A stretch of 64,000 bases of DNA from Hydra vulgaris. Taxonomy: Eukaryota; Cnidaria; Hydrozoa; Anthoathecata; Hydridae. The notes beneath the pieces were generated by a model, which worked only from the letters and a program-made list of their open reading frames with translations, ran no database searches and was not told where the DNA came from. The number at the start of each line of letters is the position of its first letter. Positions within the stretch are counted from its first letter, which is position 1. Below, one piece after another: positions 1 through 64,000 of the stretch. Location of the stretch: contig NC_088934.1 in the NCBI RefSeq assembly GCF_038396675.1, forward strand, positions 51,075,001 to 51,139,000, in the 5' to 3' direction. The translations under genes were made by a program, and so were the position numbers.

Positions 1-1215
1 TATCAATGTTATCTAATTTTGATACTTTGTTTCTATTTTTCTTATCCTCAATGTATACTGAAAGCTCCATTAACTGTACACCTTCACAAGCATTGTATTC
101 ATTATGATTAATTGTGCCTTTAATAAATGCTGTTGCAGGTGCATAACATATAAATGCCCTAATAACTATATTATATATTTTTTGTCTTAAAAATATCCCA
201 TCTAACTGAAGTTGTCAGTATTCATTTAAAAAATCAAAAATGAAATCATCAATATTAGATGGTTTAGAATTTTTCATAAAATAATCCCACAATAAAAGGG
301 TTAAAATTTACTATTCTACATAAAATAGGTTAAAGGTTCATTGATGTAGACTTAAATAAAGGTAAATCAATATTTACATCAATAAATATTATTTCATTTA
401 TAAAAATGAAAGTACCTTTGTTTGATGCAGAAACAGCTTTTAGTATACCAGTCTCAAGACCAAAGTAATAGTATAGACAAATCACACTTGCTTTCAATAG
501 TAACTGATTTTGGAGGCAAAATTCTTTTATTAGACGATGCCCTTCTGAGAAAGGCATTGTCTGACGAAAGATAAAAGAACTTTGCTTTAGACTCCAAAAT
601 CAGTAAGGGTCGAAAGCAAGTGTGGTATTCAATACTATTATTTTAGTCTTGAGACTGGTATACTAAAAGCTGCTTTTGCAGATAGCAGAAGGCTTCCTCA
701 GAGACAAATAATCATAAAAAAATTCTTTACTTTCATATTCGGCTTCCTATCTTTTATCTTTTTCTAATTGACTGATGCTTTGCGTGAATTTTGAACTATC
801 ATCATTTCTCTCGAGTTTCTTCTCTTCACTACTAGAAGATGATTCTGCCAGAGCTAGAACATTAGATAGGTACTTCGATCAAATTTTCAAACTAAATTTT
901 ATGTTAAAAAAATTAAATAGAAAAATGAAGCTCGATATTATCATTCCAAATATACCACTTGCGTAAATATATCGGACAAAGAAAAATAGTTATAAGGTTT
1001 TAAAGAACCAAAAAATATGCGATTTTAAAATGTGGCCAAAAATTAAAACTGAAGATAAACCAACTGAGCCACGGCATAATAAAGTTTTCAAATAAATTGC
1101 TCAATAATGGTTTATTTTACAATTAAAAAAAAAATTTTACGTACAGTATTTTAAAAACGTCAATTGTGGAAAAATATATATTTATAAGGCAATTTTAAAA
1201 GAGAACTAAGCGTCC
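1..1215. other. Non-coding flank before the BEL element
   Basis: AT-rich sequence with only short open frames (the longest are 75 and 63 codons) and no recognisable domain. The one clear structure is the foldback at 424-688. The BEL/Pao element inserted at 1216-1220, so this is the left half of its target locus, which resumes at 7184. Confidence 0.5.
424..688. repeat. 265-bp foldback (hairpin) repeat
   Basis: The two halves are imperfect reverse complements. 'cagcttttagtataccag' (left) is mirrored near 655-675, 'cacacttgctttc' near 612-624, and 'actgattttggag' near 592-604. The tip lies near 553-560, between 'gacgatgccctt' and 'aaggcattgtc'. Arms are about 125 bp with small indels. This fits a palindromic MITE or foldback element. 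No target duplication was identified. Confidence 0.75.
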
Positions 1216-1220
1216 GTCCC

Positions 1221-1436
1221 TGTCGCGCTCACTTGCGCGGACAATGGCTTCTTGTTGTGTTGAACAGTATTGGCGGATATGTTACCGCGCTTTGTTGTTT
1301 TATTTATTATTATTATTACTTTGTAATCTTGAGCACGTTGTCTTCTTGTGGCAAAGCAATATTGCCCTATCTTGTAAATTAATTATAACTGAAGATAAAT
1401 ATATGTAACAAGTTTAGTCAAAGAGTAACTACAATA
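1221..1436 (+). repeat. 5' LTR of BEL/Pao element
   Basis: 216 bp beginning TGTCGCGCTC and ending ACTACAATA. It is the same length as the 3' LTR and identical except for one base. It should carry the element's promoter; no TATA box was assigned. Confidence 0.95.
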
Positions 1437-1438
1437 AA

Positions 1439-1452
1439 TGGAGCCCACGGAA
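1439..1452 (+). promoter_or_regulatory. Primer binding site candidate
   Basis: TGGAGCCCACGGAA starts two bases after the 5' LTR. A leading TGG is expected for pairing with the CCA end of a priming tRNA. The tRNA was not identified. Confidence 0.6.
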
Positions 1453-1760
1453 AATCGATATCGTTGTTGAAATAATTCATTGATGTAAAAGATTTAAGCA
1501 GATTAAAGAATTAAAGAAAGAAAAAAGTCAAGTTTTACATTTTACTTTATTTACTTGTTGTTAAAATTAAAATACTTAGGAGTTATTAAGTGAGCATTTT
1601 AGCTTGTCATTATTTTGAACATTTATTAGGTTATTACGTTAACAACCATTAAGATTTAAGTCAAAATTTATCACCTTAAGTGATTTATTACCCAATCAAG
1701 AGGGATTTAGGACAGTTGCCGTTTTTCAAATAGGTATCTGTAAGTTTTATTTTTTACAAA

Positions 1761-4700
1761 ATGTCAAGCATTCAAGCTAAACGTAGAATCAGAACCGTTA
1801 ACATAAAACTTTTACATAAATTATTCGAAAAATCGTTAGAGTTGATTGAACGAACTGACGACGAAAACCAGTTTAATTACTTAAGTGACTTAAAAGATAC
1901 ATTAAACGAAAAATATAATAAAGTTATCCAGTTGGATGAAGAGATATCTTTACTAATTGAGGACGAGGATGAGTTAGAGAATGAACTAGAATCTTCTACA
2001 GAATTTAATCTTACATTTAAAAACGAAATATCTAAAATTAGTAAACAACTTAAAAAATTTGATCTTAAAACTGACTGTAATAGCACCCTTAGCAGCTTCA
2101 AAAACAAGACAGTAAAATTACCTGTTTTAAAATTAGATAATTTTGATGGTAAACCTGAAAAATGGACATCCTTTATAGAAAACTTTGATTGTGCCATTAA
2201 TGCAAACAATGATCTGTCGGGAATACAGAAGATGACATATCTTAGGAATTTATTAAGAGGTCCAGCCTTATCATCCATATCAGGTCTTAGTCTTTCTAAT
2301 GAAAACTACAAAGTAGCCTTGGACATTCTTAAAGAACGTTATGACAATAAGCAAAACATGATATCTTCCCACATGAAAAAACTTTTATCATTAGAAAGAG
2401 TGCACAATTTAAACAAAATAGACAGGTTAAGATATTTATTAGATAGTATTGAAATTCAAATAAGGAGCCTCGAGAACCTTAAAATTACCAGTGAAATGTA
2501 CGGACCACTCCTTATACCAATTATACTTCAGAAAATACCAGACGAACTTAACTTAATTATAAATAGACAAATTGATAACAACAGTACATGGGATGTCATG
2601 ACAGTCATTAATATTTTGAAAACAGAAATTCGTGCCAGAGAACAAGTGTCATTAAATTTAAATAATAATGGGGATATAAGTTACACAGCTGAGACATTTT
2701 TTACTAGTAATAATAACTATAAAGAACCGAATCATAATAGAAACCCTCAATATAAATTTAGTAATAAAATTAAAGAAAAATTATATTTCGATCGTAATAG
2801 TCCAACTAATCTTCAACAATTTGTCAAATGTATTTTTTGTGATAAACCACATAGATCTCAATATTGTAAGTCAATAACAAACATTCAAAATAGAAAAAGA
2901 ATCATTAGTGACAAACACCTTTGCTTTAAATGTTTGGGAAGTGGACATGTATCAAAAAACTGTCGATCACGTATTAGATGTTTTAAATGTGGTAATCACC
3001 ATCACGTAGCACTGTGTCTAGAACAACAACATAATGAACTGCAAAATAAAGGTGAGCTAACTGCAATTTCAGGTAATGATAATCAGTCTATCTTACTACA
3101 AACTGCTTCCACTGATGTATTTGACAGAAATAGCAAATTACATAATTGTAGGATACTCTTTGACAATTGTTCTCAACTTAGCTACATATCGCCTGATTTA
3201 TGTCGTAAATTAAAACTTAAATCTATTGGTAAAAAGAACATTAACATCAAGACATTCGGAAATAATAACACTAAAGAAAGATTGGAAAAAGTTGAGCTAA
3301 AAGTCAAATGTTTATTTGGAAGGATTATAAAAATTATTTGTTACGTAAAAGATATTTGTGCACCTATTAACGGTCAATATATAAACCTTGCTCAAGAAAA
3401 GTATAAACACTTACATAATTTAAGACTTGCTGATAGTAATTTGCAAAACGGTAACTTGAGAATTGATGTCTTGATTGGGGCAGATTATTATTGGTTATTT
3501 ATTGAAAATTCTATTATTAGGGGAAATCATTTTGATCCAATTGCCATTAGATCCAAACTAGGTTATTTATTAAGTGGTCCTATAAATGTTAATAATATGT
3601 TTAAAGTTAAAAAATATGATTGTTGGGTAAACACAGCACATGTCATGTTAGTAGGATCAAATTCATCTCCTGATTCATTGTTGAAGGAATCCATGACATC
3701 AATTTGGGGTGTTGGTGAAATGAACGAATGTAATTTAGAAGTTGTTGATAGGTTTCGTCACACCATTAAATATGATAATACCCTTAAACGTTATAATGTT
3801 AACTTGCCCTTTAAAGAAAACCATCCACCACTCAGTGATAATTACAATTTCTGCATCAAACGTTTTAAAAGTCTTCAGAAGAAATTAGGTAAAGATGATT
3901 GGCTACTTGAATCATATAACAATGTTTTTAAAGAACAATTACAGCAAGGCATTATAGAACCAATTATTGAAGAAAATAAAATTGAAAACGCTCACTATCT
4001 ACCACACCAGCCAGTGTTAAGGAATGATAAAATTACCACTAAAGTCAGGATTGTTTTTGATGCAAGCAGTTCTGTCGATGGCCCTTCATTAAATGATTGT
4101 TTATACCCAGGACCATCTTTGACCACTTCATTATATGGAATTCTCCTACGTTTTCGTGCCCAAAAAATTGCCTTTGTGGCAGACATTGAAAAAGCCTTTT
4201 TACAGATTGCCTTAGCTCCTGCGGATCGTGATTATGTTAGATTTTTATGGTTCAAGAACATTAACACGCTCAATAAAGTCAATATATTTACTCAAGAAAT
4301 TATTTCCTATAGAATATGCAGGGTTCTATTTGGAGTTACCTCATCATCCTTTCTTCTTACTGCTACTCTCATTACGCATGCTGAAAAATACCTTATAGAT
4401 GACCCTGTATTTGTTCATAAATTATCAAATTCCTTACATGTCAATGATCTTAACTCAGGAGCGGACTCAGTTGACTCAGCTTTCGACTTTTATAAAAAAT
4501 GTCATGTTCGATTAAAAGAAGCTGGCTTTACTCTTAGAAAATTCGAATCGAACTGCAAACACCTTGAAAATCTGGTTAATGAACAAAACTTTACATCCTT
4601 TAATATAACTAAAGTATTAGGATTATTATGGAATAAAAAAGAAGACAAGTTAATCTTTGATTTTAGAAACTTAATACACAATGATGACTTAAATCCAACG

Positions 4701-6949
4701 AAACGTAAAGTTCTTCAATTTATAGCAAGCATTTTCGACCCACTCGGAATAGTTAATCCATTTATAGTGAAGTGTAAAATATTTTTTCAAAAACTATGTA
4801 TCGACAAACTTAACTGGGACAAGCCTCTGGAGGGTAAAACGTTATTGGTGTGGCAAGCCATTATCAATGACATTAAAACATCTAAACCCATTATCATTCC
4901 CAGGTGGTACCATAATCATTATCCAAATCAGGTTGTTGACTTGTCATTACATGGATTCAGTGATGCTAGTAACAGTGCATATGGTTGTTGTATATACTTA
5001 TTATGTTCATTTAATGATAAGCATGTAAGTTGTTCGCTTATAACTGCTAAGTCTAGGATTGCCCAAATTAAAAATACCTCCATTCCCCGATTAGAATTAA
5101 AGGCAGCATTATTATTAGCTGAAACGATGTCAGCAGTTAAAAAAGAACTATACCCTGTTCTTAAGTTCAAACAAATATTGTGTTGGTGTGATTCTACAAT
5201 AGTACTACATTGGATTAATAATACTGATAAAGTTATGCAGCCCTTTTTCCAAGAGAGAATTAAAAAAATAATCCGGCAGACATAGTATCCAGAGGCACAA
5301 ACTTAAAAGACTTATTCGATAATAAAATATGGTTCAATGGACCAACACTTCTTTACAATGATCCCAAGAATTGGCCAAAATTTGAACTAAGAAATTTAAT
5401 TGATAAAATTGAAGAAGTCACTACTAATTTAGTTTTAAATGACAATTATTTAAACTTAAATATGATAGATATTACTCGATTTAGTAACTATTTGCATTTA
5501 TTAAGAGTTACAGCATTGGTCTTACGATTTATAACTAATTTAAAGCTTAAAAGAGATAAAAAGCAATTAAAATTATCTAATTTAGATTCAATTGAAATAG
5601 AAAATGCATTAAAGATTTGGGTTATGTTCGTTCAAAGATCAATTACTAGTGATAAAAATTTTAGGCAACTCCAGCTAGACCTAAACTTGCAAAATGTAGA
5701 TGGAATTATACGATGCATTGGTCGACTTCAAAATGCACCAATTACATATGACGCAAAAAATCCAATATTCCTACCTCGAAATTTAGAATTTACGAACCTA
5801 CTAATTAATTACAACCATTCTTTAGTTATGCACAATGGGATTAAAGAAACTTTAAATCAAATACGAACTCAATTTTGGATACCTAAAGCACGAAACCACA
5901 TTAAAAAACTGATTAAAAAATGCTATATTTGTAAACGCTTTGAAGGACTGCCTTATTCGTATCCTTCTCCCCCACCATTACCCTTATGTCGTTTAAATAA
6001 TGATCATGCATTCAAATTTACAGGTGTAGATTATGCAGGACCATTATATGTTAAAAATATTTATGAAGGAGATAATTTATATAAAGTGTGGATATTTTTA
6101 TTTACATGTGCTACTACACGCGCTTTATTTTTAGATCTCGTTCCGGACACTTCAGCTGAATCGTGCATTAGAAGTTTACGGAGATTTTTTTCAAAACGTG
6201 GCACACCAACCGAAATCATCTCAGACAATGGATCGCAATTCACATCTAATCTTACTCAAAACTTTGCTTCATCTCTCGGTATCATGTTGCATTTCAACAT
6301 CCCCGCTGCTCCGTGGTGGGGAGGGTTCTTTGAACGACTAGTTGGATCCACTAAACGCTGTCTTCGTAAAATAATCTTAAAAGCCAAGCTATCATATGAA
6401 GAACTATTAATATTTATTGCCGAAGTAGAATCAATATTAAACAATCGACCAATTACATTTATGTATGAATCGCCTGGAGATGCACCACTGACCCCTAATC
6501 ATTTAATATACGGAAGATCAACAAACTTTAAAGCTATTAACGACAAAACATATGAAACAAACTTGAATACCCGAAGTAAGTACATAGAAAATATACTAAA
6601 TCATTATTGGCAAAAATGGGAAAAAGAATATGTAACGGAGCTAAGAGAGTTCCACAAATTTAAGAAAAATAAAGGAACAAATAAAATAGCCGTTAACGAC
6701 GTTGTACTGATTTACGACTCGGACACCAAACGTGGTTATTGGAAAACAGGCATAGTACAGAGCCTCATTAAATCAGCTGACGGAGTCATCCGTGCTGCTA
6801 AAGTTAAATACATTACTAATGGAAAAACGTCGTACATCAAAAGACCGATAAATAAACTATATTTGCTAGAAGCATCGAACACTCCCTCGAAAGTAATAAA
6901 AATCAAGTTCTGTGATGAAAATGACATTAATCATTTAGTAATAAACTAA
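1761..6949 (+). pseudogene. BEL/Pao gag-pol polyprotein, broken once
   Basis: Frame one runs 1761-5285 (1174 residues). It holds a gag region of the DUF1759 type (about residues 110-260), three Cys/His knuckles starting near Cys357, Cys388 and Cys407, an aspartic protease with Asp468 in FDNCSQ, RT with Asp808 in VADIEKAF, and the start of RNase H (GFSDAS). The second RT metal motif, usually YVDD, reads HVND with Asn895 in place of the first Asp. At about 5268-5270 the frame jumps: the NPAD-S-R-G motif after RNase H follows at once in frame two, so a short segment of non-triplet length is missing. Frame two runs open from 5270 to 6949, including codons before the first ATG at 5462. It holds an integrase zinc finger, an integrase core with the D-D-E triad at 6029, 6224 and 6332, and a C-terminal DUF5641-like domain. 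Product: reverse transcription and integration of the element; inactive here. Confidence 0.93.
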
Positions 6950-6951
6950 TT

Positions 6952-6962
6952 GGGGGCGGGAA
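6952..6962 (+). promoter_or_regulatory. Polypurine tract
   Basis: gggggcgggaa ends at the base before the 3' LTR, the position and composition expected for the plus-strand primer of an LTR retrotransposon. Confidence 0.8.
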
Positions 6963-7178
6963 TGTCGCGCTCACTTGCGCGGACAATGGCTTCTTGTTGT
7001 GTTGAACAGTATTGGCGGATATGTTACCGCGCTTTGTTGTTTTATTTATTATTATTATTACTTTGTTATCTTGAGCACGTTGTCTTCTTGTGGCAAAGCA
7101 ATATTGCCCTATCTTGTAAATTAATTATAACTGAAGATAAATATATGTAACAAGTTTAGTCAAAGAGTAACTACAATA
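6963..7178 (+). repeat. 3' LTR of BEL/Pao element
   Basis: 216 bp, one substitution from the 5' LTR. The duplicated target gtccc follows at 7179-7183. Confidence 0.95.
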
Positions 7179-7183
7179 GTCCC

Positions 7184-7962
7184 CACCTTAAATGTCCTAT
7201 TTAAAACTTGCTAAAAAATTTCAAATATTAGTTAAATATCTAGACCAATTACTATAAACGCTTAGTTAATCGAACCTCCGTGGTGAATAAGAATTTACTT
7301 CGAGTAACCAAATTCGAATAACTAAATCTTTTTATAAGTGACCTAGGTCAAGTTACTAGCAATCTTTAATAGAAGTAAAGAGTAAAAAGAAAGACGACCT
7401 TTTGAATAAGATGCTGCTTAAGTTTTTCTTTGTAAAATAACAAATTGTATACATGTTTATTATGTCAACAAACACTGGCAAAAAAACAGGGGGGGGGGAA
7501 TGCGTTCCCCACCCCCCCCCCCCCCCCCCCGTTCCTCCTCCTTAACTCAAAATTCACATTTTTCTTCATTCAAATTTAAGTTTTGACTACCTTAGCTATA
7601 CTTAAATTTTTTTCAGTCCTCATACTTCTTTGACCTTTCTACGCCACTGTTTACAAACCAACTTCTTAAATTTTGGGAGAGGTAGTAAATTAGATTAGGA
7701 ACGATAAATTGCCACAAAAACCTTTTTTTTAGCAAAACATTCTTTGCAATATTCCAATGTTATATTTTTTATGTAAAATTAATATATAAATCAATTCAAA
7801 GAATAATAACTTGTTTCCAAAAGAAAATTTTCAGAATAAATACTACAAATATTAGCAAATTTTCCTAGCATTAAAAAATTAGACAAATAATTTTCTAACT
7901 TACTTAACGAAGCGCACCACTGAGAAGGTAAGTCATAGGATTTTTTACTCCACCTTAAAACT
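7184..7962. other. Non-coding, with G and C homopolymers
   Basis: No gene was recognised. A run of about ten G near 7489-7498 and a C tract of about twenty around 7511-7530 are separated by a few bases and can fold on each other. The length of the C tract may be uncertain in an assembly. Confidence 0.5.
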
Positions 7963-8128
7963 GTCCTTAGACCATATATGTTGATGGACACGGCGCAAGT
8001 TAAATAATACTCTTCTAAAAGTGAAGCCAATATAAATTCTGCGAAATGACGTCAGTTTGTGGCAAAAACATATTTTTACGAAGAGTTTGACTCTTGTATT
8101 TAACTCATATTTTTTATCAATTTTAACT

Positions 8129-10130
8129 ATGGTGCATTCTTGCAGTGCATATAACTGTACAAAAAGATATAAAACTGGTACAGATATATCAAGAGTTTTA
8201 TTAAATAAAAAATGATTTAATATCCAGAAAGAATCTTACATTCTTATGCATAAAAGTAATAATTATTTATTTTATTAACTGTTTTAATCGCAAAATCAGT
8301 AATTAAAAATTCAAAAACAAGATTTAGTGATAATTCCTGATTTTGCAATTGTTGCTGCTTGTTTACATATGTTGGTGCTTGTTTAAAATGTTTTATTTAT
8401 ATATAAACAATAGTTTGCTGATAAATAATATATATAAACAATATATATATATAAACAATAGTTTGCTGTTAAATAAAGATAAGAATAAATAAAAAAAGAG
8501 ATAAATAGTTTACTAATAAATAAAAAGATTTACAAATATTTTAGTCATGTTGATATCAGTTCGGAACTACAAGACGATTCTGAAGTTGAAGCAAAAGAAG
8601 CAATCGTGTTTTCAATTAATAGTTTAAATAATGAGTGGAAGTTACCAATTGGTTACTTTCTAATTAATGGAATCTCAGGAGTTCAAAAAAGTAATTTGGT
8701 AAAAATGTGTTTAAAAATATTAAGCAAAGCTGACATTACTATAGCTAGTTTAACTTTTGATGGTGTTTTATCTAATATTAGTGTGGCTGATCATCTTGGA
8801 GCAGATTTATCAGTTAACTCTACTTGCACATACTTTCCATATCCAGTTTCAAAAAAGCCAGTTTATATTATAATGGATCCTCCGCACATGTTAAAACTTA
8901 TAAGAAATACATTTGGTATGCAAAAAATAATATCTGATTGTAAGAATGAACCAATAAAATGGGATTATATTGAAAAATTATTTGCTATTCAAGAAAAGGA
9001 AGGCCTTCATTTAGCAACAAAAATTACAAAACGACATATAAGTTGGTATCAAGAAAAAATGAAGGTCAAGTTGGCTGCACAAACATTTTGTCAAAAAGTT
9101 GCAAAAGCAATAGAATATTTAAGAGAAAGTCAGTACTCTAAAGATTTTGAAGACAGTGTAGCAACAGAAAAATTTATCATTAATATTAATAGCATTTTTG
9201 ACATTTTAAATAGCAGAAATTTATTAGCTAAGAAATTTAAAGCAAGTTTACAACAATATAATAAAGAAACTATTTTCAAAACAATAAGAGAGTCAATAGA
9301 GTATTCAGTAACACTTAAATGTGTTAACAATGGAGGACCTATACATTTAAGTCAGAGAAAAACAGGCTTTATTAGGATGATTGTAAGCCTAAAGTCTTTT
9401 ATGGGAATATGGAACAATTACGTTTAAACTGGTGATTGTAGTTTAAAGTATCTTTCTGCTTTTCAATTATCCCAAGACCATTTTGAAATTTTTTTTAGTG
9501 CCATAAGAAGCAATGGAGGATATAACAATAATCCCACATCAAAACATTTTCAAGCTGCCTACAAAAAATTATTAATGCACACAAGTGTTTTAGGTTCTTC
9601 TCAGGCTAATTGCATTGAGCAAGCACCATAGATAATTTTAGCAATGAGTACATTTAAAAATATTAAAATGAAAACAATTGATCATCAGCTCATTGAAGAT
9701 TTTGAAATAAAAAAAAACAAATTCTAATGACCATGCATAAGCTCAAAATAACATAAGTTATTCGAGAAAATTATCATTATATGTGACTGATATTGTTGAA
9801 TATATTGTTGCATTTGTTGTAAAAAAATTTAAAAAAGTTTTAGATTGTGACATTTGTTTAACATTAATTTAAGACCCCAACATCAACTTTAAAAACCGAA
9901 AAAAATTACAGTAGTGTTAAACTCTGTTTGGTTCAACCAGCAAAAGATGTCATTCACATATGTAAACAAGCAGAAAGCAAAATAAGAATTTTTCAGGAAG
10001 AAAAGAGGTCATTTCAAAAAAATACCATGACAAAATTGATTATTAATATTCTAAATAGCGTTCGTACTTCAATTTTTATTGATAATAGAGATCATATGTG
10101 ACAATGTTCAAATCTAAACACATTGTCAAT
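8129..10130 (+). pseudogene. P-element/THAP9-like transposase pseudogene
   Basis: An ATG at 8129 opens a THAP-type N-terminus (MVHSCSAYNCTKRYK, the C-x4-C half of the zinc finger) that stops after about 28 codons. After an intron-like gap, coding similarity resumes at 8545 behind a ttttag acceptor and stays open to 9424. It contains EAKEAIVF, KLPIGYFLING, a P-type core with FDGVLSN and MDPPHMLKLIRN, and a basic region. The TAA at 9425 is in frame, and the same frame continues with SQDHFEIFFSAIRSNGG, a hallmark near the C-terminal half of P transposases, until TAG at 9629. Further frames hold FVVKKFKKVLDCDIC (about 9808-9860) and a last piece near 9940-10100. Role: cut-and-paste transposition; dead here through several stops. 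Confidence 0.8.
8396..8530. repeat. Short degenerate tandem repeat in the P-element intron
   Basis: Three diverged copies of 'ataaacaatagtttgctgat' type sequence, separated by (TA)n, lie between the THAP exon and the main transposase exon. Confidence 0.55.
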
Positions 10131-10802
10131 TTAGTTAAAATGATTGGATTTTATTATTGTAACCTTAGGTTATACCACCTAGGAGATACTTTATATAAAC
10201 ATTCAAAAAAAATTACGAAGTAAATTAACTAAAAACATTTTATTTTGTGGTCAATAAATACACGCATATATGTTTATAAAACTTTTTATTATTTTTACGG
10301 TCCAATAAAATCGATTTTCTAAAATTAATTTAAGTAAAAAGCTTTAAGCTTTACAAAATAGTTTTAAAGAAACAACGTAGTCATTGATTTTTATAGTCTT
10401 TATTAAAAAATATCTTAATAAATATGCTCAAACATTTTTTAATAGGAGGAGTTTTCCTAAACATCTAAACTAAAATCCTGTCTTTTTTGCGATTTTGCCA
10501 CAAACTAACGTCATGCTCGTAAAATATTTTGGCTCCAATTTTTTTGAAAAAGGCGTGTCTATCAGTTTATATGGTCTAAGAAACTATCCATGTTTTTTCG
10601 TTTGGATACAATTTTTTTATGAAGGAGTGGGGTTAGTTTTTATGGTGGTTCACATCTTTCAAAATGTTGATTAAAATACAGTTAAAATTTGAATGATGTT
10701 ACATATTATCTGAAATTCTAATAATATTTTTGAGGCGTAGGGGGTGGAAACCTCTTAAACCCCTGTATATTGGCCACTGTTTCTGCATATTTTCATTAAC
10801 AT

Positions 10803-11250
10803 AAGGGGTCATCTATAAAGTACGTACGCAGTAAAAACCACTGATTTAGGATCCCTGTCCCCCCTTGTACGTACCTGAATGCTTTTAACAACCTTTCCCC
10901 TGCGTATGTACGCATTATTTATGCTCCCCTCTCCTCCTTCACCAACGCATGAATATTTCAAAATAATAATAAAAAAAAACCTTTTTCTGTCTTAATCATT
11001 TATAAAGAAATATAAAAACAGTTGTGACCGAAGTTATAAAAATAACATATCTTTGATTTTTTACACTAGTGAAATTCATTTCAAATTTTCAATTCAAGTT
11101 TTTATAAGAAAAAAAAATCAAGTTTAGGAGAAAGAGAGATACCGCGACGTACTTGCTGTCTTTAACACCCCCATCCCCTTTGTACGCATTCGTACGTTTT
11201 TAGGTAATTCCCCCTCCCCCAGAGTACATACTGTATGGATGGCTACTAAT
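10803..11250. mobile_element. MITE with 'ggtcatctataaagta' ends
   Basis: The left end 'ggtcatctataaagtacgta' is mirrored at about 11224-11248 ('agtacatactgtatggatggc'). No coding potential lies between. The interior has several short 'gtacgta/gtacgcat' motifs in both orientations (10824, 10868, 10909, 11184). Elements with the same end type sit at 47998-49240. Confidence 0.65.
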
Positions 11251-11422
11251 ATGGAATGCACCATTAACATATTTAACAATAAATTGAACTTGAAATTACT
11301 TATTTTTAACTAATGAACAAAGAAGTATTTTAAAGATCATCCAAATATTCTATGAAACCGTTTCTATGAATAAATTAAAATTTGTAAACATAAATATACA
11401 CAGATAAAAATAAAAAAAATAT

Positions 11423-14000
11423 TTAATAAATATTTGCTACAGCTCTCAGACCTTTTTTTCGTGTTGATAAACACTTCCATGTGATAGATCCCTGTTTTAT
11501 AGCAAATATTTCAATTGCTCTTTGTTTAACTTCACTCTTTTTCAGCAGCCAATCCATTGTTTTATTAATTTTGCTTTTTACTTTACTGTCAAAAAAACCT
11601 ATTGTTGTATTAGGAGTCCTTTTGTTCTGAGCATCGTCCAAAACTAGAACTCTTTCACTATGCATATTATTCACTGGTGTTGAGGAAGCAGGGGTAGCAT
11701 TGCTTAAATTACCCGTTAAATACTGTTAAATTCAGTTGTCTCTCAAGCACAGCAAGAAATCCTGATGCTCATAATTTTGCAACGTTTTTAGAGGACTCCT
11801 CATGATTTTATTTTTTTATGGAAGCAAGAATAACATTATGAGATGATACTTCAGCTCATAATGTTATACTTGAAATGGGTCATCTCTAACAAGCTCAAGC
11901 CAGCTGAGACAAAGTTTCATCAGTGGGATCTGTAATTGTAAAATATTATTAAACAAGCATTTTATAAGTTTTATTTTTTAATATTATATAATATATATTA
12001 TAGTAATATTATATTATAGTATACTTCATTATAATGGACTATTTCACTATTTCATATTATATCATACTATTTCATTATAATACATTTAATATTTTTTATC
12101 ATATATAAAACTATTTTTAATTTGCTGCAAGTTTAAAAAGTTAAGAAATTGATATTATAATCAAAAGGAACTATAACATTTATTCCTACCATTTCCATGT
12201 GTAAATGTTTAACCTTGTTTTTATAAAATTGAGTCATTCAAAGCCCTGTAATTAATTTGCCATATAAAAATAAGACATACAATAAGACAATTAATAAACA
12301 ATAAGATAATTCTTTTATTTCAATTTAAGTAGCGTAAAAGATATTATTATATTTCATCCAGAATACAGTTCCTGCAAAGTGGAATAGTATATGAAGTCTG
12401 TTGCCAACATAACGCGCTATTGTACCCAGGCGAAGTCCAATGCTAATAAAAAATGTCTCAAAGCCTGCTGGGACGCCAGCTTTTATTTTGTACCTATAAA
12501 CAGAAACAATTGTATTATTGCAATTGAAAATGAACACAATTACAAAAAAATAAATTAAAAAAAAAAAATGTAGGCATTAAATACCTTAACTTTGAGACTG
12601 CATATAGTAGGTTCGCAGCTCTACCCTCTGTGCCATAAATTTCACCTTTGATGCCCATCTCACTATCATATTGGTGCAGCAATGCGCGCCTTTGTTGCAA
12701 GTCCCTCAAGAGGGTGAACATTGCAATTGAGTGCTAAAAGTTGCTTCCCGAAAAATGTGCTCAGTTCTTTATTAACACAATTTACAGATACTCTGTCTGC
12801 AAGTGTTGACTGAAATGTGTTTACAAACCTGTGAATGATAACATGTTGTTGGATGCCACTAAATATTAAATACGTTGATGCTAAGTCTTAAATAGCATTA
12901 TTTAAATGTTCCATATAATAATTCATTTTACCTACGATAATTCTGCTATTTGTATAGTTAATTGTTTTCTGGCAGATGATATATGACATTCATTTATATG
13001 AATTCCATCAATAGAGGTTGAGTCCCAAGAAAGAGTAGCAATAGCTGAAGAAAAGAAATAAATATGTTCTGCTACTTGGATATCAGAAATAACCCCTATT
13101 TCATAAGCTATCTGCGCAGATGTGGAAGGAACAGGAATGTTTACAACATATTTAAGTGTCAATTCCTTGATAATAAATTTGATCCAAATTCCAATACTTT
13201 TTATTGGAACCTGATTTAACAAGCACTTGTACACACATTTTCGTAGAGGTACACCATAACAAATGTGTTTTGACTCTGAAGTTTTTGCTGTTGCAATTTT
13301 TGTGGGAGAACTATTGTGCGTTAACTCTAATTTTACTTTTAGGTTATCGGCAACCATCTGCAAACAGGCATTCTCAGAATTTTTACATTTGATAACTCTT
13401 TTTAACTCCATTTGTTTCAGTTTATGTTTTGATACCAAGCAATGTGATAAACTTGTAGTTTTCTAATGACAATTTTGCTGTAAGAATGTTCTTATTTATA
13501 CAATTTTTTAAATTAGTTTTCTTTTTAGATTAACATTTTCATGTTTAACTAATCTTATCTGTTGTCTGAGATGATTAATAACTTTAGTACATTTTTTACA
13601 TTGCATTTCTATCTCAGATGTCTTTATTTTCTTTACATCAGAAAAATCATCATTATTAAATATAATTTTGCTATTTTGTGCTTAGCTGGAGTAACAACAA
13701 ATTTTTCTTTTAAAATTTTAATTATAGAATTTGTAATGATTATTAATCTTTTCTTAAGAACCTGAATTTTTTAGTTAAGCCTTTTTAGCTTGTTAATGAC
13801 AGTTTGAATTGTGCATTGGGTATTTCCAGAATTCATGATTTCTTGTTTCTTTTTTGCAGTGTTAAACATTTTTTTCTTTCTGAAAAATATGTGTAGATTT
13901 CAAAACCATTTCTAAACGGAAAAATGGTTTTGTCTGCTTTAAAAGAGTCTGTATAATTGTCAAACTCAAGTAAAGTCTTAACTGTTTGAAAAGTGTCCAT
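11423..14000 (-). pseudogene. Broken multi-exon gene of an unnamed repetitive family
   Basis: Pieces of one protein follow each other on the minus strand. An ATG at 14000 opens an N-terminal segment. A Lys-rich coiled-coil-like stretch lies near 13540-13630. The longest frame is 12932-13438 (168 residues, with SWDSTSIDGIHINECH), ending at a GTAAAA donor-like site. A piece near 12590-12840 reads LNCNVHPLEGLATK and then, one frame over, GRAANLLYAVSKLRY. A piece at about 12340-12495 behind a tatag acceptor has RYVGNRLHILFHFAG. The last block is 11423-11935, with PNTTIGFFDSKVKSKINKTMDWL. I recognise this order from multi-copy uncharacterised proteins of cnidarians and other invertebrates, but I cannot name a function or a transposon superfamily. 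At least three frameshifts make it a pseudogene. Confidence 0.6.
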
Positions 14001-14106
14001 TTTGACAAGCAAATCTTGAGTATTGTACTTCTAAGATATTAAAAAAATACACAGTATATAAAACTTGTACCAGAAAAAATCTGCGCAGACATTTTAAAGG
14101 ATATTT

Positions 14107-14180
14107 ATTAAACTATAGTATTTCGATATTGAATGTTATTTTGAAATAACATTTAATATCGAAATACAATAGTTTAATAT
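14107..14180. repeat. AT-rich hairpin
   Basis: Arms of about 35 bp pair almost fully around 14142: 'gtatttcgatatt' is mirrored by 'aatatcgaaatac'. The wider 14001-15740 stretch holds no recognisable gene. Confidence 0.7.
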
Positions 14181-15744
14181 ATATATTTTGAAAGTACGTA
14201 TATTAATATTCTTAAATATCACTTAGGAAAGTTTGTGAAGTTTAGTACATGAGAACGTGCTCACTTTGCGTTTTACACTTGACATCAGCTTTGCACAGTC
14301 ATCGGCTGGGCTTTCTTGGTAGCTCTAATCCTTTTATTTTTGAAGTCTTTAATGTTTTTGGCTTCTTTTACATTGAACATTAGTTTTCTTTTGACAAGAG
14401 CCCAATATATTTTTAAAGAACGAAGTTCGGGACAATTCGGTGATTGGATTTGATTGGTTATTTAAAATGATGCACGGTTTCTGTAAACACCACATCAGAA
14501 CACGTGCAGATTTTTTCTGGCACATGCCTTACAATACAATGTTGTTTTGAAATTACATACAACTATAGTTATAATAATCCTGTAATAGGCTATGACACAA
14601 TTATTATTACTAGCAGAAAGCAACCCGTAATACGGGTTACGGTTGGTCTGTTACTTAATTTATAGTGGCTGTTTTCCACAATTTAAAGTTGCGAAACCTT
14701 AACGAATACCACGTAAGAAAAACGCCTTCAAATTAAAAAGTTAAACCATCTGCAAAATTAAAATAAATTAATTTACCAATTATTTAACGTTGTTTGAGTA
14801 ATTTACAACTGACATAGGTCATATCAGTGTATGGCAGAACCATTTTCCTAGACATTACTAAGTTCAACACATTACGTTTTTAGTTACTGACACAAAATAA
14901 TAACAATTCATCATGCTTTAAATTGACGAAAAAGTAAAGCTAAATTCTTGTTAAATTTTTTATAACATGAACTTTAATTAATAAAATTAATATGAAGTAT
15001 ATTTTGACACTAATAAATGACAGTATATTTGAAGTATATTTTCTTATATATTTTGACTCTAATAAAGGACCTCCCCTCCTCGTTTTTGTCTTAATGGTGG
15101 CCAGGTGAATAAAGTTATTTTTATTAAGAGTAATCAAGTTTTTGAAGAAGACTTTTTACCAAAATAGTAAAATGTAAAACAATGATTTACCTTTTTAAGA
15201 ATTTTTTCTTTTTAATATTTATAAGAATTTAACATATATAAAAATTTTTTCTTTCCTCAAAAGTGTTGCAAATGCAAACTAAGCTAATTAGTTAGTTAAA
15301 CCCGTTATAAAATTTAAGCAACTTCGTATTTGACAAATGCGCAAAATTACAATATTCTCCATGTATTTAAAGGTTTTTAGTTTGTTTTTAGTTGCGACCC
15401 CTCTTTAAAAACATCCCTTAAGTTACGTACGACAAATTATTATGCATAAAAAAGAAAAATTAAAAAAAAATTGAACTAATTGCATATATTTATATCATTT
15501 TAACTGACAAAAAATTTACAATAAAAGGAAATCAGGTTTTTTTTAAAAATCGTATAAATGCGTTAATCGTAAATCTTAAACAAACAAAAAAATGGAATTA
15601 TGGTACCATAATTACAAAAAAATAAATTAAAAAAAAAAAAAAACCACATAAAAACTCAAAATCGATTTACCTATTTAAAGTAAACTATGTTGACATGGCA
15701 GTTAATATAAACATTTATCGAAAATGTAACTATAAAATCTGTTT
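14181..15744. other. Non-coding AT-rich stretch
   Basis: No domain and no long open frame were found. A small palindrome (aacccgtaatacgggtt, near 14624-14640) is the only structure noted. Confidence 0.4.
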
Positions 15745-16400
15745 TCAAGTACAAAAGGATTAACAATACTAAAAAAAAATAAAAATCAAATTAAGATATA
15801 AACTGCATTTTTAGCAAAATGTTGTCTTGGCTTTTAGTAAATAAATAAAAGCAGTAAGTTCCAATAATGAAACTACCAATTATTCAATTTTTAACCATAC
15901 ACATCAACGTGAAGGTAAGCTAAGCAGTCTATCAACACAAAACATCACAACAATAACACATAACAATAGAATATTTACACCTTTGATCCTAAAATCCAGC
16001 GAAAATAACAAACCAAATTAAAATATGAATGACAAAATTAGAAAACCAATTTTAAGCTAACTATATTTATCTCTTTACTAAACATATAAATGCATTAAAG
16101 TATGTTTGCTTTTATATTCAATATTAGTTATTCAATTACTTCAAATGTAGGACATTAAAACGCCCAAGATTTAAAGATCAAGGTTGCATACTCTCGCATA
16201 CACATTACGCTAAACATTAACAGATATTAGGTTTTTCCAGAATAATTAAAAGAAGGCTAAACAACACAACCTAGCTCTAAAGCAGTAACACCGCTTGGCA
16301 CTAAATACTGCCAAGTCACACCTCTGCTATAAGTACACCGCTTGGCTGGCAAGGTTATCAATCTTGCTCAACATAATGCCAAGTCACACCACTTTGAAAA
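15745..16400. repeat. Helitron-flanking direct repeat, copy 1
   Basis: Blocks such as 'caaaatgttgt(c/a)', 'taatgaaactacc', 'cagaata' and 'acaccgcttg' recur in the same order at 17760-18520. Near its end are two imperfect copies of a unit starting acaccgcttggc and closing tgccaagtcacacc (about 16288-16322 and 16334-16389), each able to form a cttggc/gccaag stem. Confidence 0.55.
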
Positions 16401-16546
16401 CATGGAAACAACATAATTTTAACATATATACAACTTTAAACATATATGGTTTTATACAACAAATATAAACACATTTTATAACAATATTAAATGACAGATA
16501 TATTTATCAAAAACTATGAAAAAATATATTAAAATAATAAACAAAG

Positions 16547-17718
16547 TTATACATACAAAATGTGCTCACAACCTACAAACAGTAAATTTTCGAAATGAAA
16601 ATCTAAAGACCATAAATAATGAACATTAAAACTTATAACATTATTTGTGTAACACTTTCCACCTACCATACCTTGAATGAGATGTTTATCAATTTTGAAA
16701 AACAAACTATTAAATGCTCTTGTTCTTGAACATGCAACATATAGTTGACCATGAGAGAAACACGATTTTTTGAGATATACCCCAACTCTATCAAATGTTT
16801 GACCTTGACTTTTATTAATTGTCATTGAATTAGCCAATCTGACAGGAAACTGACGACGTTTTAGAACAAAAAGTAAATTAGAATCTGATGGAGCCGACTG
16901 AATTCGAGGAACAACCTGTTTACCACCGGAAACACCTGTCAAAACCTCTGCATCAATATAATTATTTTGAAGAGCACTAACTTTCATTCGAGTACCATTG
17001 CATAGCCCAGCTTTGAGATCTAAATTCCTAAGTAGCATAATTACACAACCAATTTTCAATTTTAAACAATGAGGTGGCATACCTGAAGGAGTTAAGCTAT
17101 TCAAAAACTCAACAGGAAAGTTATTTCTTTCATTAAGGTCATCAGTATCAATTTGATCAGTACTTACATAAATTTTGACCTCACCCGGCAGACATTCAAG
17201 CACTTCTTCATTGATTGATAATGAATCAACATTAGTTGGTGTTAAAATCACGCGTTTAGAATCATCATTTTGATCAGCATCTCCAAAAATCTTTTCAACA
17301 ATCGATTCATTTTCTCTAATAATGCACTGATTTGGTATTTCAATGCATCCTTTAAAAGGATCCTCCTCTTTGATAGGCATTGTTCCACTACCAAGTTTTA
17401 ATAGCCATTGGGAAAATTCTCTTTTCCCATCATGTACTCTCATATTTTCAGTTAATGTAAATTTCTGCACCCATCGCCACTGTAAGGAACATTTTATACA
17501 CGATTCTACAATTTCAGCTGGTTGTCCTCTTTTTACAATAGGCAGTATTTGCCTGAAGTCACCACCAAAAAGAATGGCTTTTCCTCCAAACGGAAAGTTG
17601 TTGTTGCAAACATCTTTTAACAACCTATCAATTGCATTTAAGGTATGTTTAGGTATCATAAATGTTTCATCAAGCAAAAACAAACTTGTTTTAAAAAATG
17701 CCCATGTATAGAGTTAGG
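16547..17718 (-). pseudogene. Helitron PIF1-like helicase, C-terminal fragment
   Basis: An open frame of 378 codons (16547-17683, with about 12 more open codons upstream) carries the second half of a PIF1/RecD-type helicase as found at the end of Helitron Rep-helicase proteins. It has a Walker B-like LLDETFMIPK, the GGDFRQILPI motif, TENMR, LTPTN, MTINKSQGQTFDRVGVYL and the closing LYVACSRTR. The Walker A region, the HUH Rep domain and a convincing start codon are missing: upstream of the Walker B segment the frame meets a stop at about 17719. In the family the protein nicks and unwinds DNA for rolling-circle transposition. The fragment is free of internal stops, so truncation may be recent, or earlier exons may lie outside recognition. 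Confidence 0.8.
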
Positions 17719-17759
17719 GATTACATTACATTTTTACAGAAACATTTTTTTCAAAGAGC

Positions 17760-18520
17760 AAAGGTTTTAACAATACTATAGATAAATTTTTTTAATAACA
17801 AAATGTTGTCATGGCTTTTATCCCAATTAATAAAAGCATGTGAACTACCCATAAATATATTTTAACGGTAGACCCCATCTAAGAATTATAATAACTTATA
17901 TTTTCAATATTAACATCTAAAACACGAAGCTTTAAATTTAAAAGTACAATTTAAAAAAAGGTTACAATTAACTAATCACTTAATAAAATTTTAAAAAGAT
18001 TTTATATTACCTATCAATTTAAGCTACTTAACATTATCTACCTAATGTCAACTTAAACATTTTTACTCGTACCATAAAAGGTCATGACTTCTTTAAGAAA
18101 ACACTTGGTTAAGAAAAGTCTGGAGACTACTTAAAAACTAAGAAATAGTGTATTTTACAGAATACAGAATTGTAACTAATATCGAACAATAGGTATAACT
18201 ATGCGCACTAATAATAATATTCACTGTGCTATTTCAGATAAAAGTCACTAATTTATGTTTCTGCTTGAAGAAATTATATTAATGTATTTATATTGACAAA
18301 CAAAAGTAGCGAGTTCTAGTAATGAAACTACCTATTAATCATTTTTAACAACAGACACTATCATAAAGATAAGCCAAAGGTAACAACATTACACAAAAAT
18401 TTATTAAAGATGTTATGTATTTTCAGAATAGTTATATTGAAGGCTAGACTACACTTACACCTAAAGAAGTAACACCGCTTGACTGGTAAGGTTGACGAAT
18501 CTTGCTCTAGATCTATATCT
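17760..18520. repeat. Helitron-flanking direct repeat, copy 2
   Basis: Shares ordered blocks with 15745-16400, interrupted by extra sequence at about 17850-18280. The final block 'acaccgcttgactggtaagg' matches the 16334 block with a few changes. The two copies flank the helicase fragment, so they are either parts of two Helitron copies or a duplication around one. Confidence 0.5.
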
Positions 18521-19027
18521 CAAATATATTGTGTGTTATAGTTATACTAACTATAAGACACAATAATTTTTTAAAATTTTATTTAACATATAAAAACACC
18601 TCATTTAAAAATCGTGTGCACATTAGATAAAATACATTTCATACTATTATAAAAACATCTATATAAAAACATTTATAAAACAACTATATAACATATATCA
18701 TCACATACACGTATTTATCTTTTTAACTTTGAGCATAGTATAAACATATATGCAAACCTTTAACAACTATAAAACAACATTTATTAGCATCAATTATATT
18801 TAATGTAACAAAGAATGCAGACTACAATTCACAACATTGGAATGAAAAAGATGAAATCATTTAAGAACAAAATCAAAAATTTCTAATAAACAAAAATACA
18901 GATACCTTAAAAAGAAGCATAACACAACATTCTTTTGACAAATTCCAGGAGAATTTTTTTTAATTTTTCTATTCCTTATTTTTTTGTTAACTTATTTAAA
19001 CAAAATAGATCAATAAATAAATAAGAT
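18521..19027. other. AT-rich spacer
   Basis: No gene, repeat family or RNA motif was recognised. Confidence 0.4.
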
Positions 19028-19047
19028 GAATAAAAAAACAACTTTTT

Positions 19048-19095
19048 TACGGTACTTAAAGTTTCGTGCCGTTTGCGGCACTCATCAGCCATATA
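19048..19095 (-). ncRNA. Hammerhead ribozyme (type I), intact core
   Basis: On the minus strand the order is TATGG, CTGATGA, stem II GTGCCG-CAAA-CGGCAC, GAAA, a short stem III (ACTTTAAGT) and cleavage triplet GTA, then CCGTA, which pairs back with TATGG (one G-U). All core bases CUGAUGA and GAAA are present, and 10.1-11.1 is the preferred G-C. Stem III is only about three pairs, as in the hammerheads known from Penelope-like elements. Predicted role: self-cleavage of the element's RNA. Confidence 0.85.
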
Positions 19096-19360
19096 TGGCT
19101 AATATAATAATTGGTTGAAGGAAAATGAGAATGGGAAATTTTTGCAAAAATTTATTTGTTGAAGTCAAAGTATTTTTAATTAAACAGTATAGCAAATTGT
19201 TAAATAATACTTAAATAATACCAACAAAGTTATATTCGTTATAAAGTACGTTATGCATAAATTAAAATTAAAAATCTCAGTGCAAGAGAGCCATTGATTT
19301 ATTTCTTCTATTTGAAAGTTAAATTCAGCATGACGTTATTTTTTTAAATTCTTGGAAATA

Positions 19361-19406
19361 TATGGCTGATGAGTGCCGCAAATGGCATAAAACTTTAAGT
19401 ACCATA
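19361..19406 (+). ncRNA. Hammerhead ribozyme, core mutated
   Basis: Mirror copy of the previous motif. Stem I (TATGG/CCATA) is perfect and CTGATGA is kept. Stem II GTGCCG/TGGCAT keeps pairing with wobbles. The core GAAA reads AAAA, so G12, needed for catalysis in the family, is lost. Probably inactive. Confidence 0.75.
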
Positions 19407-19442
19407 AAAAAGTTGTTTTTTTTTTTTCATCTTACTTTTTTC

Positions 19443-19444
<2 letters not shown>

Positions 19445-19531
<87 letters not shown>
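19445..19531. repeat. (TA)n microsatellite
   Basis: Almost pure TA array directly outside the left inverted repeat of the Penelope-like element. Open frames reading YIYIYI in such arrays are artefacts. Confidence 0.95.
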
Positions 19532-19541
<10 letters not shown>

Positions 19542-19575
19542 AATAGTAGAAAATCACTTAACAAAAAATTTTTTC

Positions 19576-19621
19576 AATTTACACTGTGTTTCATCAACAA
19601 AGATTCTTCATAAATGAATGA
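19576..19621 (-). ncRNA. Hammerhead ribozyme relic in left inverted repeat
   Basis: Reverse-strand counterpart of the 21601 ribozyme. Stem I half TTCATTT, stem II ATC/GAT and GAAA are recognisable, but the CTGATGA core reads ATGAAGA. Inactive by inspection. Confidence 0.7.
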
Positions 19622-19757
19622 TCAATTTAATAAAACTTCAATTTATACAAAAATTAAATTACAGGAAGTCGCAAATGTCTTGACTACTAGTTCTTATGAA
19701 CAAGCCCCTAAAAATTTGGAAAACGCCATTAATTTAGAAGCGCAAAGTATTGCTAAA

Positions 19758-21404
19758 AAATAAACCTTGATAACAGAATCGAATCAACTGCCCCTGCTCA
19801 AGCCTTCGTAACACTAAAAGACCATAAACCAAATTTTCAGAACAAACTTCTTCGTAGGTTATTAGTTCCCTCAAAAAGTGGTATTGGACATGTAAGAAAA
19901 ACTAAATTGGACAAAATTAATAATATTCTTAGAAATAAATTAAATTTGCAACAGTGGAAAAATACCACTTATGTTATAAATTGGTTCTCCATAATTGAAA
20001 ATAAAAATGACTATACATTTATTCAGTTTGACATTAACGATTTTTACCCCTCAATAACTGCAGATATTTTAGATAAGACAATTAAATTTGCAAAAAGCCA
20101 CACAGTTATTCCTGGTGACACAATCCGTATAAAAAAACATTGTAGAAAGACCTTACTTTATTTTAATAAGGAAACTTGGAAAAAGAAAAACATACATGAC
20201 TGCTTTAATGTAACAATGGGCAGTTATGACGGAGCAGAAATTTGTGAATTTGTTGGACTATATGTTTTAGATTTGTTAAGTTAAATAATCAATATAAAAT
20301 ATTTAGGCCTTTATCGCGACGATGGTTTAATAGTAATGCGTAGAAAATCTGGTCCACAGCTCGATAAAATTAGAAAGGATATAAAAATTTTCAAAAATAT
20401 TGGCTTTCAAATCGAAATAAACATAAATTTAAAAATTGTGAAGTTTCTTGATGTCAAATTTTATCTCTCTGAAAATTCATATAAGCCTTTCAAAAAACCA
20501 AACGATGAATTATTTTATATTAATATTAACTCAAATCATCCACCCCAAATTCTAAAACAAATCCCGATAATTAATAGCAGATTAAACCAAAACTCCTCTA
20601 ATGAAAATGTGTTCAATTCCTCAAAACGAATATTTAAAGATGCCCTAAAAAAAAGTGGTTTTGAAAATTTTGAACTAAAATTTGACCCTGAAAAAAAGAA
20701 TACAATTAAACGAAATAGAACTAGAAATGTAATTTGGCTCAACATATAGCAAAAATATAGCAAAAATGCTTCCACTAACATAGGAAAAGTGTTCTTAAAA
20801 TTGGTCGATAAGCATTTCCCGCCCTCTAATAAATTGTATAAAATTTTTAATTGAAATACAATTAAAGTTAGCTACAGTTGCCCAAAAATATGGAAAGAAT
20901 TATAAAAGGTCATAATAATGCTTTGTAAGCAAAAAAGATATCCTAAATGAATAAACTCCAGAAAATTGTAATTGTAAACAAAAGAACAATTGTCCGATGA
21001 GTGGAAGTTGTTTATCAAAAAATGTGGTATATAAATGTGTTGTTTCCTCTAAGAATGTACCCGATAAACAATATATTGGCAGAACAGAGGGTGAATGGAA
21101 AAAACGTTTTGCCAATCATAAGCAATCTTTTAAAAATAAAAAGAATTCAAAAGATACCATGCTTTCAATATTTATATGGGAATTTAAATTGAAAAATATC
21201 GATGATTTCATACTGAATTGGTCCATCCTTAAAACAGCGCCTGCATATAACAGCATTTTTAAAAAATGCATACTATGCTTACAAGAAAGATTTGAATTAA
21301 TTACACATGCAAACCAAGAATGCTTATTAAACAAAAAATCGGAATTAGTTTCTAAATGTAGGCACGAAAATAAGTTTCTCCTAAAATACTATAAAAATAA
21401 ATGA
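19758..21404 (+). pseudogene. Penelope-like RT/GIY-YIG polyprotein, broken
   Basis: Coding similarity starts at about 19758 (AFVTLKDHKPNF, SKSGIGHV). It runs through an RT core (FIQFDINDFYPSI, KHCRKTLLYF, VTMGSYDGAE) to a stop near 20282. It resumes in another frame with YRDDGL, the RT metal site, at about 20310-20330, and continues to 20749 (GFQIEININLKIVKFLDV, NSNHPPQI). The C-terminal part lies near 20960-21404: a CNCKQKNNC zinc-binding stretch, then a GIY-YIG nuclease-like domain with VVYKCVV, QYIGRTEGEWKKRFANHKQSF and IWEFK. The motif reads YIGRT, as usual for this group. The family reverse-transcribes at nicked DNA made by its own nuclease. At least two frameshifts and one stop inactivate this copy. 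Confidence 0.85.
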
Positions 21405-21600
21405 GTTCAAATAATATTTACATTAAATACCCTTTTTAAAAAAAATATTTTAAAGAAAAGCATTAGTAAAAATTTCTAAAGAATTCTTTTTATAATAGTG
21501 TCAGCAAATTTCACAAATGTGTGCAAAAACAGTAGTTTAGACATTTGCAAATTCCTGTAATTTAATTTTTGTATAAATTGAAGTTTTATTAATTTGATCA

Positions 21601-21646
21601 TTCATTTCTGATGAATCTTTATTGATGAAACCCAGTGTAAAATGAA
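21601..21646 (+). ncRNA. Hammerhead ribozyme in right inverted repeat, core intact
   Basis: Order on the plus strand: TTCATTT (stem I), CTGATGA, stem II ATC-TTTATT-GAT, GAAA, short stem III (ACCCAGTGT), cleavage triplet GTA, then AAATGAA, which pairs perfectly over 7 bp with TTCATTT. The core is complete. Weaker points are the 3-bp stem II with A-U at 10.1-11.1 and a stem III of about two pairs. It lies downstream of and in the same sense as the RT gene. Confidence 0.75.
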
Positions 21647-21745
21647 AAAAAATTTTTGTTAAGTTATTTTCTACTTATATAAAATTGCTCTGTTCTTTAA
21701 AGAACATTGAGCACTCTATTGTGTAGAATACATTTTAAAGTTGCT

Positions 21746-21864
<119 letters not shown>

Positions 21865-22479
21865 AAATTGTGTTATACATATATATATACATATAAGTAC
21901 AACATAATTTATACTAAATTAGAATAAATTCTAATTTAAATTTGATCTTAATTTCATAAAAGAAGGAAAAAATAAAGAGACAAAAATTCGGCACAAGTAC
22001 TTTAAATTTGACTTGAAAGTCATAGCCGTGACCTACACTTTTGTTTTTGAAAATAAAACAAAAATTATTTTCAAAAAATACTTGTCTCACTGTACCTGGC
22101 ATACATCTTAAAAACCAAAGAAATGGTAAACAATTTTGAACCACATCCGAACTAAAGTACCATAATATATGTACCTTTTCAAATTTTTAAAAAACCAAAC
22201 CTAATCAAAATGATATAAATTTTGAACTTACCTATAATTTATAGGTATTTTTTTATCGTATAAAAAAACGCAGATTTCATTTAACGAAGTTAAATCCTGA
22301 ATCAAGAAACTTGGAGAAAAATAGAAACTGTAGCTTAAACAAGAATACTTCAACGCTGTTTATGATTGTTCTGGAAATGTCTTGTTTTACAAAATATTAT
22401 AAATGAATTGGAATTGTTGACAAGCACAACAAAAAATCACGTTACCGCTCGCCAAAAAAACCGATCTAAAATCGTTCTA

Positions 22480-23260
22480 AAAACGCGGAAGCAAGAAGCC
22501 TCAATCAAAGTATTTACAAAATTTCTAAAAAATATTACTTATAAAGATAAAAAAATATACAAAAATTACTGAAATTTTTATGAAAATAAAAAAAAATTAC
22601 CTCCAAAATAGTTTTTAACGCTAAATTATTAGGAAAAGAGACAAAAAAAAAAAACATACAAAAAACATGGCATGTTATTAATTAAATAATAGAAAAAACA
22701 ACAGTATAAAAAATATTCCACCAAAAAACTTCTGAAAAACGGAAAATTGGTTTATGAAAAATCGTCTATTGCTGAGAAACATTTCAGCTTCTTTGTTAAT
22801 ATTGGGCCAATCTTAGCTAAAATAATTCTGCTGAGCTCATCAAGTTTTAAATCTAATTTAAAAAGGTTGAATATTAAAACGAGCAAAACTAATCTTAAAC
22901 TTTGCAGGTTTTGATAAATTTAGCCTCAATTATGTAAAATCTGTATTTGATATCATTGAACCATCGTTATTTCATATCTTTAAACTTTCTTGAAAATCAG
23001 GTGTTGTTTCAGATAATTTAAAAAGTGCCCAATTTATCCCATTTTTTGAAGGAGATTATTTCAATATTTTAAGCTTTTGACAAATTTCTATCTTGCCTGG
23101 CTTTTCAAATATACTTAAGCCTATAATGTACAACAGAATCTACGTGGTAGAGTCTACAATGATCTAACAATTAAAGACAAGGTGTCAAAAAAATTGCTAC
23201 ACCTAATCACGCCTTAGTCGAGCTAGTCAACGATATATCTGACGCTCCACAGTGGGCCAG
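22480..23260 (+). pseudogene. CR1/Jockey LINE ORF2 fossil
   Basis: Fragments in shifting frames match the middle of the ORF2 seen intact at 50555: a KQEASIKVFTKFLK stretch (about 22490-22570), IAEKHFSFFVNIGP (about 22770), NYVKSVFDIIEPSLFHIFKLS (about 22930), SILPGFSNILKPIMYNRIY (about 23090-23150) and ALVELVNDISD (about 23215). It covers the linker and first RT motifs. No catalytic motif remains. Confidence 0.75.
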
Positions 23261-23879
23261 TTGGTGGACGAAACCTCAAAAAGGAAAATTTATTATTTTA
23301 AAAGCCATATAATAAAACATAGTTGTAATACACTATTGTCTTATTAAAAAATTTTTTTGAATATAATAGTCTCTTTCAAAATCACAAAAATCAATTGCGG
23401 TTTCATGTTTTATGAATTACTCTATTTTTCAAAAAAGCTTAATTTTTTTTTTAATGCTTTCCTTTAGTAAACGGTAACTTTTAAAACAATTACGTTTATT
23501 TGCATTTAAATGCGTAATTTGTTTTTTTATTTTAATTAAATAATAATATAACTTTACAAAAATAATATAGAGGAAAGACCAACATTTATAACACATTTAT
23601 AAACTGACTTTATAACAAAGTAAGTTTGAAACATTTAATACTTTTGTTTTGTATAAAAAGTTTCAGGTAAGTTTGGGAAACCTACGAAAACCTATATCGA
23701 GTAAATACAACATGTCTATGACCTATTAAAACTATATACATTGCACCTAATTTCTCCTTTTGAGTTTCTTTGACATTTTAAAAGTAAAAGTTTCAAGTCG
23801 TATTATTCGCATGAAACCGAAATACCTATTTAAAACATCACTTTTTTTATTCACCCAAACAAAAGTACATGTTTTTTTT
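23261..23879. other. AT-rich spacer
   Basis: No coding or repeat signal was recognised. It could hold the promoter or earlier exons of the transposase pseudogene that starts near 23880. Confidence 0.35.
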
Positions 23880-25080
23880 TCAGTTTACGTACATTACGCT
23901 AAATCCTACTGATAGTGAAGTTGGAAGACCTTGTTGCTTTTTTGAAAACTCATGCGACAGAACAAAAAAAAAAGCTTAACAATGTTATTAACACTTTATC
24001 TGGCGTTGAATTACTTCATGCAACAAAGCTAAAACTTAGGAATGATTTAAAGTACAAAACTTTAAAAAAAAAATTGCAAAAATTTCAGATGACAAACCCG
24101 TTGAAACTCCTAAGGGTTTCACCGGATGAAAGTCTGGCAATGATTGTTGATGGTGGTATTTCAAAATCAGCATACCAGCTTTTAAAATGGCGCTGAAGAA
24201 AAAGGCTGCCACATCTATCCTTTATATAATGATATGCGATTTTCAAAGGCAAAAATACTACCCGAAAATTATTTATGTTGACGAGTATACAGTAAACATA
24301 CCGCTAAAAGATCTTCTGATGCACACTCTTGAAAGATTGTGTGACGTACAGGCTCGTGTACTTATAACAATGTTAAAAGAACTAACTAAACTGACATTTA
24401 GATGTAAGGCTGGGTTTAATGGTGCTACAGGGCAAAGTGTTTACAAGCAGGTTAGCAATAATGAAACATTGAAAGGAATCTAAAGAATAAAAAGTATTTA
24501 TTTACTACTTGCAATAGTACTATTTGAACTGAGTGGATTTTATAATAATAAAAACCTAATTTTTTATGAGAAACGAAGTTACGAGAAACGAAAAGCCATC
24601 ATCGACTGCATATTATCGAATAGTAAGATTTTCGTTTCAAAAGGAAACCAAGAATGATGTGGAACAAGAAAAGAAAACTAGCGATTTCAAAATTGAGAAA
24701 TGTGATATTATTAACATTATTTTTGCAGGGAAAAAAATAGCTGTAAATTGTTTTATTGAACTGACCATTATAGATGGTAAAATTCAATCAATTTTATTAA
24801 CAATGACAAACTCGACACAGTGTTGTCAAGTTTGTGGTAAATCTCTCAAAAACATGAACAACTTGGAGAGAGTGTTGAATTTAGGCACCGATAACTTAGA
24901 GTTCAAATATGGTTTATCCAGCCTACACGGTTGGATAAACTTTTTTGAGCTAATACTGCATATTGGATATAAAAACCTTGACTGATAAAACAGCGGTACA
25001 GCAAGTAAGGTGCCGAATTCAGACCGATTTTATGAACCAATTGGGATTGGTTGTGGATTTTTCCAAAATGTGAGGATCGT
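23880..25080 (+). pseudogene. Transib/RAG1-like transposase pseudogene, 5' part
   Basis: Three frames hold consecutive pieces of one protein. 23915-24196 has VSPDESLAMIVDGGISKSAYQLL. 24187-24483 has NIPLKDLLMHTLERL and RCKAGFNGATGQSVYKQ, which resembles the first catalytic-Asp region GFDGS.GHS.YKQ of Transib transposases, with Asn where Asp is expected. 24566-24985 has KPSSTAYYRIVRFSFQKET, then CQVCGKSLKNMNNL, LEFKYGLSSLHGWINFFELILHIGY and, in another frame, DFMNQLGLVVDFSKM. At 25081 a GTAAGT donor follows, and the next part is at 33141. Role in the family: RAG1-related DDE cut-and-paste transposition. The assignment to Transib rests on these motifs only; a related invertebrate DDE family is the alternative. 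Confidence 0.6.
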
Positions 25081-25146
25081 GTAAGTCAAATTTTATATTA
25101 TAGTATATTATGGTAAAAGTATATTATTTATACATAAAAGAAAACT

Positions 25147-25260
25147 ATCTTCTATCTTTATATAATGATATACGATTTTCAAAAGCTAAATACTGCCCAA
25201 CAAATATTTATGTAAACATTGAAAGGAATCTAAAGAATAAAAAGTGCAATAAGCCTTCAA
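25147..25260 (+). repeat. Internally deleted copy of the upstream exon
   Basis: About 25147-25190 repeats about 24214-24263 with small changes ('tttatataatgata(t/t)(a/g)cgattttcaaa'), and 25214-25245 repeats 24465-24497 ('acattgaaaggaatctaaag'). The roughly 200 bp between are absent. It lies just inside the presumed intron. Confidence 0.65.
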
Positions 25261-25367
25261 GAAGAGCAGACGCGTTTTTATCTATTTAAAAAAAAATTGT
25301 TTTACTTAAAAAATTTAATAAAAATAAATTAACAAAAAAACTTATTGTACCCTAAAATGATAAACAA

Positions 25368-26150
25368 ATGGCAGTTACACTTTCAGAAATTAAAAAAATG
25401 CTTCAGGAAATGTTATAGGAATTTAGAAAAGAAACAGAGGCGATGCTGAAACAATAAGAAAAAATATTTGTCGAAATTTTAAGTGCAAACACAAAAATCA
25501 TCAATGAGCGGCTTGATAAAGTCGAACAAAATTTTAAAGAAAATGCTAACCAAATCAAAACTTTGGTAAAAGATATTGAAGACTTAAAATTATCTTTAAG
25601 TTTTCAAGAAGAACTTTTCGATAAAAAAAATAGCTAAAGCCTACGAAGAAAACCACGAATGCTGTGAAAAGGAAAACATTCTAGCGGAAAATATAAAAGA
25701 AAAATACAGAAGAATCGATGATAGATCTCGAAAAAAAAAATCTGCGAATTGATGGAATACCAGAAAGTGCAAAAGAAACTTGGATTGAAACCGAAGAGAA
25801 AGTTCAATCATTTTTATCTTATAAATTAGGACTAAATGGAGTTGAAATCGAGCAAGCTCATCGGACCGGATTGAGAAAGGATGGACGTCCAAGAACAGTT
25901 TTAATTAATCTACTTAGACACAAAGATAAAGCCAAACCTTTCAAGAATCGCACAAATTAAAAGGAACAAACATGTATATAAACGAAGATTTTTCGCTCGA
26001 TACCGTAATTATTAGAAAGAGATTGCTGACTGAAGTCAAAAAAAGACGTCAAATCGGAGAGAATGTTGCCGTCTGGTATCACAAAATCTAAAATATGCTT
26101 TCATTAAAAGTAACGAAAAACTTATTAGTAAAACTAATAAAAAATAAAAT
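25368..26150 (+). pseudogene. LINE ORF1p pseudogene
   Basis: Starts MAVTLSEIKKMLQ. A Lys/Glu-rich coiled-coil follows, with in-frame stops at about 25413 and 25455. Then comes the nucleic-acid-binding part (NLRIDGIPES.KETW, EIEQAHRTG, RPRTVLINLLR) and, after a frameshift near 25945, MYINEDFS and VIIRKRLLTEVKKRR-like sequence. The second half parallels the fragment at 49895-50320. The family protein coats LINE RNA. The many stops show decay. Confidence 0.75.
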
Positions 26151-26619
26151 ATGATCAACCTCATAAATAGCTCTAAGTAAATAATTTTTAATATTTAACA
26201 TGGCAGAAACCAATATATCAAACATTTTAAATTTATCTTAACCCTAGACGACTAAACTTACAGATCCTACAAGAATCCAATAGGTTGAGTGGCACAAGCC
26301 CCTGCGAGACCTATAAGAATCTTTTTGAAGGATCTTGTAGGATTTTAAGGAATTTCTATAGGATCAGGTAAGATCTAAAAGAATATTTTAAAAGATCTTG
26401 AAGGATCACAATAAGATTCTTATAGGATGCTGTAAGCTAATTTTAGATTCGTATGGTTATAGGTAAGTTAAAGTTTAATTAATATTTTTTAATTAAAATA
26501 AAATTCCATTCTGTATAAAATAAATATTGCACATTAAAAACTAAATATATAGTATAGCAGATATTGTTTTTTTAGTACAATTACATTGCATACAATGACA
26601 TGACTGACGACTTTCTTTT

Positions 26620-27420
26620 TTTTTTCTTCACATCTAGGCCACTCTGATTCAGACTTCGTCTGACACACGCCCACGAGTAATTGGCGAAAACTCTTGTAAA
26701 TTGCTCCTTAAGATCTTTCATTGTTGCATCAGGAAATGCGGTTCTATAATAAGAAATAAAGATATATACCAGAATGTTGTCTCCTATACTTTATAGATTG
26801 TGTAAATAGCTAACTCATATAGGCACTAAATTAGCAAAGTGCCTTATAACACTACGTACATAAGCGTGCCCTAATTAAAACTTACCTATCAGCCTTTCTA
26901 TGGGGCTCAAAGATATGATTAGACATATAGTCTGGCCCAAATTTGCATTTGACTTAATTAACTACAAATGAGTTTGCATTTGCCCTGTTTAAAGTGTCTA
27001 AATGTCTGCTTCGCCTAACTGCATCAACAAATGTAGCCTATCAATATTTAAAAATAATTAGAAAACCATTTTACTGAAATTGCAAAAAGAAGACAAAATT
27101 TAATTTGTGACAAAAATGATTGGCAAAATTGTTGATCTTCTTACATCACTCTCAGTCGCTTGATTGGCTGAGTCTTCATTATCAAGCAAATTGACAGTCT
27201 CCCGATATAGCTGTTGAATCCACTGTAAAAGGCGATTGGTCTCTTTTACGATACTAATGAGCACACCTATACAATATAGTTTACAATTTAAATAAATGTA
27301 ATGATCATGCTGGTAAAAACTACATAAAAATTACATACTGTTAGACTCCTGCAGCACCTTTGTTTGGTTATTGATAGTTGCAACTGAAACAAATGCAGAA
27401 AAACGTATCCAAATACTTAT
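26620..27420 (-). pseudogene. Second CMC-element gene, exon relics
   Basis: On the minus strand, about 27145-27270 reads as a Gln/Glu-rich helical segment (ETNRLLQWIQQLYRETVNLL). After a possible intron, about 26620-26750 reads AFPDATMKDLKEQFTRVFANYSWACVRRSL and ends in a Lys/Ser-rich tail. CMC elements often carry such a short accessory DNA-binding protein; its resemblance to a BEN-type tail is my guess. No complete frame remains. Confidence 0.4.
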
Positions 27421-27459
27421 GAATTAAATAGACAACAAAAACAACAATGTTGAAATTGA

Positions 27460-29310
27460 TCAATTGTAAGAATATATGATATTACCTATGAAGCTAGAGC
27501 ATAACATAGCATTAATCTTAGGGTGCATAGCACTTCCAGGATGTTTACAAAACATACATCCAAACTCTCCATTAAACTGCGTAACATTCAAAACATGTGC
27601 TTGAGCAGGTAAATCAAATACAGCAGCATAGGGATGGATGACTAAAAACAAAGAATTTTCTATACAAGACCTAACATTGTATGGCAAGTCTAGTAGAGTT
27701 GCCTGCAATGGCCAAAATTTCTTATTTTAAAAAGATTTTTAAAATAAGGGTTTGCTCCATCTGCAGATATAAGTAAATGTAAATTTAAAATATCAGATGT
27801 TAATGTAGGAGCCAAACTTATAACATCTCCAGCATTAACTAGTTCTTGTCGGTATTGAATAATCATAGGTATATAAACACTTAAAATTAGATCTAACTGC
27901 ATATGTAGATTAAACACCACAAACTCTTCTTTACTGTTAGGTTCTGTAGGTAGTGGTAGATCAAACATTAAAGAATAATCATACACATTTTTTTGAATAA
28001 AAATTGTAATAGACTTCTATAATGTAAGAATATTCTCAATAAAGAATGCAATCTAAAAAAATGAATATAAAATATATGCTTTATGTTGATCAAATACTTA
28101 AATGCATTCTGCAAGTTGATCAAGCAAAAAAAAAAAAAAAAAAAAAAAGATTTTTCGAAGATTTAAAATACTTTTCTCAATTGAAAATAGCTTAGAAGTT
28201 AATTTCAAATATACTTTATATAAGAATCTTCTTTAATTTTGTAATTATAAATACTATCATATATTTCAATAATTCATAAATGTGCACTTTGTAGCATTTT
28301 TTATAATACCTATAAGAAATTGTCAGCATGTTTATATTATGGCAGATATGCTATATATTTCCTGCTAGATATATAATTAAGAATTCCTCATTATCATATA
28401 GCTACACCTTCTCTTATAGAACGCTTTTAAATATTCTTACACCAAAGAATTTATATTAAGTGTAAACATTTAGCAATTTGAATTATTTATGGAATCAATT
28501 GACATGTGTTATTGATTACATTACATCTAAATTTAAAGGGTACAAATAAGGTCATTGTTTCTATGGTTTGCATTAAAACCATCAACACATGCTACGGTTT
28601 TGAGTCGGATAGCCATATCAATTCTCTTTTACTTTGTAGACTCAAGAACTCAGTGAATAATAACATTTATTTTTTTACATGTTATCATAACATTTAAATA
28701 AACAAATGTTATTTTTCCACTGATTTCTTGAGTCTACAAAGCAGAAGAGATTTGTAAGAATATAATAATTATGTTTACATATTTTTACAAATCCTTTCAT
28801 TGTTACCTATACATTTTGTATATATTTTATTATTATATAATAGAACTTCAAAAACAACTGGTCTACCTGGTAATTGTAGTGCTGGTAGACTACCAGCAAT
28901 ACAATTTACAAAAATATAAAACATACTATTTAAATAATAAACAGGGTTTGTATACCTGGAACAATTTAATCACTCCTTTAATTGAACTGCTGCTAATGCT
29001 GGACTGAACAGCATGAAGTGCAACTGAAGCAATAAAAAAAGCTCTTGTCATGCTTGTTATTTCTAACCTTTGAGAAGCACAAATGCTACTTAAATCATCA
29101 CTGACATCTTTTTCTGCATTGCCATGCCCATCGCAGACACTGGTTTCCGAAGATTCTGAGATAAGTTGGTCTACTAAAATTCAGCATTCTTCATCACTTT
29201 CTTTATCCTTCTCGTTATATTCATCGATATGTCTATTGATCTGCGTGCAGATGCCATACTCTGTAAGATACTTGATAGATAATGAATTGCCTTATTTTAA
29301 ACAATGAAAT
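27460..29310 (-). pseudogene. CMC/EnSpm Tnp2-like transposase, decayed
   Basis: Minus-strand pieces in order. An acidic N-terminal stretch lies at about 29040-29290 (NRHIDEYNEKDKESDEEC, then DGHGNAEKDVSDDLSS) and runs on to about 28930. Then 27690-27986 carries ILNLHLLISADGANPYFK, the conserved D-G region. One base out of frame, 27460-27708 carries LLDLPYNVRSCIENSLFLV, PYAAVFDLPAQAHVLN and QFNGEFGCMFCKHPG, the cysteine-containing segment typical of Tnp2-like proteins. A poly(A) run at 28126-28148 and a hairpin at 28622-28750 interrupt the gene. Function in the family: cut-and-paste transposition; inactive here. Confidence 0.7.
28622..28750. repeat. Inverted repeat inside the CMC element
   Basis: 'ctttgtagactcaag' near 28634-28648 is mirrored by 'cttgagtctacaaag' near 28727-28741, and the flanking tctcttttac/cagaagaga and aacatttat/aaatgtt parts also pair. 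Possibly a small MITE. Confidence 0.65.
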
Positions 29311-32300
29311 ATAACCCTCATCAAAACAAAACAAAAATATAAGCCAAAAAAAAACGACCATAAGCTTTTTAAAACAAAACGACTATCAAACAGAAAAGCT
29401 AAAACCAACAAAATGTAAACGTTTTTATAGATTAAACAGGATATACCTTCTTATAACAAATGAAAATGAAATTTTTATAACAAAATTGTTAAGCAAGCGA
29501 GTTTCTTAATTTTTCTATAATTATAAAGATGAAGCTTAAAAACGCGCTTTTTTTCATTTGTGAAAAAAAGTATATTTTACAGAATTAACATTTAACAAAA
29601 CAATTTTCTTGTTTTTACTGGCGATCTTTCGGATCCTTTAAGATATCCTATAAGATAGTATAAGAATATTGCAATCCTACAAGACTTATAAGTTTTCTGT
29701 AAAATAATCAACTAGGGAAAGAGATAATAAACTTTTAACAAATGACATTGATCCTGATGTAAACATTTTTGACAAACTATCAATCAAAACTAATTATTTT
29801 AATGTCAATGAGGCTTCTAGCTTTCTTAATTCTTCGTCATCTTCTTTTTCGCTGTTAAACCTAAATATCCGAAGTAGGAATAAAAATTTTAAAAATTTGA
29901 AAACAATGTTAGAAAACTTAAACCACAAATTTAGTGTAATATGCCTAAAAGAAACCTGGTTTCAAAATGGAGATGATTCAAACCCAAATTTTGATTTATC
30001 GGGTTATAAATCAATCCATCAAGCAAGGAAAAAGGGCATCGGTGGAGGAGTGTGTATTTTTGTTATAGATTCATTTACTTTCAAAAAGTTAGAAAACCTC
30101 AGCATAAATAATGCAAATTGCGAGTCGTTAACTATTGAAATAATCAATCAAAGAGCTAAAAATACTTTCATTACTGCTCTATACAGACAACCTAATGGCA
30201 ATTTCAAAAACATCTTGAGCGCGTATTACCTGACTCAAGTAAAAACATTTACTTAACAAGTGTCTTTAACATAAACCTTTTAAATACAAGTTGCGATTCC
30301 AACGACAGGAGCTTTATAAATACACTTCTTCAGCATAGTGTTATAATGCTAATAAATAGCCCGACGCATGTAACTCGCATTTAACTTCTTCAATCATTGA
30401 CAATATTATAACTAATAACTTCCTGATTAGTAAAATCGAAAGTGGTATCATAAAATCCGATATAAGTGACCATTTTCCAAATTTTCTGATGACTAATCGC
30501 TTTACCATTGAAGATAATAATTCCTTAACCACCTACGTCAGAAAACAAACAAATATAACGTCAGAAAACAAACAACAACTCTATAAAAAAATTTCGCGAT
30601 TTGATACGCGAAACCAATAGGGAACGCGTAGCTGAGTGCAACGATGCGAATAATGCTTATGATCTTTTCATAAGCTTGTTTTTTAAACAATATGAAAATG
30701 CTTTTCCAAAGACCAAGAAAAAAATTCATTCTAAAAATCTGCGTAACCCTTGGATGACAAAAGGGCTTAAAAAATCTTTAAAAAAGAAGCAAAAGCTCTG
30801 CGATAATTTTTTTAAAAATAAAACTTTAAATAATGAAACGAAATATAAAAAATACAAAAACTCATTGAAAAAATTAAAAAAACAAATTAAAATAAACTAT
30901 TACTCCAATCTGCTCGAAAATTCAATAGAAAATGGTAGAAAAAAATGGGATATAATAAAAGAAGTAACTGGAAAAAAGAAACTGGAAGAAAAAGAAACTG
31001 GGATATAATAAAAGAAGTAACTGGAAAAAAGAAACATAAACACTGTTTTTACAAATTGTTTACAAACAAAAATGAACATAGATCTTTTTGACAAAGACAA
31101 AATTGCTGATATATTTAATGAATTCTTTATAAACGTTGGTAAAAATTAAGCCGAAAAAAAATCTCCGGAAGCAAAACGTTTAAGTCTTTTTTAAAAAAAA
31201 CACACTCAGTTATAAATGAGTTTAAACTATCCTTGGATGAACTTCGAACCGCTTTAAATTTACTAAAAACCAACAAAAGTCCAGGCATTGACGAAACCAA
31301 TGCAATTGTTTTGAAATCAGTATTTGATATTATCCAGTAGGCTCTTTTAATAATATTCAATTTATCCTTTAAAACTGGTGATTTTCCTGACCAATTAAAA
31401 TTATCAAGAGTAGTCCCTATTTTTAAGAATGGCGATGACTGTTTAGCATCCAACTATAGGCCTATATCAGTTCTTTCTTCCTTTTCAAAATTTCTTGAAC
31501 GTATCATGTATAATAGATTATGTAACTATCTTGAAATAAATAGTATTCTGTATAGCAAACAGTTTGGTTTTCGCAAGAGCCATTCAACAAATCATGCAAT
31601 AATTGAATAAGTCTTGAATAAGTTTTGAAAATAATGAATATACTCAGCCTTGTTTATTGATTTAACCAAAGCATTCGATACAGTTGACCACGAGATCCTC
31701 CTACACAAGCTAGAGATATATGGAATAACAAACAACAATCTAAAATGGTTCAGATGTAACTTAAATAACAGAAAACAAGGAGCGTCGCACAACTCAGCAT
31801 GTACACGATTACAAACAATTAGTTGTGGTGTATCCCAAGGCTCAATTCTTGGACCTTTACTATTTTTACTCTATATGAATGATATCTACTTAACTTCAAA
31901 CATTCTAAACGTTACTCTTTTTGTTGATGATACGAATATTTTCTTTAATCACTCAAATATAAAAACAATATTCTTTTCAGTTAATTACAAGCTGCAAAAC
32001 TTAAATGAGTGGTTCAAAGCTAATAAACTTTCCTCAAAAATCCTCAAAACAAAATATGTTTTATTTCACAAACCATCTAACTCTGTTAACTTACCACTTC
32101 CACTTTCCAAGCTTATGATCAACAACATTAATATAGAATGAGACCATTCTATTAAAATCCTGGGAAAAATTTTTCAAAAAAATCTTAGTTGAAAGAATCA
32201 TATTTTGCACATTGAAAATAAAATCTCTAAGTCAATTGGCATCATGCATAAAATAAAACACCTTCTAAATTGCTTAGAAGGTGTTTTATTAAAAACACCT

Positions 32301-33140
32301 AATAAGCAATAAAAACTTCTAAAACTTTTTTATTGTAATATCGTTTGGGCAAGCACACAGTTCAGCACTAAAAAAAATATACGTTAAACAAAAGCAAGCG
32401 TGTAGAATAGTATGCAATGCTAATAGATATACCCAAGCCAAACCATTGATCATGGAAATTGGAGCTCTAAATATTTATGAACTGAACCTCCTCCAAAATT
32501 TATTATTCATGTTTCAATCGCAAAACAACTTGCTACCAAAGACTTTGAAAATCAATTTTCCACCATTGATCACAAATACCCAATGAAGTACTCTTTTCAA
32601 AACTTTAAAATTCCGAAAACTTTACTTAAAATAACTGACTCTCTATCTCGCTTCGACGACCACGGCTATAGAATTCGATCCTTAAAGAGGAAATAAAAAA
32701 ATGAAGTCATCAGATCTTTTCAAAGCAGCAGCCAAGCAGCACCTAATTAAATTAAGTGACTTCAACATACTCTCCTATTTTTAAAGATCAAATCAATAAT
32801 AACTAAAACCAATTTATCCCTTTTAGGTGACTACAAACGATGATTTTACCATGGTTTATTTTTACTTACGAATTCTACTTATGGATGATTATATCATTGG
32901 TTTATTTCTACTTAAGAATTTTTAATGTCACACTAATCTCACGTGAAACTTATTCCATAACTGCAAATGAAAGGGGGCATGATGACTAAGACTACAGTCT
33001 TCTACTTGCTCTGTCATTATTCTAATTCTTATCTAATTTATAAATGTATTAAGCTAATTGTATATAAAAGTGACGAAATAAATTTATCAAAAAAAAAAAA
33101 AAATACATATAATATTTCAAAATATAAGACATAATTTTCT

Positions 33141-33660
33141 TAATTTTTAGGTTCTAATAACAATGAAAATACGGCCGCAGAGCTTTTGCTAACAATAAAT
33201 CAGCTGCTGAGATATTGAAAGTTGATGAACTTCTTTTATGTTATTTTTATGTTATTTTAGTCACTTTATCATCGGGATATAAAATAGACACGGTAAAGTT
33301 TAAAGTTTTTTGCAAAACCGCTCTAAAACTATATATATCAAATTATTCATGGTACTATATGTCATAATCTGTCAAGAAAATTTTAGTTCATGGTTACGCC
33401 ATAACTGCAAGACAATTTCTACCAATGGGAATAATGCCAGACGATGCCCTAGAAGCGCGAAATAAAGACTTCAGGAGCTTTTATGAAGATTTTAGCAGAA
33501 AGGCCTCAAGAAAAAATACAAACTAAGATTTGATTAATAGGCTTCTTGTATCTAGAGATCCAGTAAGAACATCTCTCCGAAAACTAAAGTTAAATAACAA
33601 TCAGAATTTGAATAAATTTCCCAGTGAAGTTCTAGAATTGGTGAGAGATTCAGCACCGTA
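33141..33660 (+). pseudogene. Transib/RAG1-like transposase pseudogene, 3' part
   Basis: It begins right after an atttttag acceptor. Spliced to the 25080 donor, the junction reads GSCSNNNENTA, matching the GS.TSNDGNTA type sequence expected after LGLVVD in this family. It then reads SSGYKIDTVKFKVFC, TALKLYISNYSWYYMS, KILVHGYAITARQFLPMGIMPDDALEARNKDF, where the last block would carry the third catalytic residue (Glu in ALEARNKD), and SRKNTN, then DLINRLLVSRDPV. Stops interrupt it near 33365 and at 33524. Continuity with 23880-25080 across 8 kb is the reason the space between is read as an intron filled by later insertions. Confidence 0.65.
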
Positions 33661-34019
33661 AGTTGATGATTTGTAATATATAAATTAGTCCGACCTTTGT
33701 TTTCATTTCTCGTCGCGTTTTTAAATCATGTTATTTTTGGTATAAAAAAACTAAAAGTGTTGTCATTCGGCATGTGGCTGTAATAAGTTTTAAAAACAAA
33801 AAAGAAGTAATACTAAAGACTAGATTATAATTATTTTATAGACTTTAAGTTTCATCATAAGAGATCATTGTATTTAAAGCGTCATATGCGTTTTATTAGA
33901 GTTTGAACAACTCAAATATATTGAAAATTATAAAACCGCACTTTTCAAATTTTTTTAGTTACTTTCTGTTTATGCAATAATTTAACTCAAATTTATAATA
34001 AAAGTAAAAAAAAAAAGTG
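33661..34019. other. AT-rich spacer after the transposase pseudogene
   Basis: No gene was recognised; possibly the 3' UTR or tail of the Transib-like element. Confidence 0.35.
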
Positions 34020-34265
34020 ACTAGTAATCATTCAATAACTTGTGTAGTTTCTCAGGGGCCTATTTTTGGGACATTATTGTTTCTACTGTAATTGATATAT
34101 ATATATTTATCATCAAATCTCATAAATTTTATATCTATTCACAGATAATTTCAATCTTTTTTATTCATACAAAGATATTAAAATACTTTTTAAACACGTT
34201 AATGAACAATTAGACTAAGTTTATGAGTGGTTTGTAAGTTACAAACTTTCTTAATGCTTAAAAAC
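34020..34265 (+). pseudogene. LINE RT fossil fragment
   Basis: Frame-shifting translation matches the RT segment VSQGPIFGTLLF, IYLSSNLINFI, then a YEWF-like stretch ending near 34265, aligned with the QGSILGPLLF to NEWFKANKLS region of the intact LINE. The metal-site codons are lost. Confidence 0.7.
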
Positions 34266-35473
34266 TAGAGGTGGTACTAGGAGATATCCTGCGATGTCCA
34301 GAATTCACCCGTGAAATTTTAATAACTTAATAAAATCCTTTTAATAACTTTAAAAAAAAAGTAAACTTATAGCATACAAATCTATGTAACCGTTTTTTTA
34401 AAAAAGCAAAAGCTTAATCCTAAAAATTGTTTTTGGTTTAAATGCGTAGGAATCAAATTTTGTGCCCCCTTACCTGCTAAATATACACAGCATGTATTCG
34501 TGTGGGTAGGACTTACCACTAAATCGCCTTTTCATCAAAAACAAAACATAATCTAAAATCAAATACATCAGGCTAAAAAAACAGCCTTTATGACATTTTT
34601 GAAATATTTGTAAGGGATACCTGCCCTTTCCATATGTACAAAAAATAAAAATTTTTGTATTTTTGGACTGCTGTAACCAACCATAGGAGTACCTACGGCT
34701 AGTTCCAGTATATAAAAAAAAAACCACAAAAAAATATTATAATATTTTTTTTATTGACTTTATTGTTTTATGCCCCATCTTAATAAATATATTTATTGAC
34801 ATGTATCAGAAAAATAGTTAAAACTTAAGTTTTATAAGAAATTTAAGCAAAATATATAATTAAAAAAGCTTTCATCCGCTATACTTGAAAAACCTGTTTA
34901 AAATGTACTTCAGGAATCATTTTTTTAAATTAACAAAATTGATAGAATCCTTTTAATCAAACGTTTTTAGAGTGATTCTGTTTTGTTTACAGTGAATAAG
35001 GCCAAAAAAATCACTAATTGATTTAGGATTCATTTGAGACCTGGTTCTCGGTTTGACGGCAAAAAAAAATTGCAGGAAAATTTGATCAAAAGGGTTCTCT
35101 CGGTTTCGTTAATACATAAAAATGAATCGAATAATGCCTTACATATATGTAAAAAGCCTAAACATAAAGCCAATTACTTGTCTAAGTTTTACTAACGAAA
35201 CTCTGTAATAATTATAAAAAAGAGTCATAAAATGAGTTGTTGCTTTAAACTGTTTTAAACATATCATTTCTTTTAAAGAATCCTTTTAAATAATTTAAAA
35301 AAATTTAAACTTCCATTACTATGCAATAAAGAAAATGAAGAATATATTACTTTATAATGTATATTTAAACATGCTTGTTTTAGGGTATTTTTGTTAACGA
35401 AATGCTATTTTTTGTACATGAATATTATCCATAAAGCAGAATTTTTTTATAATAGATAAATTCTATCTCTATG

Positions 35474-35543
<70 letters not shown>

Positions 35544-36405
35544 CGTAAGTCCGATAGCTTACCTTCTCTTTGGTGCACTTCGTTTAGTTAGTAAGACGAG
35601 TATTAAATGTTTAATTTATAAAAGCAAAGGCATTAATTTGAACTGTTTTATTTTAGGTAAGTAACTAAAATCAATAAGTAATAAGTATATAGATTGCTTT
35701 GTCCGGTTAGCTGGTAGAAATTTCATTAACTCCATTTTCAGCCCCTTATTTTACATATATACCCAATATACATATAATAGTCTACATATTTTACATATTA
35801 TACATATTTTACATATTTATATATTGTCTACATACTTTACATATTTACCTTATATACATTGTCTAATTCCTATACTAACTAAAGGGGATTACTAAAAAAA
35901 AAAAGCATTATCTATGAAAAATCTCGCATCCACTTAATTAAAAGCCTCATGAAGGAGGATGCCAAGGTACTTTTAGCTGCTGTTCGTTTTGAGTACTACT
36001 GAGAATGAGCAATAGTAGAATGAGATTTTTATGGCACATGTATTTACATTTTAATGAGTTTATATTTTAAACTGTAGAGCTATTTACAATTGATCTCTGA
36101 CCGCAGTGCAGCCTATCAACAATATATAGAGGTCAGTTGGCAAAAACTTTATCATTAATAATGTAAGTCAATAGATCATCAGCATACTTTTCAGAAATAG
36201 TTTATGCCGAAAATAAGGAGAAGTAAAAAGATTTGGTCTAAAACTCTAATTTACTTTGGTTTGTATATATTCCAAATCAGTGGTGCGATCACTCGTATTT
36301 ATTTTTTGACGACTGTTGGATAATGAGAATTTAACAGCAATTAGGTTGCTTAATGAGAATTTAATAGCATTTAGACAGCAGCCGTTGAAAGAGAGCGGGT
36401 TTGTA
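34266..36405. other. Non-coding stretch with (CT)n
   Basis: No supported gene. An 85-codon minus frame at 34470-34727 has no family resemblance. A (CT)n array lies at 35474-35541. The sequence just before 36404 is the target flank of the mariner-like insertion. Confidence 0.4.
35474..35541. repeat. (CT)n microsatellite
   Basis: About 66 bp of uninterrupted CT, followed by cccc. Confidence 0.95.
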
Positions 36406-37708
36406 ACGGGTGATGCGGAAGTTATCGGACAAATCCTAATTTCATTATTTGAGCATAATAATTAGTTTTTGTGGTTTTATGCGTAGGCATTAACGTTCTA
36501 TAAAATATAAACTTATTTGAAACACAATTATTTAAAATGAGATTAAATGCAGCTGAACGAGAATCTTTTCGAAAGCGACTAAAAATGTTTTTAGTAAATA
36601 AACCAAATATAAAAAAAAAAAAAAAATCGTAAATCATTTTGAAAAGGAAGGATTTGCTCGAAGTACAATATATGATAACCTAAAAAGACTTGAAACTGTT
36701 CAATCGTTTTCTGATAGAAAGCACCCTGGTCGTCCGACATCCTGGACTAGAGAAAAGAAAGCCGAATTAACGAGACTTGTCAACAATCGAAAAGGGGTCA
36801 GTCAGAGAAAAATAGGTATTAAATTCGGTGTAAATCAATCGACAATTGGTCTTCAGTTTAAAAAAATGAATATTAAATATAGAAAACGTGAAAAGACTCC
36901 AAAATACACTACAGAACAACAAATAAAGCAAAGAAAAGAAGCAGGAAACTAGTTAACCAATTCTATAGCACAAAATCGCCTCTAGTTATCGATGACGAAA
37001 AATACTTTTGTTTTGCAGGGGACAACATGCCTGGAAATTCTGAATATTACACAAACAACAAAAAGACATGCCCAGAAAGTGTTCGTTTTATAGGAAAAGA
37101 GAAATTTCCAAAAAAATTATTAATGTGGATAGCCATGTCTGACCGTGGTATGTCCAAGCCATTGTTTCGCACTTCCAAGGCTGTGGCGATCAATTCATCA
37201 ATCTATATTAATGAATGTTTAGAAAAACGACTTCTTCCATTTATTCACAAGTATCATGGAGATTTTAAATATTTATTTTGGCCAGATTTAGCAAGTTCTC
37301 ATTATTCTAAAGATTCTCTAAATTGGATGGACCAATATGTCTATTACGTTGATATAGAATCCAATTCCCCAAATGTGCCTCAAGCACGACCTATTGAAAA
37401 TTTTTGGGGACATTTGGCACAGAAGGTTGACGAGGGAGATTGGCAAGCTTCAACAGAGCAAGTTTTGATTGATCGCATTAAACTAAAATTACAAGAAATC
37501 GATTTAAACTTTTTACAGTCGCATATGAAAGGCGTCAGAGCAAAATTGAGATCAATTGCAGATGGTGGTGTTTTTTCATATAAAAAATAATATATTTCTA
37601 TTAAAAGATAAATGCTTTTTTAAAAAAAATATAATAGTAGTTTGTTTTTTTATTTATAAATAAGTTATTGACGTTTTTATTTTGTCCGATAACTTCCAGA
37701 TCACCCGT
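36406..37708 (+). mobile_element. Mariner/Tc1-superfamily transposon, 1303 bp
   Basis: About 28-bp inverted ends (acgggtgatgcggaagttat at left; the right end is its near-exact complement with two changes) are flanked on both sides by TA (36404-36405 and 37709-37710), the superfamily's target. The transposase lies between and fills most of the element. Confidence 0.92.
36538..37590 (+). pseudogene. Mariner-like transposase with D-36-E spacing, two frameshifts
   Basis: The start MRLNAAERESFRKRLKMF reads into a run of about 16 A (36611-36627), where the frame is lost. The helix-turn-helix part continues in another frame (GFARSTIYDNLKR, PGRPTSWTREKK, KFGVNQSTIGLQFKKMNI) to about 36950. The catalytic part then stays open to 37590. 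The triad is Asp in LVIDDEKYF (36991-36996), Asp in FWPDLASSHYS (37285) and Glu in ARPIENFWG (37396), with 36 residues between the last two. That spacing differs from Tc1 (34) and matches that reported for DD36E lineages; which lineage was not tested. The A-run shift could be a sequencing or replication slip, but the second shift near 36948 also blocks a full protein. Confidence 0.88.
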
Positions 37709-39214
37709 TAGTTATAGAAACTAGTGTTTTGTTGCTGGCTTCGAATGATAACGGAAGTAACTGTTTTTTTAGGGGCGGGTAAATACAATAAAATGCAAGC
37801 AATTTTGAGTTAAAGTGTTAGCAGTTTAACTTGTTTTAAAAATCCTATCTTGAGTTTGCTGAGTTGCTAGAAAGTGTTTTTTAGTGTAAAATAGGGTGTA
37901 GTTGGCAGGTTTTATTGACATTCAATGAAAAATGATAGTTTAGTTTAGTTCTTATCGCAACAGATACTTTAAAAATAGTTGTTCAATTGATTGGTTTATA
38001 AGAGATAGAAGCAGTAACTTGTCTATTATATGCATTATGCATTTTTCAACCAAACCGGGATGTAGACGCATATTATTAAAGAGAAGGAGTATCCTTAGCG
38101 TAGGCATTTTGGGTAATACACGAGTAACATTTGTTTTGATAACTTGTTTAGATACTGAGTTTGGCAGGGAGTTGGTTGCGAGTTTTCTTTGTTCTGTTTT
38201 AGTTGAATAATGTTTGTTTATATATATGTATATTATAGATGTTTAATTATTATTATAGTTGTATTAGTGCGAATACCAATGTGATCCTCACATTCAGTGT
38301 TTATGTAAGTTTTATTACTAGTGGTTTGAGAAATTATACATTATTTAATTGAGTTCAGCCATCATTCAGTTATACAAGAATTATCAGCGTTTGTGTTTTT
38401 AAGAACTTGATTAAAGATCTCAATTTTTTTGCATAAAATGAACCTCATATTGTTGCAGATTGTTGGTAAGCAATTTGGTGTTTGCTGTTAAGCAAACTAG
38501 TTGGCGTGGGGCATGAAATGAAAGCATTGCGGATCCTGATTAAATTATTTATCTAGAACACCCAAGCGAAAGAGTGCATTAGAACTAAAAATGCAAAGTT
38601 TTTCATTACGAAAGTTGCGGTTTTTGCAAAGTTGAAACTCAAACTCTATTTCAGATGACGACAAATCAGGACTGAAAAATTGAGAGTAGAATGAATTTTC
38701 TGCTACTTTTTTATTGACTTTTTTTATTAGATTGGCCTGCAAATTCCAAGTTGTTTAATGTTCCGCAATGATGCTCATAAGCACAATTATCCATTATATT
38801 AATCAATCCATTATGGTAAAGATGACAAGATTATATATATATTACAGGTGGCACCCCATTATCAAGTAATGATCGGCATCATTATTATGAACTATATTGT
38901 TTTGCTATATACACTAATTTTGAAGCTATACGCCAATTTGCATTCTTTGTTATGAGTCAACCACACTGCAATAGGAAATTACCTCCAGGCTGTTAAATTT
39001 AGTTTTTTGATATCTTATCAACATAAATTTTTATTTCACAGTGAACAAAACGTTTCAGTACTGTTAAATAAAAGGCCAAAGGCTCTCAAAAAAATTTGAG
39101 CGCCATTGGCTTATTACTTGGGATAACTTTGCCCCAGGCTTTAAGTACTAAATTTGGTAAAAAATACTAGTATGAAATAATTTTAGTAATTGTTTGTAAG
39201 TTAGTATATTTAAA

Positions 39215-39478
39215 ATATCGAGGGTATACTGCCAGAATGCACTAAGTCATTTTTTGTTGGGTTTGAGTTAAGTCAACATAAACACTCCTTATTATATGCT
39301 TTGTCACATCCAAAGCGCACCAGACCTTATATTCTATATAATACCAAGTTATTGATCATTCTCAAATATACAATGGAAATATACACGATTGCATGAAATA
39401 AAAGTTTTTCATTAAACTGCCATTATCTGAAAACAATGAAAAATGACTTAGTGCGTTCTGGCAGTATACTCTCGATAT
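39215..39478. mobile_element. MITE, 264 bp, about 40-bp inverted ends
   Basis: 'gagggtatactgccagaa' at the left is mirrored by 'ttctggcagtatactctc' at the right, and pairing extends through 'gcactaagtcattttt'. Both ends abut atat/tatcga. There is no coding potential. Probably mobilised by a TA-targeting transposase; the family is unknown. Confidence 0.85.
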
Positions 39479-40199
39479 GTAAGTTTATTATATGTAAGTT
39501 AAGATTTGTAAGTAGAATAATTTATATGTTGTAATGGTAAAAATTAGAATTTTGTATTAGTAGTACAATACTAAATTCATATGAATGCTTGTAATAAACA
39601 ATTGAATGTTTTTAATAAACAATTAAATCAATATAATTGAAAATAAAATAAATTTCTATAGGCATAAAGAATTTTACGGCTTTCCTGTGGAATCATATAT
39701 CTTTAGGTGTATTGCAAAATAATATTTAGACAAAATCCTAACATGTTATTTTTGTACCTACCTTTTTTAATACGTTTTATGTGAACTTTATTACAAAAAC
39801 TTTTTTTAAACCTTAATTTTGTAAATTTATGTTTTTTGTACCTTAAAATTCGTGTTTTTGTTGATTCGATACATCTTTCTGTCCCATTTTTAAAAAATAC
39901 TTAAAGTCAGTAATTGTGAGACAGATAGTTTTAATTGTCTTTTATATCTAACAGTGCTCAGTTTTTGAGCAAATAACTTTTCTGGTTTTCATGCACGAGG
40001 CGTTCAGATGTCAATCACCAAGGTCAGACTAGTTTACGGTATATATTTTTTTTCCTTGTGTATGTTTCACATGCTTAATTACGTTATATTATAGAGTAAT
40101 ATGTATAAATGATATTATAATACAATAGCTAAAAGCATAACAGTACACATTTATTTTTAAGCATTATTGTGTTAGACTACTTAATAACCTAAGTCTTAA

Positions 40200-40390
40200 A
40201 CTTGTTGTAGTAAAATTTTTAACATGATAGTCCTGGTCTTGGATTGTTATTTTGATATCTTGATATTAGTCTTGGTCTTGAACTCAAATACCTTGGTGTT
40301 AGTCTTTGTTTTGGATTGACTTTTTGATGTTTTAATCTTGGTCTTTGTCTTCAACCCAAATGTTATGGTCTTAATTATGTTTTTATCTTT
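40200..40390. repeat. Degenerate tandem repeat
   Basis: Three or so diverged units of about 60 bp around 'ttggtcttgaactcaaatac' and 'ttggtctttgtcttcaaccc' variants. Unit borders are blurred. Confidence 0.5.
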
Positions 40391-41004
40391 TACTTTCTTG
40401 ACTGCATCAAATCATAAATTCTTTGTTGAACCAATTTTGTAAACTCGCTCTTTAAACTAGTTAGGTGTGACTAATTTCAGTCACATGCTATTAACATAAA
40501 AAACAATAATTAATAATAAAATTTTGTTACGGTCGATTTTACTTTCAACTTTAAAACGTTAAACCAAGCAAAAATTATTTAAATAACACAAATACTTTTT
40601 CATGGTATAAATAAAAAAAAGTGTTAGCCGATAAAGTTTGCTAAACGTTGTGATACACAGCCATATAATATGGCCTCTTTAAGAAAAGATATTTAAATAT
40701 TTTCACAAGAAAAATCCGGATACTGAGATTCAGTGGCGTAGGAAGATTTTTAAATGTTTGAATTAACGAAATCTTAGACAAAAAGAATATTCTCAAGTTT
40801 TTTACGTTTATATGTATGACGAAAAGAATTTTTATAAAATCAAATTACTGTGATGGGAGAATGGGAATAAGAAATCCTAAAATATTAGCCCCTACCCTGA
40901 ATGTGAGGGCAATGAATTGAATTATTTATTTTTTCATAATTATAAACTAGTTATGCAATCATCGACAGATTTCAAATTTTATGTTTAAACTATTCAATGT
41001 TCAG

Positions 41005-41067
41005 TTTTTATAACCATGTGAGGATTGATCCCACTTGGAGGGGATCAATCCTCACATGGTCATAAAA
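41005..41067. repeat. Long near-perfect hairpin
   Basis: Arms of about 27 bp ('catgtgaggattgatccc' and its complement) surround an 8-base loop, acttggag. Confidence 0.85.
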
Positions 41068-41674
41068 GGGGAGGGAGGGGAGGCTAAGGTTTTAGTGTTT
41101 TCTTGTTTCCGTTCTTCTTTTTGTTTAAAAGATGGTTATTTCAAACATTTAGAAACCTTCTTGCGCCACTGCTGAGAATGATGATTTATCCAGATACCTA
41201 AGATATAATTATTACTAATAATGTTTGCACTATTGATTTTAAACTTTGCTCAAACCTATAAAAAACCATGGCACCTCTCTTTTGTAAAATGTTGTTTTTC
41301 TTAGTGAAAAAAAATGTCTTTATGCAGTGAAATACTCTATTTTCTAAAGTAGTTCTGTAGTTTAATCGGAAACTAATTTTGGATTATCTAATTTTAGTTA
41401 CCGAATTGCAAATGATTAAAATATACTTGTGTAAGTTTTGCATTAGTTAAAGCAACTTTATGCAAGGGCTGGAAAAAGTTTGCGAATATCAAATAATTAC
41501 AAAAAAAAAAAAAAAATTACATAAGTTGTGCACGTAATGTTGTTAATAAGCATCCTGATTTCTACATAAGTTTAATAAAAACCTCAAATTTGAGTTTCTG
41601 TTATATTTCAGTTTTCTACAATATACAAAAACAAGACTTTTTTGTAAATTCTTTTTAAAATTATCTTATAAGGG

Positions 41675-42706
41675 TTATATAGGTCCATTAATTGGTGGTA
41701 AAAACAAATCTTTTCGTAAATGAGAGGATATTGATCCGATTTGTTTTTTATTATCTTTTTCAAATGAGTGTTCGCTCAGTTCTTCGTTCACGCGTGTTAA
41801 AAGTCGAACAACGTCCATTTTATGGGTGTTTTTTTTAAAAGCATTAACAACATCTTGAATAAAATACGAACCTTCCTTTAAATTTCGCCATGAATTATAA
41901 CCTAGAACTGTTGAATAGGCGTACAAAAAATCGATTTCATCAGGTACCTCCAGTATGTTCGCTTTGTTTGTCTTTTTTTGTCTTTTTTTGAATCCTCGTC
42001 TGTTAACCTTTTTTAATGATTCCATATTTTCTCCTCCTCGACAAGCTTGAATTAAAAAAAATTTTGGTTTATTAGCTAACGCTTCAGTGCAAAAAATATT
42101 TGTTAGTTTCCTTATACTTAAAGCTTCGTCTATGGAATAGAGTTCCCCCTCCTTTCCATGTGTTAGTACTGCCACCACACAACAACTCATTGATGAATAA
42201 TTTTCATTTGCTGCCTTCTCCAGTCCTTCTAATACATCAGTTAATTTGGGATTATCAAATCTATCTATTTTAAAACCTAATTTTAGGAAAAGATCACATA
42301 AATTATCTGCATCAACATCTGTACCATCTCTAGGGTATTTATACATTTCAGAAGATTTCATAAAATTTTTTACATTTATTATTGTTAAAGTTCCTCTTGG
42401 AAAAGTGTTGGTATTATAAAAGTTATCAGAGTTAAACTTGAAATCAACCTTCGATAAATCGATTCTTGGCTCATTGGGAAAATATTGTGTGTGCGAAAAT
42501 ATTATTTTATCATCGTAATTCTTTTTAAAATCGTACGTTTTATGTCTACTTAAGACTTCCGATATTTCTTGGGTATTTGAAACACGTTCTTTACTTTGAG
42601 TCGATGTCGTTTTAAGCTTGTTTGGATTTGCATCAATAACATCTAAAGACTCAGTGTCATTCAAAGTGTCATTGCATCTCTTTTTAATGTTATTCAGATT
42701 ACCCAT
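41675..42706 (-). CDS. Caspase (cysteine protease, executioner-like)
   Basis: A 343-residue uninterrupted frame with the full caspase fold. An N-terminal region of about 100 residues shows no CARD or death-effector pattern. The p20 part has LTIINVKNF (107-115), RDGTDVDA with S1-pocket Arg126, catalytic His183 in LTHGKEGE and catalytic Cys222 in LIQACRGGE. A Lys/Arg-rich linker (231-250) precedes the p10 part, with DFLYAYST, GYNSWRN (Arg274) and GSYFIQDVVNAF. All catalytic and Asp-binding residues are present, so an active Asp-specific protease for apoptosis is expected. Asp256 or Asp259 are candidate processing sites. The length is near that of caspase-3/7-type enzymes. The coding part has no intron. 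The start ATG at 42706 follows aaaca and is the first in frame; an upstream 5' UTR exon is possible ('ataacag' lies 14 bases before it). This is the only convincing host gene in the window. Confidence 0.93.
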   Translation of the reverse strand: MGNLNNIKKRCNDTLNDTESLDVIDANPNKLKTTSTQSKERVSNTQEISEVLSRHKTYDFKKNYDDKIIFSHTQYFPNEPRIDLSKVDFKFNSDNFYNTNTFPRGTLTIINVKNFMKSSEMYKYPRDGTDVDADNLCDLFLKLGFKIDRFDNPKLTDVLEGLEKAANENYSSMSCCVVAVLTHGKEGELYSIDEALSIRKLTNIFCTEALANKPKFFLIQACRGGENMESLKKVNRRGFKKRQKKTNKANILEVPDEIDFLYAYSTVLGYNSWRNLKEGSYFIQDVVNAFKKNTHKMDVVRLLTRVNEELSEHSFEKDNKKQIGSISSHLRKDLFLPPINGPI

Positions 42707-44039
42707 TTTGTTTCCTTCTGTTATTCGATGTAATGTATCAAGTCTTAGAACCTATAAAGAGTGAAAGAGTTAATTAAGTGTAAGAGATTTATGTAATTAT
42801 TTACTAAAGAAATAATATTAATTTAATTAGCACAGTTAATATAGTTATAGTTAATTTTATTCATTCACCTCCAAATAATGTTTGCGAGTTTTTTTATTTT
42901 AAGTGCAATACAATTATTGGAATGCATTTAAAGTACGAAGTTAAATAGTTAGTTAAGTTATATTAATAAATAACATTTTTTAAGCTGCATTATTGCAGCT
43001 TAACAATAATTATTAATACAATAAAAATTATTATAAATTTTCGTAATTAAATTTATTGTTCATTTATTATTTTTAGTATTTTATTCAGTCATTCTTAACA
43101 GCAAGATGAATAGAAGTTAGCAATTCTGTGTTGCTTCTTTATTATTTATAAATCTAAAAACTTAACTTAAATAACAATGCAATGCATTATTCAAATCAAA
43201 TTTTTAGGTTTATAAATAAAAAATACAGAATCGTTAACTTTTCGTCAGGGGTGGATCCAACAGTTTATGCTGTTTGAAAAAATTTCACAACATGGAGTAA
43301 ACTCTTAACATTTAAATATTTATACTTTTGTCAAACATATATGATTTGTGAAAAACTGCGATGATAAGAGCCATGCAACAAAAAAACTTTTGCCCCCTGC
43401 TCCAAGCGCGAGAACAACAAGTTTATAAAATATTTTTTTCACTATTCTTAACTAGACTTATATTTATCGATAATTTTAGGTTGCATAGTATAACAATTAA
43501 GCGTTTTAAAGATATTACCTTAATTTACAACCCCCTCAATTTGAAAGGGTCACAAATTTAATATGGTAATAACGTATAAACAACTTTAAACTTATGTGAA
43601 ACAATTGTTTCACATAAGTAAAGACATAGAAATATTTGGGGTTTGCTCCATGTCTGGAAGTTAGATATCCCAAAATCCAAAAAATCCTGGAACCGCCCCG
43701 GTTTTCAATTATCTTGCTGTCAAAGATGAATAATGCATAGTAAATAATAAATCAATAACATATTTTATAATAAAAAACTTGCTTAAAATATGCAGAATAC
43801 ATCAAAATCTATTAAATGAAATAATTAAAAAGTTCACAAATTTAACTTTTATTATGTAAAAATTGCTAAAAACGTTATAAATTTAGATAAAATTTAAAAA
43901 GTGTGAGAGGCATAAAAACAACGGAAAAGAGGTAATAGAACAAAACAAAAAGAGAAAATATTCTAATCAGCTGTGGTGCAATGTTTTAAACATTGGACAG
44001 AGCGCAATCGTAAACGAAGAACGTTAGAGATAATTATAT
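42707..44039. other. Upstream region of the caspase and spacer
   Basis: AT-rich and without a recognised gene. No promoter element was assigned. It includes a 28-bp perfect palindrome at 43591-43618. Confidence 0.4.
43591..43618. repeat. Perfect 28-bp palindrome
   Basis: cttatgtgaaacaa is followed directly by its exact reverse complement, with no loop. Confidence 0.9.
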
Positions 44040-47000
44040 ATTTGAATTTCTTTATTTTTTAATTATATGCCACTGCTATGGAGAATGAAAGGGTTGTTAC
44101 TATGGGAATGCTAAGGGAATTGATGTCTATTCAATCTGACACATTTTTAAAGAGCCATAAAGAAACTTAAAGATGCTTCTAAGAAAAATTTGAAAGCTTA
44201 AAAAAAGATGTTGAAGACCTTCAACCTGGCTTAAGTTTTAACGGTAATCAACTTGAGAAAAAGATAATCAAAGTTAACAAAACAATGGACTAATTGAAAC
44301 TTTATTAATTGGAAAAAAGTCTTTTCAAGGAAAATTAGTCAGTGATTTGACCAAGAATAAAAGAAAAACTGTCGAACTGGAAGATTGCAATTGCCAAAAC
44401 AATTTGCGAATTGTTTGGGCGAAAAGGAACCCAATGAGACATACCATGATGTTTTAATAAAACTAAAAAAGCTTGCTAAAGTTAACCTTCAAATAAATGA
44501 ACCAATAATTATAAAAGAGCCCATTGGGCTGGAAAAATTGAAAACAAGCCGAGGACAAATATTTGCAAATTATTAAACTGGCAGAAAAAACAAAACATGC
44601 TGGCTTGGGCAAGAAATCTTAAGCGGAAAAATATCTTCATTAATGAAGACTATAGTAAATAAACTATAAGACTCCGTAAAAACTTAGTTGCACAAACAAA
44701 AATGCGTGCAAGTCAAGTAAAATATGCAAATGTTATGCACGGCATTTTTTTACAACTGACTGGTTGTCAGAGAAATGCCGAGTATATGCAATACTCTGAT
44801 ATAAGCAATACAAACAATATAAGACGAGAAACAAAGAAAAATAAAATTAAATTTATTTGTCTTGTTTTTATTTTTTATTTTACTTATATTATTATTTTAT
44901 TTGATAAATTTTAATCAAATCAATAGACTTCATACTATAAATCTGAAAACTTTAATAGAGATAAAATCATAAGAGGCGGCGTTGCACCTATATTGTTTAC
45001 AAGTTTGTATTTAAAACAAAAAAGACTTTTTGTAAAGCAAACAAACATATTAAAACTTAATGAGCTGAAATTCTAAATAAAAATGTTGAGCCTTTTTTAA
45101 TCTCGTCGCATTATCGACCGCCATTCTGTAAGCAAATTTACTTTCATAATAACCTTAGATTCATTATATCCCAAATGAGTATTCAGACCAAGCAAACTTT
45201 TTCCGCCAGTGATTTCAAAATGGATGGATGGCGTTATGAAAATATTGTAAATATAAAAAACTTCTCTAAGTTATTCTATGAATTTAAACATTATATCTAC
45301 CATTTTTAAGTCTATGCATATTACAACTACTTCGTCCGCAATTGATAATATTTTAACTACTAACTTTTCAGATCATTTTGAATCAGGTGTTTTTATTACA
45401 GATAACTGTGATCATTTTCCAATCTATCATATTGCTCACAGCGTTTTATCTAACGACGGCAATAAAAAAATATTTGTTACTGTAAAAAATCTTTGTTTTA
45501 CAAGCCTGGATAAACTTGAAAAGAAACTTTAAGAAGAGCGATGGGATAATGTCTCTTTCTCTGCAGACCCCAATAAAGCGTTTGACATTTTTTTGAACAC
45601 TTTAAACATAAATGTTTATGACAATGTCTGCCTAAAATGAATTTCTGAAATAAAATACAAACAACTTGAAAACCCATGAATGACAGATAATTTGATATAA
45701 TCATCGAAAAGAAAACAAAGGCTTTCTATAAAATTTCTAATTCCTAAAATAGAAAATGACGAAAATGCATACAAAACATATATAAAGTCTTTTCAAAATA
45801 ACTTGAAGCAAACTTAAATTAGGTACTATTCTAACCAGTTGGATAAACAAAAGTTTGACATCAAGAAAATTTGATCTATTATAAATATGGTAACTCGAAT
45901 ATAGAAAAAAAAAATCTTGTTTACCATAAAAAGTAATTATGAACAAAAAAACTATAACAAGTGAAAAATATATATGTCAAGAATTAAACAAATATTTTGT
46001 TAATGCAGGCGCCTCTCTTGTATCTAACATTGTTCAGTCAATAAAAGTGTTTTACAAATATTTGGGAGAGAAACCACGACTAGCATATTTAATTAAAAAA
46101 TAAATAAACACGAGATTAACTGCACTGTGAGCACTGTGAGAATTAAAGCGTAACAAGTCATTTGGATATGACAACATTATCAGTAAAGTAGTTAACTATG
46201 TTTTGGATAGTATAAGTAAGCGATTATTTTATTTAATAGCATTTTCATTTGAGAATAGTATATTTCCTTATAAATTAAACTTAGCCAAAATTCACCCAAC
46301 TTTTAAAAATATTTGAAAGGGTAATTTTTAATAGAATTTACGATTACATGACATTAAATACGCCTTTATACAAAAATCAATTTCGATTTTGTATATGCTG
46401 CTCTAAGGGACATGCTACTATTGAACTTTTCAACAAAGTATCTATACTTTAATAGGGAAACAAGTACTAGGTGTATTTAATCGATCTCTCTAAGGCATTC
46501 GATACTGTTGATCACGGAATTCTACATTCAAATTTACAGCATTGCGACATTAAAGGCTTCATATATAATTGGGTTAAAAGTTATCTTTATAATAGAAAAT
46601 AGTTTTATTGTCCTGCAGAAGTGAATAGATCTTGATATTGCATTTCATAAAATATTGTTAATTATGTATGCAGACGATACAAACTTATTCTACAACAACT
46701 TTAATGGAAAAGTGTTGTTTGAAACAATGAACACTGAACTAGAAAGTTTTAACAAATGGTTTATAGGTAAAATGCTATTATTAATTTACAAAAAAAAGTT
46801 TTTTATTCTCTTTAATAAAATTAGACAATCAACAAGTAAATCGAGTGAATCATACAACGTTTTTGGGAGTAATATTTGACGATAATCATGGAAAAAACAT
46901 ATTAGTCTCATTAAATCAAAAATATCTTCTGCAAAAGTGCTCTATATTAATCTAGGGCCTTTCTTTATTATAAATTACGCAAAATGATTTGCTTCAGTCT

Positions 47001-47815
47001 TGTTCATTGCCATCTCTTACGATAATTTTATTTGAGCTAACACATACCAAACTTAATTAATAAGATTTTAGAGCTTGAAAAACCACGCATGTAATGTAGT
47101 TTACTATTTAAAAAGATTATAAAACCTTTTCCCAGTGATGAAACACATGAATATTCTAAATTTATTAAAGCTTAATTCGCTTTAAGTATATATATTTATG
47201 TATAAATATAAGAATAATTTGCATCGAAATGTGTTTTCTGATGTTTTTTCTTCTGCATTTTCACGAAAGAATTCTGTTTTTATCAAATACCAACCATTCC
47301 TATCACTTGAGCAGAATAAAATCAAAATCTTCAATTATTAGCCGATGCCCGTCATTATGGAATTAATTGTAAAATAGCAATATAAAAAATTTGAAAAGCA
47401 TTTTATTTTTAAGCAACAAATGAAATTGCATTTCCCTAATTTCTGACGTATATGTAAGTATGTTTGTATATATGTGTGTGTGTTTATGTGTATATGTATA
47501 TATGTGTATGTATGCATACATGAGTTTTAACGAAAATTCTTCAGATAGTATTTTTCAGAAAAACTATTTTATTATAAATTCACTAAAGTCATGGGTGCTT
47601 TAAACGTTATTGTAAAGGGGCTCTATGAAAAGATTGTGGTGACACCTGTCATCTGTATCCTCTTTCAGCTCCTTTCTGTTTTATATATATTCTTTGTGTA
47701 AATTAAAATTTTCATTGTAATTGTATTTTTATTTTTATTTTTATATGAACAAAGAAATATATTTAAAAAAAAACAAACAAAAAAATACTAAAAAAAAAAA
47801 TAAAATAAAAAATAC
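44040..47815 (+). mobile_element. Degraded LINE of another subfamily
   Basis: ORF1 relics at 44080-44860 start MENERVVTMGMLRELM and include INEDYS..TIRLRKNLVAQTK. ORF2 relics at 45230-47000 include endonuclease remnants (SAIDNILTTNFSDH, DNCDHFPIY) and an RT with YLIDLSKAFDTVDHGIL (about 46470-46530), MYADDTNLF (46661-46690) and LESFNKWF. The copy ends with an A-rich tail near 47766-47815. The Y-A-D-D metal site is intact, but dozens of stops and shifts show it is old. It is more diverged from the 49808 LINE than the 25270 copy is. Confidence 0.75.
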
Positions 47816-47997
47816 AAATGGCTAGAAGCGTCACGGATTTCAAATTCACAACTACGATATTCAATTGATTTTAAAAATCCTTGATTGAAAACTATAAACT
47901 TTGAGGATAATATCCAAAATTTTTTGGTTAAATGGGCAAAAGAAAAAAATTAAATTAGTATTTCATTAATTAATAAATTTCTGTTCAAATATATATA

Positions 47998-48205
47998 GGG
48001 TCATCTATAAAGTAAGTCACGCTAAATTTAACTTAGAAGTATAAAATAAAGGTATAGATATCAAAAATAGAAGATCATTATCTCACTTACACAAAGATAT
48101 TGAACATAAAGTGCTGTATTACTTTAAAAATCTCCGTGCAAGAAAACCTAGAATTCGTACTTCTATTTAAAAGTTTAGCGTTAATGTACCTTATAGATGA
48201 GCTGT
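47998..48205. mobile_element. MITE, 'gggtcatctataaagta' family
   Basis: The left end 'gggtcatctataaagtaagt' and its mirrored form at about 48177-48205 ('gcgttaatgtaccttatagatga') enclose non-coding DNA. Interior text 'ctc(c/a)gtgcaaga' and 'tacttctatttaaaag' also occurs at about 19276-19325 beside the Penelope-like element. Confidence 0.65.
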
Positions 48206-48254
48206 AATTGCATGTAGTAGGGTGTTTCAAACAAGTCTGGAAAAGTGAAATCAT

Positions 48255-48355
48255 TATCATTATGTTTAAATAGCTTTATTATATTTCATATTTATAAATC
48301 ATTATCCCAATGTATAAATAGCTTTATTATTATTATCATAATGTATAAATAGCTT
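48255..48355. repeat. Short tandem repeat
   Basis: Three near copies of 'aatagcttt' with 'attatc/cattat' spacers. Confidence 0.5.
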
Positions 48356-48457
48356 TCAGTAATTTTTCAACTTTAAGTTAAAGAAGGTGTAATTAAGCAA
48401 TTTATAATATCACAAATCTATAAATCCTCTCATAGCATTTTCAAATTAAAAATATTT

Positions 48458-48782
48458 GGGATCGTCCGTAGATTACTCAACGCTCTAAATAATAATTTAC
48501 ACGCAAATATATTTAAAAACTCAAATATATTTAAAAAAACTGAAATATATTTAAAAAAACTGAAATATATTTAAAAAAGCTCAAGTATATTTAAAAAAAA
48601 ACTCAAATATATTTAAAAAACAGATGAAGGAGATGTTAAATTTTATTTACGCTGCATTTTTATTAATCTTTATGTGTTAATTAAGTTTTTTAATTGAATT
48701 AAGACACTGCAAGGAAAACTTTGAATCTTTTTTGTTTTGTTTATTGTGAAAGTTTGCGTTACGTAATTTACGGACTATCCCT
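48458..48782. mobile_element. MITE with internal 21-bp tandem repeat
   Basis: Ends 'gggatcgtccgtagattact' and, mirrored, 'gggatagtccgtaaattacg' give about 26-bp inverted termini followed by aacgc on both sides. Six units of about 21 bp around 'caaatatatttaaaaa' fill 48502-48620. Confidence 0.75.
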
Positions 48783-48851
48783 TTAATGTAATTAAATTTG
48801 ATTGCTTAAGTAATTATAAATTACCTGACCAATAAAGTTTAATTGCGTAAA

Positions 48852-49240
48852 AAGGATTGTCCATAAATAACATAACGCAAATTTTTTTAAAAAACAAAAG
48901 CAAAATCTCTTATGAAACAAAATTTTTTGTTTGAAACTATTATACTTAAGGATCGTCCATAAATTACATAACGCGAAATTAAACTTATAGACATAAGACA
49001 AAGGATTAAAATATTTCCCTCGGAGTGTCATTAATTAAACTAAGTACACAACCTAAAAAGTCATTAAACTAAGTACACAACCTAAAAAGTTCCGCATTTA
49101 AACCTAAAAAAAATTAATTAAATTAACTACACAACCCCAAAAAGTCCCGCAAAAATCGCTGTGCCAAAAAACAATTTGATCTCCTACCTTATACTTATAT
49201 TTTTTAAACAACTTTTGCGTTGCGTAGTTTATATACAATC
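48852..49240. mobile_element. MITE cluster, same end family
   Basis: 'ggattgtccataaataacat' at 48853 and 'ggatcgtccataaattacat' at 48951 are two left-type ends in the same orientation. One mirrored end lies at about 49210-49238 ('gcgttgcgtagtttatatac'). This looks like one element inserted next to, or partly duplicated within, another. Confidence 0.6.
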
Positions 49241-49458
49241 TCTTAATTAAATAAAACACTTAAATTTCATTAGAGTTTTTGTTTTTGTTGATAAAAAAAA
49301 TTTATTCAAATTTGTTCAGAATTAGGGAGTTTAGTCACGTGATTTTTTATCACGGAAAAAAAAACTTTCGGTTTGATATTGAAAAACTTCGTTCAAAATA
49401 CAAAGGAAATGATTTTATGTAGGTGTCGAAGAATAAAAACCCACCCATGAAAACTAAT

Positions 49459-49561
<103 letters not shown>

Positions 49562-49807
49562 ATGTATTATTTTTCAGAAAAGAACGTAGAACATTTATTT
49601 ATGTGATGCCGACAGCTTCCTCTTGAACTGAAAAGTTATTCTATTTTAAATGATTCAATTTTGTGTAAATACCAGTAAATTAAGATAGTTCATCTGGAAT
49701 CACGTGAAAATAGGTTCTGCAGCTATTTATTTGTTATGTACATAACTTTTTGATTAAAAAAAATAAATTATATAGGGTGGGTTTTTTGTTTTCTTTAAAG
49801 TGATTTA

Positions 49808-49893
49808 GGAAAACATTACAACGCAAAAGGAAAACATTACAACGCAAAAAGGAAAACATTACAACGCAAAAAGGAAAACATTACAACGCAAAA
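49808..49893 (+). repeat. 21-22 bp tandem repeat at LINE 5' end
   Basis: Four units of ggaaaacattacaacgcaaa(a/aa) start at 49808, 49829, 49851 and 49873. The last runs into ORF1 coding sequence (ENITTQNINEKL), so the unit is a duplicated piece of ORF1 and of mixed 21/22-bp length, which breaks the reading frame. Confidence 0.9.
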
Positions 49894-49894
49894 T

Positions 49895-50320
49895 ATAAAT
49901 GAAAAGCTAAGAAAGTTTGAAGATAGATCGAGAAGAAATAATTTAAGAATAGACGGATTACCAGAAAGTGTGAAAGAAACATGGAATGAAACTGAGGAGA
50001 AAGTTAAATTATTTTTAGTAAATAAATTGGGACTAAATGAAATAGAAATCGAACGAGCTCATCGAAACGGAGTCAGAAAAGAAGGATCCTCTAGAACAGT
50101 TATAATGAAGTTGTTAAGATACAATGATAAAACGAAAATTCTAAAAGAGTCATATAGACTAAAAGGTACAAAGACTTATATAAACGAAGATTTTTCCCAT
50201 GAGACTGTCAATATTAGGAAAAGACTCCTGGCTGAAGTAAAAGAAAGACGCAATAATGGTGAAAATGTTGGTTTAAGGTATGACAAAATTATTAAATTAA
50301 ATAATATCCAAAAAAAATAA
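49895..50320 (+). pseudogene. LINE ORF1p, N-terminally truncated
   Basis: The open frame carries the conserved end of a coiled-coil (NEKLRKFEDRSRRNN) and the nucleic-acid-binding domain (LRIDGLPESVKETW, EIERAHRNG, SSRTVIMKLLRY, TYINEDFSHETVNIRKRLL), ending at 50320. The first in-frame ATG is only at 49970, inside the domain. The upstream coiled-coil half seen at 25368 is absent. No internal stop. In the family this protein chaperones LINE RNA. Confidence 0.8.
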
Positions 50321-50345
50321 CACTTATTTCCGATATTTATATCTT

Positions 50346-50348
50346 AGC

Positions 50349-50388
<40 letters not shown>

Positions 50389-50525
50389 GTGTATGGGTAT
50401 GTGTGTGTGTGTATATATGTATATATGTATGTGTATATATGTATATGTATATATATATATATGTGTGTATATGTGTATGTGTGTATATATATGTATATAT
50501 GTGTGTGTATGTATATGTATGCGTG
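50346..50525. repeat. TA/TG-rich microsatellite between ORF1 and ORF2
   Basis: About 180 bp of mixed (TA)n, (TG)n and tatgtatatg units fill the ORF1-ORF2 interval, where the 25270 copy has about 50-100 bp of ordinary sequence. Confidence 0.9.
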
Positions 50526-50554
50526 TAGGTTTTTAAACTGTTAAATTTTTTATT

Positions 50555-53500
50555 ATGGCAATGACGGAAACAAAATATTTTGAAATTTTTGATAAAGAAA
50601 ACACTCTTCTTCTGAACAATAACAACGACCCGGACAAAAATTTTTTTGAAAACAACTCATTTAAGTCTAATTACTACAGCATCGAAGAATTATCTTGTTT
50701 TATAAATGCGTCACAAAATACATTTTCAGCGCTGACATTAAATATACGCAGCATGAGTAAAAACTTTGAAAACTTTAAAGATATGCTAAAAGACATAAGT
50801 CACGAATTTACGGTAATATGCCTTTTAGAAACATGGTGCAAAGACGAAAATACCATAAACTCAAATTTTCAATTACAAGGATATAAAGCTCTCCATCAAA
50901 CTCGTAGTAGAGGTACTGGCGGAGGAATATGTTTCTACATACATAATACAATACACTTTAAAAAAGTAGAAAGCCTCAGCATACTGAACGCAAACTGTGA
51001 ACTTTTCACGGTTGAATTAACAAACCAAAATAAAGCAAATGCGTATATAAGTGGCTTATATAGGCCGCCAGATGGCAATATAAAATCTTTTAAAAAACAT
51101 ATAAATCTGTACCTAAAACTGGCTAAAAATAAGCGCTTATATATAATGGGAGATACTAATTTGGATCTTTTAAAAATAAAAACTAATAGCAATGTCAAAT
51201 GCTTTTTAAATAATCTCTTACAGCACGGCGTAGTACCCTTAATAAATAAGCCGACTCGAGTAACTCTCCAAACCGCTACCCTCATCGATAACATATTTAC
51301 AAATAATACTATAAAATTTAACATTCAAAGCGGAATAATAAAATCTGACATAAGTGACCATTTTCCAATATTTTTTCTACTTAACAATTTCAACAACAAA
51401 AAAGAAAACAAAACAATGATTATAACAAAAAGGCAAATAAATCAAACAAATTTAACAAAGTTCCGCAGTAACTTAGCAATGGAAAACTGGGATCAGGTTG
51501 TTAATTGCAAAGATACTAACACAGCTTACAATATTTTTAAACTCACTTTTGCAAGTTTGTACGAAAAAGCGTTTCCGAAGCTTGAACAGTTAACTAAACT
51601 CAAAAACCTTAAAAGTCCTTGGATGACAAAAGGTCTTATCAAATCTTCAAAAAAAAAACAAAAGCTTTATGAAAAGTTTTTGAAAAAAAAGACTTATAAA
51701 AACGAAAAAATATATAAACAATACAAAAATCTATTTGAAAAATTAAAAAAGCATTCAAAAAAAAACTATTATTGCAATTTATTAGAAAACTATAGCGGTA
51801 ACACAAAAAAAACATGGGGCGTAATTAAAGAGGTAACAGGGAAAAAAAAAGATGCCACAAAAGTATTCCCGCAATACTTAAAAACAGATGAGAATGATAC
51901 AGTAGCCAATAAGGCAATAGATATTGCAGAGAAATTTAATAATTATTTCATAAAAATTGGGGAAAAACTAGCTAATAAAATAACTCCTGGAAAAAAATGT
52001 TATAAATCGTATTTAGAAAAAAAAACGTCAGTTATGAACGAGCTTGATATAATTCCGGATGAGCTTAAAAAAGCATTTAATACCTTACAACAAAACAAAA
52101 GTCCAGGTCTAGATGACATTAGCGTGAACGTTGTAAAAAATGTCTACGATATTATTGAATATCCCCTTCTGCATATCTGTAATCTGTCTTTAAAAAATGG
52201 GGTATTCCCTGATCAGCTAAAGCTAGCAAAAGTTGTTCCTATATTTAAAAGCGGAGATGATTCTATAGCTTCTAACTACAGGCCTATTTCTATTTTATCT
52301 TGCATTTCAAAAATATTAGAGCGCATAATGCACAATAGGCTTTACAACTACCTGTTAAACCACCACCTGCTTAATAATAACCAATATGGTTTTCAAAAAC
52401 ACCATTCAACAGAACACGCTATAGCCAAACTTGTCAACGAAATTTTAAATGGGTTTGACAACAATAAATACACTCTTGGGGTTTTTCTCGATCTTTCAAA
52501 AGCGTTTGACACAGTTGACCATGAGATTCTTCTTTATAAACTGTATAATTATGGAATAAGAAATAACAATTTAAAATGGTTTCGCTCTTACCTTAATAAT
52601 CGGAAACAAGCTTTATCATATGACAACACTGTAACACGACTTAAAAACATTACTTGTGGGGTCCCACAAGGGTCAATTCTTGGTCCATTGTTATTCCTCG
52701 TTTACATTAACGATATCTACTTATCTTCTAAAATACTTAACTTTGTCCTTTTTGCTGATGATACGCAAGTATTCTTTAGCCACACAAACATTAGCCTATT
52801 ATTTAACACTGTTAATCAAGAACTTGAGAACCTGAACGAATGGTTTAAGGCTAACAAACTCTCTTTAAATGTCGAAAAAAGTAAATATATTCTTTTTACA
52901 AAATTATCAAAATCTGAAACCCTCCCCTTAAAACTACCTGATTTACTAATTGATAAAACAAAACTTAAACGAGAATACTCAATCAAGTTTTTAGGCGTAA
53001 TTCTTAATGAACATATTAGCTGGAGTAATCATATCAAAGTAATAGAAAATAAAATATCTAAAATTATTGGTATTATGTATAAAACAAAACATCTCCTGAA
53101 CGCAAATTGTTTAAAAAATATTTATTTTGCATTTATTCATAGCTACATCAGCTACTGCAACGTTATCTGGGCAAGTACTTATCCTTCAAAGTTAAATACA
53201 ATCTACAAAATACAAAAACGAGCAAGTCGCTTGATATTAAATGCAAATAAATACGCTAGTGCCAGACCACTACTAAGAGAACTTGGAGTGCCTAATGTCT
53301 ATGAAATAAATATTCTTAATATACTTATTTTTATGTTCAAGTTTAAAAATGGTATGCTACCAAGCATTTTCCAAACTTACTTTTTTTCTTTAAACCACAA
53401 ATACGAAACTAAATACTCAATAAATAACTTTATTATACCTAAAACATTATTAAAACAAGCTGATTTTTCGATATCTTGCCGAGGGCCGCGGTTATGGAAC

Positions 53501-53611
53501 TTAGTTTTAACGAGTAATATAAAAACTTTAACCTCAACTCAACAATTTAAACGTGCAACAAAACAACACTTATTTGATTTTGATACAAAGCAATTACTAT
53601 CTTTTTATTAA
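50555..53611 (+). CDS. LINE ORF2: endonuclease-reverse transcriptase, intact
   Basis: 1018 residues without a stop. An exonuclease-endonuclease-phosphatase domain lies at about 60-285: LNIRSM, CLLETW, GTGGGICFY, SGLYRPPDG, GDTNLDLL, and SDISDHFPI with catalytic Asp268-His269. A basic linker follows (SPWMTKGLIKSSKKKQKLY, near 350-375). The RT lies at about 510-780: NKSPGLDDIS, FKSGDDSIASNYRPIS, GVFLDLSKAFDTVDHEIL, CGVPQGSILGPLLFLVYIND, and the FADD metal site with Asp735-Asp736. A CR1/Jockey-type C-terminal region (ANKLSLNVEKSKY, FLGVILNEHISW, ASRLILNANK) completes it. All expected catalytic residues are visible, so the enzyme could be active and could also mobilise other RNAs. The start ATG at 50555 is preceded by ttatt and the microsatellite. 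Confidence 0.95.
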   Translation: MAMTETKYFEIFDKENTLLLNNNNDPDKNFFENNSFKSNYYSIEELSCFINASQNTFSALTLNIRSMSKNFENFKDMLKDISHEFTVICLLETWCKDENTINSNFQLQGYKALHQTRSRGTGGGICFYIHNTIHFKKVESLSILNANCELFTVELTNQNKANAYISGLYRPPDGNIKSFKKHINLYLKLAKNKRLYIMGDTNLDLLKIKTNSNVKCFLNNLLQHGVVPLINKPTRVTLQTATLIDNIFTNNTIKFNIQSGIIKSDISDHFPIFFLLNNFNNKKENKTMIITKRQINQTNLTKFRSNLAMENWDQVVNCKDTNTAYNIFKLTFASLYEKAFPKLEQLTKLKNLKSPWMTKGLIKSSKKKQKLYEKFLKKKTYKNEKIYKQYKNLFEKLKKHSKKNYYCNLLENYSGNTKKTWGVIKEVTGKKKDATKVFPQYLKTDENDTVANKAIDIAEKFNNYFIKIGEKLANKITPGKKCYKSYLEKKTSVMNELDIIPDELKKAFNTLQQNKSPGLDDISVNVVKNVYDIIEYPLLHICNLSLKNGVFPDQLKLAKVVPIFKSGDDSIASNYRPISILSCISKILERIMHNRLYNYLLNHHLLNNNQYGFQKHHSTEHAIAKLVNEILNGFDNNKYTLGVFLDLSKAFDTVDHEILLYKLYNYGIRNNNLKWFRSYLNNRKQALSYDNTVTRLKNITCGVPQGSILGPLLFLVYINDIYLSSKILNFVLFADDTQVFFSHTNISLLFNTVNQELENLNEWFKANKLSLNVEKSKYILFTKLSKSETLPLKLPDLLIDKTKLKREYSIKFLGVILNEHISWSNHIKVIENKISKIIGIMYKTKHLLNANCLKNIYFAFIHSYISYCNVIWASTYPSKLNTIYKIQKRASRLILNANKYASARPLLRELGVPNVYEINILNILIFMFKFKNGMLPSIFQTYFFSLNHKYETKYSINNFIIPKTLLKQADFSISCRGPRLWNLVLTSNIKTLTSTQQFKRATKQHLFDFDTKQLLSFY

Positions 53612-54178
53612 AAATTTTGATAATGTTATTTAATTAATATCTAATAAATTGACGCAACATGTTAATTATATTGTATGGTACTTAAAAACATGTTTGATAT
53701 TATTCTATATTATAATAATAACGCAATTTGTAAATGCAATATTTATTATAACTTACGCCATTTGTAGATGGAATATAAAACAGAATTTATTTGGTTTTGT
53801 ATGTATATATGAACGGACTTATATTTGCATGTATGTGTGTGTGTGTGTGTGCGTGTATAATAAAAATAAAAGTAGAATAAAATAGAAAATTAAAAATAAT
53901 AATAATTTTAAAAAATAATTAAAAATTTTTTTTTTTTTTCTTTTTCTTTTTTTTCTGCAAATAGTAAATTGATTGTTAAATCAGTTTTCTCTTTAGTTTC
54001 TACTTTCCTTTTTCATTTTTATCGGCTGAATTTTTTAGTTATATTAACGAGGCTGGATGATAAGACCATGTCTTCTGCCGGCTCCGGTCGAAACTTTAAT
54101 GTTATATTTTTATGTTGTAAAAACATTGTAAAAGCTTATTTCTTTTTAATGACGAAATAAATAAATAAATAAATAAAA
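53612..54178 (+). other. LINE 3' UTR and tail
   Basis: Holds a short (TG)n (53836-53852), a T-rich stretch (about 53929-53955) and the block 'ggctggatgataagaccatg' with 'tcttctgccggctccggtc', which can pair in part (ccggc/gccgg) and is conserved in position with 32960-33010. It ends in (TAAA/AAAT) units. Confidence 0.7.
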
Positions 54179-54463
54179 ATTTTTAGAAATACCCCCGTTT
54201 TATTACGCGCACTGCGCTTAACTAAGTGATAACTTTCTGCGGATTTCTTAGTTACTCTACTATTCAATCTTCCATATGGAAAAAAAGATCTGTTATTTTT
54301 ATTGAACATTATTATACATACATTTTTTTGCATTAATGCTGATATTGATATAGTATGATTTTGGTTGATATATTTCTAGCCGAACTTTTTTGATAAATAT
54401 TTATTATTAACTTTCAAAACAAGATTTATTAAATCATTTACTGAAGACTTCAGTAAATATAAA

Positions 54464-54526
54464 CTAAATATAAAATTAGAAACAAATTACTTCAGTGAAG
54501 TAATTTGTTTCTAATTTTATATTTAG
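54464..54526. repeat. Perfect 31-bp-arm palindrome
   Basis: ctaaatataaaattagaaac and the next 11 bases are exactly mirrored around a single central G at 54495. A smaller palindrome (tttactgaagacttcagtaaa) sits just before it. Confidence 0.95.
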
Positions 54527-55907
54527 GTAAAAACTTGTAGTCAGTAAATAAATAAAAGTGTTTATTTACTGATAAGTAGATAAAAAAATTGAATCGTTCA
54601 AGGGAGGTGAAATAACAAATTTTCTCTTATTATTGTTACTGTTCAAGATTCTCCAGAAGCCAGGAGAGCCTTATTTTTAAGATAAAATACGAGATTTCAT
54701 GACCTGAGAATAGAAGGTCTTGGCGTTAAACAAAGGCTTTTTGCAATGGTTTCTAGCAATAGTACTCAGACGTCTGTTTTCTGGAGAATTATTTTGCTGA
54801 TAGAGTTAGAAGTAATGGTTTTGATTGGAAATTGTAGCAGCTCAATGTGAGGTAACCTATTGAGAAGGGTGAAGCTTGTTATAGAATTGTCAAGAGAAAG
54901 TAAAACAATTCCGTGCTACCCTGCAAACTAGAAATTATGTAAGAAATAGATTGAAAAACAAACAAACTTAAAGAATGTTGTGATTGAATATTCTCAGTAT
55001 GCTTGAAATGGCTGATGATACGGCGATGGTCATAAAGCTTCTTACTCATTTGCACAAACCTGCACTTAAAACAAACGAATTCTGCATCACAACAGGTTTT
55101 TCTCAAGTCCTTAATAGTAGGGAGACAACTTTTATTAATTTTTGTAAAAATTTTCTACCCATTCAAAGCTTAATTAAACCCCCATTCCCCTATTAACTAA
55201 TTTTTACTTGTTGTAAACAATAACCTTATATCTGAAAACTAATATAAAAAAAAAATCAGGCAATAGCGGCTTTAAAAATAAGAAAATATTTGTTTCTTTC
55301 ACTGACAAAAACAAAAACTCTTGGTGTAAACAGGCTATAACAATAGCTGACCTATTAAACCTCAATTTGTCGAAAATGAGCTTTTAGTTTATTTCTCACC
55401 AAAGTATAAAATTTATATCAGCATATTAAATCCTATTAAAGTTATAATAAAACAGATGCTCAAAATGCAATTGACCTCATGCCACGCTAGAATTAAATAA
55501 TTCTAAGCGTGTTTTGTTTGAAATATCATTTCGGATTTTTAAACCCAACTTTTTTAAATCAAAAATACTAATATTGTGACCTAAAAAAAATTCCCTCTCT
55601 CTCCCTTTTATTAAAATCCCCATTCTTTTCTACCCCATTGTTTTTAAAGTCTGGGCTAAAATTCCTATCCCCCATTTTATTCCCCCCTTTTCTTGTATTA
55701 AGTACTAGAGAGTAAAGACTTTTTATAAAAGAAAAGTCAAGTGTGTCTGCCAGTTTTTGTTTTGTATTTTGGGGGCGCACTTCAATTTTTGAGCGACTAA
55801 AAGCTCGACATAAAGCTAGTTTTATAAAGAGTGCCTGTACCTGCTGTTGCTGCACATTACACAGAACTATCACCTAACTGATTTAGAGAAACTAGTGCTT
55901 ATTAGAA

Positions 55908-55993
55908 ACACTGCTTTAAAATACTTTTTGTATTTAAAGCAGTGCTTTAAAATACAGAAAGTATTTTAAAGCACTAATTTAAAATACTTTCTG
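55908..55993. repeat. Cluster of overlapping hairpins
   Basis: The motif 'tgctttaaaatac' occurs with its complement three to four times in alternating orientation. 55942-55974 is a perfect 14-bp-arm hairpin with loop agaaa. Confidence 0.85.
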
Positions 55994-58187
55994 TTTTATA
56001 CGAATATTTAGGCTCTTCCTAATGAATTAAAAACTTTTAAGATTTTAAAAAAAACCTATTTAGCTTCAAATTTTGAATGACTTAAAAGTATATTTTGAAT
56101 GACTTAAACGAACAAGTTTGGAAAAGTTTTTCCAAAAAAGCCTTATAGTCACACTTCATTTCTTCTAGTTTGCTATTGTGTCTCTATTTATTTATATTAA
56201 AAATAACATTATTTTTCTCAAAACTATTTATTTTAAAAATGCATCCTCAACAAATTCATGTCTTTTGTAGTTTCAGACAGGGAAGACATGGTTGTTAAAA
56301 CAAGACAACTATTGCCAAAACGACATTTTTTGATAATTTTGTTAATGAGCCATGTTATCTTTTTTTTTCTTCTAAAAATCAACAGCGAGAAAAATGACTT
56401 TAAGTATCTCTAAATCATTTTAAGTTTTCACTTGTACAAAATAGTTTGAAGTTTTAAATGATTGGGATAAACGTTACATTAAGTTGATTCAAGATTTTAT
56501 AGCGAGAACACATGAAAAGAAAACATTTTGTTTGTAGGACATACTTTGGCTTTATTATTGTAAGATAATATAATTGTATAACTGTTTAGAATATTTTTCA
56601 TATAATATATAAATTAACAAATTGTAGCTATTACTAAGGCTAAAATTTTTTAGAGTTTTGATTTTTCAACTCGCTAATGTCTATGCAAATTTTAATTTTT
56701 TTTTTTGTACCCTAGGTTATCCAAAAGAAGAAATAAATATTAGGTAAAAAAAAATCAAAAAAAAGCAATATCGAAAAAATATGATAATATAAATAATAAA
56801 TATTATCAGTAAAAATAGAGTGTAAATATCAATTTAAATATTTTTCTAAAATAAAACTTCTTATTCTATAGGATTTGTCAATGTAATCTAAACCATTGTT
56901 ATTTGCGTTTTTTAAATTCCCAGATATCTGTATACAAAATTTAAAAACTAAAATCCCTTTTTTAAATTTAAATTTGTAGTGTTTGAAGTGTGGATACGAG
57001 TTTTAAAAAATAAGACTATCGATTTATTTGTCCACTTTTAAACAATAAGAAGTCGACAAATAAGTCGACAAATGTAATTAAAACTTTGTAATATGTAGTA
57101 TCAGAATATATTGTTTTGTCGAAATAAATTATAATAAAAATAATAAAGTATCGTATCATACATAAAGTGCACATACATCGAATAAATTTTTGGTTTAGGC
57201 AGGCAGTCAATAAATAAAAAATAAAAAAATTGAATCGTAATTATTCATTTATTTTTTGACATTATTCAATTTTTAATTATTTCAATTTAGTCAATTTCTG
57301 TTAACTTCCATTTTATTCTGCTTTTTAGATTTTTAATACCATTTCTTTTTTCACAAATTCAGTATAATTCTCTATTTTTTATTAATCAAAAAAGTTTCTT
57401 TTCTAATTAATTCAATTAGGCTGTTTTCTACACCGTTACTACTACACTCATTTTGTTTTAAACTCAAATAAAAAAATTAGAAAAATAAAAATGCAAAAAC
57501 TAAAACAAAATTGACATTCCTAAAGCACTTTCTAAAAATAAAATTAATTTGATATAATTTCCTATAAGACCAAAATTTTATCAGAAAATCAATTTAAAAA
57601 AGCAAAGCCATGTATATTTTATTTTAAAAGTGAGATTCATATTTGAAACCTTTAAAAGTAACAACTGAATCGATGTATACAAAAACATTCTAAGTCATAA
57701 AAACCATTTTTTCGGTGAACAAGAAAAAACTTATTAAATCCAAAATTATTACTTTAATAAATTCAAAAAAAAAATCTGGATGCTATTTGACATCTTAAAA
57801 TATAAGATTTGTTAAAAAATATATCGAAATTTGTGATACATATAAATGTGTTATACATAGTTAAAGTTGCCTGACTTGAAAATAGTTTTTATGACTTAAA
57901 ACGTTTTTGAATACATCGATTCAATTGTTATACGATTATAAATACAATTCATTACACACGGCTCTTTATAATTTATTTTATTTAATAAATTTATGTTTTT
58001 ACTTTTTATATTTCAATATATGCATAAAAATAGACATATATACATATACATATATATATATATATATATACATATACAGTATTGGACAAAACATTTTCAA
58101 CCAACATCGAGCAATGCTAAAAAGTGTTCCTAATTATACATGTCTTAAAAACAAAACGAACTATACTACTACAGCCAAACAGTTCAG

Positions 58188-58223
58188 GAGTCTGGAGTAA
58201 TAGCATGCCATAACTCCAGACTC
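58188..58223. repeat. Small inverted repeat in Tc1-like 5' region
   Basis: gagtctggagt and actccagactc, 11-bp perfect arms separated by 14 bases. Confidence 0.85.
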
Positions 58224-58350
58224 AGAGCAATAAGCTGACAGGTGACAACACACAGGCAGAATTTCGTTGACAAGTGACATATTGCAGCGGACAAGTGACA
58301 TTTTGCAGCGGACGTGACAACGTCACCAAAGTTTTTTGATAATTAAAGAA

Positions 58351-58523
58351 AGTATCCAGAAGTTTCCAGAAGTTTCCAGAAGTATGCAGAAGCTTCCAGA
58401 AGTTTCCAGAAGAAGCATCTGGATGCATCCAGTAGCATCCAGAAATATCCAGAAACATTCAGAAGCATCCAGACGCATCCAGAAGCTTCCAGAAACATTG
58501 AAAGGAAGCATCTAGAATCTTCC
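58351..58523 (+). promoter_or_regulatory. Extended heat-shock-element array
   Basis: From 58351 to 58410 six 10-bp units agtttccaga (with variants) give the strict HSF pattern nTTCnnGAAn: alternating TTC and GAA every five bases, ten of twelve pentamers perfect (exceptions ATC near 58354 and ATG near 58384). From 58431 to 58500 seven more 10-bp units of agaagcatcc type continue the phase with ATC often in place of TTC. A last GAAtcTTC lies at 58515-58522. A typical heat-shock promoter has three to six pentamers per element, so this is unusually long. It lies about 30-200 bp upstream of the TATA box. Confidence 0.85.
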
Positions 58524-58550
58524 ATAAAAGGTTCACACAGATTCATTTTA

Positions 58551-58587
58551 CTATATAAGAGACTTGTAAATCGACATGTAATTCAGT
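58551..58587 (+). promoter_or_regulatory. Core promoter: TATA box and initiator
   Basis: ctatataag (TATA from 58552) is followed 33 bases later by ttcagt (A at 58585), a TCAGT-type initiator. Spacing from the TATA box to the initiator A fits a focused promoter. The leader that follows (58586-58825) is A-rich, lacks an ATG in a good context apart from one at 58594 in a different reading phase, and contains possible splice donors (gtaaat 58771, gtaagc 58795). Confidence 0.65.
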
Positions 58588-58825
58588 CAGTATATGGAAG
58601 TCAATCAGTCAGTATTATCAAGACAGTTTATCGAAGTGAGTTTTATCAAAGAATTTTATCAAAGAACATCAATACAAGAAGTGAAATACAACAAGTGTTT
58701 CATTACATCAATACAATCCACATCCAACCAAGACGTTGTGTTCCACAGAGCATTATTGAATCATCACAAGGTAAATAAAACACGGTAAGCCTTGAGAAGC
58801 GTGATTATTTATATTTATTATTTCT

Positions 58826-59842
58826 ATGACTTCATGTGCAAAAATGGCTCCCGACAGTCTTAAATTGGAGCTAAGAAAGAAAATTATTGGCGATTACGTA
58901 AGAGGAATGTCACAAAAAAGTATTTGTGATAAATATCGCGTGAATAAATGGACCGTATCAAGACTTCTAAATATCGTTCTACGGGGAAGTTGGGAGCAGA
59001 TAACAAAGGTGGGAGACCGCGTTCCACCACCTCTAGAGAGGATTCTATGATCGTCAGATTCGTCAAGAAGGATCCCTGGATATCATCAGTCGAGATACAA
59101 AAGCAATTAGAGCTGCCTGTATCAGACCGGACAATCAGACGACGTGCTGTTGAAGCAGGATTGTTTTCTCGACGCCCTGCAAAAAAACCGCTGATTTCAC
59201 TAAAAATCCAGAAGAAAAGACTCCTGTTTGCTACATCTCATACTGACTCGAATGTGCAGAAACGGCGAACTGTCCTGTTTAGTGATGAATCGAAGGTCAG
59301 CATCATTGGAAGCAATGGCATTTGCCGTGTACGTCTACCGACTGGAAAACGCATCGATTTACGTTACTGCCATAAGACCGTGAAGCATGGTGGAGGCAAT
59401 GTAATGGTCTGGGGGTGTTTTTCTGCTAACGGTCTAGGTCCAATACATCGAAACAATGGAAAAATGGACCGTTTCATGTATAAAAATATCCTGAATGATG
59501 TTACCTCATGCTGAATGGAATATGCCAATAAAATGGGTTTTTCAGCAAGACAACGATCCGAAACACACTGCAAAAGTAGTCAAGCAGTGGTTTCAGGACA
59601 ACCACCTATCGGTGATGAATTGGCCGCCTCAATCTCCGGATCTCAACTCAAAAGAGAATCTGTGGGAGATCGTCAACCGCAGAATTACTCGTGAAGGTGT
59701 TCGTAATAAGGATCAACTGTTTGAACAAATCCAAAAGGCCTAGGCAGCGATTCTACAAAGTTTTATTGATCACCTGATCGAATCTATGCCTCAAAAATGC
59801 AAGGCTGTGATCGACAACAAAAGATTCGCCACGAAATATTGA
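58826..59842 (+). pseudogene. Tc1-like DD34E transposase, few breaks
   Basis: Start options are 58826 (MTSCAK) or 58844 (MAPDSL, better context). The paired-like DNA-binding domain [33 protein letters not shown] shifts frame near 58950 into [23 protein letters not shown], then [13 protein letters not shown] and the catalytic domain: VLFSDESKV (first Asp), [13 protein letters not shown], then after a shift near 59500 VFQQDNDPKHTAK (second Asp) and SPDLNSKENLWE (Glu). There are 34 residues between the last Asp and the Glu. A TAG at 59741 replaces what is usually Trp in KAWAAI, and the frame then runs to the TGA at 59840. All three catalytic residues are kept. Two shifts and one stop make this copy inactive, but decay is light. 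Confidence 0.9.
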
Positions 59843-60102
59843 TAGCGAAATACAGTTTGGTCAACATTTTGTCAAGTTGCACTTGTTTTTTCCAGAAGAA
59901 ATCAACTTTTTTGTAATACTTTTGATTAATTTATTAATTTTCGTGTACAAATGATGAACTTTGTGATGAATAAAACTTAAAGAACTTTGTCTCTAAACAG
60001 TTACATTGTTATTTCTCTAAATTGAAAAAATGCAGCACTTTTATATAAAGACACAAAAATAGAATTATTTTGTTGCACTCTATATGTCCGACACTGAATA
60101 CA

Positions 60103-60224
<122 letters not shown>

Positions 60225-60304
60225 CTATTTTGCAAATACATTGTGATTAGCAACACCTAGTACGTATAGTAAACCTAGTACGTTACAATCAAAATCATTC
60301 ATAC

Positions 60305-61149
60305 TAATCAAAGAACGCTTCAAAGGTTCTTACTGATCTCACTGATGAAAGAATCGGCTTTTGCAAAGATCAACTACAAATCTTTCAACCTTGTGACGAC
60401 TACCGAGATCTTTTGGAGTCTATTATTCTTTTGGGAGGAAAACCTTTGATGGGCATTTCATTTGGAGCTTCTGCCGGTCTACATCCTGCTCGCTGGATGA
60501 CGAAAAGCATTTATGCGTTGAAGATTTGGATGTTTAGAGACCAATTCAGATTGACAAAAAGAGAGGAGAAGGGATTAAGGGATATTTGCATTTTCACGGT
60601 TCGATTGTACATTCCAGCCTGGTACAGATCTCCTGAAGCAACCTCAGCTCCTAGACGTGAGCTGCAGCTCTTGAAAAACTTGGATGCCTACAAGAACTAG
60701 CATCCTGAGATCTCGAAAATTCCTGTGAAGAAGTTACAAGGGTATCTCTGGTACCTATCAGAGGAACATGTTGCTTTAGCTTTTTTTGATGATGAGGATC
60801 ACCCTGAGACGAATGTCAAGATGGTTCAATCATTGAACAATGTTTCAGATTAGATACCTATGAAACGGGCTACTGTGGGCTGCAAAAATATCTAAGAAAA
60901 GAAACTACAGGACTTTGCCACGTTTAATTCACGAAGATTTTTCAGCATTACAGGACTTTCATCACACTTTCTTCAAAACAGTGTGAGCGAATGGAAACAT
61001 GATGATGAGTTCAAGACTGTAAAGTCAACTGTTCGAAGCATGAAGGCTGTCAACGACATTGCAGAACATTGCGTAGCACTAATGGACGAATATAATAGAC
61101 CACATACAAATAACGAAGAGCAAAAGCAGTTCCTGTTGTTAGTTGTTTA
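60305..61149 (+). pseudogene. TE-associated protein fragment of unnamed family
   Basis: One frame from about 60305 to the TAA at 61147 is interrupted only by three stops (60698, about 60851 and about 60893). It contains GISFGASAGLHPARWMTKSIYALKIWMFRDQF (60446-60541), RDICIFTVRLYIPAWYRSPEATSAP, GYLWYLSEEHVALAFFDD (60739-60792) and KAVNDIAEHCVALMDEYNRP (about 61045-61105), ending KQFLLLVV. I recognise this as a multi-copy family in aphid and Hydra-type genomes but cannot name its superfamily. G+C is higher than in the flanks, and no inverted ends were found. Confidence 0.6.
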
Positions 61150-61587
61150 AAAATATAGATAGAAATATCCTGATGGAAAAAAGACAACTCTCATGAGCAA
61201 TTAATCTTAGTACAGTAACTATTGTCTTGAATAAACCTACAATCAAAGTAAAAAAGCATCTTTATTGCTGTCTTTTAATAATCAAGTTGAAATGCAATGA
61301 AGGAAAATAGATGTTTTTAATGCATGTAATTAGTAAATAAATTTGTACCAAGTAAATGAGTAATTATAACCAGTCTCTATCAGTTTTAGGACTTTTTCCT
61401 ATATTAATGACTTAGAGCGCATAGTAAAATATGCCTTCAATTTCAATGACTGGTTGCGTCTAGTAAAAATGTATTTTTCCCCTTGAAATTTTTACACATT
61501 TATTTTCTCACCAAAATGAACCATTTCAGTAGGTGGTCTACTGAAAAACAAAAAAACAAAATTTTAACTAAAAACAAGAAACACCCT

Positions 61588-63620
<2,033 letters not shown>

Positions 63621-64000
63621 TATATATATATATATATATATATACATAATACCATATATATATACATAATATGTTGAAACAAAATTTAAGATTAATTAAA
63701 ATGAAAATGACTATCTTTTCAAAAATGAAAAAATGAAAATCAGAAACACCAGAAATGTTGCACTTCTCTTGGAATCGGTAAAAATAACGTGGCGTAACAT
63801 TGCAAATAAACACAACCGCAAGAAATACTACTGTTAAATCCCCTCAGGTGAACTTAAACAAATTAAAATTAAAACTGTTTTAAACATTGCTTACAAAAAT
63901 TAGAAGTAAAGATGTTAAAATACTGTAAATGTTATTACTCATATGTAACCTCAATACAAAGCAAAAGGAAAGATCTTCGAGTAATGTTAGCTTAAGAGAA
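63621..64000. other. (TA)n remnant and spacer
   Basis: A short TA tract with 'acataata' units (to about 63672), then AT-rich DNA without recognisable features to the window edge. Confidence 0.4.

Follow-up and report, generated by a model that had tools for sequence, protein, structure and literature searches.

A high-copy Tc1 transposon family of Hydra vulgaris with a probable heat-shock-type promoter of its own

Analysis of a 64-kb stretch of the Hydra vulgaris genome (C15:51075001-51139000, hereafter the window) points to a high-copy DD34E Tc1 family that probably carries its own heat-shock-type promoter, from which HSF would drive transcription of the transposase on stress. The module, which we read as a promoter composed of a 10-bp-phased HSE array, a TATA box, an initiator and a 241-nt leader in front of the transposase, lies inside the ends of the element and is present in most of the sampled copies.

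Results

The Tc1-type element in the window spans 58077-60096 (2,020 bp) and its features are listed in Table 1. It begins with CAGTATTGGACAAAAC at 58077 and ends with ...GTCCGACACTG at 60096, both corresponding to the ends of other copies, and is flanked by the dinucleotides TA on the left and AA on the right. When the two ends of the family are compared, 22 of 26 end letters agree. The transposase frame of the window copy starts at 58826, shifts at about 58967 and about 59500 and runs into a TAG at 59741; the transposase of this copy is broken. Two of its four frame pieces have Pfam matches (HTH_Tnp_Tc3_2 with 4.5e-18, DDE_3 with 1.7e-10) and the other two are without one. A protein search with the middle piece yielded P0082 and P0083 (Hydra vulgaris; 89% identical across one third of the query) as well as cluster P0001 with 229 members. 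The latter family protein carries both domains, and its second D is separated from the E by 34 residues. All features by which the element is assigned to Tc1 (DD34E) were found: a Tc-type HTH together with DDE_3, the DD34E spacing, and inverted ends with a TA target. A preliminary description of this DNA had placed the promoter directly upstream of a DD34E transposase. For the family this is correct, but as a statement about a working gene it does not apply to the window copy, whose frame is broken.

Table 1. Features of the Tc1-type element in the window (positions within the window)
Feature	Position	Strand	Remarks
5' terminal inverted repeat end	58077..58102	+	preceded by TA; 25/26 letters equal the 5' end of other copies, CAGTATTGGACAAAACATTTGCAACC
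Left arm, from end to array	58103..58345	+	common to family copies; diverged in window copy
Strong HSE array	58350..58413	+	six phased decamers, 10/12 pentamers perfect
Weaker decamers, mostly ATCcaGAA-like	58417..58494	+	end in perfect TTCCAGAA at 58487
TATA-proximal GAAtcTTC	58515..58522	+	window copy without the three-unit GAAtcTTCcaGAA of the majority
TATATAA box	58552..58558	+	TATATAAG kept in family copies
TCAGT-type initiator	58583..58588	+	A at 58585 is the predicted start, 33 bp from T of TATA
Leader, 241 nt	58585..58825	+	with splice-donor-like AAGGTAAAT; common to family
Transposase reading frame	58826..59842	+	HTH_Tnp_Tc3_2 and DDE_3; broken by one stop inside the frame and two changes of frame
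3' terminal inverted repeat end	60071..60096	-	AA next to it; 21/26 letters equal the family 3' end

The promoter reads largely as had been described before. Six decamers are in phase at 58354-58411 (ATCcaGAA, TTCcaGAA, TTCcaGAA, ATGcaGAA, TTCcaGAA, TTCcaGAA), of which 10 of the 12 pentamers are indeed perfect. The seven weaker decamers (58417-58484) and the final GAA-TTC pair (GAATCTTC at 58515) were recovered as well, while the perfect TTCCAGAA between them had not been singled out. Most other copies have GAAtcTTCcaGAA just before the TATA box, the last unit of which is lost in the window copy. The distance of 33 bases claimed between the TATA box and the TCAGT-type initiator was confirmed by counting from TATATAA (58552) to the A of TTCAGTC (58585), and the family consensus has the identical spacing. 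The leader runs from this predicted start A to the initial ATG of the transposase frame and measures 241 nt.

In total the array contains seven three-unit and two five-unit perfect HSE windows within 185 bp. These seven are the only three-unit perfect HSEs in the 64-kb window, all located at 58359-58482. Scored against (TTCnnGAAnn)6, the top 60-bp segment of the window lies at 58354 and reaches 33/36; when the window was shuffled 20 times in two-base blocks, the top score of a shuffle was 21-24. HSF1 trimers bind contiguous inverted GAA units, and hsp promoters use a TATA box and an initiator. Both traits of a heat-shock promoter are present here, i.e. contiguous alternating nGAAn/nTTCn units and, close downstream, a TATA box with an initiator.

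Such a layout resembles an hsp70 promoter and, with one copy in view at first, the array might have been a host heat-shock promoter beside which a single Tc1 copy had landed. Copies were sought throughout the 911.5-Mb assembly (15 contigs). The promoter query (58240-58840) gave 1,265 first-look candidates, of which 40 were scored; 40 places match strongly, at 89-100%, and three small matches were found in addition. With the window copy set aside, 29 of the 30 fetched loci remain. The array and, in the promoter segment, TATATAAG are present in all 29, and TCAGTCAG in 26. Aligned to the element ends, 27 of these copies have the 5' end, 23 the 3' end and 22 both.

Because the first sample had been chosen by the promoter, a second one was drawn by the transposase alone (query 58840-59840; 1,505 candidates, 40 scored, 30 fetched including the window copy). 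Among the 29 others, 26 still have the array, which in L050 is partial, and TATATAAG lies within 1.5 kb upstream in 20 of the 29. Both ends were found at 22 of the 30 loci (window copy included), with TA on both sides in 18 of these 22. The number of GAAnn(A/T)TCnnGAA windows in the 29 copies ranges from 0 to 10 and is 0 only in L034, L036 and L043; L054 has ten three-unit windows upstream. Both samples consist of the best-scoring copies, not of random ones, so that they miss older or more decayed copies.

Behind the element end and ahead of the transposase, 26 of the 29 transposase-chosen copies elsewhere thus have the same module, and it has no blastn similarity to nine hsp70 upstreams. A landing beside a host hsp promoter is ruled out by these genome copies, and we attach practically no probability to it. 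This also strongly supports the claim of the preliminary description that the promoter belongs to the element. It had named array-less family members, together with a chance landing by a host promoter, as the outcome that would tell against it; when this check was run, the array turned out to be kept.

A different question is how the family came by the module. It may have been gained late in the family history, for example by capture of a promoter or by insertion of a solo LTR between end and transposase, which concerns the origin and is compatible with a heat-shock function. The 5' part of the HSE-bearing family is about 750 bp long against about 413 bp in a related Tc1 at 61914-63620 in the window, which lacks three-unit HSEs; this difference would fit a late gain, but no empty form is common to the three array-less copies. 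L034 has lost internal sequence at a junction of its own, L036 is truncated on the 5' side and L043 has a deletion beside masked bases, and an exact empty-site copy was not recognised among the transposase-chosen copies. Several short TG...CA candidates with target duplications were seen that could mark a solo LTR, several of them of equal quality and none convincing; they are probably chance in AT-rich DNA. On balance we consider a late gain rather unlikely.

Transposase frames of at least 333 aa occur in 7 of 59 distinct copies (58 and the window copy); the strict motif QQD-34-E is found in five of these seven long frames, and the strict first-D and DD34E motifs together in four. The array and leader also contain an open frame of 143 codons. 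A protein search with it returned seven clusters (P0121-P0127), all reading through array or leader and one of them named Hydra vulgaris LOC124814402; P0126 is a Hydra vulgaris record, and P0002, known from the transposase search, reads from an array directly into the transposase. These records independently support the array as part of the element. A further protein search gave the same seven clusters and again P0002. Since gene callers list open frames, these clusters are no evidence of coding, and a conserved protein in this frame was rejected. Among viral contigs the exact three-decamer pattern had 0 matches and the transposase-piece pattern 16, none of which is a relative.

For comparison with the host we took 1.2 kb upstream of each of the nine best-scoring hsp70 genes among 44 PF00012 matches. 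Three near-identical pairs (99-100% shared 25-mers) reduce these nine upstreams to about six distinct ones. Every upstream has a single GAAnn(A/T)TCnnGAA, located 344-390 bases before the stretch end, against an expectation of 0.01-0.05 per shuffle. The middle unit is ATC in eight of the nine, GAAAAATCnAGAA occurs in seven, and a perfect three-unit HSE in one. GAAnn(A/T)TCnnGAA windows number 10 in the majority 5' part of the transposon and 7 in the window copy, with 0 in the rest of the 64-kb window.

A blastn comparison of the transposon promoter with the nine upstreams gave no match at E up to 1. The hsp70 likeness put forward in the preliminary description is therefore one of motif, not of sequence: the nine upstreams all share the HSE form of the array. 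As ATC is the middle unit in eight of nine hsp70 upstreams, the "weaker" ATC units of the array share a form used by the host. Weighing against the HSF-driven reading, the hsp70 genes have just one HSE of this form each; a Hydra hsp70 promoter can thus do without a dense array.

The array itself is variable. Over 26 segments, including that of the window copy, array length has the same remainder modulo 10 in 18; it steps mostly by 10 bp, so that the HSE phase survives slippage. In the promoter-chosen copies the GAA/TTC letters are kept no better than the other array letters (98.4% vs 98.1%). Among 22 transposase-chosen copies, sites off the majority amount to 3.1% in the array, 2.1% in the leader and 2.0% in the transposase. 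Such variability does not favour the HSF-driven reading, and the sampled copies give no sign of purifying selection acting on the HSE letters.

For the window copy, differences were counted against the majority of 22 of the 29 other copies (seven incomplete ones were dropped). Promoter and leader differ at 19 of 462 positions, less than the left arm (58077-58345; 26/260, p 0.002) and the 3' part (22/256, p 0.018), whereas no difference is seen with the transposase (45/1014, p 0.89). This lower divergence is suggestive at most, as it concerns one copy, the left arm of which has a rearranged stretch.

Could the array then be a 10-bp minisatellite merely resembling HSEs, or a subterminal transposase site, with no role for HSF? 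Slippage does change the number of units, many of these are ATCcaGAA instead of TTCcaGAA, and the core letters are not specially kept. A transposase site, however, is expected at both ends, and the array is one-sided: 58827-60096 contains one two-unit and no three-unit HSE. The array also stands beside a TATA box and initiator, and the ATC variant is the very form seen in eight of nine hsp70 upstreams. We regard this explanation as improbable.

Finally, we looked at strong HSEs in the genome. The five-unit perfect pattern GAAnnTTCnnGAAnnTTCnnGAA has 2,342 matches genome-wide against 22 for the reversed control. The sites examined are the first 100 of the 2,342, all on C1 between 0.48 and 38.85 Mb, and they form 65 distinct arrays: 62 in the Tc1 family and three in a second repeat (L061-L063), which has HSEs and a TATA box. 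The 62 were assigned by left arm and leader (58), left arm only (2) or leader only (2). The Tc1 family dominates the strong HSEs examined on this part of C1. Provided that the C1 stretch is typical, extrapolation (2,342 x 65/100 x 62/65) gives about 1,450 family copies with at least one five-unit HSE.

Discussion

We consider an HSF-driven transposase the most probable reading; the GAAnn(A/T)TCnnGAA form that the hsp70 upstreams of Hydra share with the array speaks for it. Heat or proteotoxic stress would then bring trimeric HSF1 onto the contiguous nGAAn/nTTCn units, transcription would start from the position equal to 58585, and the resulting burst of transposase could act on copies with matching ends. 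Even transposase-dead copies, such as the one in the window, would still spread a stress-responsive promoter to new sites. HSF binding, heat induction and stress-tied transposition are what we infer from the layout of the DNA. The dead transposase and the reduced TATA-proximal HSE of the window copy were counted against the HSF reading.

The host side is partly documented. Exposure to 33 C for 90 min leads H. vulgaris to make HSP70 (PMC2908143), whereas H. oligactis is reported to have a weak heat-shock response. In the accessible part of the Hydra genome paper (PMC12220107), TcMar-Tc1 as a whole is placed among families that are putatively active and expressed, and the main text of that paper has 0 occurrences of 'heat shock'. 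The same part reports TcMar-Tc1 expression in some cell populations and leaves heat treatment unmentioned (PMC12220107), which would suit a real promoter that is constitutive or stem-cell-specific, with another factor reading the array and a small effect of heat. Its section 6, however, as far as available, covers TcMar-Tc1 as a whole and not the HSE-bearing family (PMC12220107), and the two five-unit perfect HSE windows of the window copy together with the ten three-unit windows of L054 fit HSF best among the factors we recall. A constitutive promoter thus seems quite improbable to us.

A broader version of the HSF-driven reading is that this one Tc1 family has taken over the strong HSF sites of Hydra, its promoters (about 1,450 copies by extrapolation) being several-fold richer in HSEs than the nine hsp70 upstreams, and that heat both mobilises the family and makes HSF binding in Hydra mainly a transposon matter. 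We offer this tentatively, as a possibility with the balance somewhat against it. If true, transposon arrays may compete with the host heat-shock response or rewire it, and maps of HSF binding in Hydra would have to account for the Tc1 family.

Comparison with known systems

Like other Tc1/mariner DD34E elements, the Hydra family combines HTH_Tnp_Tc3_2 and DDE_3 with a 34-residue D-E spacing, a TA target and inverted ends. It differs from the related Tc1 at 61914-63620 by its 5' part of about 750 bp with the HSE promoter. Metazoan hsp70 promoters have HSEs upstream of a TATA box; the transposon shares this order and, with the Hydra upstreams, the GAAnn(A/T)TCnnGAA form. The latter differ in having one such HSE each versus about ten, and no blastn similarity to the transposon.

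ONSEN, a copia-type retrotransposon of Arabidopsis, is reportedly HSE-bearing. It is reported to be transcribed under heat and to confer a heat response on genes near new insertions, which is similar to our reading of the Hydra Tc1 family; being a plant retrotransposon, it moves via an RNA copy. It is named in PMC6927752. According to that paper, over half of the HSEs of C. elegans reside in Helitrons, and a full-length Caenorhabditis Helitron transposase gene with promoter HSEs is heat-induced (PMC6927752). The Hydra family resembles these Helitrons as a DNA transposon with dense HSE clusters (PMC6927752). On what is available of that source, the Helitrons are rolling-circle elements of nematodes with binding and RNA evidence, whereas the Hydra family is a cut-and-paste DD34E Tc1 known from sequence alone and, unlike them, has an ordered array-TATA-initiator promoter. 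The Helitron case is cited by a preprint on heat stress in cnidarians, which in the part available reports no HSE-bearing transposon (PMC13104882); no HSE-bearing Tc1 of Hydra or another cnidarian was found in the literature, judged mostly by titles and abstract openings.

Set against these precedents, three things are new: a cut-and-paste Tc1 as the superfamily, the host phylum, and the ordered promoter. If the HSF-driven reading is true, an animal cut-and-paste transposon would drive its transposase from a heat-shock promoter of its own that is ordered and contains a TATA box. Hydra has a studied heat-shock biology and long-lived stem cells, and stress-triggered transposition would become directly testable there.

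Predicted transcribed region of the HSE-bearing element

The array of heat shock elements (HSEs), the TATA box and the leader are spanned by an open frame that is also listed as protein in databases (seven clusters, one of which is Hydra vulgaris LOC124814402). These entries are probably spurious gene models derived from transposon promoters. By eye, the leader (241 nt from the predicted start A at 58585) has an ATG 9 nt past that start. It also contains the splice-donor-like AAGGTAAAT, and judging from the sequence a leader intron or trans-splicing is possible. In the leader of L044, a genome copy of the family, we noted a 250-bp insertion at about 1105-1355 with a terminal stretch that looks tRNA-like by eye; this is perhaps a SINE.

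Features located in the window and in three further genome loci
Feature	Position	Strand	Remark
Two long open frames	1761-6949		1174 and 495 aa
Caspase frame	41675-42706	minus	Peptidase_C14, 3.8e-48
Open frame across array, TATA box and leader	58347-58775		143 codons
Leader ATG and frame	58594-58788		64 codons; by eye
Second Tc1 element	61914-63620		related to the 58077-60096 element
Second repeat, dense HSE array and TATA box	L061, about 1615-1680	minus (promoter)	C1, 34.64 Mb
Same	L062, about 1450-1510	minus (promoter)	C1, 38.18 Mb
Same	L063, about 1582-1648	minus (promoter)	C1, 38.20 Mb

Neighboring elements

The related Tc1, whose two ends are identical over 57 letters, is a natural control for the HSE-bearing element: no HSE of three contiguous alternating GAA/TTC units occurs from 61914 to 63622. 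Elsewhere in the window, the two long frames read by eye like parts of a BEL/Pao-type retroelement, and the best solved chain for the caspase frame is 6wi4.

HSEs outside the family

Three loci on contig C1 carry five-unit HSEs outside the Tc1 family and are 77-81% alike across about 600-940 bp. The TATA box TATAAAAG is present in L062 and L063 but was not found in L061. Three open frames of this repeat gave no Pfam match over the cut-off; the repeat is perhaps a further mobile element with HSEs, or else a family of genes.

Comparison with Hydra hsp70 genes

We inspected the 1.2-kb upstreams of the nine best-scoring hsp70-type genes (44 PF00012 matches), where a CCCCCGT motif recurs 5' of the TATA box by eye. 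Exactly one GAAnn(A/T)TCnnGAA is found in each of the nine (about six distinct), at a similar position (344-390 bases from the gene-side end) and with ATC as the middle unit in eight. Because of this single, similarly placed copy and the prevalence of ATC, the sequences suggest that this form is tolerated or preferred by Hydra HSF.
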